NCBI GenBank assembly: GCA_024636345.1
Contig: JAGXHG010000004.1
Coordinates: forward strand, 186,001 to 250,000
DNA: 64,000 nt
Reading direction: 5' to 3'
Source: Desulfobulbaceae bacterium
Lineage (GTDB): Bacteria; Desulfobacterota; Desulfobulbia; Desulfobulbales; Desulfocapsaceae
The notes under the pieces are model-generated. The model had not been told where the DNA came from. It did not search any database and was given only the letters and a program-made list of their open reading frames with translations. This document shows positions 1 through 64,000 of the stretch, piece by piece; position 1 is the first letter of the stretch; the number at the start of each line of letters is the position of its first letter. Made by a program: the position numbers and the translations under genes.

Positions 1-2
1 TG

Positions 3-1766
3 GAAAGCCTGGAAGAGAACACCAAGAAAATTGCCCAGACCGAAAAAACTCTTATAGACCTCACCGGACAACTCATAGACATATCAAGCCGCGAAGAAGG
101 CGCAATCATACGACCTTTAGTTGTTGGCAGCTGCCTGCAACATCACCAGCTCTATGTGACCGCCATTGTCGCCAACCAGATAGATGCCTTGACTCGTATC
201 CAAACAGATGCGGCAAATATCTTCACCGACCTGGATGCCAAGCTCACTGCTCTCGGCAAAACACTTAACTCCGACCAACAGGTGTTCATCGAACGTTTAA
301 AAACTGCCAACTACGAGCTTGACGAAACTGTCCATACCATCACATCCATCCGCATCACCACCCTGGAGACTCAACACCGGATTGAACAATTCCTTGAGAC
401 CCTTAACGCCGGGGTAACCGAAGATTCCCTGACCAAAAACACCGAAGCCTCCGCACTGATGGACACCAGCCTGCAACTGGCCCGCAGCAACCTCCTCTTT
501 ATGTCCGCCAGTCTCATTGCTTCCGCATTCATGTTCGCTATCATCGCCTTCTTCCTGAATCAAAGAATGATCAGGCCGCTGATAGGATTTGTTGAGCTTC
601 TCCGCAGGATGACGCAACTTCTGGCCGGATTGCGCGGACAACAGGTGGCAGAAGATGAAAATCTCATCCAGCTCTCAGAGATGGCTATCAGCCGACATGA
701 TGAGCTAGGCGAGGCGGCCATGGCGGTCAAAATGCTCATCACTCGCCTGCGCGAGCTCTCTCTCTTTCGTCAGACCATTGAGGCCGACGAATCAACGGAA
801 GAGATCTATGCCAGACTGGCGCAGATATTTGAATATAAACTGGGATTGGAACGATTTGTGATCATGGAACAATCCGATGATAACTCCACAGCAATGGCAC
901 CCATTTATTGCAACCCTCCAGAATTGGCTCCGGAACTCCCGGAATTTGCCATCGCCGAGCACTGCCGCGCCAAACGGACCGGGTTCATGATCACCTCCCT
1001 GGAAACCCCGTTTATCTGCAAGCAATATCCGTTTTCAGATACTATGGATCATATCTGTATCCCCATGCTAGTCGGAGGTCATGTCGTCGGAGTTGTCCAG
1101 TTTCTCTTTTCCCTGGACCTGCCTAAAGAGGTGCAACACATCAAAAACAAAGCCGTTGAAGAGGCACGCTACTATATTGCCGAGGCCCTCCCTATTCTCC
1201 AGGCCAAGCATCTTGCGCAAAAGCTGAAGGATTTGGCCACTAAAGACCCCCTTACCGGGCTCTACAACCGCCGTTATCTGGACTCAGTCATCGAGCAATT
1301 TATCGAAGGAACAATCCGCAGAAAAAGCAAGATAGGCGTTTTGATGTGCGACATCGATCATTTCAAAAGGGTCAATGACCTCTTTGGCCATGAGACCGGA
1401 GATTTCGTATTGATCCAGTTAGCACAGATATGTATGAGCTGCGCCAGGAAATCAGACATGGTGATCCGTTTTGGCGGGGAAGAATTTCTGCTCCTCCTTC
1501 CCGACTGCGATGAGTCTTGTGCGGCCACTTTGGCGGAACGAATCAGGGCCACGATAGAGTCCCACAAAATACAGACACCAAACAGAACACTCCAACAGAC
1601 CATCAGCATAGGGGTGGCAGAATTTTCTTACGCCTCAAGCAAAACGATCTGGGAAATAATCAAACTTGCCGACATTGCCCTCTACCAGGCAAAGGAAAAC
1701 GGTCGAAATCAAGTTCTCATCTGTCAGGATGACTCAGTTAACAAAGAGCTGGAAAACATTCCCTGA
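3..1766 (+). CDS. Membrane-bound diguanylate cyclase, 5' end outside the window
   Basis: The frame is open from the first complete codon, so the true start and the N-terminal sensor region lie upstream; 587 codons are visible. A hydrophobic helix (LLFMSASLIASAFMFAII) near visible residue 165 is followed by a HAMP-like linker, a GAF-like region (about 255-400) and a C-terminal GGDEF domain starting at DPLTGLYNRR. The active-site motif is GGEEF (about residue 491), and RKSD ends five residues before it, matching the RxxD inhibitory site. The protein should make cyclic di-GMP from two GTP under feedback inhibition. The signal sensed cannot be read from the visible part. Family assignment is firm. 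Confidence 0.93.
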   Translation, partial: ESLEENTKKIAQTEKTLIDLTGQLIDISSREEGAIIRPLVVGSCLQHHQLYVTAIVANQIDALTRIQTDAANIFTDLDAKLTALGKTLNSDQQVFIERLKTANYELDETVHTITSIRITTLETQHRIEQFLETLNAGVTEDSLTKNTEASALMDTSLQLARSNLLFMSASLIASAFMFAIIAFFLNQRMIRPLIGFVELLRRMTQLLAGLRGQQVAEDENLIQLSEMAISRHDELGEAAMAVKMLITRLRELSLFRQTIEADESTEEIYARLAQIFEYKLGLERFVIMEQSDDNSTAMAPIYCNPPELAPELPEFAIAEHCRAKRTGFMITSLETPFICKQYPFSDTMDHICIPMLVGGHVVGVVQFLFSLDLPKEVQHIKNKAVEEARYYIAEALPILQAKHLAQKLKDLATKDPLTGLYNRRYLDSVIEQFIEGTIRRKSKIGVLMCDIDHFKRVNDLFGHETGDFVLIQLAQICMSCARKSDMVIRFGGEEFLLLLPDCDESCAATLAERIRATIESHKIQTPNRTLQQTISIGVAEFSYASSKTIWEIIKLADIALYQAKENGRNQVLICQDDSVNKELENIP

Positions 1767-1944
1767 CAAGCACAGCAGAACTTGCTCCCTTAGACTAACC
1801 CCGCCCAGACACTATTCACTTCAGTCTCAAGCAGGATTCCTCCAGGGCCAGACAGCACAAGGCAAGAGCGGTAATAGCGATTTATGCAGCCACCAACTGG
1901 AGAGACCGTCCCGACATCTCGCCCCTCTTCTTTTACAGAAACAA

Positions 1945-2799
1945 CTACTTCTGATTCCCCATCATCCCCTTCAACATCTGCATGGCCTGTTCCATCTCCT
2001 GCTGTTCAGCCGGCGACATCTGCTGCTGACCACTACCCTGCGGCACCATGGGGCTTATTGGAGTTTCCTCCTGCATTTTTTTGGCGCCATCAGGTGATTT
2101 TAATGTGGCCAGGGTCTGCTTGGCCAAGGTACGAGCCATAGCATCCGCCTCCGGGTCGAGCACTGCCGCAATCCCCTGAGGTGGCACAAAATATTTCTGA
2201 TCTACACCTCCCTCATTCACAGCCGTGGCCTCCTGCCTCATCATCATACCCATTACATTCGATTCAATCTTGAGAGGGATACCAGTTCCATGGAGAGTAT
2301 ACACCGTTGTCCCCATCATCTGTGTCCGGTCACAGTCATAGCCAAGAATTTTCGTAACCTTCTGCTCTACCGTTCCACCCATGGCGTCTATCATCGGCAG
2401 ACCGATTTTCTGAATATTTTCATTCACCTGTTTCTGCTCATCCGCAGACAGGTGATGATACTCTTCAATCATATATTTTTGTGGATTCACAGACTTGGTG
2501 CCGGTATGATTCGTCAAATCAAAATGATACAGCCACTCCGGAGACTCAATCGCAATGGTCTCGTTCGTTACAGTTGTCCCCATCATGCTCGTCTTGCCGA
2601 CCCGATAGGTCGCGGTCTCTCGACCATGATCCCGGATATACAGCGTTTCATTGCCGGTTTCCATACCACTGAGCACGTAATGAATAGTGGCTTCTTTAAA
2701 CGGCAACTTTCTTTCCCAGGGATTAGAATCAGACGCCATTGCCAAGGTTGACAATAGAAGTACCAAGGACACAACTACTCCCCAGCTGCTTATTTTCAT
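1945..2799 (-). CDS. Exported protein of unknown function, DUF4412-like
   Basis: The chosen ATG at 2799 is preceded by AGGAG at 7 nt and begins a clean signal peptide (MKISSWGVVVSLVLLLSTLA, then MASD), so the longer upstream reading is unlikely. The mature protein (about 260 aa) is Met- and Thr-rich with a segment (KILGYDCDRTQMMG, then IPLKIES) that resembles DUF4412-type periplasmic proteins; that link is from memory and weak. The C-terminus is Gln/Met-rich (SGQQQMSPAEQQEMEQAMQM) and looks like a flexible amphipathic tail. It lies just downstream of the ABC-F gene on the same strand, 129 nt away. Function unknown. Confidence 0.75.
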   Translation of the reverse strand: MKISSWGVVVSLVLLLSTLAMASDSNPWERKLPFKEATIHYVLSGMETGNETLYIRDHGRETATYRVGKTSMMGTTVTNETIAIESPEWLYHFDLTNHTGTKSVNPQKYMIEEYHHLSADEQKQVNENIQKIGLPMIDAMGGTVEQKVTKILGYDCDRTQMMGTTVYTLHGTGIPLKIESNVMGMMMRQEATAVNEGGVDQKYFVPPQGIAAVLDPEADAMARTLAKQTLATLKSPDGAKKMQEETPISPMVPQGSGQQQMSPAEQQEMEQAMQMLKGMMGNQK

Positions 2800-2928
2800 G
2801 CCCATTCTCCTCATGTGTTTTTTTATTATATCACTGACACTCAACAAGGTTATCATTTCGACCAAGAAAAGAATTCTGTTATGCAGAAGATATGATTTTT
2901 CACATCCACCCACAATGACAGCTCAATT

Positions 2929-4542
2929 TCAGGCAAACTGATCCCGTAACTTGGCCACGCTCTCATCTTCCAGATAATCATCAAAGGGCATCATCTTATC
3001 AATAACACCCCCAGGCAGGATCTCCATAATCCGGTTGGCGATGGTGGCTACAAACTGATGATCATGGGAGGCAAAAAGGAGCACCTCAGGAAAGGCAATG
3101 AGCGCGTCATTTAAGGCCGTGATTGATTCCAGATCAAGATGATTAGTAGGCTCATCGAGGATAAGGGCATTGGCATCTGAAAGCATCATCTTGGAGAGCA
3201 TGCAGCGCACCCGTTCTCCTCCTGAGAGGACACTGATCTTTTTCAGGGCCTCATCACCTGAAAAGAGCATCTTGCCCAAGAAGCCCCGGGCAAAGGTCTC
3301 ACCCTCGGTAATTGGGGTATATTGCCCCAGCCAATCAACCAGGGTCATATCCTGAGTAAAATACGAACTGTTATCCATGGGGAAATAGGAAGTGCTCATG
3401 GTCACACCCCAACGAAAGGTGCCGCTGTCCGGCTCGACCTCTCCAGCCAGGATCTGGAACAAAGTGGTCTTGGCCACACTGTTGGTGCCGACAAAGGCAA
3501 CCTTATCACCCGGACGCAGCGTGAAATCCAGGTCTTTAAAAAGAAGAACACCATCCACTGTTTTGGAAAGACCTTTGACCTCAAGGATAATATCGCCACA
3601 GGGACGTCCCGCCTTGAATGAGACAAAAGGGTACTTGCGGGAAGAAACAGGCATATCCTCAATCTGCAGTTTATCAAGCAGTTTTTTCCGGGAAGTGGCC
3701 TGCTTGGACTTGGAGGCATTGGCGGAAAAGCGCAAGATAAACTCCTTGAGTTCCTTGGCCTTATCCGTCACCTTTTTATTATCGCTCTGCCGCTGCTTCA
3801 GACTGAGCTGGCTGGCCTGATACCAGAAGTCATAGTTTCCCACATAGACCTGGATCTTGCCGAAATCAATATCTGCCACATGAGTACAGACCTGATTGAG
3901 GAAATGACGATCATGGGAGACGATGATTACCGTATTCTGGAAACGGGCCAGAAAGTCTTCAAGCCAGGTGATCGACTGGAGATCCAGATGGTTGGTCGGC
4001 TCATCGAGCAGCAGGATATCCGGATTGCCGAACAGGGCCTGGGCCAGCAGTACCCGCACCTTTTCTCCGCCCTCCAGTTCCTTCATCTTTTTATTCAGGA
4101 GTTCTTCGGTAATTCCCAGACCGCTAAGAAGCACAGAGGCCTCAGACTCGGCCTCATAGCCATTCATCTCGCCAAACTCCGCCTCCAGCTCACCGCTGCG
4201 GATACCATCTTCTTCAGTGAAATCGGCCTTGGCATAGAGAGCCTCACGCTCGGACATCAACTGGTAGAGCCGGGCATGCCCCATGATCACCGTATTGAGC
4301 ACGGTCTCCTCGTCAAAGGCAAAATGATCCTGCCTGAGCATGGCGATCCGTTCCCGGGGACTCACAGAGATTTCCCCCTTGTCCGGTTGAAAATCTCCGG
4401 CCAGAATCTTCAGAAAAGTGGACTTTCCCGCACCATTGGCGCCAATCAGGCCGTAGCAGTTCCCTGGGGTGAACTTAATATTGACATCTTGAAAAATAAC
4501 CCTCTTGCCATAGGAGAGGGCAACGTTGGAAGCATTGATCAT
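2929..4542 (-). CDS. ybiT: ABC-F family ATPase, YbiT type
   Basis: Two ABC cassettes sit in one 537-aa chain without membrane segments, as in ABC-F ribosome-associated ATPases. Cassette 1 has GANGAGKST, signature LEGGEKVR and LLLDEPTNHLDL; cassette 2 has LSGGERVR and LILDEPTNHLDLE. The linker between them (about residues 235-310) is charged and helical. The second Walker A reads GTNSVAKTT, with Ser and Ala where the two conserved Gly residues normally are; I recall AKTT variants in some YbiT-like proteins, so this may be a lineage feature. ABC-F proteins act on ribosomes in the cytoplasm, probably relieving stalled or starved translation. The N-terminal sequence around RQDHFAF matches E. coli YbiT as I remember it. 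Confidence 0.93.
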   Translation of the reverse strand: MINASNVALSYGKRVIFQDVNIKFTPGNCYGLIGANGAGKSTFLKILAGDFQPDKGEISVSPRERIAMLRQDHFAFDEETVLNTVIMGHARLYQLMSEREALYAKADFTEEDGIRSGELEAEFGEMNGYEAESEASVLLSGLGITEELLNKKMKELEGGEKVRVLLAQALFGNPDILLLDEPTNHLDLQSITWLEDFLARFQNTVIIVSHDRHFLNQVCTHVADIDFGKIQVYVGNYDFWYQASQLSLKQRQSDNKKVTDKAKELKEFILRFSANASKSKQATSRKKLLDKLQIEDMPVSSRKYPFVSFKAGRPCGDIILEVKGLSKTVDGVLLFKDLDFTLRPGDKVAFVGTNSVAKTTLFQILAGEVEPDSGTFRWGVTMSTSYFPMDNSSYFTQDMTLVDWLGQYTPITEGETFARGFLGKMLFSGDEALKKISVLSGGERVRCMLSKMMLSDANALILDEPTNHLDLESITALNDALIAFPEVLLFASHDHQFVATIANRIMEILPGGVIDKMMPFDDYLEDESVAKLRDQFA

Positions 4543-4853
4543 AGTAAAATCTCTTTTTGAGTAATAGAATCGATGGTTCTGAGCGCTTATGGCTCAGAAT
4601 TGTATTGTAACTGAGTATGAAAAATTATGGAATTTAGCATGACGGCAAGCGGAGGCGCAAGCTTATTCTGGCCAAGACATGTTGATGGAACGCGTCAGAC
4701 ATGCGCCAGGTGTTCAAAATCATTCATAGAAAGCAGGTCGGCTTGACCGCCTGAAAGAAAAAAACCATTTATTGTTTTTTCTTGTACTAATGATTATTTT
4801 CTAATTAAAATTAACCATTTTCTCATCTCTTACTTTTTACCTCCGCAAAACAT
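4543..4853. other. Intergenic region between divergent genes, no gene seen
   Basis: This 311-nt stretch separates the divergent ABC-F and LtaS-like genes and must hold both promoters. The part nearest 4853 is AT-rich. I see no open reading frame with a ribosome-binding site, no RNA gene and no clear hairpin terminator. Confidence 0.5.
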
Positions 4854-6728
4854 ATGTCACAAAAATCCCGTATCCCGGCCCTGCTTCTACCAGCTCTTTC
4901 CGCAAGCCTGGCCTATGGCTTGGCATACCTGATCAGCAGGTTGTTCTTCTCTGTTACCATCTTACCTCTTGGTTTACTCCGGGATTTTCCTTTTATCCTT
5001 GTCATTTCCTACCTCATTTTTTTCTTATCCCGCAGCATCTGGGCCTTCATTGCTCTTCAGTGGCTGATGATCGCCATCCTCTACATCGGCAATGCGGCAA
5101 AGCTTGCTTTTTTTGGCGGCCCCATGGTACCGGATGATGTCTATGCCCTGCGCTCTCTCCTCCTTATCCTGGATGGCTGGCAACGCCTGCTGGTCGGGGG
5201 AGCTCTAGCCGGACTGACCGGGCTGCTGCTCTTTAACTTTCACTTCAGACGTCAGAAGGCATGGCTGGCCCTGGGACTCATCCTGCTCCTGGGACTGAGC
5301 CTAATCCAGTACCCCAAGCCCATTGTCGCCGCACTCGATAAACGAGTTGGCAACTCCGTCTGGGATCAGCGCGCCAACTATGTTCAGAAAGGGGCGACCC
5401 TCTATTCCCTGCAGGAGACAGCCCGTTTCTTCAGAGATGGCGAACAAACGCCGGATAGACAACAGGCCTTAGATGCCGCGTCTTCCTTGCGGGCAATCTC
5501 CTCCACCACTGCCCCCGCCACCACTCAGGCCCCACGAAACGTCTATGTCATCCTTCTCGAATCCTTCTGGGACCCGCTTTTGTTGAAAGGCATCCATTTT
5601 AATCAGGACCCCCTGGATCCCTCATTCAGAGAGCTATGGAAGGACACCGGCCATTCAACGATCATGAGCCCGGTCTTTGGCGGCTACACGGCCAACGCCG
5701 AATTCGAGAGTATGTGCGGATTTCCGGTGGTGCATGATGACGTCAAATTTGAACGAAGGATGATCAATGCGGCACCATGCCTGCCGGCAGTCCTGGAAGA
5801 ACATGGCTTTGACACGGTGGTTTCCCATCCCAACATCGCTGCCTTCTGGAATCGGACCAATGCCTACAGGCGGATGGGGTTTAAAACCTACTGGTCTATC
5901 AATGATTTCACTCTTGATGACATGAACTACAAATTCCTTTCAGATGCCTCCCTGTACCGGCAGGTTGTGCAGAAATCGGCTCAACGGGAAAAACCGAAGA
6001 AAGGAGTATTCAACTATATCGTGACCTACTTCGGCCACTGGGACGGTTCCCGCACCTACCCTCGCAACGAGGAGTCACGACCACAGGTTATCCACTGTGT
6101 GGAGGAATGCAAGACACCGGAGATTGAATCGTATGCCAACGCCGTCCACTACAAGGCAAAGGAGTTGATGGCCTTTCTTAACGATCGCCGCATAAACGAT
6201 CCTGACGCCCTTATCGTCGCCTTTGGCGATCACCTCCCCTTCCTTGGCGGAAACTTTCAAGGCTATGTGGAAGCAGGCACCCTTGCCGGCGCCAGAGACC
6301 AGTTCACCCCTGAGATGTTTCTCACCTATGTGAGCACCCCGCTCATCGTCATCGACGGAAAGCGCGGTCCTGTGGAGCTGGGGAGCCTCCCCCTTTACCA
6401 GCTTCCAGGTAAGATCCTTGAGCTTTTAGGCATGAGCGAACCAACCATCATGAGCTATGCTGAAGGCAACAGCGGCGTTGGGATTCGTCCCTTATGGGGT
6501 GTGCACTTCATCAACTCGGCCCCTGGCAAGGTCGAGATGTGCAAAGACAGCGAACAATCAGCCACCTGTGAGGCCTCAACGACATGGCTGGATCAGATCC
6601 TGACCGTGGGAGTTGATATCTTTCAGGGGAAACAATACAGCCTGCCCGTACCGGTCAGGCCATCACAGCTGGCAGCGACAAAAACACTTGTGCCACAGGA
6701 GAAGACAGTGGAGAAGATCATTCAATAG
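4854..6728 (+). CDS. LtaS/OpgB-like membrane phosphotransferase (alkaline phosphatase superfamily)
   Basis: About five membrane helices occupy residues 10-150, followed by a periplasmic sulfatase/alkaline-phosphatase-superfamily domain. The catalytic Thr is seen in GGYTANAEFE (Thr about 279), equivalent to the LtaS nucleophile, and later metal ligands in FGDHLPFLGG. In Gram-negative bacteria such proteins transfer phosphoglycerol or phosphoethanolamine groups to periplasmic glucans or envelope glycolipids; the acceptor here is unknown. The start has no strong Shine-Dalgarno sequence, but the N-terminal helix begins right after it. Several Cys residues (for example CVEECKTPE) could form periplasmic disulfides. 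It stands alone between divergent and unrelated genes. Confidence 0.85.
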   Translation: MSQKSRIPALLLPALSASLAYGLAYLISRLFFSVTILPLGLLRDFPFILVISYLIFFLSRSIWAFIALQWLMIAILYIGNAAKLAFFGGPMVPDDVYALRSLLLILDGWQRLLVGGALAGLTGLLLFNFHFRRQKAWLALGLILLLGLSLIQYPKPIVAALDKRVGNSVWDQRANYVQKGATLYSLQETARFFRDGEQTPDRQQALDAASSLRAISSTTAPATTQAPRNVYVILLESFWDPLLLKGIHFNQDPLDPSFRELWKDTGHSTIMSPVFGGYTANAEFESMCGFPVVHDDVKFERRMINAAPCLPAVLEEHGFDTVVSHPNIAAFWNRTNAYRRMGFKTYWSINDFTLDDMNYKFLSDASLYRQVVQKSAQREKPKKGVFNYIVTYFGHWDGSRTYPRNEESRPQVIHCVEECKTPEIESYANAVHYKAKELMAFLNDRRINDPDALIVAFGDHLPFLGGNFQGYVEAGTLAGARDQFTPEMFLTYVSTPLIVIDGKRGPVELGSLPLYQLPGKILELLGMSEPTIMSYAEGNSGVGIRPLWGVHFINSAPGKVEMCKDSEQSATCEASTTWLDQILTVGVDIFQGKQYSLPVPVRPSQLAATKTLVPQEKTVEKIIQ

Positions 6729-6861
6729 TAGGGGGAATCACAAACAGCCTGTAGAAATATCCATTATTTTTTATTTGACAGCAAACCATCTCGGGAGTTG
6801 AGATAAAGCGACAAGAAACCACACTATATTCAACCCAACATTTATAGCAGGAGCCCCCCAC

Positions 6862-7341
6862 ATGTCACTCACCATCAGCTCACCAGCATTTGAGGATAAC
6901 TCCAATATCCCGATCATCTATACCTGCGACGGCCGGAACATCTCTCCTCCCCTGCAATGGTCCGGGATTCCTGCAAGCACTAAGAGTCTGGTGCTGATCA
7001 TCGACGACCCTGACGCCCCTGACCCGGCGGCCCCTAGGATGACATGGGTACACTGGCTCCTCTACAATATTCCGGTCACGACCTCCGGCTTGGCGGAAGG
7101 CATTGCCCCCAATGCCCTGCCGAAAGGAACCCTGTCCGGCCGGGGTGACAACAAGAAAACAACCTATGGCGGACCCTGTCCACCCATCGGCTGCCATCGC
7201 TACTTCCATAAACTCTATGCCTTGGACATAATCCTGCCAGATCTGCACCAACCCACAAAAAATACCCTGCTCCAGGCAATGGAAGGCCACATCCTTGCCC
7301 ATGCGGAGATCATTGGCCTGTACCAACGGCCTCCCAAGTAG
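6862..7341 (+). CDS. YbhB/YbcL-family phosphatidylethanolamine-binding-like protein
   Basis: A 159-aa protein with the two PEBP signatures: DDPDAPDP near residue 50 and GPCPPIGCHRYFHKLYALD near 110. It has no signal peptide, so it is cytoplasmic. A good AGGAG lies 8 nt before the ATG. Family members form a ligand pocket from the conserved Asp, His and Pro residues; the bacterial ligand is not established. The length is typical for the family (150-180 aa). Confidence 0.92.
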   Translation: MSLTISSPAFEDNSNIPIIYTCDGRNISPPLQWSGIPASTKSLVLIIDDPDAPDPAAPRMTWVHWLLYNIPVTTSGLAEGIAPNALPKGTLSGRGDNKKTTYGGPCPPIGCHRYFHKLYALDIILPDLHQPTKNTLLQAMEGHILAHAEIIGLYQRPPK

Positions 7342-7389
7342 TCACTATACGGCCTAAGGGCTGTAAAGAAATATCCCTCAAAGATACTG

Positions 7390-8220
7390 CTACTCCTGAA
7401 CAGCCCCGGCATAAAACCGTGTTGCCATCTCTTCCAGGCCAAGGAGATGGAGCAATTTCTCCAGACGCTCACTTGGGCGCCGGCGCGGCAGATCTTTATA
7501 TGTGGCAATGATCAGCTCATTCTTCATCGAGTGCTCCCAACCTACAAGCTCAGTGACACTCACCTGATAGCCATGGGCCTCAAGCTGCAAGCAACGCAAG
7601 ACATTAGTTACATGACTGCCGAATTCCCGGGTATGCAGCGGGTGACGCCAAATTTCAGTAAGGACATCGCCGCCCAGTCTCTTTCCCTTATGTTTCCTCA
7701 GTACCGACGCCACTTCCGCCTGACAACATGGTACCAGTACCACAAATTGCGCCTCTTTCTGCAAGGCAAATTGGATGGCATCATCGGTTGCCGTATCGCA
7801 GGCATGCAGGGCGGTTACCATGTCAACATGCCCCGGCAGCAAGGAGGAATGCGTTGAATCTACCACTGACAGGGTTAGAAAAGACATATTGGGAAACCCC
7901 AATCGCAGAGCCAGCTCCCGAGATTTTTGCACCAGCTCATCGCGAGTCTCAATGCCATAAATATGCGACCCATCCTCCAGCATTTTAAAAAAAAGATCGT
8001 AGAGGATAAATCCCAGATATGATTTCCCGGCCCCATGATCAACGAGCTGAACTTCTTGATGATCCTGCTGAATCTCCTGCAGGAGCGGCTCAATAAACTG
8101 GGTGAGATGATAGACCTGTTTCAGCTTACGCCTGCTGTCCTGATTCATTTTCCCGTCTCGGGTCAGAATATGCAGCTCTTTCAACAGTTCGATAGATTGA
8201 CCGGGTTTTATCTCATGCAT
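7390..8220 (-). CDS. Class I SAM-dependent methyltransferase, Methyltransf_32/METTL25-like
   Basis: The 276-aa chain shows the SAM-binding motif VDHGAGKSYLG (about residues 60-70) and the family-specific blocks TALHACDTATDDAI and VPCCQ. These point to the PF13679-type methyltransferases related to eukaryotic TRM13/METTL25. The His/Cys-rich VPCCQ block is usual for that group. The substrate is unknown; RNA is plausible from the relatives but is inference. The gene is convergent with the PEBP gene and divergent from the transglycosylase gene. No strong ribosome-binding site is visible at the chosen ATG. Confidence 0.85.
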   Translation of the reverse strand: MHEIKPGQSIELLKELHILTRDGKMNQDSRRKLKQVYHLTQFIEPLLQEIQQDHQEVQLVDHGAGKSYLGFILYDLFFKMLEDGSHIYGIETRDELVQKSRELALRLGFPNMSFLTLSVVDSTHSSLLPGHVDMVTALHACDTATDDAIQFALQKEAQFVVLVPCCQAEVASVLRKHKGKRLGGDVLTEIWRHPLHTREFGSHVTNVLRCLQLEAHGYQVSVTELVGWEHSMKNELIIATYKDLPRRRPSERLEKLLHLLGLEEMATRFYAGAVQE

Positions 8221-8347
8221 GATATTAAAAAAGTTTTAAGTTTTATATGGTAAATGTTAGAGTGAAGAGCCTATAGGTGTTTAGGTGGATAGTGAACAGA
8301 GAGACGATCCGGACAGACTAAAAGTATGATAGACTAAACAACCTTGC

Positions 8348-10396
8348 ATGCAACGACTCATTCAACTATTCCTTCTGCTCTGCATTCTGCTCACCACATC
8401 CCCAAACCCTGTGAGTGCCGCAACCGTTGAGCTGCCGCTTTTTCTCCGTACCCAGATATTACAGAACGCCCTGGTGGAGTCTCTCACCCCGCAGCCTGAC
8501 CGCCCCACTGTACTCTTTCAAGAGGGCTCTTACAACTATCTTCATATCTCCGAGCCCCAGCTGTCCATCCGCGACGGACAGCCTTACTTCAGTTGCAATG
8601 CGGCAGCCGGTATGGGGTTCGACTCACTCGGTCTCCTGCCGTCGGTGGTCAAATGGAGTGGCTCCATTCTCATGCGCTTGAACTTTTATGTGGATCCACA
8701 ATGGCAGTTACGCTATCGCATTATTGACTCCGCCATCTACAATGAAAAGGGCGGCAAGCCCGTGGTAACAGGATTTGCCTGGGAACTCTGCAAGCGCTTC
8801 CTCCATCCACGGCTGGAACAATACGGATTTGATCTTGCCATGCCCCAAAAAGAAATCACGATCTTGCTTCGTGCCTGCGCCTCCCCCACAGATACAGCGC
8901 CACTTGAGGCGGCCCTGAATACGCTCACCGTGGGAACCCTGCGAACCAACGCTGACGGCCTGATCGTCCCCCTGCTCCTGACGGTTGCCGACACACAGAC
9001 ACAGGCAGTAACGCCTCTGCCCGCTCAGGCCCCGCTCGGCTTTGAAGAATTAGAAAAACTCCAACATGTCTTTGAACCACTCGATGCCTTTATGGTCTTT
9101 GTCATCAAGAGCCTCAGCGGCAACATGGGTAATTCGCTGCACCAGGAACAGCTCTTTGACCTGTTGATCACCAGCCGCTACCAACTGCTGATGATCCTGA
9201 CCGGCCAGACTCCAGTAGAGACTGAGGACCCACTACGACTGTTATTTATCGATGCCTGGCAACAATTACGACCCATCATCGAAAGCAGCAGCGGGGAAAA
9301 TGGGCTGATGCAGAAACAGCTGCTGCGCTTCATGACCTTTATCAATGCTGGAGACGCTCTGCTGGCATTGGATACCGCCGCCCCTGGCCTTGGAATCCAT
9401 GTTACCAGCAATGGCCTGCGCCGACTGGCAAGGATGCTGCAGCCAGGTACAGGAGAAGACCCCCTGCGCTTTGACTGGCAAATCGATCCTGCCCTTCGCG
9501 ATCTGTTTCAATTTCAACCGGAAGAACCAGAACAAAAAACTCAAGAGGCACTGTCAGAATTACCGCCAGAGTTACCGCGACAAAACCCACCGTCAGAGTT
9601 GTCACCGGAAACACCGCAACAAAACCCTCCAGCAGAATTTCCACCGGAAACACCGCAACAAAACCCTCCAGCAGAGTTGCCGCCTGAGACACCGCAACAA
9701 AACCCTCCAGCAGAGTTGCCGCCGGAAACACCGCAAAGCTCAACAACAGGTCGCCGCCTTCTCGATTTTCTGGTGGGAGTTGCCTATGCCGCAGAGTCGC
9801 CCGCACCTGCCTTTACCAACCGGAACAATCGTCTTGATTACTGGATACCAAACTCGAATGAGCTTGATGAATACAAACAAATCATGGAGAAACTTCTAGC
9901 GGCATCTGCCCTCAGGCAGGTAAAAAAGGCCAACCTCGATCCTCGCTATGCAACGATCTACCAAGATCTGATCCCTGCCACCGCCATGATTGAAAGCTGC
10001 TGGAAACAATACACTCGAAAAGATGACAAAATCGTAACACTACGATCTCCAGCGGGGGGGATTGGCATTATGCAAATCAATCAACATGTCTGGCGGGGGT
10101 TTTACGACATAGAACGACTTCAAAGAGATGTGACCTACAATATCCAGGCAGGAAATCAGATCATGATGCGCTACTTTCAGCAGTATGCTATTCAAATAGC
10201 CAAAGAGAAGAACAATCCCCACATTGCTGCCCGCGCCGCCTATGCAACATACAACGCCGGGCCACGTGCCAGCCGCCGGTTTTTAAAAGCAGAGGCCAGT
10301 GCGCGCCAGAAACGGGTGGATGAACACCTATGGGATCTCTATCAGAAGGTCAGTGCTGGTGGTAGCGCCGACCTGGAAAACTGCAGTATTTTGTAA
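8348..10396 (+). CDS. Periplasmic lytic transglycosylase (SLT domain) with proline-rich repeat linker
   Basis: A signal peptide covers about residues 1-25. Residues 26-380 form a domain I do not recognise, residues about 390-465 a Pro/Glu/Gln repeat linker, and the C-terminal 150 residues a lytic transglycosylase domain. Catalytic Glu549 lies in AMIESCW, with GIGIMQIN and YNAGPRASRR following as in the SLT/GEWL fold. The enzyme should cleave peptidoglycan between MurNAc and GlcNAc to give anhydro-muropeptides. A hydrophobic VGVAYAAE segment just after the repeat looks like a second signal-peptide-like cut site, so the transglycosylase part may once have been a separate secreted enzyme. Confidence 0.9.
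   Translation: MQRLIQLFLLLCILLTTSPNPVSAATVELPLFLRTQILQNALVESLTPQPDRPTVLFQEGSYNYLHISEPQLSIRDGQPYFSCNAAAGMGFDSLGLLPSVVKWSGSILMRLNFYVDPQWQLRYRIIDSAIYNEKGGKPVVTGFAWELCKRFLHPRLEQYGFDLAMPQKEITILLRACASPTDTAPLEAALNTLTVGTLRTNADGLIVPLLLTVADTQTQAVTPLPAQAPLGFEELEKLQHVFEPLDAFMVFVIKSLSGNMGNSLHQEQLFDLLITSRYQLLMILTGQTPVETEDPLRLLFIDAWQQLRPIIESSSGENGLMQKQLLRFMTFINAGDALLALDTAAPGLGIHVTSNGLRRLARMLQPGTGEDPLRFDWQIDPALRDLFQFQPEEPEQKTQEALSELPPELPRQNPPSELSPETPQQNPPAEFPPETPQQNPPAELPPETPQQNPPAELPPETPQSSTTGRRLLDFLVGVAYAAESPAPAFTNRNNRLDYWIPNSNELDEYKQIMEKLLAASALRQVKKANLDPRYATIYQDLIPATAMIESCWKQYTRKDDKIVTLRSPAGGIGIMQINQHVWRGFYDIERLQRDVTYNIQAGNQIMMRYFQQYAIQIAKEKNNPHIAARAAYATYNAGPRASRRFLKAEASARQKRVDEHLWDLYQKVSAGGSADLENCSIL
9557..9739 (+). 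repeat. In-frame 39-bp tandem repeat coding a proline-rich linker
   Basis: Four full and one partial 39-nt units start at 9557, 9596, 9635, 9674 and 9713. Each codes a 13-residue unit of the form ELPPETPQQNPPA. The last three units are nearly identical in DNA, indicating recent expansion; the first is more diverged (ELPRQNPPS). The unit length is a multiple of three, so copy-number changes only lengthen or shorten the linker. Confidence 0.95.
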
Positions 10397-10504
10397 AAGA
10401 GGAAGAGTGAGTAGCAGCTTGAGCCCCTTCAATCCTTCAGCAAAATAAGGGTGGGTGAAAGTCTGGAGGAGATAACACGAAAGGGGCGGGTGTTGTATGC
10501 CAAC

Positions 10505-11152
10505 TTACTTTTCCCAGCCATACTCCCCGACCAGGTTGACAAAGCGAACCAGATCAAGAAGTTTCACCTGAACAATGCCATCTTTTTTGGTGACAAGTTG
10601 CAATTCCTGCACGTCCTGGTCACCAACGGGAATCACCATCCTGCCGGGATCTGCCAGTTGGGCCACCAAGGGTTCTGGAATTTCAGGGCCTCCGGCCGTC
10701 ACCATAATGGCGTCAAAGGGAGCATGATCCGGCCATCCCAGAGTGCCATCATCAAGTTTTGATTGGATATTATAACAGCGAAGACGATCAAAGAGTCGAC
10801 GAGCCCCGGAAAGCAGGTTATTGTGACGTTCAACCGTATAGACCTTGGCGCAGAGCCGGGAGAGAATAACCGCCTGATACCCTGATCCTGTCCCGATCTC
10901 CAGTACGTTCTCCGTTCCTGTCAACTGGAGGGCCTGGGTCATATAGGCCACAATAAAAGGTTGGGAAATGGTCTGCCCGTCCACAATGGGCAAGGGATGA
11001 TCACCATAGGCATTGGCCTGCATGGCATCATCCACAAAAAGATGACGCGGCACCTCAGCCATGACCGCCAGTACCCGTGGGTCATAAATACCGCGACAAC
11101 TCAGTTGTTCCTGCACCATCCGTTGGCGAATAGTCTCAAAACTATCTGTCAC
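10505..11152 (-). CDS. pcm: Protein-L-isoaspartate O-methyltransferase
   Basis: The 215-aa protein carries SAM motif [12 protein letters not shown] and the PCMT-specific [20 protein letters not shown] block. It methylates isoaspartyl residues in damaged proteins so that they can return to normal aspartyl bonds, in the cytoplasm. The start is GTG at 11152 and overlaps the stop codon of the upstream lipoprotein gene (GTGA), so the two are translationally coupled. Length and motifs are typical. Confidence 0.95.
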
Positions 11153-11586
11153 TGGTCAGTCTTTTTTTCAGGTTTTTGATCAATTTTCTGCCAGCGATAA
11201 TCATCCTGCCAGTCAAACTCATCCTTATTATAGGCGCCATAACGGGCAGCAGTCACAATATCGCCATTCAGGAGCAGGACAACCGTATTATACCCTTTAG
11301 AGGAAAAAGCCCCGCCCATTAAAGGCGTCTTCTGCAATAAAGATTTATCCTCATCATAATAAGTCCATTCTTCAGTGGTGGCAGAGACCATCCGCGTGGA
11401 ATCCGGGTCTCCCAGCAGGGAAATCACCTCCTGACGAGTGGTTTCACCAGCCTTGATCAGACCGACATCTGACGCCAGATGACGAACAGGATGATTATAA
11501 CAGCCAGACATGACCATAAGGAGTAAGACGCTGATCAACAAAACAGCAAAACGACGCATAGAGACAAACAGTATGCAGGTGGACAT
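11149..11586 (-). CDS. BamE/SmpA-like outer-membrane lipoprotein
   Basis: The leader ends in the lipobox VMSGC, so Cys is the lipidated residue. The mature part has the SmpA/OmlA pattern [19 protein letters not shown] followed by TEEWTYYD, as in BamE-type small lipoproteins. The start at 11586 has GGAG at 8 nt; an internal ATG at 11559 also fits a signal peptide but has no ribosome-binding site. BamE proteins support outer-membrane protein assembly, but many SmpA-like paralogues have unknown roles, so I do not assign a Bam subunit. It is coupled to pcm. Confidence 0.82.
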
Positions 11587-11724
11587 TGCATTCTCTCCGT
11601 TAAAAAGGGGAAACTAGTATAAAAACAGGTAACTACTCAGGTAGTTTAGACTATATTTTTTTAGACTGTCAGCTACCGCCTATAGACTATCTACCTGAGC
11701 AATCACCTTTTTTCAACAGTTATG

Positions 11725-13608
11725 TCATACACCGCCAACGGCGCGGTTCAGGATCTTATAATTCCGCTCCACCATGGCCAGGGGATCGACCACCAATCCG
11801 GCCTGGATCATGGCATTATCGTAGATTTGGGCAGCCACCTCTGCAGCAAAGGATTGATCGCTTTTCTGCAACTCCGCCAACTGCTTAATCAATGGATTGG
11901 CAGTATTGATCTCAAGATTCTTCTTACTGCTCGCCTGCGCCTGCCCTTTTTCCCTCCGACTGGCGGCCATAATCCGCTCCATAGAAGAGGTCATATAGCC
12001 ATCGGGATTGACAATCATGGCCGGGGCCTCAACCAGACGTTTGGATTCAACCACATCGGCAACCTTGTCGCCCAGAGTCTCTTTCAACCAACTGATCAAA
12101 ACTGCTTTGGCACCCGGTTCCAGCGGTTCTGCCTCCGGTTTGACAGCCTCCTCCTTGCCTTCAGACACATCCCCCGTACCCAGATCCAGATCGGCTCGAT
12201 CAGCAGAAAGCAATTTTTTGCCATCAAACTCGGCCAGATGACTGAGTACAAAGTCATCAATCGGCTCCATGGTGTAGAGGATCTCGACATCCTTGCGGGT
12301 GAACATCTCCACATAAGGCCCGGCCTCAATGGCCTCACGACTCGGTCCATTGATATAATAAATGGCATCTTGCCCCTCTTTCATCCGCTCCACATAAGCA
12401 GCCAAGGATGTGGGTTTCCCCTCTTCCGAGCGGGAAGACTCAAAACGAACCAACTTACCCAGCTCTTTCTGAAACTCATAATCAGAGGTAATTCCTTCTT
12501 TCAGATAAATGCCGAAGGTATTCCAGAAGACAAGGTAGGCTTCCGGATCTTCCTGGGCCTGCTCATCCAGGAATTTAAGAAAACGCTTGGTGATGACTTT
12601 GCGCAGTTTGGCCAGCAAGGCATTATCCTGCAGGGACTGGCGGGAGATATTAAGGGGCAGGTCCTCGCTGTCTACTACGCCTTTGAGGAATCGAAGCCAT
12701 TCAGGCAAAACATTCTCCGAATGCTGATCGATGAGAATCCGCTGACAATAGAGATTGACCCCGGAATCAACACGGCCAAAACCCATGATCTCAAAATTCT
12801 CCTTGGGCACAAAGAGCAGGGCATTGATGGCCAGCGGCGCATCGGCGGAGAAATGGAGACGGTACAGGGGCTCATCATGGGCCGTACCGATGAATTTGTA
12901 AAAATCGTTGTACTCCTGCTCGGTGATCTCGCTCTTGCTGCGGGTCCAGAGGGCCTGTACAGTATTCACGACCTCCCCGGCCAGCTTGATTGGGAAAGGC
13001 ACAAAGGAGGAATATTGTTTGATAATATTCTCAACCTTCCACTTCATGGCATAGTCATGGGCATCATCCTTCAGCTCCATGATGATCCGGGTGCCCCGAT
13101 GCAGCCCCGGCAACTCGCTGATGGTGTAACTGCCGGTGCCATCGGAGACCCATTCATGCCCTTCCGATCCGTCCCAGGAACGGCTCTGGACCCGAACCGT
13201 TGTGGCGGCCATAAAGGCGGCATAAAAGCCCACCCCGAACTGACCGATCAAGCTCACATCCTTCTTGGCCGCCTCGGCAAGACCGGTCATAAAGGTGCTG
13301 GAACCTGAGTGGGCAATGGTGCCCAGATTGGCCTCCAGTTCGGACCTGCTCATGCCGATACCGGTATCGGTAATGGTCATGACATGCTTTTCTTCATCAA
13401 GATCAATGGTTATCTCAAGGGGCATATGGGAATCAAAGACATCGCCTGCGGTAAGGCTCTCGTGCCGGAATTTTTCCAGGGCATCCGAGGCATTGGAGAT
13501 CAACTCCCGGACAAAGATATCGCGCTCGGTATAAAGTGAATGAATAACGATATCGAGAAGTTTTTTGGTCTCGGCCTGAAATTCATGGGTTGTGGTCTGA
13601 CTGGTCAT
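11725..13608 (-). CDS. htpG: Molecular chaperone HtpG (Hsp90)
   Basis: The chain contains the GHKL ATP-binding motifs ELISNASDALEKFR, ITDTGIGM and GQFGVGFYAAF. The chosen ATG at 13608 gives MTSQTTTHEFQAETKKLLD, the normal HtpG N-terminus, with GAGG 9 nt upstream; the frame is open further upstream but that extension is not homologous. At 627 aa it matches the family. It is a cytoplasmic ATP-dependent chaperone dimer. A long antisense open frame covers it and is not a gene. Confidence 0.97.
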   Translation of the reverse strand: MTSQTTTHEFQAETKKLLDIVIHSLYTERDIFVRELISNASDALEKFRHESLTAGDVFDSHMPLEITIDLDEEKHVMTITDTGIGMSRSELEANLGTIAHSGSSTFMTGLAEAAKKDVSLIGQFGVGFYAAFMAATTVRVQSRSWDGSEGHEWVSDGTGSYTISELPGLHRGTRIIMELKDDAHDYAMKWKVENIIKQYSSFVPFPIKLAGEVVNTVQALWTRSKSEITEQEYNDFYKFIGTAHDEPLYRLHFSADAPLAINALLFVPKENFEIMGFGRVDSGVNLYCQRILIDQHSENVLPEWLRFLKGVVDSEDLPLNISRQSLQDNALLAKLRKVITKRFLKFLDEQAQEDPEAYLVFWNTFGIYLKEGITSDYEFQKELGKLVRFESSRSEEGKPTSLAAYVERMKEGQDAIYYINGPSREAIEAGPYVEMFTRKDVEILYTMEPIDDFVLSHLAEFDGKKLLSADRADLDLGTGDVSEGKEEAVKPEAEPLEPGAKAVLISWLKETLGDKVADVVESKRLVEAPAMIVNPDGYMTSSMERIMAASRREKGQAQASSKKNLEINTANPLIKQLAELQKSDQSFAAEVAAQIYDNAMIQAGLVVDPLAMVERNYKILNRAVGGV

Positions 13609-13668
13609 TGAAGATACCTCTTTTCCTCTGATTTCTCTGATTATGGTGCGGAACAGCGATACTTCAGC

Positions 13669-13680
13669 GTTCGCGCGAAC
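13669..13680. promoter_or_regulatory. Perfect 12-bp palindrome upstream of htpG
   Basis: GTTCGCGCGAAC lies 61 nt upstream of the htpG start, in the 244-nt gap shared with the divergent protoporphyrinogen oxidase gene. Its symmetry and position suggest a protein-binding operator, but I recognise neither CIRCE nor a sigma-32 promoter. The role is inference. Confidence 0.3.
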
Positions 13681-13852
13681 CAAGGATGACAAAAAAGCGA
13701 CACAAGGTGACAACCATCATCATCCTATTCCGTTGCTTTTTTACCTGAATTCGGCCAAAATGATAAACATAGAAGCCAAAGTGTCAAGATTTCTTGCCGA
13801 TTCTCGTTTTCATATCGTAATTCATAATTCATAATTCGTAATTGATAAAAAC

Positions 13853-15250
13853 ATGGATACCCTTATCATTGGCGGCGGACTCTCAGGCCTGACCGTGGCC
13901 CATAAACTGCAACAGCTCTGCCCCGGGCAGCAGACCCTTATCCTGGAAAAATCCGGCCGAGCAGGCGGGGTCATCTGGAGCCATGCCGAAAATGGTTTTC
14001 TGGCGGAAAACGGCCCCCACGGTTTTCTCGACAATTGCCCGGAGAGTCAAGTACTTTTGCAGGAAACCGGTCTTGACCAGGAATGCGTGAAAGCGCCACT
14101 CAGTAAATTTGTCCGCTATGTCTGCATGAATGGTGCCCTGCGCTGTATTCCGCAGAGTCCGCCAAAGATCATCATGGCTCCCTTGATCTCACCGCTGGCC
14201 AAGCTTCGGGTCTTGGCTGAACTCTTCAAAAAACCACTTACGGGTGAGCCGACGGTGGCGGAATGGGTGGAACACCGCTTTGGTCCGGCCCTGCTGCCCT
14301 ATGTTGACGCGGTCTTCACCGGCACCTACGCAGGCGACTTCAACCGGCTGGTTATCGACGGGGTCATGCCGGGAGTGCGCCGCCTGGAGATGACCCATGG
14401 TTCGGTGCTTCGTGGCCTGTTTGCCAAGATGAAACAGGCAAGACAAGATAAAACCAGCACGGGCGGAAAAAAGATGGAGCTGCCTGCCATGACCAGTTTT
14501 CCCGGCGGCATGGGTCGTCTCCCGGAAAGACTGGCCGAATCGCTGCAAAAAGGTCGTGACATCCTGTTGAACTGCGGAGTCCTGGCTATCCGCAAAAGCC
14601 AATCAGGCTGGAAAGTGGAATCAGAGCTAGGAAGCCATGAGGCCAGGAATCTGGTGCTGGCCCTGCCGATCAATCCGTCTTTAGGCCTGCTCCACACCTT
14701 TACGCCCACTATGCCTCAGAATATTGTTCCTGAGGCCCGGATTGTAACCATTGCCATGGGCTTTGGTCCCGGCTCGACACTACCGCCGGGATTTGGCTAT
14801 CTGGCTCCGGAACAGGAAAAACGCTTCTGCCTTGGGGCGCTCTTTTCGTCCAATATGTTTCCCGCAAGAGCACCCCAAGGCCATATCCTCCTTGAGGCCC
14901 TGGTCGGCGGACGTCGACATCCCGAACGGCTTGACCTTGATGATACCACACTGATCCGCCATGCTCTGCAGGATCTGCGCCAACTGCTTCCCCTGCAGGG
15001 AGAACCCGTCTACGCCAAGGTCCTGCGCCCCAAAGGCGGAATTCCCCAATTGGAGGAAGGCTACCCCGCCCTCCTGAACTGGCGTGACCAGTTGATGCAA
15101 GAACATCAGGGGCTGTTCATTCACGGCTTTGGCTGGGAAGGTATCGGACTCAATGACATGATCAAAAGCGCCACCCGGGTCGCTGAATCCATCAAGGAAA
15201 AGTCTGGGGCCGCCAGAGAAGAGGCCGCGGTAAAAGGAATCTATTTTTAG
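13853..15250 (+). CDS. hemY: Protoporphyrinogen oxidase (HemY/HemG family)
   Basis: The N-terminus MDTLIIGGGLSGLTVAH is a Rossmann FAD-binding motif and is followed by AENGPHGFLDN, typical of oxygen-dependent-type protoporphyrinogen oxidases. The C-terminal block FIHGFGWEGIGLNDMI fits the FAD-contacting end of the family. It converts protoporphyrinogen IX to protoporphyrin IX (or coproporphyrinogen III to coproporphyrin III in the alternative pathway), feeding the heme needs of the many cytochromes nearby. At 465 aa it has normal length. Which of the two reactions it performs is not decided by the sequence. Confidence 0.9.
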   Translation: MDTLIIGGGLSGLTVAHKLQQLCPGQQTLILEKSGRAGGVIWSHAENGFLAENGPHGFLDNCPESQVLLQETGLDQECVKAPLSKFVRYVCMNGALRCIPQSPPKIIMAPLISPLAKLRVLAELFKKPLTGEPTVAEWVEHRFGPALLPYVDAVFTGTYAGDFNRLVIDGVMPGVRRLEMTHGSVLRGLFAKMKQARQDKTSTGGKKMELPAMTSFPGGMGRLPERLAESLQKGRDILLNCGVLAIRKSQSGWKVESELGSHEARNLVLALPINPSLGLLHTFTPTMPQNIVPEARIVTIAMGFGPGSTLPPGFGYLAPEQEKRFCLGALFSSNMFPARAPQGHILLEALVGGRRHPERLDLDDTTLIRHALQDLRQLLPLQGEPVYAKVLRPKGGIPQLEEGYPALLNWRDQLMQEHQGLFIHGFGWEGIGLNDMIKSATRVAESIKEKSGAAREEAAVKGIYF

Positions 15251-15306
15251 TGCCTTACAGATTATTTTCTTGTTTTTTTTACACGAAAATAATCTGCGAA
15301 AGGCAC
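15250..15306. repeat. Large imperfect inverted repeat (hairpin) after hemY
   Basis: The left arm GTGCCTTACAGATTATTTTC (15250-15269) pairs with a right arm at 15285-15306 that reads GAAAATAATCTG then AAAGGCAC; the loop contains eight T in a row. It begins at the hemY stop codon, so it may end hemY transcription, but no T-run follows the right arm. It sits 62 nt before the radical SAM fusion gene. Confidence 0.6.
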
Positions 15307-15367
15307 TTATCCCGTTTATCGGGGCTAGTTCCCGCACCCTGATAAAACTACTCTAGAATAAACGACT

Positions 15368-18300
15368 ATGACCAGAGCAAACCTTACAAGCCCCTCCAGC
15401 ACGGGAAACAGTTCCCAAGAGTGGAAAAGGGTAGAACATGAGGGCCGCACCATTTATATCCAGCCGGAGACACCGGACTGGCTGGTACCAACCGATTATG
15501 GTGATCAATTACTACAGGCACTGGCAGGCGCTGAAAGCCTCGCCGATGCAGTCAGGAATCTGCAGAACACCTCGCCCCATGCAGCCTTAGAAACTCCACG
15601 TAATGAACACCACCTTCTGCTTGAGCTGGACCGCCTTCGACAAACCCTGAAGATCAACAGACAAAAAGGCTATGCTGGACGCGGCAAGGAATTGACCCTG
15701 GAGCGCCTGAAGGAATGCTGGTTTCATCTGACCGACCGTTGCAACCTCAGTTGCAGACACTGCCTGTTTGCATCCTCTCCGGCCAAGAGCCTCACTCTGC
15801 CCCATGCCCAGCTTGACAGTGGTACCCGTCAGGCCCTGGAACTTGGCTGCCAACTTTTTTATTTCACCGGCGGTGAGCCCTTTCTCTATCCTGATTTTTT
15901 CCCCTGGCTGGCCCTCTTTTTGTCCGAGAATACCCAGGTCCATGCTGCTATTCTGACCAACGGTATGCTCCTGGCAAAAAATATCAACATGCTGCAAGGG
16001 CTTGATCGCCTGCATCTGCAGGTCAGCCTTGACGGGCTGGAACAGGCCCATGACAGCCTGCGAGGCAAGGACTCCTATCAGCAACTTCTGGCTAATCTCA
16101 CAGCCCTGCAGCAGTCGGGGATACCCTTTACTCTCTCAATTGCGATCAGTCGGGCCAATGTTACGGATCTGGCTGCTCTGGTTGACTTGGCTGCCGGCAT
16201 CGGGGCCGCGAGCATCCATCTCCTCTACCACTTTATCCGCGGCAAGGGCAGCCGGGAACAATTTGTCCCACCGGCAGAGATCTTCTCCCATCTAAAACAG
16301 GCCTGGCAGCGGGCCGAGCAGTGCGGACTCCCCATCGACAATATCGAAACCATCCGTGCTCAGATCTTTTCCACCCCCGGCACCCGTCATGATCTGTCCA
16401 ATAGTGGCTGGGAATCCCTGGCAATAGGGCCGGATAGTAAAATCTACCCCTCACCTGCCCTGGTGGGACTTGCAGAGACCGCCTGCGGCGATCTGGCACA
16501 GGGGCTGGCCACGGTCTGGCGGACCAGCCCGGTCCTTACGACCCTGCGCAACGCCTCTCTGCTCGATTCCCCAAGCTATAAAGACAATCCCCTGAAGTTC
16601 ATCATCGGCGGCGGGGATACTGATCATAGTTTTCTCACTGGCGGTGAGTGGGTGGGCCATGACCCTTATATAGAGCTTTATGATAAGATTGCCCTGCACT
16701 TGATCAGCAAGCAGGTTGAGGCCCCACAGGGTCAGTCCCGTGGTGCCACAACCCTGCGTATGGGAGATGTCCGTCATGACTGCCCTGCCCAGGAGGCAGC
16801 CGGCCGCAATGTGACCCTGACCCACTGCAATTGTTTGATCTCGCTGGCCTCAGGCCATGGACATGCTCAGGTGCGTGAATTTTATGGCCAGGCAGCCATC
16901 TCCGCCAATGAGGATATCGTCAACCCCCTGGCCCCGGCTCAAGGCCTGGCCGTCTTTATTCCCGAGGATTCCCGAAAACGCTCTTACGGCTGCGGCAGCC
17001 CGGTGACGGACGCGGCCCCGCAACCAGGCGAGACCCTGGTGGATCTGGGTTCCGGTTCGGGCGTGGAATGTTTCATGGCCGCTGCTGCCGTCGGCGCACA
17101 GGGACAGGTCTTTGGCATTGACATGACAGACGAGATGCTCCACCTGGCCACGAACTCAAAAAAGGAAGTAACAGCCCGTCTTGGCTATGACAATGTGGAG
17201 TTTCGCAAGGGATTTCTGGAGCATATCCCCCTTGATGCTGATTGTGCCGATATTGTTATCTCCAACTGTGTCATCAACCTGAGCCCTGATAAACGCCAGA
17301 CCTACCGGGAAATCTTCCGGGTTCTGAAGCCAGGCGGCAGGATGGTGATCTCTGATATCATTACCGACACCCCCATTCCTCCGAGCATCAAGAACAACGC
17401 ACTCTATCGCGGAGAATGTCTGGGCGGGGCCATGCAGCAGGAAGAGCTGATGGCTATGCTTACGGCAGCCGGATTCGTGGCTATCCGTCTGGTGAAACGC
17501 TTTCCTTATCGCCAGGTGGAAGGAATGAATTTTTTTTCTCTCACCTACCAGGCACAGCGGCCAGAAAAAGAAGAAAGACAGGGAACCGAAGACGTCGGTC
17601 GTTCTTCCGCCATCCCGGGCGCCCCCGACACTAGGCCATCCATGGCCGTCGGTCACTCCTACGCCATCCCTGGCGCCCCCGACACTAGGCCATCCATGGC
17701 CGTCGTCTACCGGGGGCCGTACGGGGCCGTTTTTACTGAGAGTGGTATCCTGCTGGTCAAAGGGCGGCGCACCATAATTCCTCATGCCGATGGTACCCTC
17801 CTGGATGATTCGGTTTTCATTCTCAATGAAGAAGGGGCGGTCACCAATCTGGTCATGACCAACTCCTGCTGTGTCCCACCTTCCAGCCCGGCTTCCGCTG
17901 CCTCCTGCTGCACGCCCACGAAAGAGGCCGCAGCACATACAACTCGGCAAACCTCCGGCTGTATGTGCTGCGGCGAAGAGCTGCACTACTTTACTGAACC
18001 CCGGGAAATGGCATGTCATTATTGCGGCCAGACACGATTTGCCGATAGCTGCTGCCCGAAAGAACATTTTGTCTGCAACCGGTGTCACCAGGAAAACGGA
18101 CTGGAGGTCATCAAGTCCATCTGTACCACCACCAAGGAACAGGATATGATCGGACTGCTCAAGCTCATCCGCAGCCACCCGTCGATCCCCATGCACGGCC
18201 CGGAACATCATGCCATGATACCGGGAATCCTGCTCGCCTGTTACCGCAATTGCGGTGGGGCAATCAGTTCCAAAGAGATCTTGACTGCAATCAGCCGTGG

Positions 18301-18688
18301 CGCCGATGTACCAGGCGGAGTCTGCGGTTTCTGGGGCGCATGCGGTGCGGCCATTGGTATTGGCATTGGCGTGGCCACCATTTTCTCAGCAACACCGCTG
18401 ACGCCTGGACCGCGTCAACTGGCCCAGGAATTTTCCGGCAGAATTCTCATGGCCCTTGCCGCACGCAAAGGCGGCCGATGCTGTCAGCGTGAAACCTATA
18501 TCGCCCTCACCGAGACAGCCAGGATTTCAGCTGAAATGTTTTCCGTATCCTTGCAGGCGATGGCAGAACTCCATTGTGATCAGTACCTGCACAACAAAGA
18601 ATGTATCCGAAAACAATGCCCGCTCTGGGAGCAAAGGGCACGCATCACTGAAAAGATGGCCATCCTCATGGCGACCTCATTTTCCTGA
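15368..18688 (+). CDS. Radical SAM / ArsM-like methyltransferase / DUF5714 fusion protein
   Basis: This 1106-aa protein joins at least three modules. Residues about 15-100 include a PqqD-like stretch, then a helical linker. A radical SAM domain follows, with CNLSCRHC (Cys125, 129, 132), FTGGEPF and an LQVSLDG strand. Residues about 480-725 hold a class I methyltransferase (LVDLGSGSG near 557, then NCVINLSPDK and LKPGGRMVISDI) closest to arsenite methyltransferases. After a spacer with a two-copy repeat comes a Cys-rich region (CMCCGEELHYF, CHYCG, CCPKEHFVCNRCH) and a DUF5714-like domain with GGVCGFWGACGAAIGIGIG and a C-terminal CIRKQCPLW. Separate proteins with these domains occur together in anaerobe genomes as I recall. 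The substrate is unknown; cofactor or metalloid chemistry is inference. Confidence 0.85.
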   Translation: MTRANLTSPSSTGNSSQEWKRVEHEGRTIYIQPETPDWLVPTDYGDQLLQALAGAESLADAVRNLQNTSPHAALETPRNEHHLLLELDRLRQTLKINRQKGYAGRGKELTLERLKECWFHLTDRCNLSCRHCLFASSPAKSLTLPHAQLDSGTRQALELGCQLFYFTGGEPFLYPDFFPWLALFLSENTQVHAAILTNGMLLAKNINMLQGLDRLHLQVSLDGLEQAHDSLRGKDSYQQLLANLTALQQSGIPFTLSIAISRANVTDLAALVDLAAGIGAASIHLLYHFIRGKGSREQFVPPAEIFSHLKQAWQRAEQCGLPIDNIETIRAQIFSTPGTRHDLSNSGWESLAIGPDSKIYPSPALVGLAETACGDLAQGLATVWRTSPVLTTLRNASLLDSPSYKDNPLKFIIGGGDTDHSFLTGGEWVGHDPYIELYDKIALHLISKQVEAPQGQSRGATTLRMGDVRHDCPAQEAAGRNVTLTHCNCLISLASGHGHAQVREFYGQAAISANEDIVNPLAPAQGLAVFIPEDSRKRSYGCGSPVTDAAPQPGETLVDLGSGSGVECFMAAAAVGAQGQVFGIDMTDEMLHLATNSKKEVTARLGYDNVEFRKGFLEHIPLDADCADIVISNCVINLSPDKRQTYREIFRVLKPGGRMVISDIITDTPIPPSIKNNALYRGECLGGAMQQEELMAMLTAAGFVAIRLVKRFPYRQVEGMNFFSLTYQAQRPEKEERQGTEDVGRSSAIPGAPDTRPSMAVGHSYAIPGAPDTRPSMAVVYRGPYGAVFTESGILLVKGRRTIIPHADGTLLDDSVFILNEEGAVTNLVMTNSCCVPPSSPASAASCCTPTKEAAAHTTRQTSGCMCCGEELHYFTEPREMACHYCGQTRFADSCCPKEHFVCNRCHQENGLEVIKSICTTTKEQDMIGLLKLIRSHPSIPMHGPEHHAMIPGILLACYRNCGGAISSKEILTAISRGADVPGGVCGFWGACGAAIGIGIGVATIFSATPLTPGPRQLAQEFSGRILMALAARKGGRCCQRETYIALTETARISAEMFSVSLQAMAELHCDQYLHNKECIRKQCPLWEQRARITEKMAILMATSFS
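17597..17704 (+). repeat. Two-copy 54-bp tandem repeat inserted in frame in the fusion gene
   Basis: Two adjacent 54-nt units (17597-17650 and 17651-17704) code GRSSAIPGAPDTRPSMAV and a near-identical second copy. Each contains the near-palindrome GGCCATCCATGGCC and a CCCGGGC/GCCCCC block. The composition resembles intergenic REP-type palindromic repeats rather than protein-coding DNA. It sits exactly between the methyltransferase and the Cys-rich C-terminal module, where an insert would be tolerated. Confidence 0.85.
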
Positions 18689-18702
18689 AAGGAGTCTCAA
18701 TC

Positions 18703-19251
18703 ATGGCACATTCACTGCGGGATCAATTTCTTAAGATGGGTTTGGTCGATAAAAAACAAGCCACTCAGGCCAAAAAGGCCACCTATAAAAAAACCAAAGA
18801 ACAGGACAAAGGTCGAATCCAGCCTCCGGACGAAAACAAGATCCGCGCTCAGCAGACCCTGGCAGAGAAGAAGAAACAGGCACAAAGCGCAAATCAGAAA
18901 CAACAGGAAGAGGCAAAAAAAGCTGAGCAAATCGCCCAGATCAGACAACTCATTGCCACCAATCGTCTGTCCCTGAAAGATGGCGCTATTGCCTATCGCT
19001 TCACAGACAGCAACAAGATAGCAAGGATCTTTGTGCCGACAAAGGAGATGGTGGACGAATTGAGCCAGGGGATACTGGCCATCGTCAGAGAAAAAAACAC
19101 CTATGCCGTTGTGCCGTCAGCAATTGTCGAGAAGATCCGGGGATCGCATCCAGAGCTCATTGTCCTCTCCAATGCTTCGCAACAAAAGTCACAGGACGAT
19201 CCCGACGATCCCTATGCAGCCTACAAAATTCCGGATGATTTAATTTGGTAA
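18703..19251 (+). CDS. DUF2058 family (YaiL-like) protein
   Basis: The 182-aa protein starts MAHSLRDQFLKMGLVDKKQA, the DUF2058 signature, and has a long Lys/Gln/Glu-rich helix (about residues 20-85) followed by a compact C-terminal domain ending in PDDPYAAYKIPDDLIW. GGAG lies 8 nt before the ATG. Family members have been described as nucleoprotein- or polynucleotide-associated, but the role is poorly known. It follows the fusion gene by 14 nt and could be cotranscribed with it. Confidence 0.88.
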   Translation: MAHSLRDQFLKMGLVDKKQATQAKKATYKKTKEQDKGRIQPPDENKIRAQQTLAEKKKQAQSANQKQQEEAKKAEQIAQIRQLIATNRLSLKDGAIAYRFTDSNKIARIFVPTKEMVDELSQGILAIVREKNTYAVVPSAIVEKIRGSHPELIVLSNASQQKSQDDPDDPYAAYKIPDDLIW

Positions 19252-19368
19252 GCCGTCGTTCTGAAACCAAGAAAGTGATCGACAAAACTGGATAAAATTG
19301 TTCAACTATCGAGACGTAAACGCTATCAGCGTTTTAAATCCTAAAAATCAACGGAAGGGAGTGGAAAG

Positions 19369-19494
19369 ATGAGTGGACACGAGCATCATGAGGTGGTTGT
19401 GCATGAAGATGATCATTCAATCAATGTAAAGGTTGGTGTATTTTTTGTTTTTGTCATTATATCTCTCTTTGTTATTGCTATGATCGGTTCATGA
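19369..19494 (+). CDS. His-rich single-span membrane microprotein (41 aa)
   Basis: A short frame reads MSGHEHHEVVVHEDDHSI and then a hydrophobic helix (VGVFFVFVIISLFVIAMIGS). The ribosome-binding region AAGGGAG lies 7 nt before the ATG and a strong terminator begins 30 nt after the stop, so this looks like a complete small transcription unit. Five His and five acidic residues precede the helix, which would suit metal binding or pH response at the membrane face. I do not recognise the family; the helix and the histidines are seen, the role is not known. Confidence 0.7.
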   Translation: MSGHEHHEVVVHEDDHSINVKVGVFFVFVIISLFVIAMIGS

Positions 19495-19523
19495 GAAGAA
19501 TACAAGGTGGCTTGGTAATGATC

Positions 19524-19568
19524 AAAAAAACCGTGCGGGCAAGGATAAACTTCCCGAACGGTTTTTTT
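19524..19568 (+). terminator. Rho-independent terminator, usable on both strands
   Basis: AAAAAAACCGTGCGGG pairs with CCCGAACGGTTTTTTT across a 13-nt loop, giving a GC-rich stem with a T-run on the + strand and the mirror-image A-run upstream. It ends the microprotein unit just before rnhA. Confidence 0.92.
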
Positions 19569-19585
19569 GTTACCAGTAAGTTTTC

Positions 19586-20284
19586 ATGACAAAAAAGAAG
19601 GTTTATGCCGTTGCCGCCGGACTCAAGCCCGGAATTTATGACAACTGGCCAGAGGCAGAGAGACAGGTAAAAGGCTATGCCGGGGCCAAATTTAAAGGCT
19701 TTACCGACAGGGGTGAGGCCGAGGCCTGGATCCAGAATCCCCAATACAACCATGCTCCAGCAAAAAAAGACGGCAGCTCAAAGACGGTGCCAACTGTCCT
19801 GCCTCCACCTCGCGACGGGGAGATCAACATCTATACCGACGGGGGCTGCAGTAACAACCCCGGCCCAGGCGGCTATGGTGCCATTGTCGTCTCTGACGGC
19901 CAGGAGCAGGAGATCTCCGGCGGCTTCAAACTAACCACCAATAACCGGATGGAACTCATGGCCTGTATTGTCGCCTTGCGCTCACTGGAAGACAGGGCTC
20001 GCCCGATAACTGTCTGGTCCGACTCCAGCTATGTGGTCAATGGAATAAGTAAAGGCTGGGCCAGAGGCTGGCGGCAGCGAGGCTGGATAAAATCCGACAA
20101 ACAACCGGCAGTCAACCCCGACCTCTGGGCTGAGCTGTTGGAACTGGTGGAAGAGTTGGATGTCACCTTTCAATGGGTAAGAGGGCATGCAGGCCACCCC
20201 CTCAACGAACGCTGCGATCAACTGGCGGTGGCGGCTTTAAAAGAAAAAAACCTGCCGGTCGATAAAGGATACCCTGGACAATGA
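19586..20284 (+). CDS. rnhA: Ribonuclease H1 with N-terminal hybrid-binding domain
   Basis: Residues about 4-48 form a viroplasmin-type RNA/DNA hybrid-binding domain (VYAVAAGLKPGIYDNWPEA, then FKGFTDRGEAEAW), and residues 74-225 the RNase H fold. The catalytic acidic residues are visible in IYTDGGCSNNPGPGGYGA, NNRMELMA, VWSDSSYVV and HPLNERCDQLA. The enzyme removes RNA from RNA/DNA hybrids. The domain layout is the one common in eukaryotes and some bacteria rather than the short E. coli form. Its stop overlaps the srkA start by 4 nt, so the two are coupled. Confidence 0.96.
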   Translation: MTKKKVYAVAAGLKPGIYDNWPEAERQVKGYAGAKFKGFTDRGEAEAWIQNPQYNHAPAKKDGSSKTVPTVLPPPRDGEINIYTDGGCSNNPGPGGYGAIVVSDGQEQEISGGFKLTTNNRMELMACIVALRSLEDRARPITVWSDSSYVVNGISKGWARGWRQRGWIKSDKQPAVNPDLWAELLELVEELDVTFQWVRGHAGHPLNERCDQLAVAALKEKNLPVDKGYPGQ

Positions 20285-21291
20285 AAGATACTGTATCAAA
20301 GCCCGGGAAGCATGCTTTTCTCGGTCTTACCCCCGATGTGATCATTACCCTGGCGGAAAAGGCTCTGGGGGTGCGCTGCACCAATCTCTGCCGCCCCTTG
20401 AACAGCTACATCAACCGGGTTTACGAACTGGAATATGAGGACAGATCCGGTCTGGTGATCAAGTTTTACCGGCCAGGACGGTGGGCGAAGAGCGCCCTGC
20501 TCGATGAGCACACCTTTCTTATGGAACTCCAGGCCATGGAAATCCCGGTTATCGCCCCCCTGAAGATGGCAGATGGCGGAACTCTGGGCCAATACGGCAA
20601 GATCCTGTTTGCCTGCTTCCCCAAGTGCGGAGGCCGCAGTTATGACGAGTACTCGGAGGATCAATGGCTGGAGCTTGGCCGCCTCATCGGCCGCGTCCAT
20701 GCGGTCGGGGCCACCCATCTGCCCCAGGACCGGATCACCATGGCTCCCAGCAGTTCCACCCAGGCCCAGGTTGACACCCTGCTGGCCTCCAATCTGATTC
20801 CTGTTGAAATGCGCCAGGAATTTGCAGAGCTTACCAGTTCCCTGATCAAAGAAATCAGCCATCTCTTTGAGAGCACCCGGATGATCCGTATTCATGGCGA
20901 TTGCCATTTCTCGAACCTCATCTATCGGCCTGATCAATCCTTTTACATCATCGACTTTGACGATATGGCAGTGGGGCCGCCCGTTCAGGATTTCTGGATG
21001 CTGCTTCCCGGCCTGATGCAGGATTCTCTGCTGGAGATCGATCTCTTTCTTGAGGGCTATGAGACCTTCATGGAGTTTGACCGGCGCAGCCTGCGTCTAA
21101 TCGAGCCTCTGCGGGCCATGCGCTATATCCATTATATTGCCTGGTGCGCCCATCAGTTCAGCGAAGACGGGGAGTCGCGGGTGGCCCCCAATTTCGGCAG
21201 CCGGGAATACTGGCAGCAGGAGATGGGAGATCTGGCCGATCAACTGGAACGCATCCGCAATGCACCCCAGCAGACCGGAAATATGATCTGA
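20281..21291 (+). CDS. srkA: Stress-response serine/threonine kinase SrkA (YihE/RdoA)
   Basis: A 336-aa protein of the aminoglycoside-phosphotransferase-like kinase fold. The catalytic loop IRIHGDCHFSNLIY and the metal-binding IIDFDDMAVGPPVQDFWML are the SrkA signatures, and NSYINRVYELEYEDRSGLV fits its nucleotide-binding start. In E. coli SrkA protects against stress-induced death linked to envelope and oxidative stress. It overlaps rnhA (ATGA) and should be translated with it. Confidence 0.93.
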   Translation: MKDTVSKPGKHAFLGLTPDVIITLAEKALGVRCTNLCRPLNSYINRVYELEYEDRSGLVIKFYRPGRWAKSALLDEHTFLMELQAMEIPVIAPLKMADGGTLGQYGKILFACFPKCGGRSYDEYSEDQWLELGRLIGRVHAVGATHLPQDRITMAPSSSTQAQVDTLLASNLIPVEMRQEFAELTSSLIKEISHLFESTRMIRIHGDCHFSNLIYRPDQSFYIIDFDDMAVGPPVQDFWMLLPGLMQDSLLEIDLFLEGYETFMEFDRRSLRLIEPLRAMRYIHYIAWCAHQFSEDGESRVAPNFGSREYWQQEMGDLADQLERIRNAPQQTGNMI

Positions 21292-21509
21292 AGCCGTCGT
21301 TTCTAGAGTTGACTCCCCTTGTTTTTGCAAGCTCGGTGTCAGATCGAATCTAAACAAATTCAATCCAGAAACCCATTCTTCTTCGGCGAGGTGATTGGCG
21401 CGGAATTAGAAGTATCCAGCGCCAGCGTCTTTGTAGCCTGTGCGAGGACACTCACAAGCTTCCGACATAGAGGTACAGGGACTCTACGCCGGATCTTCAT
21501 CCTTTCACC

Positions 21510-22733
21510 TCACGTCTTCGCTTCCTTAAATTTAATAAGAATAGCAAGAGCCGGTTTTATCAGCAAGGTCACCACCAACACTCCTGTTGCCAGCACCCCC
21601 AAGGTAATAATAATTTCATTGGCGGTCGGAGTATAATCGACAACCTCACCCATGGGCGAAGGGATAAAGCCAGGAATAATAAGACCAAAACCTTTTTCAA
21701 TCCAGATCCCGGTGAACAGACTTATTGCTGCTACCATAAGGTAACGAGGGTTACCTTTTGTCGGATCAAAGGCAAAAAGGAGCGTTCCCAGAATATTGAG
21801 ACCGATGGCTGTCCATATCCAGGGCACGAGGGAAGTATGTCCATCAAGCCCAAAGAAGAGGTATTGGGCAGAAAGACTATGGTGCGTGAATGTATAGAAT
21901 TCCTTAAAAATCTCAGAAAACAACATCAGCAGATTAATGACCGCAGAAACAACGATGATTCTTTTTATTTTAAAGAAAATTTGAATATCAACCGGGTACT
22001 TGCTCCACTGTTTAATGGCAATGAGCACCATCATAATTACCGCCGGTCCTGCAGCAAAGGCTGAGGCCAGAAAACGGGGGCCAAGCAGCGGGTTGTTCCA
22101 GAATGGTCTGGCCGGCAGCCCCTGGTAAAGAAAAGCAGTGGTCATATGGATGGAAACAGCCCAGAGAATGGAGAGGAAAACAAAAGGTTTATACTTCCAA
22201 CCCACAGGTTCTCTATCGTGGTAGTTGCAGTAAAGAATATAAAGCGGCACCAGGCTGTTTAAGGCCAAATAGCCATTCAACACCAGCACGTCCCAGGTGA
22301 GGATGGAGGAAGGCCAGTTAAAGAGGCCGATTCCCGGCATCATATGCCATACCTTCAATGGCCCGCCCATATCCATGGTGATAAACATCAGGCACATGAT
22401 CAGGGCACCCACAGCCACGCATTCACCTATGATCACGACTTCATGCAAGTCCTTATCTTTTAAGATATAAGCGGGGACGATCAGCATGACAGCGGCGGCG
22501 GCCACACCTACAAAAAAAGTAAAATTGGATATATACAATCCCCAGCTGACGATATCCGACATGCCGGTGATGATCAGGCCTTCCTGAAACTGCTTTACAT
22601 AGGAAACAAGTCCAGCGCCCATAACAGCAAGCAAGGCAAGAAGGTATATCTTATATCCTCTCCCCCCGGACAGTGACCAGCGCACGCAGTCCGAGATAAA
22701 AGCAGAGATTCCTTTTTTAGGGTTCGTAATCAT
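21510..22733 (-). CDS. NrfD/PsrC-family membrane quinol-oxidising subunit of the nap cluster
   Basis: About ten membrane helices in 407 aa, with the NrfD-family features FFVGVAAAAVMLIVP, HMTTAFLYQGLPARPFW and a loop FWNNPLLGPRFLASA. The ATG at 22733 is chosen because AAGGAA precedes it by about 6 nt; the frame extends upstream through the end of the neighbouring gene without a ribosome-binding site there. Proteins of this family exchange electrons between the membrane quinone pool and a partner 4Fe-4S protein. It is the last gene of the nap cluster, so I infer it passes quinol electrons to nitrate reductase in place of NapC or NapH. Confidence 0.9.
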   Translation of the reverse strand: MITNPKKGISAFISDCVRWSLSGGRGYKIYLLALLAVMGAGLVSYVKQFQEGLIITGMSDIVSWGLYISNFTFFVGVAAAAVMLIVPAYILKDKDLHEVVIIGECVAVGALIMCLMFITMDMGGPLKVWHMMPGIGLFNWPSSILTWDVLVLNGYLALNSLVPLYILYCNYHDREPVGWKYKPFVFLSILWAVSIHMTTAFLYQGLPARPFWNNPLLGPRFLASAFAAGPAVIMMVLIAIKQWSKYPVDIQIFFKIKRIIVVSAVINLLMLFSEIFKEFYTFTHHSLSAQYLFFGLDGHTSLVPWIWTAIGLNILGTLLFAFDPTKGNPRYLMVAAISLFTGIWIEKGFGLIIPGFIPSPMGEVVDYTPTANEIIITLGVLATGVLVVTLLIKPALAILIKFKEAKT

Positions 22734-22792
22734 TATTTCTTCCTTAGGGTTGCTCAATACAGAAGAGAGTAGTCTCTTTTCTCCCGGTGCCA

Positions 22793-23755
22793 TCAATCAA
22801 TAAAATACCAGAATTTTGGATCAGTGCCTAACTCCTCCTTAAACCGGAAAACCTTCTTGTTTTTGAGGACATAACGGATCTCACTATTCGGATCAAGGAG
22901 GTTACCGAAAACCCTGGAGCCAGTGGGACAGGCCTCGGCACAGGCCGGCAGCTTACCCTGACGGGTTCTCTGCACACAAAAGGTACATTTTTCCATGACC
23001 CCTTTCATCCGCATGCGGTTGCCGAGATAATGCTGTTTTGTGTTCATCTCTTCCTTGGGCACTTCAGGCTCACCCCAGTTAAAACGGCGCCCCCAATAGG
23101 GACAGGCAGCCAGGCAATACCGGCAACCTATACACCAGTCGTAATCCACGACAACGATACCGTCCGGCTCACGCCAGGTGGCCTTCGTCGGGCAGGCCTT
23201 GATACAGGGGGCATTCTCGCAATGAAAACACTGGACTCCCATGTAAAACTTCCCCTCCACCGGCACCTCGTGGAAATATTTGCCATCACCGCTTGTTGGA
23301 TCAAGTTGACCGGAATCCATCTCAAAGAGGCGGATGTATTGGGTCTTTGCTTTACGGTCAAGATTATTCTCTTTTACGCAGGCCTCAACACAGTCCATAT
23401 AGCCCTTGCAGCGTGAGATGTTAAAGGCATAGCCGTAAAGAACATTTTCCCGTGGTTCCTGGTTGGAAATCTGGATATCCGCGTCGTTCTGGATCTTGGC
23501 CAGTCGCACAAGACGGGCAACGGTTTCATCCTTTTCTTCCTGGGTCATCAACCGATAATTGCTCTTAAAATACTCTTCCCACTTCAGCCCCATCTCTTCG
23601 CTTTTTCCGAGGGAGACACACCCGCCGGTCACAAGCCCTGCGGAGCCAGCAGCAGCAGCGATGGATAGATTCTTCACGAAGGATCTGCGAGTACTTTTCT
23701 TTTCAAGGATATCTGTTACTTTCATCTCGTCTTCTTTTTTACCGCTGGAATTCAT
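22793..23755 (-). CDS. Tat-exported 4Fe-4S ferredoxin-type electron transfer protein (DsrO/NrfC-like)
   Basis: The N-terminus has the twin-arginine motif STRRSFVKNL followed by a hydrophobic stretch ending near GLVTGGC, so the protein is periplasmic. Four Cys clusters fit four [4Fe-4S] sites: CKGYMDCVEAC, CFHCENAPCIKACP, CIGCRYCLAACPYWG and CTFCVQRTRQGKLPACAEACP. The ATG at 23755 follows a G-rich site (GGGGGTGG). It is encoded between the tetraheme cytochrome and NrfD genes and should be the electron-wire partner of NrfD. At 320 aa it is like DsrO-type subunits. Confidence 0.92.
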   Translation of the reverse strand: MNSSGKKEDEMKVTDILEKKSTRRSFVKNLSIAAAAGSAGLVTGGCVSLGKSEEMGLKWEEYFKSNYRLMTQEEKDETVARLVRLAKIQNDADIQISNQEPRENVLYGYAFNISRCKGYMDCVEACVKENNLDRKAKTQYIRLFEMDSGQLDPTSGDGKYFHEVPVEGKFYMGVQCFHCENAPCIKACPTKATWREPDGIVVVDYDWCIGCRYCLAACPYWGRRFNWGEPEVPKEEMNTKQHYLGNRMRMKGVMEKCTFCVQRTRQGKLPACAEACPTGSRVFGNLLDPNSEIRYVLKNKKVFRFKEELGTDPKFWYFID

Positions 23756-23764
23756 GACCACCCC

Positions 23765-24382
23765 CTACTTGTCTAATGGCAGCGAGTAGGTCGCCGGCAT
23801 CTTAGTTTCAAAGGCAGGGGAGTGCGGACTATGACAACTGGTACAATTTCGCACCACCCGTTCTCCAGCCCAATAAGCCTCGCGTTTTCCATGAGCGCCG
23901 CCCAACCAGTCCCGCTTCTGACGGAAATGGCATTGTCCACAGAGTTGATAGCTGTGATCAAAATCTATCTGCTTTCCCTCAGCATCAGACAAAAAATCAC
24001 GATTTTTCTCGTCATGACACTCGATGCAAGCCAGTCTGTCGTTGCCTCGGCCATGGTTGATTACGATATCACCATGGGTAAAAAGGGCGCCGTCACTGAC
24101 CAGCACCTTTTTATCAGTATGACAGACGCTGCAACGAAACCGCGTTATGGAATCCTTACGGGCAAGCACTTTGAAAGTTCCCCCCTGATAGGATTCCTGG
24201 GCCAATACAGTCTTAACCGGCAAGTGATGCGCTGATTCAATTCCCATGCTATCAAAGGGTTTATCCGCGGCATGAATGCGATCTATAACCGAACCGCCAG
24301 AGGCCATGACGGTCTGAGCTGACAGGAACACTGTTCCCAGCATCAAAAAAAGCAGACCAGAACTCAAAAATATTTTTTTCAT
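23765..24382 (-). CDS. Periplasmic tetraheme c-type cytochrome of the nap cluster (NapM-like role)
   Basis: A signal peptide (about residues 1-28, ending VMASG) is followed by four heme sites: CSVCH, CIECH, CGQCH and CTSCH. There is no membrane anchor, so this is not a NapC/NirT protein. Additional His residues (SAHHLPVK, HGDIVINHGRGND, SPHSP) can serve as distal ligands. Desulfovibrio nap clusters contain a tetraheme cytochrome, NapM, in a similar position, so an electron-shuttle role to NapAB is likely; orthology is not shown by sequence here. Confidence 0.9.
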   Translation of the reverse strand: MKKIFLSSGLLFLMLGTVFLSAQTVMASGGSVIDRIHAADKPFDSMGIESAHHLPVKTVLAQESYQGGTFKVLARKDSITRFRCSVCHTDKKVLVSDGALFTHGDIVINHGRGNDRLACIECHDEKNRDFLSDAEGKQIDFDHSYQLCGQCHFRQKRDWLGGAHGKREAYWAGERVVRNCTSCHSPHSPAFETKMPATYSLPLDK

Positions 24383-24399
24383 AACAGTTCTCGTCCTGA

Positions 24400-25056
24400 T
24401 TATTTGTTTCTGGTAAACTCTTGCCTGGGCTCAGTGGCTATCATAGGGACATGGCATTGACGACAATTGCCGCGCGATGCATGCTCAACCCGAATCTCTG
24501 CTACTGAGGCATTCCCTGTATGACAGGCAATGCAATCTTCCCTGAGCTGCAGGGTGTGAGGGATTGGCGGAGGAGATCCTCCCATTTCCGATCTGCCCAA
24601 CAGGGGCGGATTTATTGATTGCCAATCGGTTTCCACAAAAAGTTTTTCCTCTCGCCTTGGAACATGGCATTGAGAACAGTTTTCATATTCAGGATGCGGT
24701 GTGACTGGAGCATAGGCCTCCAAGGTGACATCGTAGCCGCCTCTGCCATGACAGGAGAGGCACTTCAAGGTATCCCCTGAAAAAGAGTCAGGGACATCGT
24801 GCGGGACCCGTGGCGGTGAGCCTGGATACTGGCGGAGTTCGTAGTACGTATTCAAGGTGCGTGTGCCGTCTGTTCCGGTCGTGGCTGCCAGAGGAGTCTC
24901 ATTAAACCTGTTAAAGATTTTTTCGCCGTCTGAATCAAAGCCCTGGGCGATATCAGGCGCTCCATTTGCAGGAAGCGCCATAAAGGCTCCTGATAAGCAG
25001 ATAGCGGCAAAACCCGTAACAACTTTGCCCAATATTGTATCTGCCTTTTTCATCAT
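24400..25056 (-). CDS. napB: NapB-like nitrate reductase cytochrome subunit with duplicated, tetraheme architecture
   Basis: A signal peptide ends near LPANGAPD. The mature protein has four heme motifs: CLSCH, CSQCH, CIACH and CRQCH. They fall in two similar halves, each with a GSPPxxPH segment, one CxxCH, and then an xQCHVP motif: YPGSPPRVPHDVP ... CSQCHVP and MGGSPPPIPHTLQ ... CRQCHVP. NapB normally has two hemes and one such unit, so this looks like an internal duplication. The start ATGATG overlaps the napA stop, with GGAG about 5 nt upstream. It should hand electrons to NapA in the periplasm. Confidence 0.82.
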   Translation of the reverse strand: MMKKADTILGKVVTGFAAICLSGAFMALPANGAPDIAQGFDSDGEKIFNRFNETPLAATTGTDGTRTLNTYYELRQYPGSPPRVPHDVPDSFSGDTLKCLSCHGRGGYDVTLEAYAPVTPHPEYENCSQCHVPRREEKLFVETDWQSINPPLLGRSEMGGSPPPIPHTLQLREDCIACHTGNASVAEIRVEHASRGNCRQCHVPMIATEPRQEFTRNK

Positions 25057-27371
25057 GCTTTCTCCAGACGAACTGCACATTTTTTGTAATCAGGCTGCTT
25101 TGAAATCGGGCAAAAAGCATCCAGGGTAACCTCGTTGATCAGGTAAGATTCATCAAAGAATGGCACAAACACCATGCCTCGGGGCGGTACGCCACGACCA
25201 TTGATGGAGGCCTTCATCGTCACCGAGCCACGTCTGGAGATAATTTTTACGTTTTCACCGGTTACCACACCAAGATCCGCCGCATCCTCAGGGTTTATTT
25301 CCACATACGACTCAGGCATGGCATTGTGGAGAACAGGGATCCGGCGGGTCATGGAGCCAGTATGCCAATGCTCGATAACCCGACCGGTATTGAGCCAGAA
25401 GTTGTATTCCTGATCCGGTGACTCGGCAGCAGGCTCGTAGGGACGGGCCCATATCCATGCCTTGCCATCTTTTTTACCATAAAAGTCAAAGTCGGTTCCC
25501 GGCTTACAGGCCGGATCATGTTTGGTGTTAAAACGCCACCTGGTCTCTTTACCGTTGACAAAGGGCCATTGCACCCCGGACCGCTCCTTGAGCATCTCGT
25601 ATGACGCCATGTTATGCTTTGGACCATCGTGGAAGCGCCTGTATTCTTCCCAGATTTTCCCGATATATTCATCTTCTCCCCAGGGAAACTGTTTCTGGAA
25701 ACCGAGCCTTCTGGCGACCTCGATGATCTGCCAGGTATCAGACATGGTGTCGCCGGGGCCAGGAACGATTCGGTCAAAATGAGCAGTACGACGTTCGGAG
25801 TTACCAAACATACCTTCCTGCTCAATCCACAAGGTTGCCGGCAGAATAACATCGGCAACATCAGTGGTCGGGGTAGGATAAACATCGGAGACAACAATAA
25901 ATCGGTCATCCTTCAAGGCACCGTTCCGGTAGCGAATCAGATTGGGCATGGTAACCATAGGGTTGGTCACCTGGATCCACATGAATCGGATATCACCACG
26001 ATCCAGGGCGCGGAACATCTCCACGGTGTGATAGGTGGGCTTCGGGTCGATATTTGTTACCGGCACATCCCAGATCTTGGCGGCCATCTCCCTGTCATGC
26101 TCGTTCATGACGACCCCATGGGGCAGGGCATGGGTCAAGGTTCCTACCTCACGCACAGTGCCACAGGCGCTTGGCTGGCCGGTGAGAGAGAAGGGACTGT
26201 TGCCGGGGGTCGATATCTTACCGGTGAGCAGATGGATGTTGTAGACAAGATTCTGGATCCAGGTTCCCCGCACATGCTGGTTCATTCCCATGCACCAGAA
26301 GGAGGTAACCTTTTTGGTCGGATCACCATACAGCGACGCCATGTATTTAATATCTTTAGCAGATACCCCGGAGATTTTCTCCACCTTTTCAGGTGTATAA
26401 TCCTCCAGGAAGGTCTTGTACTGCTCAAAGGTGATATCTTCAGGGACATCCGTGAAGCTGAAATGATCCTCGGTGCCATAACCGATATTGGTTTTTCCCT
26501 TATGAAAGGTGGTGTGCCTGTTCACAAAGTCCCAGTTTACCCAATCGTTGTGAATAATTTCGTAACAGATGGCGTTGGCAACAGCCAGGTCGGTACTGGG
26601 CTTAAAAAGAATCGATTTATCGGAGGCCTGGCTGCTCCTGGTGGTACGGGTGGCAAAGTCGATAATGGTTACATTTTTTTTGCGCTTGCGGCTGGCCAGC
26701 ATCCGGGAAAAAAGGACAGGATGCATTTCCGCCATATTATTGCCCCAGGTAACAAAAACATCAGCATGCTCGATATCTTCATAGCAGCCCATGGGTTCGT
26801 CGATGCCAAAGCTGGTCATAAATCCGGTGACCGCGCTCGCCATACAAAGCCTGGCATTGGCCTCAACATTGTTGGTGCCGAGACAGCCCTTGAAGAGTTT
26901 GGAGGCCACATAGCCATCAGGGATGGTCCACTGGCCGGAACCATACATGGCAACGGAATCTTTCCCGTGTTTTTCCATGGTTTCTTTGATCTTGGCGGCA
27001 ATGACATCCAGGGCTTCGGCCATGGGAACTTCGACCATTTTTCCATTCCTGCGGATCTGTGCTTTTTTAATTCGGTCCTTGCCGTACAGCGCCTGAACGG
27101 AATGAAATCCTTTCACACAGCACAATCCCTTATTGACACTGCAATTAGGATCACCTTTAACAGCAACAGCACGATCACCCGACACACCGACCAGGACACC
27201 GCAACCGGTGCCGCAGAAACGGCAGGGAGCTTTTTGCCAGCTTATTTGTCCGGATGCGCCTTCCTGTTGCTGCCAACCGGCAAAGCTGATACCAGGGAAG
27301 ATTGAACCAGCGGCGACAATCGCACTGCCTGCAGCGGCCGACTTAATGAATGCTCTTCTATTTAGCTTCAT
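25053..27371 (-). CDS. napA: Periplasmic nitrate reductase catalytic subunit NapA
   Basis: A Tat signal (NRRAFIKSAAAGSAIVAAG) exports the folded enzyme. The [4Fe-4S] cluster is bound by CRFCGTGC (Cys50, 53, 57) and a Cys in GLCCVKG. The molybdenum ligand is the Cys of NARLCMAS (about 175), which separates NapA from Ser- or Sec-containing relatives. The bis-MGD pocket blocks (YGSGQWTIPDGY, VTWGNNMAEMHPV, GMNQHVRGTW) fit NapA. It reduces nitrate to nitrite in the periplasm. At 772 aa it is close to the monomeric deltaproteobacterial NapA size. It overlaps the NapB-like gene and follows napD. Confidence 0.95.
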   Translation of the reverse strand: MKLNRRAFIKSAAAGSAIVAAGSIFPGISFAGWQQQEGASGQISWQKAPCRFCGTGCGVLVGVSGDRAVAVKGDPNCSVNKGLCCVKGFHSVQALYGKDRIKKAQIRRNGKMVEVPMAEALDVIAAKIKETMEKHGKDSVAMYGSGQWTIPDGYVASKLFKGCLGTNNVEANARLCMASAVTGFMTSFGIDEPMGCYEDIEHADVFVTWGNNMAEMHPVLFSRMLASRKRKKNVTIIDFATRTTRSSQASDKSILFKPSTDLAVANAICYEIIHNDWVNWDFVNRHTTFHKGKTNIGYGTEDHFSFTDVPEDITFEQYKTFLEDYTPEKVEKISGVSAKDIKYMASLYGDPTKKVTSFWCMGMNQHVRGTWIQNLVYNIHLLTGKISTPGNSPFSLTGQPSACGTVREVGTLTHALPHGVVMNEHDREMAAKIWDVPVTNIDPKPTYHTVEMFRALDRGDIRFMWIQVTNPMVTMPNLIRYRNGALKDDRFIVVSDVYPTPTTDVADVILPATLWIEQEGMFGNSERRTAHFDRIVPGPGDTMSDTWQIIEVARRLGFQKQFPWGEDEYIGKIWEEYRRFHDGPKHNMASYEMLKERSGVQWPFVNGKETRWRFNTKHDPACKPGTDFDFYGKKDGKAWIWARPYEPAAESPDQEYNFWLNTGRVIEHWHTGSMTRRIPVLHNAMPESYVEINPEDAADLGVVTGENVKIISRRGSVTMKASINGRGVPPRGMVFVPFFDESYLINEVTLDAFCPISKQPDYKKCAVRLEKA

Positions 27372-27397
27372 ATTTTTCTCTTTTCACTCCCTCTTTA

Positions 27398-27628
27398 TTA
27401 TTCAGCGTTATGGCCAAAGGTCATACTTATTGATTGCAACGAAGGTAAATTTTTCAGCATTTCCTGCAGCTTATTTTCTGTTTTTTCATCAGGGGTATCT
27501 GTTACAAGCACCACTACCTCCTGATTATCAGAAGGAATGATTTCACAATGCTCCATGGCTGACAGGTCAGCACATAATTGTTCCATCGCTCCTGCCTGGG
27601 GCAGTACCAGAAAACTTAAAATCGGCAT
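27398..27628 (-). CDS. napD: NapD-like chaperone for NapA
   Basis: A 76-aa protein of the ferredoxin-like NapD type (MPILSFLVLPQAGAMEQL, with VVVLVTDTPDEKTENKL later). NapD binds the NapA twin-arginine signal peptide and holds it until the molybdenum cofactor is inserted. GGAGG lies close before the ATG. It is first in the nap operon, 26 nt from napA. Sequence similarity is limited because NapD is short and variable, so position carries much of the argument. Confidence 0.8.
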   Translation of the reverse strand: MPILSFLVLPQAGAMEQLCADLSAMEHCEIIPSDNQEVVVLVTDTPDEKTENKLQEMLKNLPSLQSISMTFGHNAE

Positions 27629-27800
27629 ATCGCCTCCATAAAATTTGTATTTTATCTCTCTAAGGATCCATCAAATCCAGAGACAGTTCATTTATTAAAA
27701 ATTCTATCACATATCACATACTGAAAAGACAAAGCAAATCCTGTACCAATTATATTTTTATCGCGTATTCGGGGGGTTAAGACAATATCTTCAATACCAT
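27629..27800 (-). promoter_or_regulatory. nap operon upstream region with tandem TATCACA
   Basis: This AT-rich region precedes napD. At 27705-27718 the sequence TATCACA occurs twice in a row on the + strand (TGTGATA on the coding strand). That is a possible binding site for a CRP/FNR-family regulator, but I see no clean dyad and cannot name the factor. No gene is seen. Confidence 0.3.
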
Positions 27801-27860
27801 GCGCTACCGCAAGGTAACACGAGACGCCTTGAGCGATACCTTATGGTAGCGCTTAAGGCC
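27801..27860. repeat. Two overlapping, mutually exclusive hairpins (REP-like)
   Basis: GCGCTACCGCAAGGTA (27801-27816) pairs with TACCTTATGGTAGCGC (27837-27852), 14 of 16 matching. GCCTTGAGCG (27826-27835) pairs with CGCTTAAGGC (27850-27859), 9 of 10 matching. The two stems share bases 27850-27852, so only one can form at a time. The block lies right next to a decayed REP-associated transposase. Confidence 0.75.
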
Positions 27861-27919
27861 GGAGCTGACGATGGCGCCACCGCGCTCCCCCCCTTCCTGC
27901 CAGGGATGTCGAGAATTTT

Positions 27920-28158
27920 ATGGCGATCAGTAGAGCAGAGTGGCATGAAAGATTTGCCTGTTGGCACAATGATGAGCTACCACCTGACTGGCGCGGTCTT
28001 TTGATGCTACCACCAGCAGATGAAGTTGAGGTGATTCAGCGCCATGAATGCACCGGCCACCCTTTAGGAAGGAAGGTTTTGTTAAAAACAGGGAGAAGGA
28101 TTTTGATCGGCTTTTACGATCGTAAAAGCCAGATCCAAAGAGGAATGTTGGGAGTTAG
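27920..28158 (+). pseudogene. Relic of a REP-associated tyrosine transposase (RAYT), C-terminal part
   Basis: The first frame reads HNDELPPDWRGLLMLPP and then EVEVIQRHECTGHPLG, which matches the conserved C-terminal region of RAYT/IS200-like transposases (usually RRHTRTGRPLG). After a one-base shift in the GGAAGGAAGG run near 28070 the match continues as EGFVKNREKDFDRLLRS, a TAA, then KPDPKRNVGS and a stop. The catalytic N-terminal two thirds are absent. The assignment is from motif memory. It is dead by frameshift, stop and truncation. Confidence 0.55.
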
Positions 28159-28325
28159 AGATACTGTCCCCGAAATTCTGCCGCGGCGGCTATTCCAGGC
28201 TTAAAATATAAAACGATAGAAAAAGGCGATCACTCACCTTCACCTCGGCCTGCATCAGGAACGCGCCCTGGCACATTCAGGTACAACGGTTTCTCCGAAG
28301 ACATCCTTTATCACGACACCGTGAT

Positions 28326-30278
28326 TTAATCCGTCAGCCAGTAAAACTGGTATGGCGGGATCACCAGCTCTTCCTTGAACATGGCGGGCTGCTCCCCGGA
28401 GTAGAGATCCCGTACCGAACCATAACGGAAATACCCTTTCCGGCCTACATCCTCCAGATTCAGGTGCTGGGGAGCACTGTCAAAGTTCGCCACCACCAGC
28501 ACCCGGTTGTTCGGCTGGGAAAAATCAAAACGCGAAAAGACAAAGAGGTGGGGGTTACCCACATCCAGCAGTTCGCGATTGTTGAAATCGGCAAAGGCCG
28601 TCACTTCCTTGCGAACGGCGATCATCTTTTTGATGGCGGTAAACAGGCGATATTCAATGGTTCCCGGGGTATTACGTAATTCCGCCCTTTCCCAGTCCAT
28701 CTGCGGACGGTGGGCCCAGCGGCTGTCGTTGGCCTTGGCCGGATCATCGAGATAGGTACGGTCATTGAGGGTACCTATGGCATCCCCGTAATAAAGTAAC
28801 GGGATACCGCCAAAGGCCATGATCATGCCATGCAGCAGGAGGATGGTCTTGATGGCAACATCAATCCGTTCAGGGTCATCAGCCTCCAAGGCACTCTCCA
28901 GTCCCGCCAGGGATGCCAGCGAGCCTGAGATCCGCGTGTCGCCGGTCTTGTCATTATGCCCGAACGGCAGGCCGCGGGCCGGGGAAGCCTCGTAATCTCC
29001 GGTATAATAGTCAATAAGGAACTGACGGTGCGCTTGGGGATCATAGTCCACCGCCCGGATGTCATTGTCGTCAAAGCCGAGCCCGATATCATCATGGCAA
29101 CGCAGGTAATTCAGCCATGTGGCACGATCCAACTTGTCCGGCAGACTCTTGACCCCTTGAGTCAGCAGTCTGGCATTTTTGGTTGCCACCGCGTCCCATA
29201 GTAGGGCCATGAAGGTGGCATTATAAGCAATTTCGCACTCCTTGGCGTTAATGGCGTCTTCGCCGAAATACTTGATGATCTCCACCGGGGCGACGATGGC
29301 CTCGGCGATGAACAAGACCCCGGGGGCCGTCACCTGACAGCAATCCTTCATCAATTGCAGCAGCAGATGGGCCTCGCGCTCATTCTGACAGATGCTGCCG
29401 ATCTTTTTCCACAGAAAGGCAACCGCATCGAGGCGCAGTATATCGGCGCCCTGATTGGCCCAGAAGAGGATGATATCGAGCATCTCGATGAAAACCGCCG
29501 GATTGCTGTAATTCAGATCCCACTGGTAACTGTTAAAGACTGTCATCACCCACTTGCCCATTGCCTCGTCCCAGGTGAAATTGCCGGGGGCGGTTTCAGG
29601 GAAGATTTCCGGCATGCTGACTTCAAACATATCCGGCACTTCGCGGTTATCGAAGATGTAGTAGTAATCCTGATAGCGGGTGTCACCTTCCCGCGCCTGT
29701 TGTGCCCATTGATGCTCGTCGGAGGTATGATTAAGCACAACATCGAGAGTCAGCAGGATGTTGCGCTTGCGCAGTTCGCCAGCCAGTTCCTGCAGATCTT
29801 CCATCTTGCCGAAGCGGCTTTCGATCTGGCGAAAGTCACTGATCGCATAGCCACCGTCGCTGGCGCCTTGCGGACACTGCATCATCGGCATGAGATGCAC
29901 CATGTTGACGCCGAGCTCCGGAAAGTAGTTGACCCGCTGGGTCAGGTCAGGCAGGTCGCGGGCAAAACCGTCGGCATAGAGCGCCATACCCACCCATTCC
30001 TGACTGAGGAACCAGTTATGGTTCTTTTCCCGCTCAAGATCGGACTGGCGCAGATAATCTGGCCGCTGCACATACTGCCGGGCCATGGTTTCTACCAACG
30101 CCTGAATCTGCGGCCGGAAATCGTCACGTTTGCCGTAAAGAATGGTAAAGAGTGAGTAGATGGGGTAAAAATTCGCCCCCAGCCGGGTATAGAAATAACG
30201 CAACTCTTCCCCCTGGATTTCCGGGTCGAGTTCGCTCAGGATGTCGTTCAAAAGAGAATGGGATATTTGTTCGTACAT
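28326..30278 (-). CDS. ams: Amylosucrase (GH13)
   Basis: A 650-aa GH13 enzyme with the amylosucrase N-terminal helical domain and barrel. The catalytic nucleophile is in DILRLDAVAF, the acid/base Glu in LFIAEAIVAP, and the third Asp in YLRCHDDIGLGF. The HNDKTGDTRISGSLASLAGLE block is characteristic of amylosucrases. It transfers glucose from sucrose to an alpha-1,4-glucan and releases fructose. AGAGGA precedes the ATG. It is the last gene of the sucrose operon, 10 nt after the fructokinase gene, so together they can turn stored sucrose into glucan plus fructose-phosphate. Confidence 0.95.
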   Translation of the reverse strand: MYEQISHSLLNDILSELDPEIQGEELRYFYTRLGANFYPIYSLFTILYGKRDDFRPQIQALVETMARQYVQRPDYLRQSDLEREKNHNWFLSQEWVGMALYADGFARDLPDLTQRVNYFPELGVNMVHLMPMMQCPQGASDGGYAISDFRQIESRFGKMEDLQELAGELRKRNILLTLDVVLNHTSDEHQWAQQAREGDTRYQDYYYIFDNREVPDMFEVSMPEIFPETAPGNFTWDEAMGKWVMTVFNSYQWDLNYSNPAVFIEMLDIILFWANQGADILRLDAVAFLWKKIGSICQNEREAHLLLQLMKDCCQVTAPGVLFIAEAIVAPVEIIKYFGEDAINAKECEIAYNATFMALLWDAVATKNARLLTQGVKSLPDKLDRATWLNYLRCHDDIGLGFDDNDIRAVDYDPQAHRQFLIDYYTGDYEASPARGLPFGHNDKTGDTRISGSLASLAGLESALEADDPERIDVAIKTILLLHGMIMAFGGIPLLYYGDAIGTLNDRTYLDDPAKANDSRWAHRPQMDWERAELRNTPGTIEYRLFTAIKKMIAVRKEVTAFADFNNRELLDVGNPHLFVFSRFDFSQPNNRVLVVANFDSAPQHLNLEDVGRKGYFRYGSVRDLYSGEQPAMFKEELVIPPYQFYWLTD

Positions 30279-30288
30279 GGGTTGTCCT

Positions 30289-31200
30289 CTATATCAGTTG
30301 CCACGCTTCAATGAATGTCTGGTAAAAATCACGCTCCCGGCTGGTCGCACCCCGCAGGCCGACCACGGCGGCGGCAAACTGCTGGGCGTAACGCAAGGTC
30401 TGTTCCATCGGCCAGCCTTTCAGCAGTCCCATGATCAGTACACTGCTGAACGAATCACCGGCCCCGACGGTGTCCACCACCTGTACCGCCTGTTCCGGTC
30501 TGACCCGTAGACGTTCCCCCTGTGCCGAAACAGCCAGGGCGCCTGCGTCCCCTTGGGTCACGATCAACCATGCCAGCGGTAGGGAATCAAAGAGATGGTG
30601 GATACGGCTCTCGGTGTCACGGACTTGCGGAACGATCTGCTCCAGTTCGTCCGCATTGATCTTGAGCCAGTGCACGCCTTCCAGCAGATAGCCGATGGTT
30701 TCAATATCCCACCATGGTTCACGCAGATTGATATCGATAAAACGGGGCATGCTGCTCTGTTGTTTCAGCCATTGCCAGCTTGTGCGGGAAACAATCTGCC
30801 GCAGGGCAAGACTACCATGATAGAGCAGGCCGTCTGCAGGAAATGCAGGCAGCCCCTCATTGCGGATATAATCCCAGGCGCTGTCCGGCACGATGCGATA
30901 CTGCGGCTCACCATGATGGAAGCTGACATCCACCACACCGGTAGGATAATGCGTGTCAGTCTGCAGACCGGACAGATCCATGCCCCACTCCTGCATGGCA
31001 TGGCGAACCTGTTCGCCCAGAGGATCGGTGCCGACGCTGGAGATGAACAGCGGTTCCAGACCGAATGCCTGCAGGTGCCAAGCCACATTAAAGGGCGCGC
31101 CACCAAGAATGGCTGTACCATCCGGAAAGCGGTCAAAGAGCACTTCACCGAAGATGATCGGCCGAGAAGTGGTGCCTGATGCGAGCGCGTCCCTATCCAT
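30289..31200 (-). CDS. fruK: PfkB-family fructokinase
   Basis: A 303-aa ribokinase-fold enzyme with N-terminal FGEVLFDRFPDGTAILGGAPFNVAWH, of which the GGAPFNVAW core is the substrate-binding signature, and the C-terminal anion-hole motif DTVGAGDSFSS with the catalytic Asp. It should phosphorylate fructose released from sucrose by amylosucrase. The ATG follows the upstream stop codon directly (TAAATG), indicating translational coupling in the sucrose operon. Confidence 0.93.
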   Translation of the reverse strand: MDRDALASGTTSRPIIFGEVLFDRFPDGTAILGGAPFNVAWHLQAFGLEPLFISSVGTDPLGEQVRHAMQEWGMDLSGLQTDTHYPTGVVDVSFHHGEPQYRIVPDSAWDYIRNEGLPAFPADGLLYHGSLALRQIVSRTSWQWLKQQSSMPRFIDINLREPWWDIETIGYLLEGVHWLKINADELEQIVPQVRDTESRIHHLFDSLPLAWLIVTQGDAGALAVSAQGERLRVRPEQAVQVVDTVGAGDSFSSVLIMGLLKGWPMEQTLRYAQQFAAAVVGLRGATSRERDFYQTFIEAWQLI

Positions 31201-32046
31201 TTATTCACTCTCCAGCCGTGGTATTATGGCAGGGTGATAATGGGCCAGCCCCTCCAGAATACCTGCCGCATAATTTCCATTCATACCGTAAAAGCCGCCA
31301 CTGGCGAGATATAACGCCTGTGCTGTTCCAGCAATGGCTGCCATTTCTTGCGCCTCCCGCTTGATCTCAGGACTGGCATTGTGCACCAGAATGGCAGGAA
31401 TCGGGCTGACCAGCACCGGCAGGTCGTTACCGCTGTCGCCGGCAAAGACCGTATTCGCGAGACCAAAACCCTGATGTTCCATGAGGAACTCAATGGCATG
31501 GCGTTTGGTGGCACGAGCTGGCAAGACATCCAGCAGCCCAATGTCAGCAGGTTCATCAATGCTCCAGATCAGGCTGGCTCTGATATCCTCTTGCCGCAGG
31601 CGCCTCTCCATTTCATCCATCAGCTCCCTATGGTCGACGCCCAGACTGACATAGTAGCTCAGCTTGTGGGTGTTCTGCTTGAACTCTTCCTGGAGTTGCA
31701 GGGGCGGCAAACCTTGCAGCAGAGTGGCCAGTTCCGCATGGCTGCGCCCTCTCCAGTCGGGAGCGATGTGCGATTCCCATGCCTCCCAGTGCTTCCAGTT
31801 CCAGCCTTCGCAGGCATAGATGGTGGAACCTACATCCCCAAGCACAAAGCTAGGCAGGGGCAGCTCATATTCTTCGACAGCTTCCCTTACCAATCTTTGA
31901 TCCCGCCCGGTGACATAGGCCAGCACGATTTCCGGCAAGGCCGCCAGCTGATGGAACCATTTGCGGGCCTCGGGTGATTCCGCGTCCACCCCGTTGGGGA
32001 TCAGGGTGCGATCCAGATCGGTACAGATCAGCAGGCGCTCTCTCAT
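31201..32046 (-). CDS. spp: Sucrose-phosphate phosphatase (HAD superfamily)
   Basis: The HAD nucleophile motif is intact (CTDLDRTLIPNG), with YVTGRDQRLV and the third motif VFAGDSGNDLPVL. Cof-type cap features and its place directly after sucrose-phosphate synthase make sucrose-6-phosphate the likely substrate. Its ATG overlaps the sps stop by 4 nt. Related mannosyl- or glucosyl-3-phosphoglycerate phosphatases look similar, but the neighbours favour sucrose. Confidence 0.9.
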   Translation of the reverse strand: MRERLLICTDLDRTLIPNGVDAESPEARKWFHQLAALPEIVLAYVTGRDQRLVREAVEEYELPLPSFVLGDVGSTIYACEGWNWKHWEAWESHIAPDWRGRSHAELATLLQGLPPLQLQEEFKQNTHKLSYYVSLGVDHRELMDEMERRLRQEDIRASLIWSIDEPADIGLLDVLPARATKRHAIEFLMEHQGFGLANTVFAGDSGNDLPVLVSPIPAILVHNASPEIKREAQEMAAIAGTAQALYLASGGFYGMNGNYAAGILEGLAHYHPAIIPRLESE

Positions 32047-34193
32047 GTTGTCACCAAATAACAGCTCTGAAAGAAGTTGTAATGCTCAATGGCCTCCAGA
32101 ATCCCTTCGGCGCAGGGGCGCGTGGCAAAAAAAATCTTCTCGGCGTTTTCCAGATCCGAAAGCTCTTCGTAATGACGGTTGGCCACCACGACGGCAAGGG
32201 TGTTGCCACGCATCATGTCTTCATCGCTGCCGGAACCACCGGCGGCAAGTACTCTCTCCAGTGGAATATCCCATTTATCAGCAACCCAGCGTAACGCCAA
32301 CCCTTTAGAAGCACGTACCGGAACGATATCAAGGTATTGTCCGAATGAGAGCACGGCATTCACTGTCTGGCCCTCCTGATGCAGCAAGCGATTAATCTGC
32401 TGCATGTCCGGCGCGGTTTGCGGATCAATATAATAACTCACCTTGAAACGATTTTGCTCACTCTTAGGTTGCAATTTCAGCCCCGGAAGTTCGCTCAGGA
32501 TGCTGCGAATGATGCGCGGATGCCAGAGATGATCGATATGCCTCTTCCATGCCGTGTCCGGCACCAAATTTGGTGCGTAATGGATTTCCGTGCCAAGGCT
32601 GGTAACCAGCACATCAGGCATGGGGATCCGCTGTTTCTTCAGGACCTGAATGGCGGAATCCAGCCGCCGTCCGGTGACGATGCCGAACAGGACGCACCTG
32701 CGGTTAGCCTGCAGGGCTTCGATAAAGCAAGCAAGCGCCTGAGGGTCCCCCAGAAGGTTATGGTCAAGACTGGAGAACAGTGCCCGGTCATGATGCAGCT
32801 GTTGACGACGTCTGGTGCGTAACAGCGGGGAGGCTTCTGTCCGGGCAATCAGCGGCTGCAACACCTCCATATATTTTTTCGTATGCGCCTGCCATGAATA
32901 ATGCTTGCGTACACCCTGCAGTCCATTAGCAACGAATTGTGCCCACTCTTGCGGTTCGGTCAGTACGCGCAGCAGTTTACTAATAATATCAATACGGTCC
33001 AGCGGATCGATCAGGTAACCGTTCCGACAGTTGCCGATGATATCAGTAGGGCCGCCGTCTTCAGTGGCGACAATGGGCACAGCGCTGGCAGCCGCCTCGA
33101 TCAGGGTCAGGCCGAAAGGTTCGGTCAGCGCGGGATTGACAAAAACGCCTTTACTCAGGGCCGCAAGACGATAAAGAATTGACACTTCAGAAGCCTGGTG
33201 ATGCTTGGGATAGGCCACTTTCCCGTACAGGTCATACTGATCAACGGTCAGCAGAATATCATTCAGTACTTCCTGGGCGCCGGTATCCATGTCGCTGATA
33301 TCATCACGGTTCCCGGCAATGATGACAAGATTAGCCAGCTGCTGCAACTCAGGTGATTCCCCATAGGCGCTGACCAGTTGCACGATATTCTTGCGCGGGT
33401 CAGGCCGCGACAGGGCAAGGATCATCGGCTTGGCGGGTTCCTGCAGAAAACGGGAAACCTCGGCGGCAATCGCACTTTTGTCTTCGTCGCCTTGCGGGGC
33501 ATGAAACTGCTGCAAATCCGTCCCCGGCGGCACAACACGCATCCGTTCAGGCTGATAATGGTCGTAGAGCGCATACTGTTCCGTCACCTCCTGCCGGGTA
33601 CTGGTAATAACGCGCTCAGCCACACTCAAGGTGGTCTCTTCAGCTTCGATGCGGCGGGTAATATTGTAACGGGTCTCCAGAGCTGCCTTGCTGTGGCCTG
33701 CAGCCAGGAGCTGGCGGCGCTTGCTGCGCCCAAGAGAATGACCGGTATGAACCAGCGGGATACCAAGCTGGTGGGAAATACGGGTACCCACATAGCCGGC
33801 ATCGGCATAATGGCTGTGGATAATGGCTGGTTTCCGGACCTGCTGTTTGAAATAATCAAGGACTGAGTCAGCGAAGTTATCCAGACAGTCCCACAACTGT
33901 TCCTTCGGCAGATACATTTCCTCACCGCAGTCAATACGTACGATCTGGACATTATCACCAAGCCTTTCCACGGGCTGGGCGTAATCCGCACTGACAGAAG
34001 GATCAACCACCCTGCGGGTCAGAAGATCAACATGTCCGACATCGGGATGCGTTCCCAATGCCCGCGCCAGTTCCACCACATATTTGGTTTGACCGCCGGT
34101 ATCGGCATCACGACCAAGTTCAAGATTTTGACCGCGGATCAGACCGTGGATGCTGATCAGGACAATATAAGGTTTGTTATCATCATTTGTCAT
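32043..34193 (-). CDS. sps: Sucrose-phosphate synthase with a degenerate C-terminal phosphatase domain
   Basis: Residues 1-450 form a GT-B glycosyltransferase: SIHGLIRGQNLELGRDADTG and GGQTKYVVELARAL at the start, HTGHSLGRSKR in the middle, and the sugar-nucleotide site EPFGLTLIEA. It joins UDP-glucose to fructose-6-phosphate. Residues about 465-716 are a HAD domain, but its first motif reads LFSSLDHNLL, with Ser where the nucleophilic Asp should be (near residue 474), so this domain is probably not an active phosphatase. The separate downstream spp supplies that step. GGAG precedes the ATG. At 716 aa it matches two-domain bacterial SPS. Confidence 0.95.
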   Translation of the reverse strand: MTNDDNKPYIVLISIHGLIRGQNLELGRDADTGGQTKYVVELARALGTHPDVGHVDLLTRRVVDPSVSADYAQPVERLGDNVQIVRIDCGEEMYLPKEQLWDCLDNFADSVLDYFKQQVRKPAIIHSHYADAGYVGTRISHQLGIPLVHTGHSLGRSKRRQLLAAGHSKAALETRYNITRRIEAEETTLSVAERVITSTRQEVTEQYALYDHYQPERMRVVPPGTDLQQFHAPQGDEDKSAIAAEVSRFLQEPAKPMILALSRPDPRKNIVQLVSAYGESPELQQLANLVIIAGNRDDISDMDTGAQEVLNDILLTVDQYDLYGKVAYPKHHQASEVSILYRLAALSKGVFVNPALTEPFGLTLIEAAASAVPIVATEDGGPTDIIGNCRNGYLIDPLDRIDIISKLLRVLTEPQEWAQFVANGLQGVRKHYSWQAHTKKYMEVLQPLIARTEASPLLRTRRRQQLHHDRALFSSLDHNLLGDPQALACFIEALQANRRCVLFGIVTGRRLDSAIQVLKKQRIPMPDVLVTSLGTEIHYAPNLVPDTAWKRHIDHLWHPRIIRSILSELPGLKLQPKSEQNRFKVSYYIDPQTAPDMQQINRLLHQEGQTVNAVLSFGQYLDIVPVRASKGLALRWVADKWDIPLERVLAAGGSGSDEDMMRGNTLAVVVANRHYEELSDLENAEKIFFATRPCAEGILEAIEHYNFFQSCYLVTT

Positions 34194-34228
34194 ATCAACT
34201 CCGGAATTGATTATACCTCACGTACCAT

Positions 34229-35500
34229 TTATTTCTGAGCAGTTATCTGACCATCAGGTGAAATGCTGCTGAGATGCAGATCATAACCCGACGGGTACTG
34301 AAATATCCGCAGACCGAATTCAGGGGCAATTGCCAGGAGATGATCAAAGATATCAGCCTGGATATCTTCATAATTCGCCCAGACCTTGTCAGCACTGAAG
34401 ACATATATCTCCAGAGGCAGCCCCTGGGGGGTAGGGGCAAGGTGACGCACCAGGAAGGTCAAATCCTGATTGATTTTAGGATTATTGTGCAGATACGATT
34501 TGATGTAGGCGCGGAACACACCGATATTGGTCTGCCGCCTGCCGCCGAGTTTTTCGGGCTCCGGATGATGTGTTCTGTTGTATTCTGCTATTTCTTCTTC
34601 TTTTTCTTTAAGATAGTTTTCCAGAAGAGTATATTTTTTGAACTCCTCCAGCATGGCATCGGTACAAAAATGAATGGAGTTTGTATCGATATACAGGGCA
34701 CGTTTGATACGCCTTCCCCCTGATTCAGACATTCCCCGCCAGTTTTTAAAGGCATCATTCACCATCTGATGCGTCGGAATGGTGGTGATGGTTTTATCCC
34801 AGTTCTGAACCTTCACGGTGTGCAGTGAGATATCTATGACATCTCCATCAGCACCATATTTTTCCATTGCAATCCAGTCACCAACGTTAACCATATCATT
34901 GGCCGTCAGCTGCAGATTGGCCACAAATCCCAGGATCGTATCCTTGAAGATAAGAAGAAGAACAGCCGTCAGACCGCCAAAGACACTGATAATACCCCAT
35001 GGAGATTTATTGGTAAGAATCGAGATGATGAAGATGAAAGCAAGGAAATACGAAATGATTTTAAAGGCGTCAAGATAACTCTGAACAGGCCAATCGCCAG
35101 CAATCCCACTTGTATGATAAATATCCTTGCCTGAACGTAATACTGCGTCAAGAATACGGAGACCGACAAAGACAAAACAGATAAGCGAGACCCGACGCAA
35201 AAATTCAGCCGTTCCTGGAAAGTCGGTAAAAACAAGACCCGCAGCAATATGAATCAGAATGAGCGGAACCAGTATAGCCAGACGTTTAAAAAAATGATTA
35301 TGGATGAAGATATCATCCCATTGAAAAGTACTTTTGTGGGCAATCTTTTCTAGAATCCCCACAAGATACTTACCCGAAATCCAGTATATAAACAGAACGG
35401 TTATGGCCAATAGGAACAACAAAACGAACAGATGCGTCATCTGTATCAGGGACGGGGGAAAAGCAGACTGCTGTAAAAATGTATCAAAACCTTGAAACAT
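34229..35500 (-). CDS. Mechanosensitive channel of the MscS family, YbdG type
   Basis: About five membrane helices precede the MscS core. The pore region and beta domain show KDTILGFVANLQLTANDMVN, GDWIAMEKYGADGDVIDIS and TTIPTHQMVNDAFKNWRGM, nearly the E. coli YbdG pattern, followed by SGGRRIKRALYIDTNSI. At 423 aa it matches YbdG rather than the shorter MscS. Such channels open on hypo-osmotic shock and release solutes. It ends 35 nt before sps on the same strand, so it is likely part of the sucrose osmolyte operon. GAGG lies before the ATG. Confidence 0.93.
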   Translation of the reverse strand: MFQGFDTFLQQSAFPPSLIQMTHLFVLLFLLAITVLFIYWISGKYLVGILEKIAHKSTFQWDDIFIHNHFFKRLAILVPLILIHIAAGLVFTDFPGTAEFLRRVSLICFVFVGLRILDAVLRSGKDIYHTSGIAGDWPVQSYLDAFKIISYFLAFIFIISILTNKSPWGIISVFGGLTAVLLLIFKDTILGFVANLQLTANDMVNVGDWIAMEKYGADGDVIDISLHTVKVQNWDKTITTIPTHQMVNDAFKNWRGMSESGGRRIKRALYIDTNSIHFCTDAMLEEFKKYTLLENYLKEKEEEIAEYNRTHHPEPEKLGGRRQTNIGVFRAYIKSYLHNNPKINQDLTFLVRHLAPTPQGLPLEIYVFSADKVWANYEDIQADIFDHLLAIAPEFGLRIFQYPSGYDLHLSSISPDGQITAQK

Positions 35501-35519
35501 GAAACCTCATTGTCAATAG

Positions 35520-35841
35520 TTAATCTGGACGGGAAACTGCTCCCACATACCTTGCATGTCCATAGGGTGGTTCACCATATCTTTTCGCCGCTGCATCCGT
35601 GAAAGAGTGGCCGACATTCAGGACAGTGGACAGGGGGTATCTGCCAGTAGGTGCCCAGTCCCACCACCAGATTCAGGATCAAGGCTACATTAAAACTGGA
35701 AGTAAAGATCTTCACTTCCCTTGCCTTATTCTTCATATAGGCGATCCGCCCTTCCGGAACGATATAGAGAACGATGCTGGTGAGAATACAGAGCACAAAG
35801 GAAAGCAACATCGTCAACGATATAATTTTCCGCAGATTCAT
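35520..35841 (-). pseudogene. DUF4405-type membrane protein, broken by an internal deletion and a frameshift
   Basis: Starting at the ATG at 35841 the frame gives MNLRKIISLTMLLSFVLCIL and LYIVPEGRIAY, the usual DUF4405 N-terminus. It then jumps straight to MKNKAREVKIFTSSFNVAL; the middle helices and the His-containing segment normally between these are missing. The first frame ends in a nonsense tail, but a one-base shift at the five-G run at 35633-35637 restores LSTVLNVGHSFTDAAAKRYG and EPPYGHARYVG, the normal C-terminal pattern, up to a stop at 35520. The deletion argument rests on my memory of intact homologues. Confidence 0.7.
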
Positions 35842-35952
35842 TGAAACTTCCCTGTTTAAATCGAATAAAGAGTAATGCCCATCATAGGATTTTGGGAACA
35901 CCACGCATGAATACACATGATACTCCCAGAATTTTATAAGAAAGTTTTCGGC

Positions 35953-37302
35953 TCAGCTTCTGATCATCTCCGCAATCTGAAAGGCAACCTCCAGGCTCTG
36001 TTCCGCGTTCAACCGGGGATCACAGGTGGTCAGATAGTTGTTGGCAAGTTCAGCATCAATGATATTACGGGCACCGCCCGTACACTCGGTCACATTCTCA
36101 CCGGTCATCTCCAGATGGATACCGCCAGGGATGGTCCCCTCGGCCCAATGAGTCTCGAAAAAGCAGGTAATCTCAGAGAGGATATCGTTGAAATTCCTGG
36201 TCTTGTGGCCTGACTCAGCGGTATAGGTGTTGGCATGCATGGGGTCACAGCTCCACACAATATTATACCCCTCTTTTTTCACCTCACGGAGCAGAGGAGG
36301 CAGCACTTTTTCAATCTTCTTCATCCCCAGACGGGTAATCAGGGTGAGACGCCCGGCTTCATTCTCAGGATTCAGAATCTCGATCAGCCGTTTCACATTA
36401 TCAAGGTCATAATCAGGCCCGATCTTGACCCCAATTGGATTCAAGACCCCACGCAGAAACTCCACATGGGCGCTATCCAGCTGACGGGTCCGTTCACCGA
36501 TCCACAACATATGGGCAGAACAGTCATACCAGCCCCCTTTAGTTGAATCCTCACGGGTCAGGGCCTCCTCATAGCCAAGGAGCAGGGCCTCGTGCGAGGT
36601 AAAAAAATGGGCCTGATTGATCTGCGGGTTGTCAGTGGGGATACCGATAGTCTTCATGAACTTGATGGCCTGGCTGATCTGTTTGGCCAGACGATCATAG
36701 GAGCGGCCCATAGGCGACTGCACCACAAATTCCTGGTTCCAGGCCTGGACCCGATGCAGGGCGGCAAATCCACCACGGGTATAGGCTCGCAGCAGATTCA
36801 AGGTTGCAGCAGCCATATTATATCCCTGCAGCATCCGATTGGGGTCGGGAATACGAGCGGCGGCAATCGGTTCCGAACTGTTGACCATATCCCCCCGATA
36901 GGAGGAAAGCTCGACGCCATTCACCATCTCTGTATCAGCCGAACGCGGCTTGGCAAACTGACCGGCGATACGGCCAAGTTTAATGACCGGTTTGCCGCCG
37001 GCATAGGTCAAAACAACCGCCATCTGCAGGAGCACCTTCAGGGTTTCTCTGATCTTGGGGGCCGTAACCTGGGAAAAATCTTCTGAACAGTCTCCGCCCT
37101 GAAGGAGAAAGGCATCTCCCACCACGGCCTTGGCCAGCATCGCCTTCAGATCACGAATCTCGCCGGCAAAGACTAAGGGAGGAAGACGGGCAAGATTTGC
37201 CAGGACCTTGTCATGCACCTCGAGGTCCGGCCATTGTGGCTGTTGCAGGGCAGTAAAATTCTTCCAGCTCGATTTCGTCCAATTTTTTTGTGCTGTTACC
37301 AT
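35953..37302 (-). CDS. aroF: Class II 3-deoxy-D-arabino-heptulosonate 7-phosphate synthase
   Basis: This 449-aa protein begins with WTKSSWKNFTALQQPQWPD, typical of plant-like class II DAHP synthases. The metal-binding Cys is in LLQGGDCSEDF, with IGRIAGQFAKPRS, the Glu block GIHLEMTGENVTECTGG and a final TCDPRLNAEQSLE. It condenses phosphoenolpyruvate and erythrose-4-phosphate at the start of the shikimate pathway. It is monocistronic by spacing. Only its class is certain from sequence; the gene symbol is a convention. Confidence 0.95.
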   Translation of the reverse strand: MVTAQKNWTKSSWKNFTALQQPQWPDLEVHDKVLANLARLPPLVFAGEIRDLKAMLAKAVVGDAFLLQGGDCSEDFSQVTAPKIRETLKVLLQMAVVLTYAGGKPVIKLGRIAGQFAKPRSADTEMVNGVELSSYRGDMVNSSEPIAAARIPDPNRMLQGYNMAAATLNLLRAYTRGGFAALHRVQAWNQEFVVQSPMGRSYDRLAKQISQAIKFMKTIGIPTDNPQINQAHFFTSHEALLLGYEEALTREDSTKGGWYDCSAHMLWIGERTRQLDSAHVEFLRGVLNPIGVKIGPDYDLDNVKRLIEILNPENEAGRLTLITRLGMKKIEKVLPPLLREVKKEGYNIVWSCDPMHANTYTAESGHKTRNFNDILSEITCFFETHWAEGTIPGGIHLEMTGENVTECTGGARNIIDAELANNYLTTCDPRLNAEQSLEVAFQIAEMIRS

Positions 37303-37609
37303 GATTGTTCCTTACGATTAGATATCAAAAAATTACCTATTTGATGCTTTCCATGCACAACAAGTACTTACAATACAATGAGTATTTACTTAAAACGGTT
37401 CTTTTCTCATCCTGTAACAAGCCACCAATTCGCGAAAAATATTTCCTTTTTTTCAAGGGGTTATTGATATCTTGCGATCACCGTATTCCAGGTGAATATA
37501 TGGGCGAGTGTTTTTTCATTAAAATTCAATTTACTTCGTTACTTTACCATGAACCTCTTCATTGTCAAACAGTTCCAATCCAGCATAACTCGTTACCCTC
37601 TCGTTAGCC
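37303..37609. other. Intergenic region, no gene seen
   Basis: AT-rich DNA upstream of the DAHP synthase (minus) and the DUF4410-like lipoprotein (plus). The lipoprotein frame is open into this region from 37492, but neither signal peptide nor ribosome-binding site supports translation there. No RNA gene was recognised. Confidence 0.5.
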
Positions 37610-37638
37610 TTGACAATAAATATTTTTCAATGGATACT
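37610..37638 (+). promoter_or_regulatory. Sigma-70-type promoter for the DUF4410-like lipoprotein
   Basis: A perfect -35 box TTGACA (37610-37615) is followed after 17 nt by GATACT (37633-37638), four of six matching TATAAT. It lies 70 nt before the chosen ATG at 37708. Confidence 0.55.
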
Positions 37639-37707
37639 CTTAGGATATTCATCAGATCTGGCTGCAGTATGAAACCTGATCAAAACCACTACACAAAGAA
37701 GGTGACT

Positions 37708-38268
37708 ATGAAATTTTCTTCTCTCTTTAAATTGATGGCTGTACTCTTTGTTCTGTTCCTTCTGGTTTCCTGCGTCGGCACACAAAACCAACCAGATCAA
37801 GCTGCCGCTCCTTCCGTAAAAAAATTGGAGAAACAATATGATACTCTCCTTTTTTCCCCATTCACTGCCAATGCGGAGATTGCCACAGATTACCCTCAGG
37901 CCGCCAAGGAATTGCAACACAGTATGATGACTACCTTGCAGATGGAAAAGCAGTTCAAGAAAATCGACATCGCTTCAAACAATCAACCCGCCGATGGAAA
38001 AACACTTATTATCAAGGCAAATATCACTGATCTGCGCATTGTCAATGGCGCGGCCCGCTTCTGGGGAGGAGCAATGGCAGGAAGTTCAGGGGTTGAGTTG
38101 AGCCTGCAACTGATCGACAGCGCCACCCAAAAAGTGATCAGAGATGAAAAAATGTCCAGCTGGAATAATGCATTCGGTGCTGCCTGGAGTGGTTCTGACA
38201 ACACCCTTCTGGATGATATGGGGAAAATTGTGGCCCAAAACGTCATCGATTCAATGCCGACACATTAA
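37708..38268 (+). CDS. DUF4410-like lipoprotein
   Basis: The ATG at 37708 follows AAGG by 6 nt and starts a lipoprotein signal peptide ending FLLVSCVG, so Cys is lipidated. The mature 165 aa include YDTLLFSPFTANAEIATDYP and a Gly-rich segment ARFWGGAMAGSSGVELSLQL followed by conserved-looking polar strands. This matches DUF4410 lipoproteins as I remember them (an early ..FxxxG... and late GGxxAG pattern). Function unknown. The following PagL-like gene is on the same strand after a hairpin. Confidence 0.75.
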   Translation: MKFSSLFKLMAVLFVLFLLVSCVGTQNQPDQAAAPSVKKLEKQYDTLLFSPFTANAEIATDYPQAAKELQHSMMTTLQMEKQFKKIDIASNNQPADGKTLIIKANITDLRIVNGAARFWGGAMAGSSGVELSLQLIDSATQKVIRDEKMSSWNNAFGAAWSGSDNTLLDDMGKIVAQNVIDSMPTH

Positions 38269-38355
38269 GATCAATGGAAACGATGGGACTAGACCAAGGG
38301 TACGCACTAACCATAGTCCCTTGCTATTCGGCATCCGTCGGCTCTCTTATTTCAT

Positions 38356-38402
38356 AGTATCTGTTCAGAAATGATTCTTTATCCGCTTTCTGAATAGATA
38401 CT
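38356..38402. terminator. Inverted repeat between the lipoprotein and pagL genes
   Basis: AGTATCTGTTCAGAAA (38356-38371) pairs with TTTCTGAATAGATACT (38387-38402), 15 of 16 positions. The loop is 15 nt. No long T-run follows, so it may act as an attenuator, a processing site or a bidirectional element rather than a classical terminator. Confidence 0.55.
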
Positions 38403-38459
38403 CAACAAGCTAATTTTTCAGTAAATGGCTCAACGCTGTCTACCAAGGTGCAAAAAACA

Positions 38460-39083
38460 ATGATCATACATCGCTCTGTGTGGGGAAAAAAATTTGCTGG
38501 TAAGGATACCGCCCTCTTGTTTTTGTTATTTCTTCTGCTTTTCAGTTCTGTTTTCCGGGTTGATTCTGTTAACGCCGCTGTCATTGATACGTCAAAAGAC
38601 AGTTGGGGAGTGCTGGGCGGCTATGGTCAAAGTTTTCCAGGTTGGGGGCAAACCACCCAACGGGTCCAAACCCTTGACCTTGTCCCCCGTTACAATCATC
38701 TCATCGTTGACGACATCGGTTCCGGATGGTATCGCGGCTTTCACTCCCTCTTACTGGAAGTTCCTGTTCATCTTGTCGTCAGCCCCGATGTATCCAGCAT
38801 GATTGGGTTGAATTTTCTGGCCACTTATACCTTTACAGCCGGTCAGGAGATGCACCCCTATCTGTTTGGCGGCGGTGGCCCTGTTTACAGTTTTGCAGAT
38901 ATTCCCGGAATGGGAGCCGACTTGAACGGCAATTATCAGTTCGGAGTCGGACTTGAATATGAGACGAGCCCGAGCCACAATCTTTTGTTTGAACTTCGCT
39001 TCCATCACATCTCCAACGCAGGCAGTGACGAACCCAATGACCCTCTGAACTCCTGCAATCTGCTATTCGGCATCACCTTTTAG
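38460..39083 (+). CDS. pagL: Lipid A 3-O-deacylase, PagL family
   Basis: A signal peptide (hydrophobic core ALLFLLFLLLFSSVF, cut near NAA) is followed by an eight-strand-type barrel of alternating residues ending in aromatic Phe (LLFGITF). The C-terminal active-site region LRFHHISNAGSDEPND matches the PagL His-Ser motif. The enzyme removes the 3-O acyl chain of lipid A in the outer membrane. The frame is open 12 nt further up to a GTG; I prefer the ATG because AAGG precedes it. Confidence 0.88.
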   Translation: MIIHRSVWGKKFAGKDTALLFLLFLLLFSSVFRVDSVNAAVIDTSKDSWGVLGGYGQSFPGWGQTTQRVQTLDLVPRYNHLIVDDIGSGWYRGFHSLLLEVPVHLVVSPDVSSMIGLNFLATYTFTAGQEMHPYLFGGGGPVYSFADIPGMGADLNGNYQFGVGLEYETSPSHNLLFELRFHHISNAGSDEPNDPLNSCNLLFGITF

Positions 39084-39112
39084 GTGATACAAGGAGGAGA
39101 CGAGAAAATCTC

Positions 39113-39895
39113 ATGATTATTACGCTGTCTCCCTCAAAAGGGCAGGACTTTGAAACGCCAACACCTTCAAACATTTATACTATTCCTGACCAACTCGAAG
39201 AGTCACAACTTCTTATTAATGAAGTTAAAAAATTTGATATAAAAGACCTTTGTGAATTGATGGCTGTCAGCGAAAACATTTCTCGTTTAAATGTTCAACG
39301 CTTTAAACAATGGCATATCCCGTTTACTACCGACAATGCAAAAGCTGCCTTATTTGCATTTAAAGGCGATGTCTATTCAGCCATTGAAAAAGAAAAATAC
39401 GATAAAAACGATCTTGCCTATGCCCAAGACCACCTACGTATTCTATCCGGGCTTTATGGCACACTGCGTCCGATGGATTTAATCCAACCGTACCGGCTGG
39501 AGATGAAAACCAGATTAGAAAATCCACGCGGTGATACTCTCTATCTGTTCTGGGGTGATCGTATAACCCAAAAGCTCAATGAAATTCTGAAAGAGCAGAC
39601 TAAAAAAGTCTTAGTTAACCTTGCCTCAAATGAGTACTTCAAGTCTGTTAAACCCAAAATTCTAAATGGTAGATTGCTCAATATCAATTTCAAGGAAAGT
39701 AAAGAGGGCAAGGCTCGAGTAATCGCAATTTTTGCCAAAAGAGCTCGTGGTATGATGACTGACTTTATTCTTAGAAACCGAATAGAGCATGCTGAAGATA
39801 TCAAGGATTTTGGTGCAGGTGGATATAAATATTCCGCAAAGGAATCAACTGAAAACAATTGGGTTTTCACACGGCCACAACCTGCTCACAAGTAA
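39113..39895 (+). CDS. yaaA: Peroxide stress protein YaaA (UPF0246)
   Basis: A 260-aa protein starting MIITLSPSKGQDFETP with the family blocks LYGTLRPMDLIQPYRLEM, VNLASNEYFKSV and KRARGMMTDFILRN. AAGGAGG lies upstream of the ATG. In E. coli YaaA lowers free iron and protects DNA and proteins during peroxide stress. A second, internally deleted copy is found at 51292-51621. Codon use is AT-richer than in neighbouring genes, a possible sign of recent acquisition. Confidence 0.95.
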   Translation: MIITLSPSKGQDFETPTPSNIYTIPDQLEESQLLINEVKKFDIKDLCELMAVSENISRLNVQRFKQWHIPFTTDNAKAALFAFKGDVYSAIEKEKYDKNDLAYAQDHLRILSGLYGTLRPMDLIQPYRLEMKTRLENPRGDTLYLFWGDRITQKLNEILKEQTKKVLVNLASNEYFKSVKPKILNGRLLNINFKESKEGKARVIAIFAKRARGMMTDFILRNRIEHAEDIKDFGAGGYKYSAKESTENNWVFTRPQPAHK

Positions 39896-40262
39896 TGTAG
39901 ACCTCTTTGAGCAAACATTCTAGTTTGTCCCCTATTGTTCCGGCCCTTTATTGTTCCCCTGATACAAGAAAAAGGGGGTGCCCGATGGACCGGAGGGAAA
40001 GGAGACAGAACAGGGCGCAAACAAAGTTGATCGCCCGAACAACATTTTTGAGCAGGAGAAAGCGGTACGCTGCCTTGGGCAGGTATTATCACGGGAGTCC
40101 CATGTTAAATTGTCAAGCCTACAGCTCCCTGTGTCACTCACGGTCACGTGTGACGTCACGCACCCAGCCTGATTCGAAGGTCACCTTTATTCCATATAAC
40201 TCTATGGAATACTAAAATATTTCCTTTCCGACAATTGATGTTCCTGGTAAGCCTTCTTTAAT
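39896..40262. other. Intergenic region with palindromes, no gene seen
   Basis: Between convergent yaaA and the PAS sensor. It contains GTCACGTGTGAC (40143-40154, near-perfect dyad) and a clean hairpin TATTCCATA/TATGGAATA (40188-40211, 6-nt loop) that could end the sensor transcript. GTCCCCTATTGT near 39930 recurs in variant form near 42107 and 51262. No supported frame. Confidence 0.5.
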
Positions 40263-41966
40263 CTATACATTCTTTATATTTCCCTTCTCATCAGTAAACT
40301 CAGGATATAATTTCTTCGCACAATCAGGACAAATACCATGGCTGAATTCCGCCTCAGAATGATTTTTGATATATAATTCTATTTGATTCCAATAGCCTTT
40401 GTCATCCCTTATCATTTTACAGGAGGCACAAATTGGCAGTAAACCGCTTAAGTTTTTTACTTCAGTCAACGCCTCTCTAAGCTGAACAATAAGCTGCTCC
40501 CTTTCTTCTTCAGTTCTTTTTCGATCGCTTATATCAGTAGCGACCTGCAGACGCACTATACGGCCATCAATCCATTTTATGGCTCTGTCGTGCATGTATA
40601 GCCACTGTCCGGATATAGTATTTTGAAACTCCCAGCTGTATACCTCTCCCGGCTTTCCGTTCCCGTCTAAAAGATATTTGTTGGTACAAAATGGGCAAGG
40701 ACCGCTCTGCCCCTTTTGTAGGCTTTGCCAACAAATTTTACCAGTAACGTCACCAAATTGCTTTTTCGCGTGGTTATTAATAAACAAAATCTCATAGGTG
40801 TTCATGTCAGCCACATAAACAAGTTCATCCAGGCTATCCATCAGCAGGCGGAAACGTGCTTCATTCGCCTGCAGCGTCCTCTGGCTCACTATCAGGGAAT
40901 CGGCCATATCATGAAAAGCCTTGGTCAATGTCCCCAGTTCACCGGGTTTGGCAGCCATCTCACCCCTGGATTCAAGCTCTCCATGGGCAAATTTTTGTGT
41001 CAAAGTCACAAGGCTTTGCATAGGGGAAATTAATGTTTTTTTAGCAAAAATCCGGGTAATGAAAAGAGACAACATCATGGCCAGGAGCATGAGCAGCAAG
41101 TTCCTGGCCAGGGCCGCGTTGGCAGGCGCGAGGATATAGTCTTCAGGAATAGCTGCCCACACATATAAATAAGGAGTATCTTCAGGGGTCAGACGAACTT
41201 GCTCGAAGGCAAATATCCGACGCAGACCATCTGATCCTTTACCGATGAACATTCCAGGGGCTTGCGCGTCACTGGCTATTTTCCAATTTTTGGCTTGAAC
41301 CGGTGAATCTACAGGATTGGTTTTTGCCTGGGCAGGATGGTAAAATAGCCGAATTCCCTGGTGATCGGTTACGGCAATAAAGGATTTTTCAGGGAGTGTC
41401 GAAACGTCATAGAAGCGAGAAAAAACGTCCAGTTGAAAGGTAGCAGTCAAAACGGCCTTGGGCTTGCCTTCAGTGTTGAGTACTGGATAGGCAAAGGCAA
41501 ATGCAGGATTCGCTGTCCCAACCCTGGTTACGATATATTCTCCAGCAACAAAGCTTTTTCTTTCCAAAGCTTCACGGACATGCTTACGATCCGCCAGACT
41601 TGTTCCGCTAAAAGTTCTGCCCGAAGCTAATACCTCTCCACTGAGATCAACTAACACGATGTTGTTATAGTTGGAATTTTGCTCCAGCACAGCCTTGAAA
41701 ATAGTAGTGATTGCCTCGGGATCCAAGGCTTGAATTGCAGGCAACCTGGACAGAAGAGAGAGCATTTGCCTGGTGGACCGAGTAATGTGATTTTGCGTTT
41801 CGGCCATCGTGTGGGTCAGCATCAAAACATCCTGTCTGGCGTTTTCAATGGACTGCCGTCGCTGCTCCAAGCCGGCATACAAAAGAATGAGCATGGCAGG
41901 CAGAACCGCAAGCATGATCAGGAGAGCCAGTTTATTACTTATTGAATCCAAGTGCAGAAATTTCAT
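40263..41966 (-). CDS. Membrane sensor with Cache, HAMP and PAS domains and a Cys-rich C-terminal motif
   Basis: Two membrane helices flank a periplasmic double-Cache-like sensor (about residues 45-290; motifs TSLADRKHVREAL and AFAYPVLNTEGKP). A HAMP follows, then a PAS domain (about 385-500) with the Cys-rich insert GPCPFC. The C-terminus has no kinase, GGDEF or methyl-accepting domain. It ends with a coiled coil and the motif LPICASCKMIRDDKGYW ... HGICPDCAKKLYP, whose two CxxC pairs could bind a metal or act as a redox switch. I recall this tail in many deltaproteobacterial PAS proteins. The ATG at 41966 is used; an in-frame GTG at 41984 is possible. Confidence 0.85.
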   Translation of the reverse strand: MKFLHLDSISNKLALLIMLAVLPAMLILLYAGLEQRRQSIENARQDVLMLTHTMAETQNHITRSTRQMLSLLSRLPAIQALDPEAITTIFKAVLEQNSNYNNIVLVDLSGEVLASGRTFSGTSLADRKHVREALERKSFVAGEYIVTRVGTANPAFAFAYPVLNTEGKPKAVLTATFQLDVFSRFYDVSTLPEKSFIAVTDHQGIRLFYHPAQAKTNPVDSPVQAKNWKIASDAQAPGMFIGKGSDGLRRIFAFEQVRLTPEDTPYLYVWAAIPEDYILAPANAALARNLLLMLLAMMLSLFITRIFAKKTLISPMQSLVTLTQKFAHGELESRGEMAAKPGELGTLTKAFHDMADSLIVSQRTLQANEARFRLLMDSLDELVYVADMNTYEILFINNHAKKQFGDVTGKICWQSLQKGQSGPCPFCTNKYLLDGNGKPGEVYSWEFQNTISGQWLYMHDRAIKWIDGRIVRLQVATDISDRKRTEEEREQLIVQLREALTEVKNLSGLLPICASCKMIRDDKGYWNQIELYIKNHSEAEFSHGICPDCAKKLYPEFTDEKGNIKNV

Positions 41967-42110
41967 ATAGTTAATATTTAACACTTTATCGGTTAAATTT
42001 ATTACGATCCTAGCTAAACAAAACCATACGTGCCCCAGACCTCCAACACACCCATAGTATCACTCCTCCAGTGTAAGCGCCTGTGGAATACCTAATCAGC
42101 AGTTGGACCC

Positions 42111-43175
42111 CTATTGTACGTTCTCAAACACATCAGTGATAATATAGTTGTCGCTGATGCCGCCTCCGGCGGCGTTCGGCTGCTGGGCACCTGCTTTGGA
42201 CAATCCATACATAGCCTCCAGTGTGCGTAGGAGGTTCACATGGGTGATACCTTTGGCCTCAGGATAATCACCAGGCTTAATATGCGCCCCCGCAAAAATC
42301 GTAACAATATGGTTCTGCATATCGACACAGTACTCGGGATCGCGACCGTCGCCGACACAGGACCGTGGATCCACCAATGGATTAGTCAGTCCCATATAGG
42401 CCCTCTTGTCATCATTTTCATCAAAGGTGAGAATCAAAAGACTGTTGTGATCCTTGGCCCATTGATAGTAGGAATCTATGTTTTTCTGCAGCCATCGGTC
42501 GCCTGCCGGAATGCTCTCGGTGATTGGACCGTTGTGCATATCGTTGGCCAGGTTGGGAATAACGAAGGCAACAGTGGGTAAGGTATCATACTGAGAAGAA
42601 TTAGAAGGAAAGTCTGCGAACCTGAGGTTGGACGATTCTGCGAACGTTGCTCCATTGGGTACGTTGGTAAAGCTGATCCAAGGGACATGCTTTCTTGCAT
42701 AAAGACCCGCCGATGCCTTATCTCCTGTGAAACCGACCTCAGGAAGGCTCTCCGCATAGCCCTTGAATGACAGCCCCTTATTGATCAATTGTTCACCCAA
42801 GTTGGCAGCCTTAAACGGGTAGTTGGGATTATTCTCTACAGAAGGAACATGGTCGGTGAAGCCAATGGTCTGATTATCGCCTGAAAACATCCAAAAGTAG
42901 TTGCCCTGACTGAAGTGCTCCTCACCATATATCTGCGTGAAGTTAGCCCCCTCTTTCTTGAGTACGTTATTGATATAAGGCGCGTTCGAGTTGCCGATAA
43001 CCTCTTCATAATCTTTATTCTCCTCGACAACGATCACGATATGATCATAGACCGGCAGCCCAGCAGGCCAGAGGAGAGGGGCAGGACCTGGATCCATTGC
43101 TTTATCAGCGTCCGAGTACCCACCAGACGAGCAGGAGGTGAGAAGAAAAATTAAAAGGATTGCGAGTTGTCTCAT
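42111..43175 (-). CDS. Secreted phosphoesterase lipoprotein (acid phosphatase/phospholipase C family)
   Basis: The signal peptide ends in LLTSCSS, so it is a lipoprotein. The mature domain fits PF04185-type phosphoesterases: VIVVEENKDYEEVIG near the start with the catalytic region, a central GDNQTIGFTDHVPS, and SLLILTFDENDD with metal-binding Asp residues. It likely hydrolyses phosphate esters at the cell surface or in the periplasm. The substrate is unknown. Four or more Cys outside the lipobox (CVGDGRDPEYCVD) may form a disulfide. Confidence 0.88.
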   Translation of the reverse strand: MRQLAILLIFLLTSCSSGGYSDADKAMDPGPAPLLWPAGLPVYDHIVIVVEENKDYEEVIGNSNAPYINNVLKKEGANFTQIYGEEHFSQGNYFWMFSGDNQTIGFTDHVPSVENNPNYPFKAANLGEQLINKGLSFKGYAESLPEVGFTGDKASAGLYARKHVPWISFTNVPNGATFAESSNLRFADFPSNSSQYDTLPTVAFVIPNLANDMHNGPITESIPAGDRWLQKNIDSYYQWAKDHNSLLILTFDENDDKRAYMGLTNPLVDPRSCVGDGRDPEYCVDMQNHIVTIFAGAHIKPGDYPEAKGITHVNLLRTLEAMYGLSKAGAQQPNAAGGGISDNYIITDVFENVQ

Positions 43176-43225
43176 AATGGTTTCCCTTGCTGTCGTCTTC
43201 TGTCTGAAAAAGAGATTACACCCTT

Positions 43226-43816
43226 TCAGTGGCTTGCTTTATCACCCCAAATGTCGTTCAATCGTTTATCACGGCCACAATTCCAGCGATAGGCCTTATA
43301 ACGAATCGGGTTGTTCTTATAATAATTTTGATGATAACTTTCGTTATCTTTAATGGGATAAAAGACGGATGAATTTACTATTGGCGTAACAATTTTTTCA
43401 TTGGGAAATTGCTCTTCAACTTTCCTTTTAGATTGTTCGGCAAGTTTTCTTTCTGTTTCGTTCGCTACGAAAATAGCACTTACATAACTTGAGCCCTTAT
43501 CACAAAATTGTCCTTGTGCATCAAAGGGATCGATGTGAACCCAGTAGTACTCTAACAACTTTTGGTAACTCACCTTAGCTGGATCATAGGTTATCTCAAC
43601 GGCTTCCAGGTGACCGTCATGATTACCGTTGTAGGTCGGATTTTTTAAAGTTCCACCGGTAAACCCTGAGATCACATCGGTTACGCCCTCAAGTTTTTCG
43701 AAATCAGCCTCCATACACCAGAAACAACCACCAGCCAATATAGTTGTATCGGCCAGAACATTTACAGCACAGGACAGGAAGCATACGAATAGCATAACCA
43801 TCAATTTGGTTTTCAT
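43226..43816 (-). CDS. msrA: Periplasmic peptide methionine sulfoxide reductase MsrA
   Basis: A signal peptide (MKTKLMVMLFVCFLSCAVNV, cut near LAD) sends the enzyme to the periplasm. The catalytic Cys is in AGGCFWCMEADFEKLEGV, with YWVHIDPFDAQGQFCDKGSSY as the second family block. It reduces methionine-S-sulfoxide in oxidised envelope proteins. The promoter-side DNA carries an 11-G tract 35 nt from the start codon. Confidence 0.95.
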   Translation of the reverse strand: MKTKLMVMLFVCFLSCAVNVLADTTILAGGCFWCMEADFEKLEGVTDVISGFTGGTLKNPTYNGNHDGHLEAVEITYDPAKVSYQKLLEYYWVHIDPFDAQGQFCDKGSSYVSAIFVANETERKLAEQSKRKVEEQFPNEKIVTPIVNSSVFYPIKDNESYHQNYYKNNPIRYKAYRWNCGRDKRLNDIWGDKASH

Positions 43817-43850
43817 AATAGTTCTCGCTCCAATGTACCTGTTTCAAAAA

Positions 43851-43861
43851 GGGGGGGGGGG
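43851..43861. repeat. Homopolymeric run of 11 G upstream of msrA
   Basis: Eleven consecutive G on the + strand lie 35-45 nt before the msrA start codon. Such tracts are prone to slipped-strand length changes, and this one is placed where a promoter spacer or 5' leader would be. Confidence 0.9.
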
Positions 43862-43890
43862 AAAGCTCTGACTTTTTCCCTGAAATCGTC

Positions 43891-44469
43891 TTATACCTTT
43901 ATTTCTTTTTCTGCGGCAATCAGGTGGTGTTGGATCTCCTTGAAATTTTCAGATGAAATTTTACTATCCGCGGTATGAGATACACGTAAATCATGAAGAC
44001 CATTTACCGCCTGCTGAAGATAATCCCGTGTTGCTGTAATTTTTTTCTCCAAATGGGCTGACATTATATTAAAATCATTTGCCACCACATGCAGGAGATC
44101 ATTTCGACGAAAATGAATTACTTGCGGAATCAAATGTCCACTCATTTTCTCAAGATGGGTGGAAAATCGCCTTAATGATCCAGAGACACGTCTTAAATGG
44201 AAAAATATAAAAATAACAGTCACAAGAGTCAGTAGTGCTATAGAACATAGATTAATCCAGAGAAGAGCTGGCCCTAGTATTTCTCCGGAACTTAATGCTG
44301 ATATATGCGGTGAGTAAAGATGCTTTTCGACAATTTTACTTAAAACCTGATATGAGACAGTACCGATAATCCCACTCAACAAAATTATAATGCCAATAAA
44401 CAGCCTGACAAATTTCGACTGAAAGGTCCTGTCAATAAGATAAATCCTTCGTTTAAACTGTTGCCCCAT
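43891..44469 (-). CDS. Two-helix membrane protein with HAMP-like linker, partner of heptaheme cytochrome (distal gene)
   Basis: Two membrane helices (about residues 25-45 and 70-95) flank a short outside loop. A HAMP-like segment RRVSGSLRRFSTHLEKM and a C-terminal helix rich in charged residues follow; there is no output domain. The ATG at 44469 is taken because the frame above it starts only with TTG. It is the last of three same-strand genes with the cytochrome between. Helices and context are seen; the function is unknown. Confidence 0.75.
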   Translation of the reverse strand: MGQQFKRRIYLIDRTFQSKFVRLFIGIIILLSGIIGTVSYQVLSKIVEKHLYSPHISALSSGEILGPALLWINLCSIALLTLVTVIFIFFHLRRVSGSLRRFSTHLEKMSGHLIPQVIHFRRNDLLHVVANDFNIMSAHLEKKITATRDYLQQAVNGLHDLRVSHTADSKISSENFKEIQHHLIAAEKEIKV

Positions 44470-44526
44470 AATCTTCTGTTCCTTTATCAAAAATCTTTCC
44501 TGAAGCCTTCCCGCTTTCGTCCTCTT

Positions 44527-45405
44527 TTATTTCTTATGACACGTCAAACATAAGCGACTGCCAAAATTTGTGACCGAGAGAAGATTTTCCTCTTTGGTGT
44601 ACAAGTTATGACAAGAAACACATTCCACCTTGCCATCCGGCAAGAGAATAGTTCGCGGCAGCGAAGAGATCTCATTTATTCCCTCCGGGTCACGTCTGAG
44701 AGCATCTCTGTAATCAATGCCGATGGGATGACTGGAAGCCCCTCCATAATTTTGACCTTGACCTTGATGATCCCACACGCCACTACTGCGTTGCATACCA
44801 TCCAGACCTTTAGTCCCACTGTCACTGGCAATGGTACCATCATGACAACTAAGACACCTAGAGGACGAAGCTCCCAGTAACTCTCCAGAATCAAACTCAC
44901 TAAATTGTTTAGTGTGGGCGATATCAGTAGCCAGGGCGTGACTCAGGCCTTTCTGGTTCAGAAAGTCCTGTTGATGGCATTCAAAGCAGAAATTCTTTCC
45001 TTTTGAATTTCTCCGTAAATACATGCCATTACCGCCACCGTTAGCACCATCCTTCTTGTGATGCATATAGTGACAGGTAGTACAGGTCATTTGTCCTCTC
45101 CAGTCCAAATACATGTCCAAGGGAAGCGAAAAGGTTGGTTTCATCCCAATAGGATGAGACATTGACAGAGTCATTTCTGTATGACATCGCAGGCAAAGTG
45201 TTTCAATATCGGCAAGAAAAAGGTTAGTTCCACTCTCTTTCCTGGTAATCGGTATTGGGTCACGAAGATGGCAGTCATTGCAGTCGCTCATTTTATCAAT
45301 GTGTGGATTAGGGCCATCGGCAACAGCAATACAGAGCCACCAACCAGTACCGCATAATACAAGCAACAGGAGTACGTTAATATGGTATTTGCTTCTTCCG
45401 CTCAC
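44527..45405 (-). CDS. Heptaheme periplasmic c-type cytochrome
   Basis: After an N-terminal signal helix the 292-aa protein has seven CxxCH sites: CNDCH, CLRCH, CTTCH, CFECH, CLSCH, CVSCH and CLTCH, with extra His (YMHHKK, SHPIG twice) available as distal ligands. SHPIG elements before or between hemes are common in deltaproteobacterial multiheme cytochromes. The start is GTG and overlaps the preceding stop (GTGA), so translation is coupled to the upstream HAMP protein. It should carry electrons in the periplasm; partner and direction are unknown. Confidence 0.9.
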   Translation of the reverse strand: MSGRSKYHINVLLLLVLCGTGWWLCIAVADGPNPHIDKMSDCNDCHLRDPIPITRKESGTNLFLADIETLCLRCHTEMTLSMSHPIGMKPTFSLPLDMYLDWRGQMTCTTCHYMHHKKDGANGGGNGMYLRRNSKGKNFCFECHQQDFLNQKGLSHALATDIAHTKQFSEFDSGELLGASSSRCLSCHDGTIASDSGTKGLDGMQRSSGVWDHQGQGQNYGGASSHPIGIDYRDALRRDPEGINEISSLPRTILLPDGKVECVSCHNLYTKEENLLSVTNFGSRLCLTCHKK

Positions 45406-45989
45406 TTGGTATCCTCTGTTCTATTCATCTGCTCCAATATCTTGTGAAGCCGTGCCTCACAGTCTTGAAGTCTGCGTCCCGTTGCAATTGAATCTTGTTT
45501 GGAACATTCCTCAGCTAACAGCTCCACCTCACTTCTTATTGCCTCTATCTCACTGTGTAGTCGAATAAAATCATCCCTGAGTTGTTGTAAACCGGAATTA
45601 AGTATTACAGGAATATTCTGAAGTTGATCACTATTCCTGAAACGGGTAACAATAGTAAAATCACCGGTTGCAATTTGCAAAAAAGACTTACGCAGTCGAT
45701 ATAATGGACCGGCAATTTTATGGGTCCACAGGATAGATACAAAAGAGATAAGAAGAGTAAAAAAAAGAGCCTGGGCCATTACCGAAAAGATTATTCCGAA
45801 ACGCATCTCCCGGTTCAATTGTTCAAGGGTTACCAGAATGCCAATATATTTATTTTCAAATGATTTATCAAAATATAGATAAAATGCTCCAGCACAGACA
45901 AAAATAATCAAAATAAAACCAAAGCAAATCTTGAAAAGAAAATCTCTTCTATACGAAGGTTCAAAAATACTCGTCTGTTTTTGTGTCAT
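45402..45989 (-). CDS. Two-helix membrane protein with HAMP domain, partner of heptaheme cytochrome (proximal gene)
   Basis: Two helices (about residues 17-37 and 66-88) are followed by a good HAMP segment (HKIAGPLYRLRKSFLQIATG) and a coiled-coil tail of about 90 residues without a catalytic domain. It is the first gene of the three-gene unit and overlaps the cytochrome gene by 4 nt. Its layout parallels that of the distal gene, so the two may form a heteromeric membrane platform. Function unknown. Confidence 0.8.
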   Translation of the reverse strand: MTQKQTSIFEPSYRRDFLFKICFGFILIIFVCAGAFYLYFDKSFENKYIGILVTLEQLNREMRFGIIFSVMAQALFFTLLISFVSILWTHKIAGPLYRLRKSFLQIATGDFTIVTRFRNSDQLQNIPVILNSGLQQLRDDFIRLHSEIEAIRSEVELLAEECSKQDSIATGRRLQDCEARLHKILEQMNRTEDTK

Positions 45990-46060
45990 AATAATTGCTC
46001 AAATTATATTTTTTGATGAAAGGCAGGAAAACGGGCCACCTCTGTTCCACATACTGCATG

Positions 46061-46249
46061 TTAAGCAAAAGCCATGTTTATTGCAAATAGATGGATAGCG
46101 ATGGTGAGCTTCCTCAGAAAATCATCTTCGGCTTGGCAAATCCCTGGAATATCCAAGCCAAGTATTTCAGTTCAAGCAGTATCGACAAAAATGGATCTGT
46201 CAAATATCGTGAGAAGCTGGATTTCAGGCTCCCCGTTCTCTGGACACAC
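46061..46249 (-). other. Short open frame with one in-frame TGA, unassigned
   Basis: From a GTG at 46249 the frame reads VCPENGEPEIQLLTIFDRS, continues to TA, meets TGA (46172-46174, codon 26) and goes on as TEILGLDIPGICQAEDDF to a TAA at 46061. It starts right after the DsrE gene. It could be a decayed gene or another Sec-type frame. I do not recognise a family. Confidence 0.2.
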
Positions 46250-46256
46250 CAAATTA

Positions 46257-46574
46257 TTAAAAAGAGAGAAGTCGATCACTCTTGACTATTAGTTCATACA
46301 AATCATTTTGTTTACCGCGACTGTGATATCCGTCTTCCACTCCATGGAGGTCAAGGCACTTGCCTCAGGCAAGCAAAACACCTTCAGAGAGAGTAAAGAG
46401 TTTTGCAAGATCCAAAAGAGGAAATTCTTTAGTGGCGTTTTGGCTGTAAGAAACTGAAGGCCCATTAAGAAAAATTGTTACATCGTCCATTTTTTCAAGC
46501 ATGAGGTTCCCTAAACGAAATACATTCCATAAAATTTCCGGATTATCACTACATGCAATCAAGGTGATATTTAT
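46257..46574 (-). CDS. DsrE-family protein with in-frame TGA at the active-site Cys, probable selenoprotein
   Basis: The frame starts near 46574 (NITLIACSDNPEILWNVFRL) and runs with full DsrE similarity to LSEGVLLA, where codon 70 is TGA (46365-46367). It continues in the same frame as GKCLDLHG to NDLYELIVKSDRLLSF and a TAA at 46257. DsrE-like proteins have a CxxC at exactly this point and end in a similar helix, so the TGA stands for the first Cys, giving U-G-K-C. That is the pattern of a selenocysteine redox motif. The start is odd: AGGAAGG is followed after 6 nt by ATA, not ATG; the nearest accepted start, TTG, is four codons on. So it is either a nonstandard start or a lost one. An imperfect hairpin can form 10-31 nt after TGA. 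Confidence 0.72.
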
Positions 46575-46650
46575 GATTTCCCTTCCTGTAAAAGAATTGA
46601 GATAAGAATTTAATAATCAACTGGTGGGATCGGACCAAGCTATCCATTCA

Positions 46651-46713
46651 CTCTTTCAGGATACTGGTCCTCTAAAATGGCACTATTACCCCTCTATCTT
46701 CCTTTTTGTCACT
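46651..46713. repeat. Dispersed repeat R3, copy A
   Basis: About 63 bp (TTTCAGGATACTGGTCC, then AAAATGGCACTATTACCCC and a CTATCTTCCTTTTT end) matches 50981-51045 at roughly 80 percent. Both copies are intergenic and in the same orientation. Confidence 0.7.
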
Positions 46714-46821
46714 TTAGATCGCAATTAGCAACCTCCCCCAACTTTTACACACAAGGGGAGAAGTAACCGGCGTGGCGCAGCTCTATTATAGAGCGTCCGT
46801 GTTGACTGCCGGGTTAGAAAA

Positions 46822-47628
46822 CTATTTCGCACGGAGGTATAAAACCTTTTGATTTGCGCCCGATGCTTGTCGTTCTTCTGTCACGAAGAGATCTGTCCTT
46901 GCTTTGACGAGATCAGAGAGCTTCTTGTAACCATATAGCCGAGGGTCAAAGTCAGGTTGCAGCTTGGTAAGGTAGCTCCCGAAGGTGCCAAGCTGTGCCC
47001 ATCCAGCGTCGTCAGTTGACTGCTCAAGTGCAGTGAGGACAAATTTTTTAGGGAATTTAAGGCTTGGCTCTGTTGTTTCGACCAGTGTCTGAGATCGCGT
47101 TGTTTTTTGCTCACTCTCAACTTTTGGCGGCAGACCAACAGGCTCGGCTTCGGTGCTGGGCCGCAGGACTTCAGTAAAGACAAACTTGTGGCAGGCATTG
47201 CGGAAGGCCATAGGTGTTTTCTTTTCACCAAATCCAAGAACCATGAGCCCCTCTTCACGCAAACGCATCGCCAGACCTGTGAAATCACTGTCGCTTGTGA
47301 TCAGACAGAAACCATCAAATTTACGCGTGTAAAGCAAGTCCATCGCATCGATAATCATCGTGCTGTCCGTGGCGTTTTTTCCGGTTGTGTACGTAAACTG
47401 ATGAACCGGCTTAATGGCGTATCGCTGCAATACCTTCTTCCATGAGGCGCTCGTCGGAGCAGTGAAATCGCCATATATGCGCCTCACAGTGGCCTCCCCA
47501 AACCGTGCGATTTCTGCAAGAAGACCTTCAATAACAGTAGCTTGAGCGTTATCAGCGTCAATCAATACTGCCAATCGAAGCGTTGGTTCTTCAGATTCAA
47601 TTTTTGCGACTTGTCGTGGGGTTACCAT
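46822..47628 (-). CDS. NYN-domain protein with C-terminal OST-HTH/LOTUS-like domain
   Basis: Residues 15-155 form a NYN (PIN-like) domain with acidic residues in LAVLIDADNAQ, TDSTMIIDAMDLLY and CLITSDSDFTGLAMRLRE, the expected metal-binding set for an RNase. The C-terminal 80 residues (FVLTALEQSTDDAGWAQLG to YLRAK) fit an OST-HTH domain, as in LabA-like proteins. GGAG precedes the ATG by 6 nt. The pairing suggests RNA binding and cleavage in the cytoplasm. It stands alone among repeats. Confidence 0.88.
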   Translation of the reverse strand: MVTPRQVAKIESEEPTLRLAVLIDADNAQATVIEGLLAEIARFGEATVRRIYGDFTAPTSASWKKVLQRYAIKPVHQFTYTTGKNATDSTMIIDAMDLLYTRKFDGFCLITSDSDFTGLAMRLREEGLMVLGFGEKKTPMAFRNACHKFVFTEVLRPSTEAEPVGLPPKVESEQKTTRSQTLVETTEPSLKFPKKFVLTALEQSTDDAGWAQLGTFGSYLTKLQPDFDPRLYGYKKLSDLVKARTDLFVTEERQASGANQKVLYLRAK

Positions 47629-47770
47629 TATGACTCCAGTTTTCTCACAGGCTGATAATTAGAACTTTGTCCGTCAAATCACCCCCTATGGGTGGACGGA
47701 ATTTCCGTTTATTCTTGTTTTGATCTTACAATATAAAGCGAGCAATTAGGGACCGACCTCGCTTTATCTA

Positions 47771-47909
47771 GTGTCTGTCCATAACTAAGGTTTTTTCTTC
47801 GATATCAAGGACTGCAAAAAAATAAGTGCAGGCATCTAAATGATATTCGAGCATTATTTATTGAGCATGACACAGAGATCGGACAAAAAGACCATTTATG
47901 GACAGGTTC
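47771..47909. mobile_element. MITE-like element, 139 bp, CTGTCCATAA ends
   Basis: The ends GTGTCTGTCCATAA and TTATGGACAGGTTC are inverted copies (11 of 14). TATCTA flanks both sides (47765-47770 and 47910-47915) as a likely target duplication. The interior (GCAGGCAT, then TGATATTC and TTGAGCATGACACAGAG, then AAAAAGACCATTT) is a diverged version of the 141-bp family at 52895 and 58021, but the terminal sequence differs. No coding capacity. Confidence 0.65.
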
Positions 47910-47913
47910 TATC

Positions 47914-48018
47914 TAATAGTCTCACAAGACACCGTAGTCTGTCCACCGATATTCTAATATCCTCCGTTTTCCAGGTTCTTAATGGCTAAAAGAGAAGTGG
48001 CCCGGACAGAATTGACTG
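47914..48018. repeat. Dispersed repeat R2, uninterrupted copy
   Basis: Begins TAATAGTCTCACAAGA and runs through GTCTGTCCACCGA, a CCAGGTTCTTAATGG segment, and AGAGAAGTGGCCCGGACAG. It matches 57944-58189 except that the latter contains a 141-bp insertion. It abuts the 47771-47909 element. Confidence 0.75.
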
Positions 48019-48041
48019 CTCAGTCGTGCCAACTCAATTTT

Positions 48042-49304
48042 TTAACCGGAAGTGGCAAACCTTGCCAGCTTTCGAACACGCTCCAGGTCTTCCGGAATTT
48101 CCAGTGCATTTTCTGCCCTGGAAAGTGCCAGACGACCATGGTATATAGCAGCGTCCCGCATCTCGGCATCTCCGATCGATGCCAACGATTCGAGCGCCTT
48201 CTGCAGCCGCCCGGTAACTTCAATACAACCAGCCCCGTCACGAGCAATCGCGTTAAAGGCATCATCAAACATGTCCTGCGCAGATATTTCAGGCACCTCC
48301 ACACGATCATATTCGGAAATTCGTGACTCACCTTCTTCGACAGGCTCAACCCAGAGCGCAAAAAGTCGCACGAACGTGCCGATAATGTCGATGGCGGTAC
48401 CGGGATCATTGACGGCAGGCGACAACGCTCGACTGGCGATTTGAGAAAGAACGATAAGACCAAAGCGTGGATCCTCGTCAAATTGTCTTTCATCACCGAT
48501 CAGAAATGCCTTTGCGATCTGACTTGTGTCGATATCTGAAAAAACACCTGAGTCTGCGGTCACATGGGCAAGAGCCCGGCCCGGAGCAGAAAAAGTGCCC
48601 GGCAAGGCTGCCAGCGTGATTCGCAGCTGCGATCGTTCCGCATACGCCTGCAGCGAGGAGACATTTATGTGTTGAACGTATCCGATCGTCCCCCCGTAAA
48701 CGGCCTTACCGAAATTCTGCCGCTGTCCTACAGGGGCCCCGAGAAGGGTGGGCGTGCGGCGCCTTCGCTGTAAAGCAGCAGTAGTGGCTGCCTCAACCTT
48801 CTCGATGGTACCACCGAGACGCCCCAGTCGAGCGATGCGATCCACCCAACTCACGAAGGTAACAATAACCACGGCAAGGGTCATTATGGTCAGAGCAAAC
48901 AATACAAAGCGACCTGTTTTATCGTAATAGCCATTCTTTAAAGCGATAAGGGCAACGATACTGAAGATGAAGGCGCCAATAAAGCTCGAGAGAGCGTTCT
49001 GGGATACGTCATCGGCGATGACCAGAGAAAAAGAGCGAGGCGTTGCGGTGTTACTGGCCGAAGCATAGGCGGCGACCATCGATCCAACAGCGAAGGTCGC
49101 GATTACCAACATGCTAGTGGCAAGAATGCTCAGCAGGGTTTCCAATGAGTCGAGACTAATCTCCGGAACAAGCTTACCGACTTCGAAGCTACCCACCGTC
49201 TTCGCCAGAAACACTACGGTCGTTGACAGCACGCACATCAGGAGTGGCTTAACCCATAGCCGCTCGTTGAGGCGATTTAGAAAAAAACTCAATCGATCAC
49301 CCAT
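48042..49304 (-). CDS. DUF2254 membrane protein
   Basis: The ATG at 49304 has AAGGAG at good spacing; the longer open frame is not supported. About four membrane helices lie in residues 20-160, with the family block IATFAVGSMVAAYASASNTA, followed by a soluble half including RRTPTLLGAPVGQRQ and SRALSPAVNDPGTAIDIIGTF, typical of DUF2254. No enzymatic motif is visible. The function is unknown; ion-transport-like or sensory roles have no support here. Confidence 0.88.
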   Translation of the reverse strand: MGDRLSFFLNRLNERLWVKPLLMCVLSTTVVFLAKTVGSFEVGKLVPEISLDSLETLLSILATSMLVIATFAVGSMVAAYASASNTATPRSFSLVIADDVSQNALSSFIGAFIFSIVALIALKNGYYDKTGRFVLFALTIMTLAVVIVTFVSWVDRIARLGRLGGTIEKVEAATTAALQRRRRTPTLLGAPVGQRQNFGKAVYGGTIGYVQHINVSSLQAYAERSQLRITLAALPGTFSAPGRALAHVTADSGVFSDIDTSQIAKAFLIGDERQFDEDPRFGLIVLSQIASRALSPAVNDPGTAIDIIGTFVRLFALWVEPVEEGESRISEYDRVEVPEISAQDMFDDAFNAIARDGAGCIEVTGRLQKALESLASIGDAEMRDAAIYHGRLALSRAENALEIPEDLERVRKLARFATSG

Positions 49305-49699
49305 TCGTTCACTCCTTGGTAGTTTGGTATGACGGTCCGTTTTGAATCTCTTTTCCGCTGGCCAAATTGCCAGGCAGGAATTCTTTTCGGATGGAGGATT
49401 CTCCACAATATGATGTTTATTCAGAACATCTGTTGCGGTCAAAAGCAAACATCTTCCTTTCTTGACACTCAACAATAATACCTAGAGGGTACCTTGAAAA
49501 ATCAGGATCTGTCCACCTTTTGCATTGTTCTCAGGCTGTTCCCACATGAAGATATGTTATGACAGAAGATGACAAATTAAAAGAGAAACAAACCGAATCT
49601 TCATCCGAACCCCACCACTGCGCCCATTGATATCCACTCGAGGCGCTCTGGCATCGCGCGCACAAGGCAAAAAAGCATGGTCCGCGCCCCAATATTCCT
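49305..49699. other. Intergenic region with a solo element end, no gene seen
   Basis: GGGTACCTTGAAAAAT at 49487-49502 equals the left end of the 141-bp element, followed by ATCTGTCCACC as in repeat R2; no matching right end is nearby. The rest shows no supported reading frame. Confidence 0.5.
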
Positions 49700-50947
49700 C
49701 TAATCCTCAACATGCGGGTAGATTTGCTTCACCAGTCTCCCCAGGGTCATGCCTTGCGCAATAATGGAGAAGACAACAATGATGTAGGTGATGGTTACGA
49801 TGGTGCCCCTTTCGGGCACTGTCGGGATAGACAGGGCCAGTGCCACCGAGATTCCGCCACGCAATCCACCCCAGGTGAGGATTTTGATCGACCCCGGACT
49901 GAAGGGCCTGAATGTTCGCATGAACAGTATTGCTCCCCCAACGCTCGCCCATCGGGCAAACAGTGTTATTACGATCGCCACCAGGCCTGCGATCAGCAGG
50001 GCTGGTGTAAAGGGCATAACCAGCATCTCCAGGCCGATCAGCATAAACAGCAGCGCGTTCAGGATCTCATCCATCAGTTCCCAGAAATCATCCAGGCGAT
50101 CGCGGGTAACCTGCGTCATGGCGAAAGCGCGACCATGGTTGCCGATCAGCAAACCTGCCACCACCATGGCAATGGGCCCGGAGGTGTGGATTCTGTCTGC
50201 CAGGGCATAGCCGCCCATGACCAGCGCCAAGGTGATGATCACTTCCACCTGATAGTTATTAACCCGTTTAAGCATCTGGTAGGCCAGCACACCGATAGCC
50301 AATCCCAGCAAGGCCCCGCCGATCGCTTCCTTCACAAAGAGCAGCGCCACCCCGCCCACGGTAATATCGCCACCGCCCTGGGCAAGCTCAAGCAGGATCA
50401 GAAACACCACCACACCGATACCGTCGTTAAAGAGCGATTCACCAGCTATCTTGGTCTCAAGGCCTTTGGGAATGCCCACCGTCTTGAGAATGCCAATGAC
50501 GGCCACCGGATCAGTGGGCGAGATAAGGGCCCCGAAAAGCAGGCAGTAGATGAACGACGTCGGAATCCCCAGAAAATCCAGCACGAGCCAGGTCAGGCTG
50601 CCCACAATAAACGTTGAGGCAACAACTCCTGCCGTCGCCAGAATTGTGATCGCCCATTTCTGGTTTTTCAGATCGTCGAGGTTGATATGCATAGCCCCGG
50701 CAAAAAGCAGAAACGACAACATGCCGTGCAACAATGTCTGATTAAAGTCAATCGTTTCCAGCATCTGCGCAACGCGGGCCTGTCCGATATCTATACCCAG
50801 CCAGCCCAGTGAAACGATTCCCAGAGAGACCACCAAGGCGATAAACATCACCCCAATGGTGGTCGGCATGCGGAGAAATCGGTAATTAATGAAGCTGAAC
50901 AGTGCTGTCAGCACCATCAAGATGGCTGTTATTTCAAATAGTTTCAT
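49700..50947 (-). CDS. NhaP-type sodium (or potassium)/proton antiporter, CPA1 family
   Basis: About twelve helices in 415 aa. The ion-binding region reads [15 protein letters not shown] and [20 protein letters not shown], with the conserved NDG, and a later [22 protein letters not shown] block fits CPA1 antiporters. It exchanges Na+ or K+ for H+ across the inner membrane, consistent with the salt-adaptation genes elsewhere in the window. A partial, internally deleted copy lies at 56207-56948. Confidence 0.93.
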
Positions 50948-51291
50948 AGTCCGTCCATCAAGGATTCACAGAAGGTTGTTCTCACTTTCTCAGGATACTA
51001 CTCCAATAAAATGGCACTATCCCCCTCTATCTTCCTTTTCGGCACCTAACAGTTGCCGTCGGAACTCGACGCCCAGATCCTGGGTGGAGATGATCGTGAC
51101 GATTTGCCATGGCCATGACAAACGAAAACATATAATGTCGTTTTTATCGTCAGAAAAATCGCATTCTTTACGCAAAATGACGGTTTTTATGGCATGTTGT
51201 TAGTAAATATCATTCTGTTAGCGTAACCCGCCCCCCGTGTAGTGGCTGAAACCGAGGTCCGCCCCCTATTGTCCTTAATCAATAAAACCTC
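50948..51291. other. Intergenic region with repeat R3 copy B, no gene seen
   Basis: R3 occupies 50981-51045, just upstream of the antiporter gene. The remaining sequence has a CGCCCCCTATTGT segment near 51262 but no supported frame or RNA. Confidence 0.5.
50981..51045. repeat. Dispersed repeat R3, copy B
   Basis: TTCTCAGGATACTACTCC, then AAAATGGCACTATCCCCC and CTATCTTCCTTTTC; see copy A at 46651-46713. The corresponding flank of the antiporter relic at 56990 lacks it, so R3 entered one copy after duplication or was lost from the other. Confidence 0.7.
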
Positions 51292-51621
51292 ATGATTATT
51301 ACGCTGTCTCCCTCAAAAGAGCAGACTGAACACGTATTAGTCAACTTTGCCTCAAATGAGTACTGCAAGTCTGTTCAGACAAAACTTCTCAATGGCAGGA
51401 TACTCAATACCGACTTCAAAGAAAGCAACGAGGGTAAAACTCGAGTAATCGCGATTTTTGCTAAAAGAACCCGCGGCATGATGACAGACTTTATTCTTAG
51501 AATAAGAATAGATTCTGCTGAAGATATAAAGGCCTTCGTGACAGGTGGATATAAATACTCCGTCAAGGAATCGACTGAAAACAATTGTGCTTTCACCCGG
51601 CCACAGCCTGCTACTATATAA
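51292..51621 (+). pseudogene. yaaA: Internally deleted copy of yaaA (109 codons, frame kept)
   Basis: It begins MIITLSPSKEQT and goes on as HVLVNFASNEYCKSV to the normal C-terminus FTRPQP. Compared with the full gene at 39113, 453 nt (151 codons) are missing between AAAGGGCAG (39137-39145) and AAAGAGCAG (39590-39598); the copy has AAAGAGCAG at the junction. This is the expected product of recombination at a 9-nt near-repeat. The frame survives, but most of the domain is gone. Homology to the full locus starts around CTCATGATTATTACG and ends about 20 nt past the stop; the ribosome-binding site is not shared. Confidence 0.85.
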
Positions 51622-51827
51622 CGTATATCTCTTTTGGGGGAAAGGTCAGGGGGCAAGAACGTCGTGCTCTGTCCCCGGCTACCCGGCTGGCCGGATCAAT
51701 CCTGAAGATTCACCGGTTACAATAGAACAGAGCGGGAGCTGGTGGAATCATCACCAGGCAAGGAAACTGGATGGTGGAAAGAAGGAATTAAGGGTGCCTT
51801 AATTTAAGTGACGGAGAGGACTTAACT
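51622..51827. other. Intergenic region, nothing assigned
   Basis: GC-richer than its surroundings, with CCGGCTACCCGGCTGGCCGG near 51680. No supported frame, RNA or known element was recognised. Confidence 0.4.
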
Positions 51828-51863
51828 AACGCAGCCCCAGCAAATATATGCCGGGGCTGCGTT
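51828..51863. terminator. Perfect 11-bp hairpin downstream of the split-Soret cytochrome gene
   Basis: AACGCAGCCCC pairs exactly with GGGGCTGCGTT across 14 nt. It lies 72 nt after the stop of the minus-strand cytochrome gene. No T-run follows on either strand, so termination is likely but not certain. Confidence 0.7.
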
Positions 51864-51935
51864 ATGTCGCTGCCTAACATTAGAGCGTAAAGCGGAACAG
51901 TGGGCCTCTTATTCCGAAATCTGGATGCCCCATTT

Positions 51936-52730
51936 TTATTTCTTGGCCATGGGCGGGGTGGGAACATCGTCGCCGTGGCATTCCATGCAGTTCATCTGGG
52001 CGGTGATGCCGTACTCCTTGACCGGCTTATGCGTGGCTGTTGGTTTGTACTTGCCGTCTTTCCAGTCATTGAGCAGTTCAACAAGATGGAAGGCGACACT
52101 TGCTGCAACCCGTGCACACCTGTCTTTCCGCTCTGGACTGCCAATGGGGAAACCTGAGGCCTTCATCCATTTGCCAACAGAGATATGACATAGGGGAGAT
52201 TCGGATGTGGTCCTGACAAGCGTGGTGGTGACTTTAGGATTTTTCGGGACAAAAATAGGCATATTCGACCCAGAATACCATTGGAATATGTCTTCGGTGA
52301 TTTCATGTCCTTCTTTGGCTCCGGCAATTCTCGGTCCGATGATGAGATTGGCAACGATGGCCGCACCGGCATTGGAGCCGCACGTCATGCCCCAACCCAC
52401 CATGCCGCCTTCAAGGAAGACAAAAGCATCCACGGGAAAAGAGGTATAAGGTTCACCGACTTTTTCCCGTAATTGGTTGAAAATGCTGTTGATTACTGCA
52501 GCACCGCAGAAAACCCGGTACCATTCTGCGTATGCAAGCTCTGCGGTCTCGGCAGGATCAAGTTTTTCATAGCGCCATGGCCATTTTTCAGTCGGTCCAC
52601 CTACAGCATGGGCAGAGTTCAGTAACCCGCCAAGCTGTGTAAGAGCGGTTCCTGCGGCAAGCACCCCTGCGGTGCCGATCATCATCTGACGGCGGGACAA
52701 GCTATGACAGGTTTTGTCTGTTTTTTCCAT
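51936..52730 (-). CDS. Split-Soret-type cytochrome c with Tat signal
   Basis: The ATG at 52730 follows GGAGG. A Tat motif LSRRQMMIGTAGVLAAG exports the protein. The body has the C_GCAxxG-like segment GMTCGSNAGAA with VFCGAAVINSIFN, and the single heme motif CMECH near the C-terminus, as in Desulfovibrio split-Soret cytochrome c where two such chains bind hemes at the dimer interface. Length (264 aa) fits. Its function in any organism is uncertain, with links to nitrate or redox metabolism. It is divergent from the RegB gene. Confidence 0.8.
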   Translation of the reverse strand: MEKTDKTCHSLSRRQMMIGTAGVLAAGTALTQLGGLLNSAHAVGGPTEKWPWRYEKLDPAETAELAYAEWYRVFCGAAVINSIFNQLREKVGEPYTSFPVDAFVFLEGGMVGWGMTCGSNAGAAIVANLIIGPRIAGAKEGHEITEDIFQWYSGSNMPIFVPKNPKVTTTLVRTTSESPLCHISVGKWMKASGFPIGSPERKDRCARVAASVAFHLVELLNDWKDGKYKPTATHKPVKEYGITAQMNCMECHGDDVPTPPMAKK

Positions 52731-53244
52731 AACGTCTTTCCTCCACATGCAGTTTATACGGTTATTGACCAATCCAACGATTCAGGGTCGGCCGTCTTCT
52801 ATCAAGCCTCATTGATAATTCCAGAGTAACCCAAAGAGGTAGGTACCACAATGTGGCAGATTGTCGCATCTCTCAAAAGATGATATCATCTAATGGATAC
52901 CTGGAAAAACCAGGGTTTTTGTTCAAGGCCAAGACGTAAATAAAATTTTACCGCGGGCATATAGTTGATATTCCGATGATAAAATTTTCAGAACAACGCA
53001 GAGCTTAGGCAAAAAGACCATTTTTCAAGGTAGCCTAATATCATCTCTATTGATAGCTCGCTGAGCGAGGAGCACCTATAGATTTTTTTTTTGGAAAAAT
53101 AAAATCTTGAAATTCAATCTAGTCTTATCCGGCAAACACATGCGCAGGAGGTCACTACCACCGACAAAGGTGAGTATCAGCCCTTCCCGTTGTTGCGTGA
53201 CCTGCTGCCCCACAGCCCTTTTCAATCGTTACTTCCGGTGAGTT
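52731..53244. other. Intergenic region between divergent genes carrying a 141-bp element
   Basis: Holds the promoter area of both the split-Soret gene and regBA. The element at 52895-53035 sits in its middle. A T-rich/A-rich segment at 53081-53109 could pair weakly. No further gene. Confidence 0.5.
52895..53035. mobile_element. 141-bp MITE-like element, copy 1
   Basis: Left end GGATACCTGGAAAAA and right end ATTTTTCAAGGTAGCC form an imperfect inverted repeat. TAAT flanks both sides (52891-52894 and 53036-53039). The interior holds AAAATTTTACCGC ... GATAAAATTTT and AACGCAGAG. Exactly 141 bp, as copy 2 at 58021. No coding capacity, so it would move by an enzyme encoded elsewhere. Confidence 0.82.
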
Positions 53245-54591
53245 ATGCTCTTTCCCCAGATCAGATCCGTCATCCGTCAGGCCCAAAAAGAGCAGATCGA
53301 CGTTGCCCTTCCCTGGCTTCTGGCTCTACGCTGGGGAGAGATGCTCTGCCAGATCATCCTTATTTTCTCGGTATGGCTCATGATGGATATCGAGATCCCC
53401 CTCCTGCCGGTTGCCACTATCATCCTCTTTGAGGTGGCCAGTAATCTTTTCCTCCACCTCAGGCACCGATACAACGCTCCAATCTCCAACCTGATGATTC
53501 TGCTTATTCTCCTGATGGATACCGTTTTCCTTACCGGACTTCTGCAGATCACCGGCGGGGCCATGAACCCCTTTGTCTTTCTCTACCTGATTCATATTGT
53601 CACCGGGGCCATCATTCTTAAAGAGAAGTGTTCCTGGCTGATCACCGCTACCACCTTGGCCTGCTACAGCCTGCTCTTCTACTTTCCCCCCTCCTTTATC
53701 TCCGCACTTTCCGAGCCGGAAGCCTTGCAAGGTTCCACTTCACTGCAGCAGATCGACAGCCTCACCGGCTCCTTCCAACTCCACCTGCAGGGAATGGGAG
53801 CGGCCTTTATCGTTACTTCATTGTTCGTGGTCTTTTTTGTCAGTAAAATTCAGAAGGCCCTTACTGAACACCGACTCATGATCCAATCCCTGGAAAAGGA
53901 ACGGGAACGCAATGAGCGCTTGACATCCCTGGCTACCTTTGCGGCCGGGGCTGCCCACGAGCTCGCAACTCCTCTCAGCACGGTAGCCGTGGTCTCCTGT
54001 GAAATGATCCACTCCCTGGAAGAACAGGGAGAGAGCGGAGAACTTCTGGACGATGCCCGTCTGATCAGAAGGCAGGTGGCTGAATGTAAAGAGATCCTCT
54101 ACCAAATGACAGCCGGTGCTGGTGAACACCTGGGTGAAGAGATTCGGGAATTTACGATCCAACAGGTGGTAGACCAGATCATGCAGGAGATCCGGGAGGA
54201 AGATCGTAAGCGGGTCCGGGTATGCATTGAGCCTGAAGGCTTGAAGATCACCATGCCCTTCCGTTCACTGTGCCGGACGATCAAGGGATTGGTAAAGAAC
54301 GGGCTTGAGGCCTCCCCACACCACGAGGAGGTAACTATGCGCTGGTTTACGACAGCTGAATATCTGGGGGTTGAGGTGCGCGACAAGGGAACAGGGATTG
54401 AAAAACAGTTGGAAGCCCAGGAAAGTCAACCATTCTTCAGTACCAAAGACTCCGGGCTTGGCCTCGGTCTTTTCCTCGCCAGGAGCATGGCTGAACAGTT
54501 CGGCGGCGGCCTCGTCATAGAGCCGCTAGCAGAACAGGGCGCTAGGGTAACACTGACTCTTGCCCTGAATATGGCTCAAAAAAGGCTGTAA
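53245..54591 (+). CDS. regB: RegB/PrrB-type redox sensor histidine kinase
   Basis: Six membrane helices fill residues 20-210, with the quinone-sensing motif GGAMNPFVFLYLIHIV of RegB proteins. The H-box AAGAAHELATPLSTVAVV is the RegB form (phosphorylated His about 237). N and G boxes follow (VKNGLEA, VRDKGTGIEK, FFSTKDSGLGLGLFLA). It should autophosphorylate when the quinone pool is reduced and pass phosphate to RegA. An in-frame TGA sits two codons before the ATG, so the start is fixed. It lies opposite the split-Soret cytochrome. Confidence 0.92.
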   Translation: MLFPQIRSVIRQAQKEQIDVALPWLLALRWGEMLCQIILIFSVWLMMDIEIPLLPVATIILFEVASNLFLHLRHRYNAPISNLMILLILLMDTVFLTGLLQITGGAMNPFVFLYLIHIVTGAIILKEKCSWLITATTLACYSLLFYFPPSFISALSEPEALQGSTSLQQIDSLTGSFQLHLQGMGAAFIVTSLFVVFFVSKIQKALTEHRLMIQSLEKERERNERLTSLATFAAGAAHELATPLSTVAVVSCEMIHSLEEQGESGELLDDARLIRRQVAECKEILYQMTAGAGEHLGEEIREFTIQQVVDQIMQEIREEDRKRVRVCIEPEGLKITMPFRSLCRTIKGLVKNGLEASPHHEEVTMRWFTTAEYLGVEVRDKGTGIEKQLEAQESQPFFSTKDSGLGLGLFLARSMAEQFGGGLVIEPLAEQGARVTLTLALNMAQKRL

Positions 54592-54617
54592 GAACAAACA
54601 GAGAGCGGAGTGAATTA

Positions 54618-55145
54618 ATGGAAAAAATCTTACTGGTTGATGACGAGGATTTCTTCAGGGAACGGTTGAATCGAGCCTTTATCCGCAGGGGTCTCGCCAC
54701 CTGTACAGCATGCTGTTACGACGAAGCTATAGCCATCATCGAGGAAGAACAGCCTGCCATGGCCCTGATCGACTTGAAGATGCCGGGAAAAAGCGGTCTG
54801 CTCCTGATCAAAGACGCCCTGGCCCTTGCACCGGAACTGCGGATCGTCGTGCTCACCGGCTACGGCTCCATTGCCACGGCCACTGAGGCCATCCGGCTGG
54901 GAGCAATTTCTTATCTGGCCAAGCCCGCTGATATTGACGAAATCCTCAAGGCCTTTTCCAGCGACGGTCTGCAGCAGGAAGGCCCTGAAGAGGAAATTCT
55001 GCCTCCATCGCTGGCCAAAGTGGAGTGGGAACATATCCAACGGGTCCTCACAGACTGCGAAGACAACATCAGCTGCGCCGCCAAAAAACTGGGCATTCAC
55101 CGAAGAACCCTGCAGAGAAAACTGTACAAATATGCCCCGAAATAA
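54618..55145 (+). CDS. regA: RegA/PrrA/ActR-type response regulator
   Basis: A receiver domain (phosphorylated Asp52 in LIDLKMPGKSG) is joined by a short linker to a Fis-type helix-turn-helix, WEHIQRVLTDCEDNIS and AAKKLGIHRRTLQRKLYK, the strongly conserved RegA recognition region. It follows regB by 26 nt with GGAG before the ATG. RegA controls energy-metabolism genes in response to redox state; here targets might include the cytochromes nearby, which is inference. Confidence 0.95.
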   Translation: MEKILLVDDEDFFRERLNRAFIRRGLATCTACCYDEAIAIIEEEQPAMALIDLKMPGKSGLLLIKDALALAPELRIVVLTGYGSIATATEAIRLGAISYLAKPADIDEILKAFSSDGLQQEGPEEEILPPSLAKVEWEHIQRVLTDCEDNISCAAKKLGIHRRTLQRKLYKYAPK

Positions 55146-55264
55146 CAGCCGATTCCCCGTCCATAAGGTGGTAGATGGCACCGGGAAATTCTAATCGTAG
55201 AGCTCTTGTCATACTGGCAAGAGAGTCAGCGACACACTATTATTTTTCGAGACCTTACAACGAT

Positions 55265-55284
55265 TACACCCTTTCAAGGGTGTA
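55265..55284. terminator. Palindromic hairpin after regA
   Basis: TACACCCTTTCAAGGGTGTA has perfect 9-bp arms with a 2-nt centre. It lies in the gap between convergent regA and the small membrane gene. Without a T-run it could be an operator rather than a terminator. The remaining 290-nt gap shows no gene. Confidence 0.4.
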
Positions 55285-55438
55285 CATGATACATGCCGTG
55301 CGGGACGAACAAGGAGAGAAAAACGACTCGGAAGGCATTAAATAGAAGAGCTCTTATGAGTTCACCTCATGATATGATCGAAATTTTCTACCAGCAGGAC
55401 CAGGAAAAGCTGTCCTTGGCCGCTGTGCTTCTGTATTT

Positions 55439-55624
55439 TCAATTGGCAGTCACAAACGCTAAAAATCCATGCAGACTTGCCGTGGCCACAAACACCAGGC
55501 CAACCTTGCGATGAATGCCAAATTTCACATGTATCCAATGTAGGCCAGAAAACATCTGAAACAGAAGAAGAATAAAATTGATAATCCCAAGGATTTGCAC
55601 CAGGGAAATTCCGTCAATCTGCAT
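55439..55624 (-). CDS. Small two-helix membrane protein, partner of SOR-like protein
   Basis: A 61-aa protein with helices around LVQILGIINFILLLFQMFSG and KVGLVFVATASLHGFLAFVT, separated by LHWIHVKFGIH. Several His (WIHV, GIH, SLHG) sit near the helix ends, as in short cytochrome-b-like heme-binding units. A G-rich site precedes the ATG. It follows the SOR-like gene by 40 nt. Heme binding is a guess from the His spacing. Confidence 0.7.
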   Translation of the reverse strand: MQIDGISLVQILGIINFILLLFQMFSGLHWIHVKFGIHRKVGLVFVATASLHGFLAFVTAN

Positions 55625-55664
55625 GCCATCACCCCTTCAGAATATTAAAAACCTTCAGCAATAA

Positions 55665-56033
55665 CTATTTCAGGCCTATTGTCGCCGTTGCCGTATTGGC
55701 GCTGCCATGTATATTACAAAATGCTGCCGACTCCAGGCTAATTGGCCCATCCATCACGTACTCAAAGGTACGACTAAACACTTCCGCCTCTGGACGATTG
55801 GTCACGCTGAATTCCCAACTGGCCTTTTCCTGGCCATTGATTTTGAGATACACCCTTTTTGTGTAATGAAAAAAATTATTGGCACTGTGCGTAACAAAGA
55901 GCGTAATTTTGATCTTCTCCCCTTGGGTCGCATTCTCCGGGGCTTCTAAACGCACAACTGCCTTATTTGCTAAGGCCGACTCCGCGCACAGAAAAATCAA
56001 GACACCGATAATCAGCAATATCATTTTTTTCAT
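55665..56033 (-). CDS. Periplasmic superoxide-reductase-like (desulfoferrodoxin-fold) protein
   Basis: A signal peptide ends near ESALAN. The 100-aa mature domain is an Ig-like fold with THSANNFFHYTKRVYLKING and, near the end, AAFCNIHGSAN. CNxH and the early His-containing strand correspond to iron ligands of superoxide reductase, where CNxH supplies the axial Cys and one equatorial His. Whether all four His ligands are present is not clear, so catalysis is uncertain. AAGGAA precedes the ATG. It may bind iron and meet superoxide in the periplasm, with electrons from the membrane partner encoded next. Confidence 0.65.
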   Translation of the reverse strand: MKKMILLIIGVLIFLCAESALANKAVVRLEAPENATQGEKIKITLFVTHSANNFFHYTKRVYLKINGQEKASWEFSVTNRPEAEVFSRTFEYVMDGPISLESAAFCNIHGSANTATATIGLK

Positions 56034-56206
56034 AGTGTTTCCTTCTTTACGCCTTGTTTAAAAAAGCTGTTACCGTAAAATCATCCTGACAACATCTACC
56101 TCTATTGAGCCACTGAACCGAGAGCCAACAAACCTTTAAAAGGATGGCTTCTCGCTTTCATTGTATCCAGATAAAAAATTGAAAATTTACCATTAAGAAT
56201 ATTTCT

Positions 56207-56948
56207 CTAATCCTCAACATGCGGGTAGATTTGCTTCACCAGTCTCCCCAGGGTCATGCCTTGCGCAATAATAGAGAAGACAACAATGATGTAGGTAATG
56301 GTTACGATGGTGCCCCTCTCGGGCACTGTCGGGATAGACATGGCCAGTGCCACCCCGCCCACAGTAATATCACCACCGCCCTGGGCAAGCTCAAGCAGGA
56401 TCAGAAACACCACCACACCGATACTCGTTAAAGAGCGATTCACCGGCTATCTTGGTTTCAAGACCTTTGGGAATGCCCACCGTCTTGAGAATGCCAATGA
56501 CGGCCACCGGATCGGTGGGTGAGATAAGGGCCCCGAAGAGCAGGCAGTAGATGAACGACGTCGGGATCCCCAGAAAATCCAGCACGAGCCAGGTCAGGCT
56601 GCCCACAATAAACGTTGAGGCAACAACTCCTGCCGTCGCCAGAATTGTGATCGCCCATTTCTGGTTTTTCAGGTCGTCGAGGTTGATATGCATAGCCCCG
56701 GCAAAAAGCAGAAACGACAACATGCCGTGCAACAAGGTCTGATTAAAGTCAATCGTTTCCAGCATCTGCGCAACGCGGGCCTGTCCGATATCTATACCCA
56801 GCCAGCCCAGTGAAACGATTCCCAGAGAGACCACCAAGGCGATAAACATCACCCCAATGGTGGTCGGCATGCGGAGCATGCGGCAATTGATAAAGCTGAA
56901 CAGTGCTGTCAGCACCATCAAGATGGCTGTTATTTCGAATAGTTTCAA
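56207..56948 (-). pseudogene. Internally deleted and frameshifted copy of the NhaP antiporter gene
   Basis: The N-terminal 175 codons are nearly identical to the gene at 49700-50947. A 2-nt loss near 56427 (full copy GATACCGTCGTT, here GATACTCGTT) breaks the frame inside the conserved SLFNDG. Further on, 504 nt (168 codons) are missing between AGTGCCACC (49839-49847) and AGCGCCACC (50343-50351) of the full copy, leaving one AGTGCCACC at the junction. The C-terminus is kept. The copy has lost most of the transport domain and cannot work. Confidence 0.92.
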
Positions 56949-57204
56949 GGGTCGTCCATTTGATCCATCAAGCCTTCACAAAGGGTCGTTCCCACTTTCA
57001 ACCCCAATCAGTTTTCTTCAATTCCCTGACAATGCAGGTGAGTCAATACCAGTTGGTTCATCTACATGACCTTTTGGGGGGAAGATACAGTCGCGTGAAA
57101 CTGCCTGGCTCACTTGCCGCCAGCCTTCTCCCTCGCCTCGACAACCTTGCGCACAGTCATGCCAGGAGCGACAGGCAAGCGTGGTAGTGCAGCGCCAAGG
57201 CCTG

Positions 57205-57420
57205 TTAGCTGATTTTCTCTTTATTCTTAGTCGTGTTTATGCCCAACGCAGCATAAAGAGGACAAAAACTAACCATGCTGGTCAACAGGAAGACAATGGC
57301 AAAAACACCCAATATGATGGCAGCAAGGCCTGATATATTGCCTGTAAAATAGAGGATCGCTACGACGAGGGCCAATGCTGTCCTTATGATTCTGTCTATG
57401 GTACCCATGTTCTGCTTCAT
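57205..57420 (-). CDS. DUF2892 (YgaP-like) small membrane protein
   Basis: A 71-aa protein reading MKQNMGTIDRIIRTALAL then two helices and SFCPLYAALGINTTKNK, the typical DUF2892 pattern with a Cys-Pro-Leu-Tyr turn. AAGGAG precedes the ATG. Members are often joined to rhodanese domains; here it stands alone. Function unknown. Confidence 0.88.
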   Translation of the reverse strand: MKQNMGTIDRIIRTALALVVAILYFTGNISGLAAIILGVFAIVFLLTSMVSFCPLYAALGINTTKNKEKIS

Positions 57421-57502
57421 TGTATTTCTCCTTGTTACGTCTTTAAGTTAACAATACGATCCAGCCCGGGGGTTTGATTGTGCAAATGGACCTTCATTCT
57501 TC

Positions 57503-57872
57503 TCATTTCTCAACCTTAAGCCAATTGAGTGCTGTATCCTTGTCATCGAAGTCAAAGCGTTGGACACTTCGGCCTCGATAAAATGATTGGCAACCTGGGG
57601 CATGATCTAAAGGAATTTGCTGTCTGTTACGGCCGCAATCTTCTTGATTTTACGATGATGCTTCTTAACAAATTTCATATGGGATAAGAAAGCTGCAAAT
57701 TATCCCCTCCCGGGAAGGATTTGACGTAAATCATCAGGCCATTCAGTTTGCCCTTTTCCAGTATATAGGGATCCACTTCCTGGACGATTTTTTCGAAATC
57801 CCTTGATTCCAAGGGGCCAAAGGGTTTAAGAAACAATATGCCATCCGCTCGATTTAATTCGTAATTCAGCAT
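57503..57872 (-). pseudogene. SpoIIAA-like (STAS-fold) gene with several frameshifts
   Basis: The ATG at 57872 follows AAGGAG and gives MLNYELNRADGILFLKPFGP through PYILEKGKLNGLMIYVKSFP, the SpoIIAA-like N-terminus. The frame ends soon after. In other frames the rest is readable: HMKFVKKHHRKIKKIAAVTD, then a stop, ANHFIEAEV, and finally DDKDTALNWLKVEK to a TGA at 57503. At least two shifts and one stop make it nonfunctional. Confidence 0.8.
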
Positions 57873-57943
57873 TATCACTCTCCTTTTTTTAGCCGGTTTA
57901 GCGGGTTTAATGAGCGAGCAAAAGGAACAGGCCACAGTTTATT

Positions 57944-58189
57944 TAATAGTCTCACAAGAAACCATGGTCTGTCCACCGAAATTCTGCTGTCGTCCGTTTT
58001 TCAGGTTTTTAATGGTTAAAGGGTGCCTTGAAAAATAAAGATTTGTGTTCAAGACCAAGACATGCGAAAAATTTTACTGCAGGCCTATAGTTAATATTCC
58101 GAGGATAAAATTTTGAGCATAACGCAGAGTTTGGGCGAAAAGATCATTTTTCAAGGTAGCCTAAAGGAGAGGTGGCCGGAACAGGACTG
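57944..58189. repeat. Dispersed repeat R2, copy interrupted by the 141-bp element
   Basis: The left part (57944-58020) starts TAATAGTCTCACAAGA and ends TTTTTAATGGTTAAA; the right part (58162-58189) is TAAAGGAGAGGTGGCCGGAA. Joined, they align along the whole uninterrupted copy at 47914-48018. The interval from 57873 to the protease gene contains no gene. Confidence 0.8.
58021..58161. mobile_element. 141-bp MITE-like element, copy 2, inserted in R2
   Basis: Ends GGGTGCCTTGAAAAAT and ATTTTTCAAGGTAGCC are inverted copies (14 of 16). TAAA flanks both sides (58017-58020, 58162-58165), while the empty site at 47987 has a single TAAAAG. Interior as copy 1. Confidence 0.85.
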
Positions 58190-58190
58190 T

Positions 58191-59426
58191 TCAGGTCATG
58201 CTTAGGGCTCGCAGTCTGTGCAAGAGAGGTGGATGGGAGTAGTGGAAAAAGACATAGGCCGGGTGCGGGGTAAGATTGCTGAGGTTGCCCACGGAAAGCT
58301 TTTTCAGGGCCGATCCCAGGGCCGCAGCGTTAAAATGGTGGGCGGCAAAACGGTCCGCCTCATACTCATTCTTGCGGGAGAAGCTGTTCATGGCCAGCCC
58401 CATGAGCGTGGAGAGCGGTGAGTAGAGAAGAGCAAAGCTGATCAGGGCCAGATGGAAGCTATGGATATCGGCACCCAGGGCCGCAGAGAGTAGCGGGTTG
58501 GCAATAAACAACGACAGGATATAAAGCATGATGCCGGTCTGACAGAGCGCGGCAATAATCCCTTTCAGAGTGTGTTTTTTCTTATAATGGCCGATCTCAT
58601 GGGCCAGCACCGCCACCAATTCCTCCACCTCCAGGTCTTTAATCAGGGTATCATAAAGAACGATGCGCTTTTTGGCACCTAAGCCCGAAAAATAGGCATT
58701 GGCCTTGGTGGAGCGGCGGGAGCCGTCAATGACAAAGACATTATCCAGCCGAAAACCGGCCTTGGTGCTGAAGGCCTCGATTGCATCCCGCAGCTCACCC
58801 TGCTCCAAAGGGGTCTGCTTGTTAAAGAGGGGCACGATCAGGGTGGAGTAGAACATGGTCATAAAGATCATGAAGCCACTCATCAACAGCCAGGTATAGA
58901 TCCAAAAATTGTCCTGGGTGACCTGGTAAAACCAGATCACTGCCGTAAGCAGGGGGCCGCCCAGGAGGACGATGAGGAACCAGCCCTTGATCTTGTCGGT
59001 GATAAAAGTGGCCATGGTGGTCTTGTTAAAGGCAAAGCGTTCCTCAAGGACAAAGGTGTGGTAGAGGGCAAAGGGCAGGAAGAGGATTTCCGAGGCAAAA
59101 AGAAGCAGGGCAAAGAAGAGCAGGGAGACCAGTAACTCCGCCTGCACCATACCCCGGGCAAGCTCGTCGATAAAGGCAAAGCCGCCACCCATGAGCAGGG
59201 CCAGGAGGAGCACAAGCTTCAGGCTGGCGGTGACCAGCTCAAACCGGCAGTTTGCCCTCTTGTACTCCTGGGACTGTTGATACTTCTCCTCGCTGTAAAT
59301 CCCCTTTACCTCATCAGGCAACTGCGTGGAAATACTCCGGCAGTTGAGAAAGCTGAGCCCCCTTTCCAGCAGATAATCCGCAAGAACGATGGTGATAATG
59401 ACAGTAAGAATGATGGTGGCGCTCAT
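58191..59426 (-). CDS. Ste24-type M48 membrane zinc metalloprotease
   Basis: A 411-aa protein with several helices and the zinc motif HEIGH (His276, Glu277, His280) in VAVLAHEIGHYKKKHT. The third ligand region NEYEADRFAAHHF and the N-terminal KYQQSQEYKRANCRFEL match Ste24/CAAX protease homologues. Bacterial members take part in membrane protein quality control. The C-terminal TPHPAYVFFHYSHPPLLHRL is typical. It ends only 2 nt from repeat R2. Confidence 0.95.
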   Translation of the reverse strand: MSATIILTVIITIVLADYLLERGLSFLNCRSISTQLPDEVKGIYSEEKYQQSQEYKRANCRFELVTASLKLVLLLALLMGGGFAFIDELARGMVQAELLVSLLFFALLLFASEILFLPFALYHTFVLEERFAFNKTTMATFITDKIKGWFLIVLLGGPLLTAVIWFYQVTQDNFWIYTWLLMSGFMIFMTMFYSTLIVPLFNKQTPLEQGELRDAIEAFSTKAGFRLDNVFVIDGSRRSTKANAYFSGLGAKKRIVLYDTLIKDLEVEELVAVLAHEIGHYKKKHTLKGIIAALCQTGIMLYILSLFIANPLLSAALGADIHSFHLALISFALLYSPLSTLMGLAMNSFSRKNEYEADRFAAHHFNAAALGSALKKLSVGNLSNLTPHPAYVFFHYSHPPLLHRLRALSMT

Positions 59427-59491
59427 GGCATGTTTTTATTAAATATCAAATTGTTAACTTGGACAGACCCCGGTGTACTATTTATGGTGTA

Positions 59492-60181
59492 TTATTTATA
59501 TTGAAAGGTTTCCTGTTCGCCCACCATAACATTAATGAAGTTGGCTAAAATAGAAATTGCATCTACCTTTTCGTATAACATCATTACAAAAAATGCCCGC
59601 GATGCCTCCAAAGGCAATATCTGATGCAGAGCCTCCAACTCGGCTTGCTTGCCATGATCTCTGTGATACTCATGGGCATTCAGCCATTTCATCAAAGTGT
59701 CTTCAGAATTGATAAGAATTTCATTCGAATGGACCCGGATAATGGATTGCATCCGTTTACCTGAGTAGTATTCACGAAGTGACTTGATAAAATCTCTAAA
59801 TGGTGTGTCGTCAACTTGTTTGGCAAGGTATTTACACACTTGATAAAAATTGGTCCGTTCACCCTGCAAAACAAAAGGCCTAAGCCGATGCAAGAGTGCG
59901 AGAAATTGATCTTCCTGTGGCATCTCAACTGAATAGGAGATTCCAGACTCTGCGGTGTAACTAAGATTAAGCTTCCCTGGCCCACCTTGCCTTACTAACT
60001 GAACAGATTGGAGTTCCTTTGCATACTGCACGAAATCTAAAAGTGCTTTCCATTCCTGATCTTCAAAGGTACCACAAATAGCATACTTCTCGCAGTCTTG
60101 TCCAATAGTCAGGTACGCCTTGGCTTCATGTGGCACAGGATGCTCCTTTGCTACGAAGCCAATGATGAAGAAGAGTCTCAA
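59492..60181 (-). CDS. Protein of unknown function, overlaps the preceding gene
   Basis: The frame (229 codons) opens only with TTG at 60181 and has no ribosome-binding site, while its first 56 nt overlap the end of the upstream gene in another frame. Either it is translated by coupling or the two were one gene split by a frameshift. The predicted protein is mixed alpha/beta, mostly polar, with an EDQFLALLHRLRPFVLQGER segment and a hydrophobic C-terminal helix. I do not recognise a family. AT-rich codon use, unlike the protease next to it, suggests accessory origin. Confidence 0.55.
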   Translation of the reverse strand: MRLFFIIGFVAKEHPVPHEAKAYLTIGQDCEKYAICGTFEDQEWKALLDFVQYAKELQSVQLVRQGGPGKLNLSYTAESGISYSVEMPQEDQFLALLHRLRPFVLQGERTNFYQVCKYLAKQVDDTPFRDFIKSLREYYSGKRMQSIIRVHSNEILINSEDTLMKWLNAHEYHRDHGKQAELEALHQILPLEASRAFFVMMLYEKVDAISILANFINVMVGEQETFQYK

Positions 60182-60854
60182 TCAATGCTCGGGCTTCCGA
60201 CAGCGACATCGGATCTCTTGGTGGTTCAGTCGATTCCTTTCCATGCCTAGCCTCATCTCCGATGACCCCTGGGCTGTTTGCTGTGCGTTTGAATAATCTC
60301 ATATGTCCTTTTGTGGACCATTCTTGGGCAGCAATCTTGTCGACACTGCCAACATCGCCTTCGATAACCTCGAAGATACGATACAGCCCTACCCAACCAT
60401 GCTGATGGCCGAAAAGCCTAAACACCTTTCCTATAGCCTTATCTGCTAACGCGGCACATACCCATATTGGCACAAAGTCGGCAGGCTTGTACTCTTCAGT
60501 CACATTTCCTTCTGAATCCATAATAGAAAAAGAAAATGAATCCCATACCTGAATCGTGCTGATTAAATTCACATGAATTACCTTTGTACCGTCTGGCCGC
60601 TCTTCAATAACTTCGGATTCTGTTAGATCCGAATTACCACCTAAAGCTAATTTAGTTGCGCCATTCAAGACACTCAAGACTTGCTTAGAAACTTCTAGGA
60701 CTTCATCTGATGTCTTACATTCATCAAACTGCGGGCATGCCAAGAAGTATTGCCCGTGCTTATCCACCGCCAAGGACAAACTTGCGGTACACAAGGAACG
60801 CGACAACTCTTGCAAGTCATGTTCTGGGCCGACAACCCTGACTTTCCATCCCAT
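60126..60854 (-). CDS. Protein of unknown function
   Basis: A 242-aa soluble protein starting MGWKVRVVGPEHDLQELSRS with a C-terminal SLSEARALIETLLHHWL helix. The central part includes IWVCAALADKAIGKVFRLFG and PADFVP. AGGAG lies 13 nt before the ATG, a long gap. It overlaps the next gene by 56 nt. No signal peptide or helices for membrane insertion. Family not recognised. Confidence 0.6.
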   Translation of the reverse strand: MGWKVRVVGPEHDLQELSRSLCTASLSLAVDKHGQYFLACPQFDECKTSDEVLEVSKQVLSVLNGATKLALGGNSDLTESEVIEERPDGTKVIHVNLISTIQVWDSFSFSIMDSEGNVTEEYKPADFVPIWVCAALADKAIGKVFRLFGHQHGWVGLYRIFEVIEGDVGSVDKIAAQEWSTKGHMRLFKRTANSPGVIGDEARHGKESTEPPRDPMSLSEARALIETLLHHWLRSKGASCAT

Positions 60855-60988
60855 GTATGATTCTCGCTCCTGTAGCCTAACTATTGCTTATCAGGTCAAC
60901 TTGACTTGATACGTTGATCATTGTCGACAAATTGGGCATTATTACCCTGTCCTGCAATCATCTCTTCCAACACCTTCCTTTCTCCAGT

Positions 60989-61029
60989 AACACAGCAATG
61001 AGCGAAAAGACAATTTTTCAAATATCCCC
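60989..61029. mobile_element. Right-end relic of the 141-bp element family
   Basis: AACACAGCAATGAGCGAAAA followed by GACAATTTTTCAAATATCCCC resembles the right 40 bp of the 141-bp element (AACGCAGAGTTTGGGCGAAAA, then ATTTTTCAAGGTAGCC). No left end is visible. Decayed. Confidence 0.45.
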
Positions 61030-61087
61030 TGACCCTTTTATATGATACTATTTTCCTACAATTTCATATCCTATTAAGAGGGTTCGG

Positions 61088-62203
61088 TTATGCCTTCTTC
61101 TCTCTTTCTTTTGCTTCTATCACGCAGTAGATCCCGCCTTCCTTAAAGCCCGGCTGAAAACAGCCGTTGCAGGATATGCATTTGGCCGGGGAGAGGTCAC
61201 CCTGACTCCAACGTTGCACCAAATCAGGCTCCCTGATGAATGGTCGGGCCATGGAAATATAATCAATCCCTTCATCCTTAACTGACTTTTCCGCCATCTC
61301 GTAGCTTCTATAGCCGCCAACCACCATCACCGGGCAGTTGGTCGCTTTCTTGATTTGCTTGGCCAGGGAAAGGTTATAAGCCTCCTGCTCTGGCTTCTCA
61401 ATTTTGATCCGCACCGGAGTTTTGTCCCCCGAGGCTGAGGTGCCGCCACTCACCTCAATGGCATCGATGCCCGCCTTGTCCAATAGTGTTGCCGCATAGA
61501 CAGCATCTTCTATACTCAGGCCGCCTTCTACAAAGTCGGAACCGTTGAGCTTAATCAACACGGGAAAATCGTCACCCACCGTTTTCCGTACGGCATGGTA
61601 CACTTCGAGGAGAAACCGGCAGCGCTTGTCAATACTCCCTCCGTATTCATCCGTACGCCTGTTAGTGAGAGGAGAGAGGAACTGATTGATCAAATAGCCA
61701 TGGGCGCCATGAAGCTGGATGGCATCGAAACCGCAGGCCTTAGCCCGTCTTGCCGCATCAGCAAAGGCCACCACGATCTCTGCTATATCTTTTTTTGACA
61801 TTTCCTGAGGAAGTTCAGGAAATTGCTCAACCTGCACGGCTGATGGCGCCAGAGGTTGGCGGTGAGCGGTAGCTGCATCAGTCTGCCCCCCGGCATGAAC
61901 CAATTGGATGCAGATCTTCCCTTGCTGGTCATGTACCGCCTTGGTAAGGGCTTTCATCTCCGGGGAAAAATCGTCGGTATGAATACCCATCTTTCCCGGG
62001 AGCTGTTTGCCTTCTGGCCTCACAAAACTATATCCCGTGATGATCAAACCAACGCCGCCGCGGGCAAGATTCCCATACCAATTTGCCAGCTTTGCAGTGG
62101 GTCGGCCATCTGCCTCGCACATTCCTTCCCAGGTAGCTGAGCGGACCAGGCGGTTTCGCATGGTCATGCCGTTTATCGTGGTTTGGTCGAATAAGGTCGC
62201 CAT
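61088..62203 (-). CDS. NADH:flavin oxidoreductase, Old Yellow Enzyme family
   Basis: A TIM-barrel FMN enzyme of 371 aa with NRLVRSATWEGM, QLVHAGGQTD, the active-site GFDAIQLHGAHGYLINQFLS and TNRRTDEYGGS. A C-terminal Cys-rich tail CISCNGCFQPG plus IYCV is present, reminiscent of the iron-sulfur region of longer 2,4-dienoyl-CoA reductase-like relatives but without their second domain. AGGAG precedes the ATG. It probably reduces activated double bonds with NAD(P)H; substrate unknown. Confidence 0.93.
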   Translation of the reverse strand: MATLFDQTTINGMTMRNRLVRSATWEGMCEADGRPTAKLANWYGNLARGGVGLIITGYSFVRPEGKQLPGKMGIHTDDFSPEMKALTKAVHDQQGKICIQLVHAGGQTDAATAHRQPLAPSAVQVEQFPELPQEMSKKDIAEIVVAFADAARRAKACGFDAIQLHGAHGYLINQFLSPLTNRRTDEYGGSIDKRCRFLLEVYHAVRKTVGDDFPVLIKLNGSDFVEGGLSIEDAVYAATLLDKAGIDAIEVSGGTSASGDKTPVRIKIEKPEQEAYNLSLAKQIKKATNCPVMVVGGYRSYEMAEKSVKDEGIDYISMARPFIREPDLVQRWSQGDLSPAKCISCNGCFQPGFKEGGIYCVIEAKEREKKA

Positions 62204-62493
62204 AGCAATTCTCCTGGTAATTTTTTATTACATCCCTAAAAGCTAGTATCTGGTTTCCTGATATCTACGTTGACCAGAGACGGTTAATGACGATTTCACA
62301 GCAAGAGCATGTTGATTCTGACAGGATATCACTTTTCAGGCCTGGTAACCAGAAAACCGGAATCGCTGACATAAATATTAAGCAATCAGCGTCGGCACCA
62401 AAAAAGTTTACAAAAACGGAAAGTTGGCTTGAGCCATTCGGCCCATACGTACATCATGAGACGTTTATATTGTCCCCTATCTTTTCAAGCTCC
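62204..62493. other. Intergenic region upstream of the OYE gene, no gene seen
   Basis: Contains the OYE promoter region. A long + strand frame that begins here is the complement of the HsdR_N-like gene and is not supported by a ribosome-binding site. GTCCCCTATC near 62472 is one of several such short tags in the window. Confidence 0.45.
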
Positions 62494-63048
62494 CTAAACC
62501 CTATACCTCCGACAGCAGATCTCCACATCAAAGGCATTGAGAATCCGCAGCTCCCGCTCCCGCTTCTTGGCTTCCATCCCCTCGCGAAAGACCAGGGTCG
62601 GAAAAAGGTCCTGGGCCTGCTGGCAATCAGGGATAGCCTCCATACCGCTTGCCAGGACCTTGCCGGTAATGGTATCAAGGAGCTCCGCGTCCTGGCCGTT
62701 GGTGACCACGGCCAGCGGGATCTGGTACTCCTTTTCCAATACCCGGGCCGCGGCAATGGCTGGACGTTCGCGGGTGACCAGGGAACCGGGGCCGTAACGG
62801 ATAATCATGAACCGCTTCCCCTCAAGACTGACCACAAGCTCGATGGTGGAGCAGACAAACTGGCTGGAAAAAAGGGTCTCGACAAAGCGGCGGGGTTCAA
62901 GATCCTCTTTGGCATAGCCCTTTTCCTCAACCATCATGCGCGCCAACTGCTGCCTGTTCCGCTCGTCATCGGTGTCAGTCAGTTCCTCACCGGTGATATA
63001 ATCCCGGAGAGAGCCATAGACCAGATGATGTGATGAGACCCGCAACAT
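62494..63048 (-). CDS. Type I restriction HsdR N-terminal-like domain protein (stand-alone)
   Basis: The ATG at 63048 lies 9 nt after AGGAGG, while the earlier ATG touches that site directly. The 184-aa protein reads GSLRDYITGEELTDTDDERN, VEEKGYAKEDLEPR, RFMIIRYGPGSLVTRERPA and VVTNGQDAELLDT, the PF13588 HsdR_N-like pattern. No helicase or modification genes are near, so it is not an R-M system. Such single-domain proteins are frequent in deltaproteobacteria; the role is unknown. It is 81 nt downstream of the methyltransferase gene. Confidence 0.82.
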   Translation of the reverse strand: MLRVSSHHLVYGSLRDYITGEELTDTDDERNRQQLARMMVEEKGYAKEDLEPRRFVETLFSSQFVCSTIELVVSLEGKRFMIIRYGPGSLVTRERPAIAAARVLEKEYQIPLAVVTNGQDAELLDTITGKVLASGMEAIPDCQQAQDLFPTLVFREGMEAKKRERELRILNAFDVEICCRRYRV

Positions 63049-63129
63049 AGTTTCCATCCTCCTGAAACGACGATGCCCCTTGGCATACGCGAAGGGGCAT
63101 CGTCAAACAAAGGTTGTAACAGTCAACCT

Positions 63130-64000
63130 TTACAGTTCAAGCCACGACTCGGAAAAGACCGACTGACCGGACAGGGCCTTGTAGGTCTTGTAGTGCTGCA
63201 GAGCCACGTCTTTCAGGGTTGAAGGATCGGGATCATCCCCATCCATCATGGCATGGACCATATCGACATGATTCTGACGCTCGCCCTTGCAGATGGCCAT
63301 CAGCTCGGTATCATAGGCATTGACGATGGCGGTGGTGATGCCGTATTTCATCAGCATGATCAGATAGGTGCGATCCAGATACTTGCGCAGATGCTCGGCC
63401 ACGCCGTTGGAGACGTTCGACAGACCGACGGTAGAGCCGGCGCCGGGGGCGATATCGCCAAGCATCATCATGAATTCAAGGCCGGAGGCAATCTGGTCGG
63501 CGCCGAGGGTAATGGGGGTGCCGATGGGATCAAAGAGCATTTTCTCATTGGGAATACCGGCCTCGCTCAGGGCCATCATCAGGTCAACGGCCATGGAGGC
63601 GCGCTCGTTTGAATCGCGGGGCATACCGTCCGCTCCCCAGAGCAGGGCGATAACATTACATCCGGCCTCAGCAGCCACAGGGATCAAATTCTTCATCCGC
63701 TCGGGCTGGGCGGAGATGGAGTTCATGATGGTCAGTTCTTTATTTTTCACCACCTTGAAGCCGGCGGTCATGGCATCCATATTGGTGGTATCGAGACAGA
63801 GAGGAACATCAGAAACGGCCTCAACGGTCTGCACAATCCAGGGCATCAGCTCAACACCATCTTTCCGTGCAGGTCCGATATTCAGATCAAGATAGGAGGC
63901 ACCAGCCGCCGCTTCTTCCTTTGCCATCTCCTGAATGGGACCCTGGATCCGCTCTTTCATGGCGGTTCCGCTGCGTTTTCCCATGATATTGATGCTTTCG
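63130..64000 (-). CDS. acsE: Methyltetrahydrofolate:corrinoid methyltransferase (AcsE-like), start outside the window
   Basis: The frame is open to the window edge (ESINIMGKRSGTAMKER), so the first few residues are missing. The pterin-binding TIM barrel shows AGASYLDLNIGPARKDG, DVPLCLDTTNMDAM, TIMNSISAQPERM, FDPIGTPITLG and STVGLSNVSNG. It moves the methyl group of methyltetrahydrofolate to the corrinoid iron-sulfur protein in the Wood-Ljungdahl pathway, used for CO2 fixation or acetate oxidation in anaerobes. Dihydropteroate synthase is related, but the GLSNVSNG block favours AcsE. Confidence 0.9.
   Translation of the reverse strand, partial: ESINIMGKRSGTAMKERIQGPIQEMAKEEAAAGASYLDLNIGPARKDGVELMPWIVQTVEAVSDVPLCLDTTNMDAMTAGFKVVKNKELTIMNSISAQPERMKNLIPVAAEAGCNVIALLWGADGMPRDSNERASMAVDLMMALSEAGIPNEKMLFDPIGTPITLGADQIASGLEFMMMLGDIAPGAGSTVGLSNVSNGVAEHLRKYLDRTYLIMLMKYGITTAIVNAYDTELMAICKGERQNHVDMVHAMMDGDDPDPSTLKDVALQHYKTYKALSGQSVFSESWLEL

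Follow-up and report, generated by a model that had tools for sequence, protein, structure and literature searches.

A stand-alone DsrE/YchN-fold gene in a Desulfobulbaceae genome that very likely encodes a selenoprotein

The question that I will discuss here is whether the TGA in the middle of a short gene, found in a 64,000-nucleotide stretch of Desulfobulbaceae DNA (the window), ends its protein or is read as selenocysteine (Sec), and what a protein carrying selenium at that place might do. The gene lies on the minus strand at 46257-46574 and comprises 105 codons and a TAA stop; read from 46574 to 46257 it gives INITLIA...LLA-U-GKCLDLHG...NDLYELIVKSDRLLSF-stop, in which the sole in-frame TGA is codon 70 (46367-46365, minus strand), followed by 35 more codons to the TAA, and the plus strand over the same interval contains several stops. 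Ordinary gene calling would end the protein at the TGA. I consider it highly likely, taking the selenoprotein part and the fold jointly, that the gene stands alone and encodes a selenoprotein of the DsrE/YchN fold. There is one copy in its own genome (2.96 Mb in 41 contigs, completeness 83%), the only other match there having an E-value of 0.27.

The case begins with the relatives. Matches were found in 20 of 97 near genomes at E<=0.001 (these include distant paralogues and one truncated copy), in 4 of the 17 genomes at genus level, some of them incomplete, and at 17 loci of the named genome collection, recorded under Desulfocapsa, Desulfobulbus, Desulfobulbaceae, Desulfocapsaceae or broader groups only; at order level (E<=1e-20) 41 of 257 genomes contained a match, and a phylum-level search at E<=1e-5, reaching more distant groups as well, gave 72 of 395. 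Of the 42 order-search matches, among them the window's own, 41 contain a single TGA and are otherwise free of stops, and the remaining one (G091) ends after about 45 codons, before the TGA. The 27 aligned relatives are 60-95% identical to the window protein, with similarity extending to the C-terminus, and each of the 40 distinct intact sequences of the close branch, the window's among them, has TGA at codon 70, a Cys form occurring in none. The count of 40 comes from 41 distinct close-branch sequences at fetched loci, with at least four order-search matches lying outside the set (second copy of G554, G579, G502, G509, G510), as do the partial L015 and L017, and with the frameshifted L060 removed before the 40 were counted. 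The wider alignment has 75 rows, also of loci fetched from the phylum-level search and those before it, from which pieces of 95 residues or fewer were dropped (L060, L074 and one of L094, for example) and in which L018 and L092 are one gene; its column for codon 70 is TGA in 63 rows, Cys in 12 and a Trp codon in none. A few copies are irregular: in L060 (G194:C1:460431-460744), from a one-contig genome, a frameshift at the TGA leaves profile positions 1-68 and 66-105 in two frames, L017 (G091:C224:2742-2888) is a truncated decayed relative similar over about 46 codons with ATC as its first codon, and the middle-group relative L058 (G210:C1:9245-9562) has a TAG at the position of Trp16 besides its TGA, through decay or error.

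A bacterial SECIS element is described as a small apical loop with a G, downstream of the TGA, in the available text of PMC1088965, and a hairpin agreeing with that description, with the window copy alone being weak, lies at 46334-46350 on the minus strand, where a 7-bp stem carrying a GGN loop (46343-46341) starts 14 bases past the TGA. Because an Rfam scan of the whole 64-kb window at gathering scores gave 0 matches, the element was assessed by conservation, through codon conservation, RNAalifold and pairing counts. Over 33 aligned genes the excess over expectation in codon identity of same-residue pairs averages 0.22 in codons 71-82, compared with 0.06 in codons 2-69 and 0.03 in codons 83-105; Val79, present in 32 of these genes (the other has Glu), is always encoded by GTG, and 31 of the 33 use GCC for Ala69, the residue preceding the TGA. 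RNAalifold returned one structure for 34 sequences, the 7-bp stem and GGN loop at columns 18-34 (46350-46334), and its positions can pair in 98.3% of cells, versus 45-65% when the hairpin is slid along the alignment. Changes on both sides of a pair occur in 6 cells against a shuffled mean of 1.2, a value reached by 0 of 500 shuffles; counted as double-change pairs there are only 2, which 92 of 500 shuffles reach, and by pair types the covariation is also within the shuffles (81 of 500). The clearest example is CTC/GAG versus CTT/AAG, in which the amino-acid substitution of residue 80 has a silent counterpart in the codon for Leu76. The window copy has a C.A mismatch in the stem (C at 46349, A at 46335), since its codon 80 is GAA, unique among 32 Glu codons at this position and breaking a C-G pair, and folded alone it gains nothing over shuffled sequences (z -0.61 and 0.08).

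The genome also possesses the machinery for selenocysteine, with every component over its cut-off: tRNA-Sec at 69.1 bits, SelA at 634, SelB at 394 and SelD at 376. Only matches over cut-off were used for these calls, and in 14 control genomes the matches were mostly below it, those above being SelB in 2, SelD in 2, YedF in 0, and the other two families in 5 and 1. SelD of the window's genome (L049, G000:C9:23604-24545) has a TGA of its own early in frame, giving KAAGUAAK, which I take to be the usual Sec site of SelD, and is probably a selenoprotein too. SelB is over cut-off in 83 of the 97 near genomes, so the patchy distribution of the DsrE-fold gene is not accounted for by the machinery. 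From these comparisons, TGA codon 70 very probably encodes selenocysteine, conservation showing that the codon is coding and the insertion itself being what we infer: SelB carrying Sec-tRNA would read the TGA, aided by the hairpin 14 bases downstream.

As for the fold, the best of five structure models is DsrE/YchN, whose mean over residues 71-80, next to the Sec, is 52; three of the five models were poor, with pLDDT of 41-45. In an alignment with E. coli YchN (PDB 1jx7) the TGA falls on the first Cys of its CxxC, and the selenocysteine would be placed where the third strand ends, a position occupied by cysteine in DsrE and YchN relatives. In profile searches, PDB sequences gave 0 matches to the close-branch profile and YchN at 9.9e-6 to the wider one, and against PF02635 (gathering cut-off 22.7) three branch members gave 15.5 (window), 17.8 (L034) and no match (L016), while five Sec or Cys proteins of the wider family scored 28.6-39.2 and one 44.3. 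NCBIfam had no match for the same three branch members, TIGR03527 (YedF) included, and the protein is thus left unnamed by the profile libraries tried. The preliminary description of this DNA had proposed a DsrE-fold selenoprotein from a DsrE-like frame with a single TGA at codon 70, placed on the first Cys of a DsrE-type CxxC, and 35 codons beyond, and all of this is supported: the minus-strand reading confirms the frame, 1jx7 confirms the alignment, the best model has the fold (with the window at 15.5 for a PF02635 cut-off of 22.7), close relatives carry TGA in 40 of 40, tRNA-Sec, SelA, SelB and SelD are all in the genome, and a conserved hairpin follows the TGA, weak as the window copy is when taken alone.

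How new is such a protein? DsrE-like selenoproteins appear in papers of 2005-2008, in the portions available to me as 'DsrE-like' (PMC1088965), as 'DsrE 1' and 'DsrE 2' (PMC2398784) and in Desulfovibrio vulgaris (PMC1794560), and with UxxC in a 2026 review (PMC13188914), which agrees with the statement in the preliminary description that deltaproteobacterial members had been reported (e.g. PMC1088965, PMC2398784). The window protein is an added member of these already published DsrE-like selenoproteins and, as far as their accessible text goes, shares with them the DsrE family, Sec in a UxxC, a bacterial SECIS after the Sec and deltaproteobacteria among the sources. However, the published entries are given there as UxxC, whereas in the window's branch the second Cys is optional and the Cys form is absent among the 40 distinct sequences. 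In the PMC2398784 table the row for 'DsrE 1' lacks a Pfam entry and ends in a 0; if that 0 is taken as no Cys homologue, 'DsrE 1' may be the window's very branch. Within the open-licence literature on DsrE and selenocysteine, in the text available, no DsrE selenoprotein lacking the second Cys is described, and I have not met there an optional second Cys, Cys-free members or the lack of a Cys form in a branch.

E. coli YchN (1jx7) and the DsrE/TusD sulfur carriers (2hy5, 2d1p) have Cys where the window protein has Sec, and 2hy5 (DsrEFH) and 2d1p (TusBCD) are multi-subunit complexes, whereas near the window-type gene no neighbour cluster recurs in more than 3 of the 23 loci clustered. DsrEFH type II, from sulfate reducers and cable bacteria, resembles the window protein in occurring mainly among sulfate reducers and organisms that disproportionate sulfur, and its sulfur is carried by a single conserved residue, Cys67, according to the accessible text (PMC13293266), as Sec may do in the window protein, but it differs in that this residue is Cys and the complex is built from three genes; the words selenocysteine and seleno- are absent from the available text of that paper. 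YedF (TIGR03527) has a DsrE domain with CGxC and is linked to selenium use in the part of PMC5322559 at hand, and two distant-group Sec proteins match TIGR03527 weakly (18 bits, cut-off 110), but YedF differs from the window protein in having two domains and Cys, and the window's genome encodes a separate YedF of its own, with CGTC.

What the selenium would do depends on whether it has a partner within the protein. The preliminary description put weight on a U-x-x-C motif, and the window protein does have UGKC, its Cys being codon 73 (46356-46358, minus strand); the motif is not conserved in the branch, where residue 73 is Leu in 26, Cys in 13 and Ile in 1 of 40 sequences and where 4 of the 40 (L013, L055, L056, L057) have no Cys anywhere. 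In a separate group, U-K-K-A, the two sequences fetched are Cys-free too. By group, the motif is U-G-x-C with a further downstream Cys in the distant Sec proteins, mostly U-G-K-C in the middle group and U-G-K-[L/C] in the window's branch, in which Gly71, Lys72, His77 and Arg86 are invariant over the 40 sequences and His84 is present in 38. Since U-x-x-C is found in only 13 of 40 it is a poor defining feature of the branch, and with Leu or Ile at 73 in the other 27, and with Cys-free members, it cannot be the branch's general working mode; selenium must sometimes act without an internal partner. The 36 of 40 sequences that have Cys8, where the first strand ends, could use it as an internal partner of the Sec.

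These data bear on two modes of action. The one that I prefer, though I would rate it just short of an even bet, is that the Sec functions as a single nucleophile, by analogy with the one Cys through which DsrE works with TusA and DsrC, rather than in an internal U-x-x-C switch: the selenolate would take up sulfur or become oxidised and pass this on to an external thiol or sulfur-carrier protein. A lone conserved Cys moves sulfur in DsrE, according to the available text of PMC13293266, and the same single-residue chemistry with selenium is taken as most likely. The competing mode, a thioredoxin-like switch in which a Sec70-Cys73 selenenylsulfide forms and breaks, is a tenable minority reading that agrees with the UGKC of the window protein and three same-genus relatives, with the middle group, 13 of whose 14 rows have Cys at +3, and with the UxxC given for the published DsrE-like selenoproteins in the text available, but the 27 of 40 sequences with Leu or Ile at 73 keep their Sec unchanged, the 4 Cys-free ones have nothing for it to pair with, and by parsimony on the 75-row tree (built from few columns, 102, and leaving 36 of its 71 inner branches open) the +3 residue has changed at least 6 times. 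Extending the single-nucleophile reading, one may speculate, with the doubt that this deserves, that in a branch where Sec is the only reactive chalcogen the protein is a dedicated selenium-based sulfur (or selenium) carrier for protein-to-protein transfer, a Sec counterpart of DsrE/TusD and no redox switch. If it is true that the Sec acts without an internal thiol, this branch would be a natural test of the need for selenium in a sulfur-transfer fold, and the Cys-free members would provide such a test without mutagenesis.

The window copy has a peculiarity at its start, which is ATA (46572-46574, minus strand), 5 bases after the end of AGGAAGGG (46580-46587, minus strand), a purine-rich, probable ribosome-binding site that is AGGAGG in three same-genus relatives. 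Over the 41 distinct close-branch sequences (L060 being frameshifted) the start is ATG in 35, GTG in 4, TTG in 1 and ATA in the window's alone, with ATG in the same-genus L003 and L005 and TTG in L004; no ATG, GTG or TTG occurs in frame between the ATA and a TGA 14 codons upstream, the open frame being 119 codons. A nonstandard or lost start had been suspected from the outset in the preliminary description, which also raised the starts of close relatives; the ATA is real in the assembly, private to the window copy and a poor start codon. The protein otherwise looks to be under purifying selection, as judged from codon comparisons: dN is 0.017-0.025 and dS 0.22-0.40 against the three nearest relatives (0.013-0.017 and 0.24-0.37 among those three), giving dN/dS of 0.06-0.08 and 0.03-0.05, respectively, from small numbers, and the 10 codons that differ in the window from all three are 7 silent changes, 2 conservative ones and the start. 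The low dN/dS and the mostly silent changes argue that selection has acted on the protein during most of the time since it diverged, and the ATA and GAA80 could reflect a weakly expressed working gene, very recent decay or assembly errors.

That the ATA, and perhaps GAA80 too, is an artefact of assembly or strain mixture seems rather unlikely to me: the same-genus relatives start with ATG or TTG and are recorded as metagenome-assembled genomes, as the window's (41 contigs, 83% complete) may be, but the frame around the ATA is clean. Less likely again is a copy at the beginning of decay, one that, short of its ATG and of one SECIS pair, has stopped producing the protein, an idea that the private ATA (1 of 41), the only GAA among the 32 Glu codons, the decayed copies in G091 (L017, with ATC first) and G194 (L060) and the match in just 4 of 17 genus genomes, some incomplete, all invite, but that sits poorly with an intact frame and private changes that are almost wholly silent or conservative, at a dN/dS that is low (on small numbers). 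A true stop with a relic frame downstream, or a TGA read as Trp in this organism, can be dismissed as extremely improbable, having nothing beyond the presence of the TGA in its favour, while protein and hairpin are conserved past it, the 75-row column is TGA or Cys and never Trp, and translation table 11 gives normal readings for the nearby genes that have Pfam matches.

Returning to the gene in its setting, the neighbouring proteins of 23 loci (the window outside the set, the flanks unequal) were clustered and no cluster was found in more than 3 loci, the largest recurring ones looking like two-component regulators; membership in an operon was rejected on this ground, and no conserved neighbour pointing to a sulfur pathway was found among the 23. 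Seven neighbours in the window were scanned, giving NYN, cytochrome c, MsrA, a Na+/H+ exchanger and DUF2254, with two having no match. The window and L024/G016 share flanks, 101 bases upstream at 88% and 268 downstream at 77%, in a different gene context, and a mobile cassette was considered, but each flank has only one partial second copy in the window's genome (68 bases at 81% and 65 at 85%). A 65-base stretch upstream of the gene (46648-46712) recurs, 85% identical, at 50982-51045, directly upstream of the gene for the Na+/H+ exchanger. Also upstream is a gene for an NYN + OST-HTH/LOTUS protein (46822-47628), in flanking DNA that is common to L023 and not to L024 or L025. In L011 (G080) and L034 the DsrE-fold gene lies about 0.7-0.8 kb from selB, on opposite strands, and in L077 (G466), L089 (G337) and L094 (G395) Cys-form and Sec-form DsrE genes adjoin.
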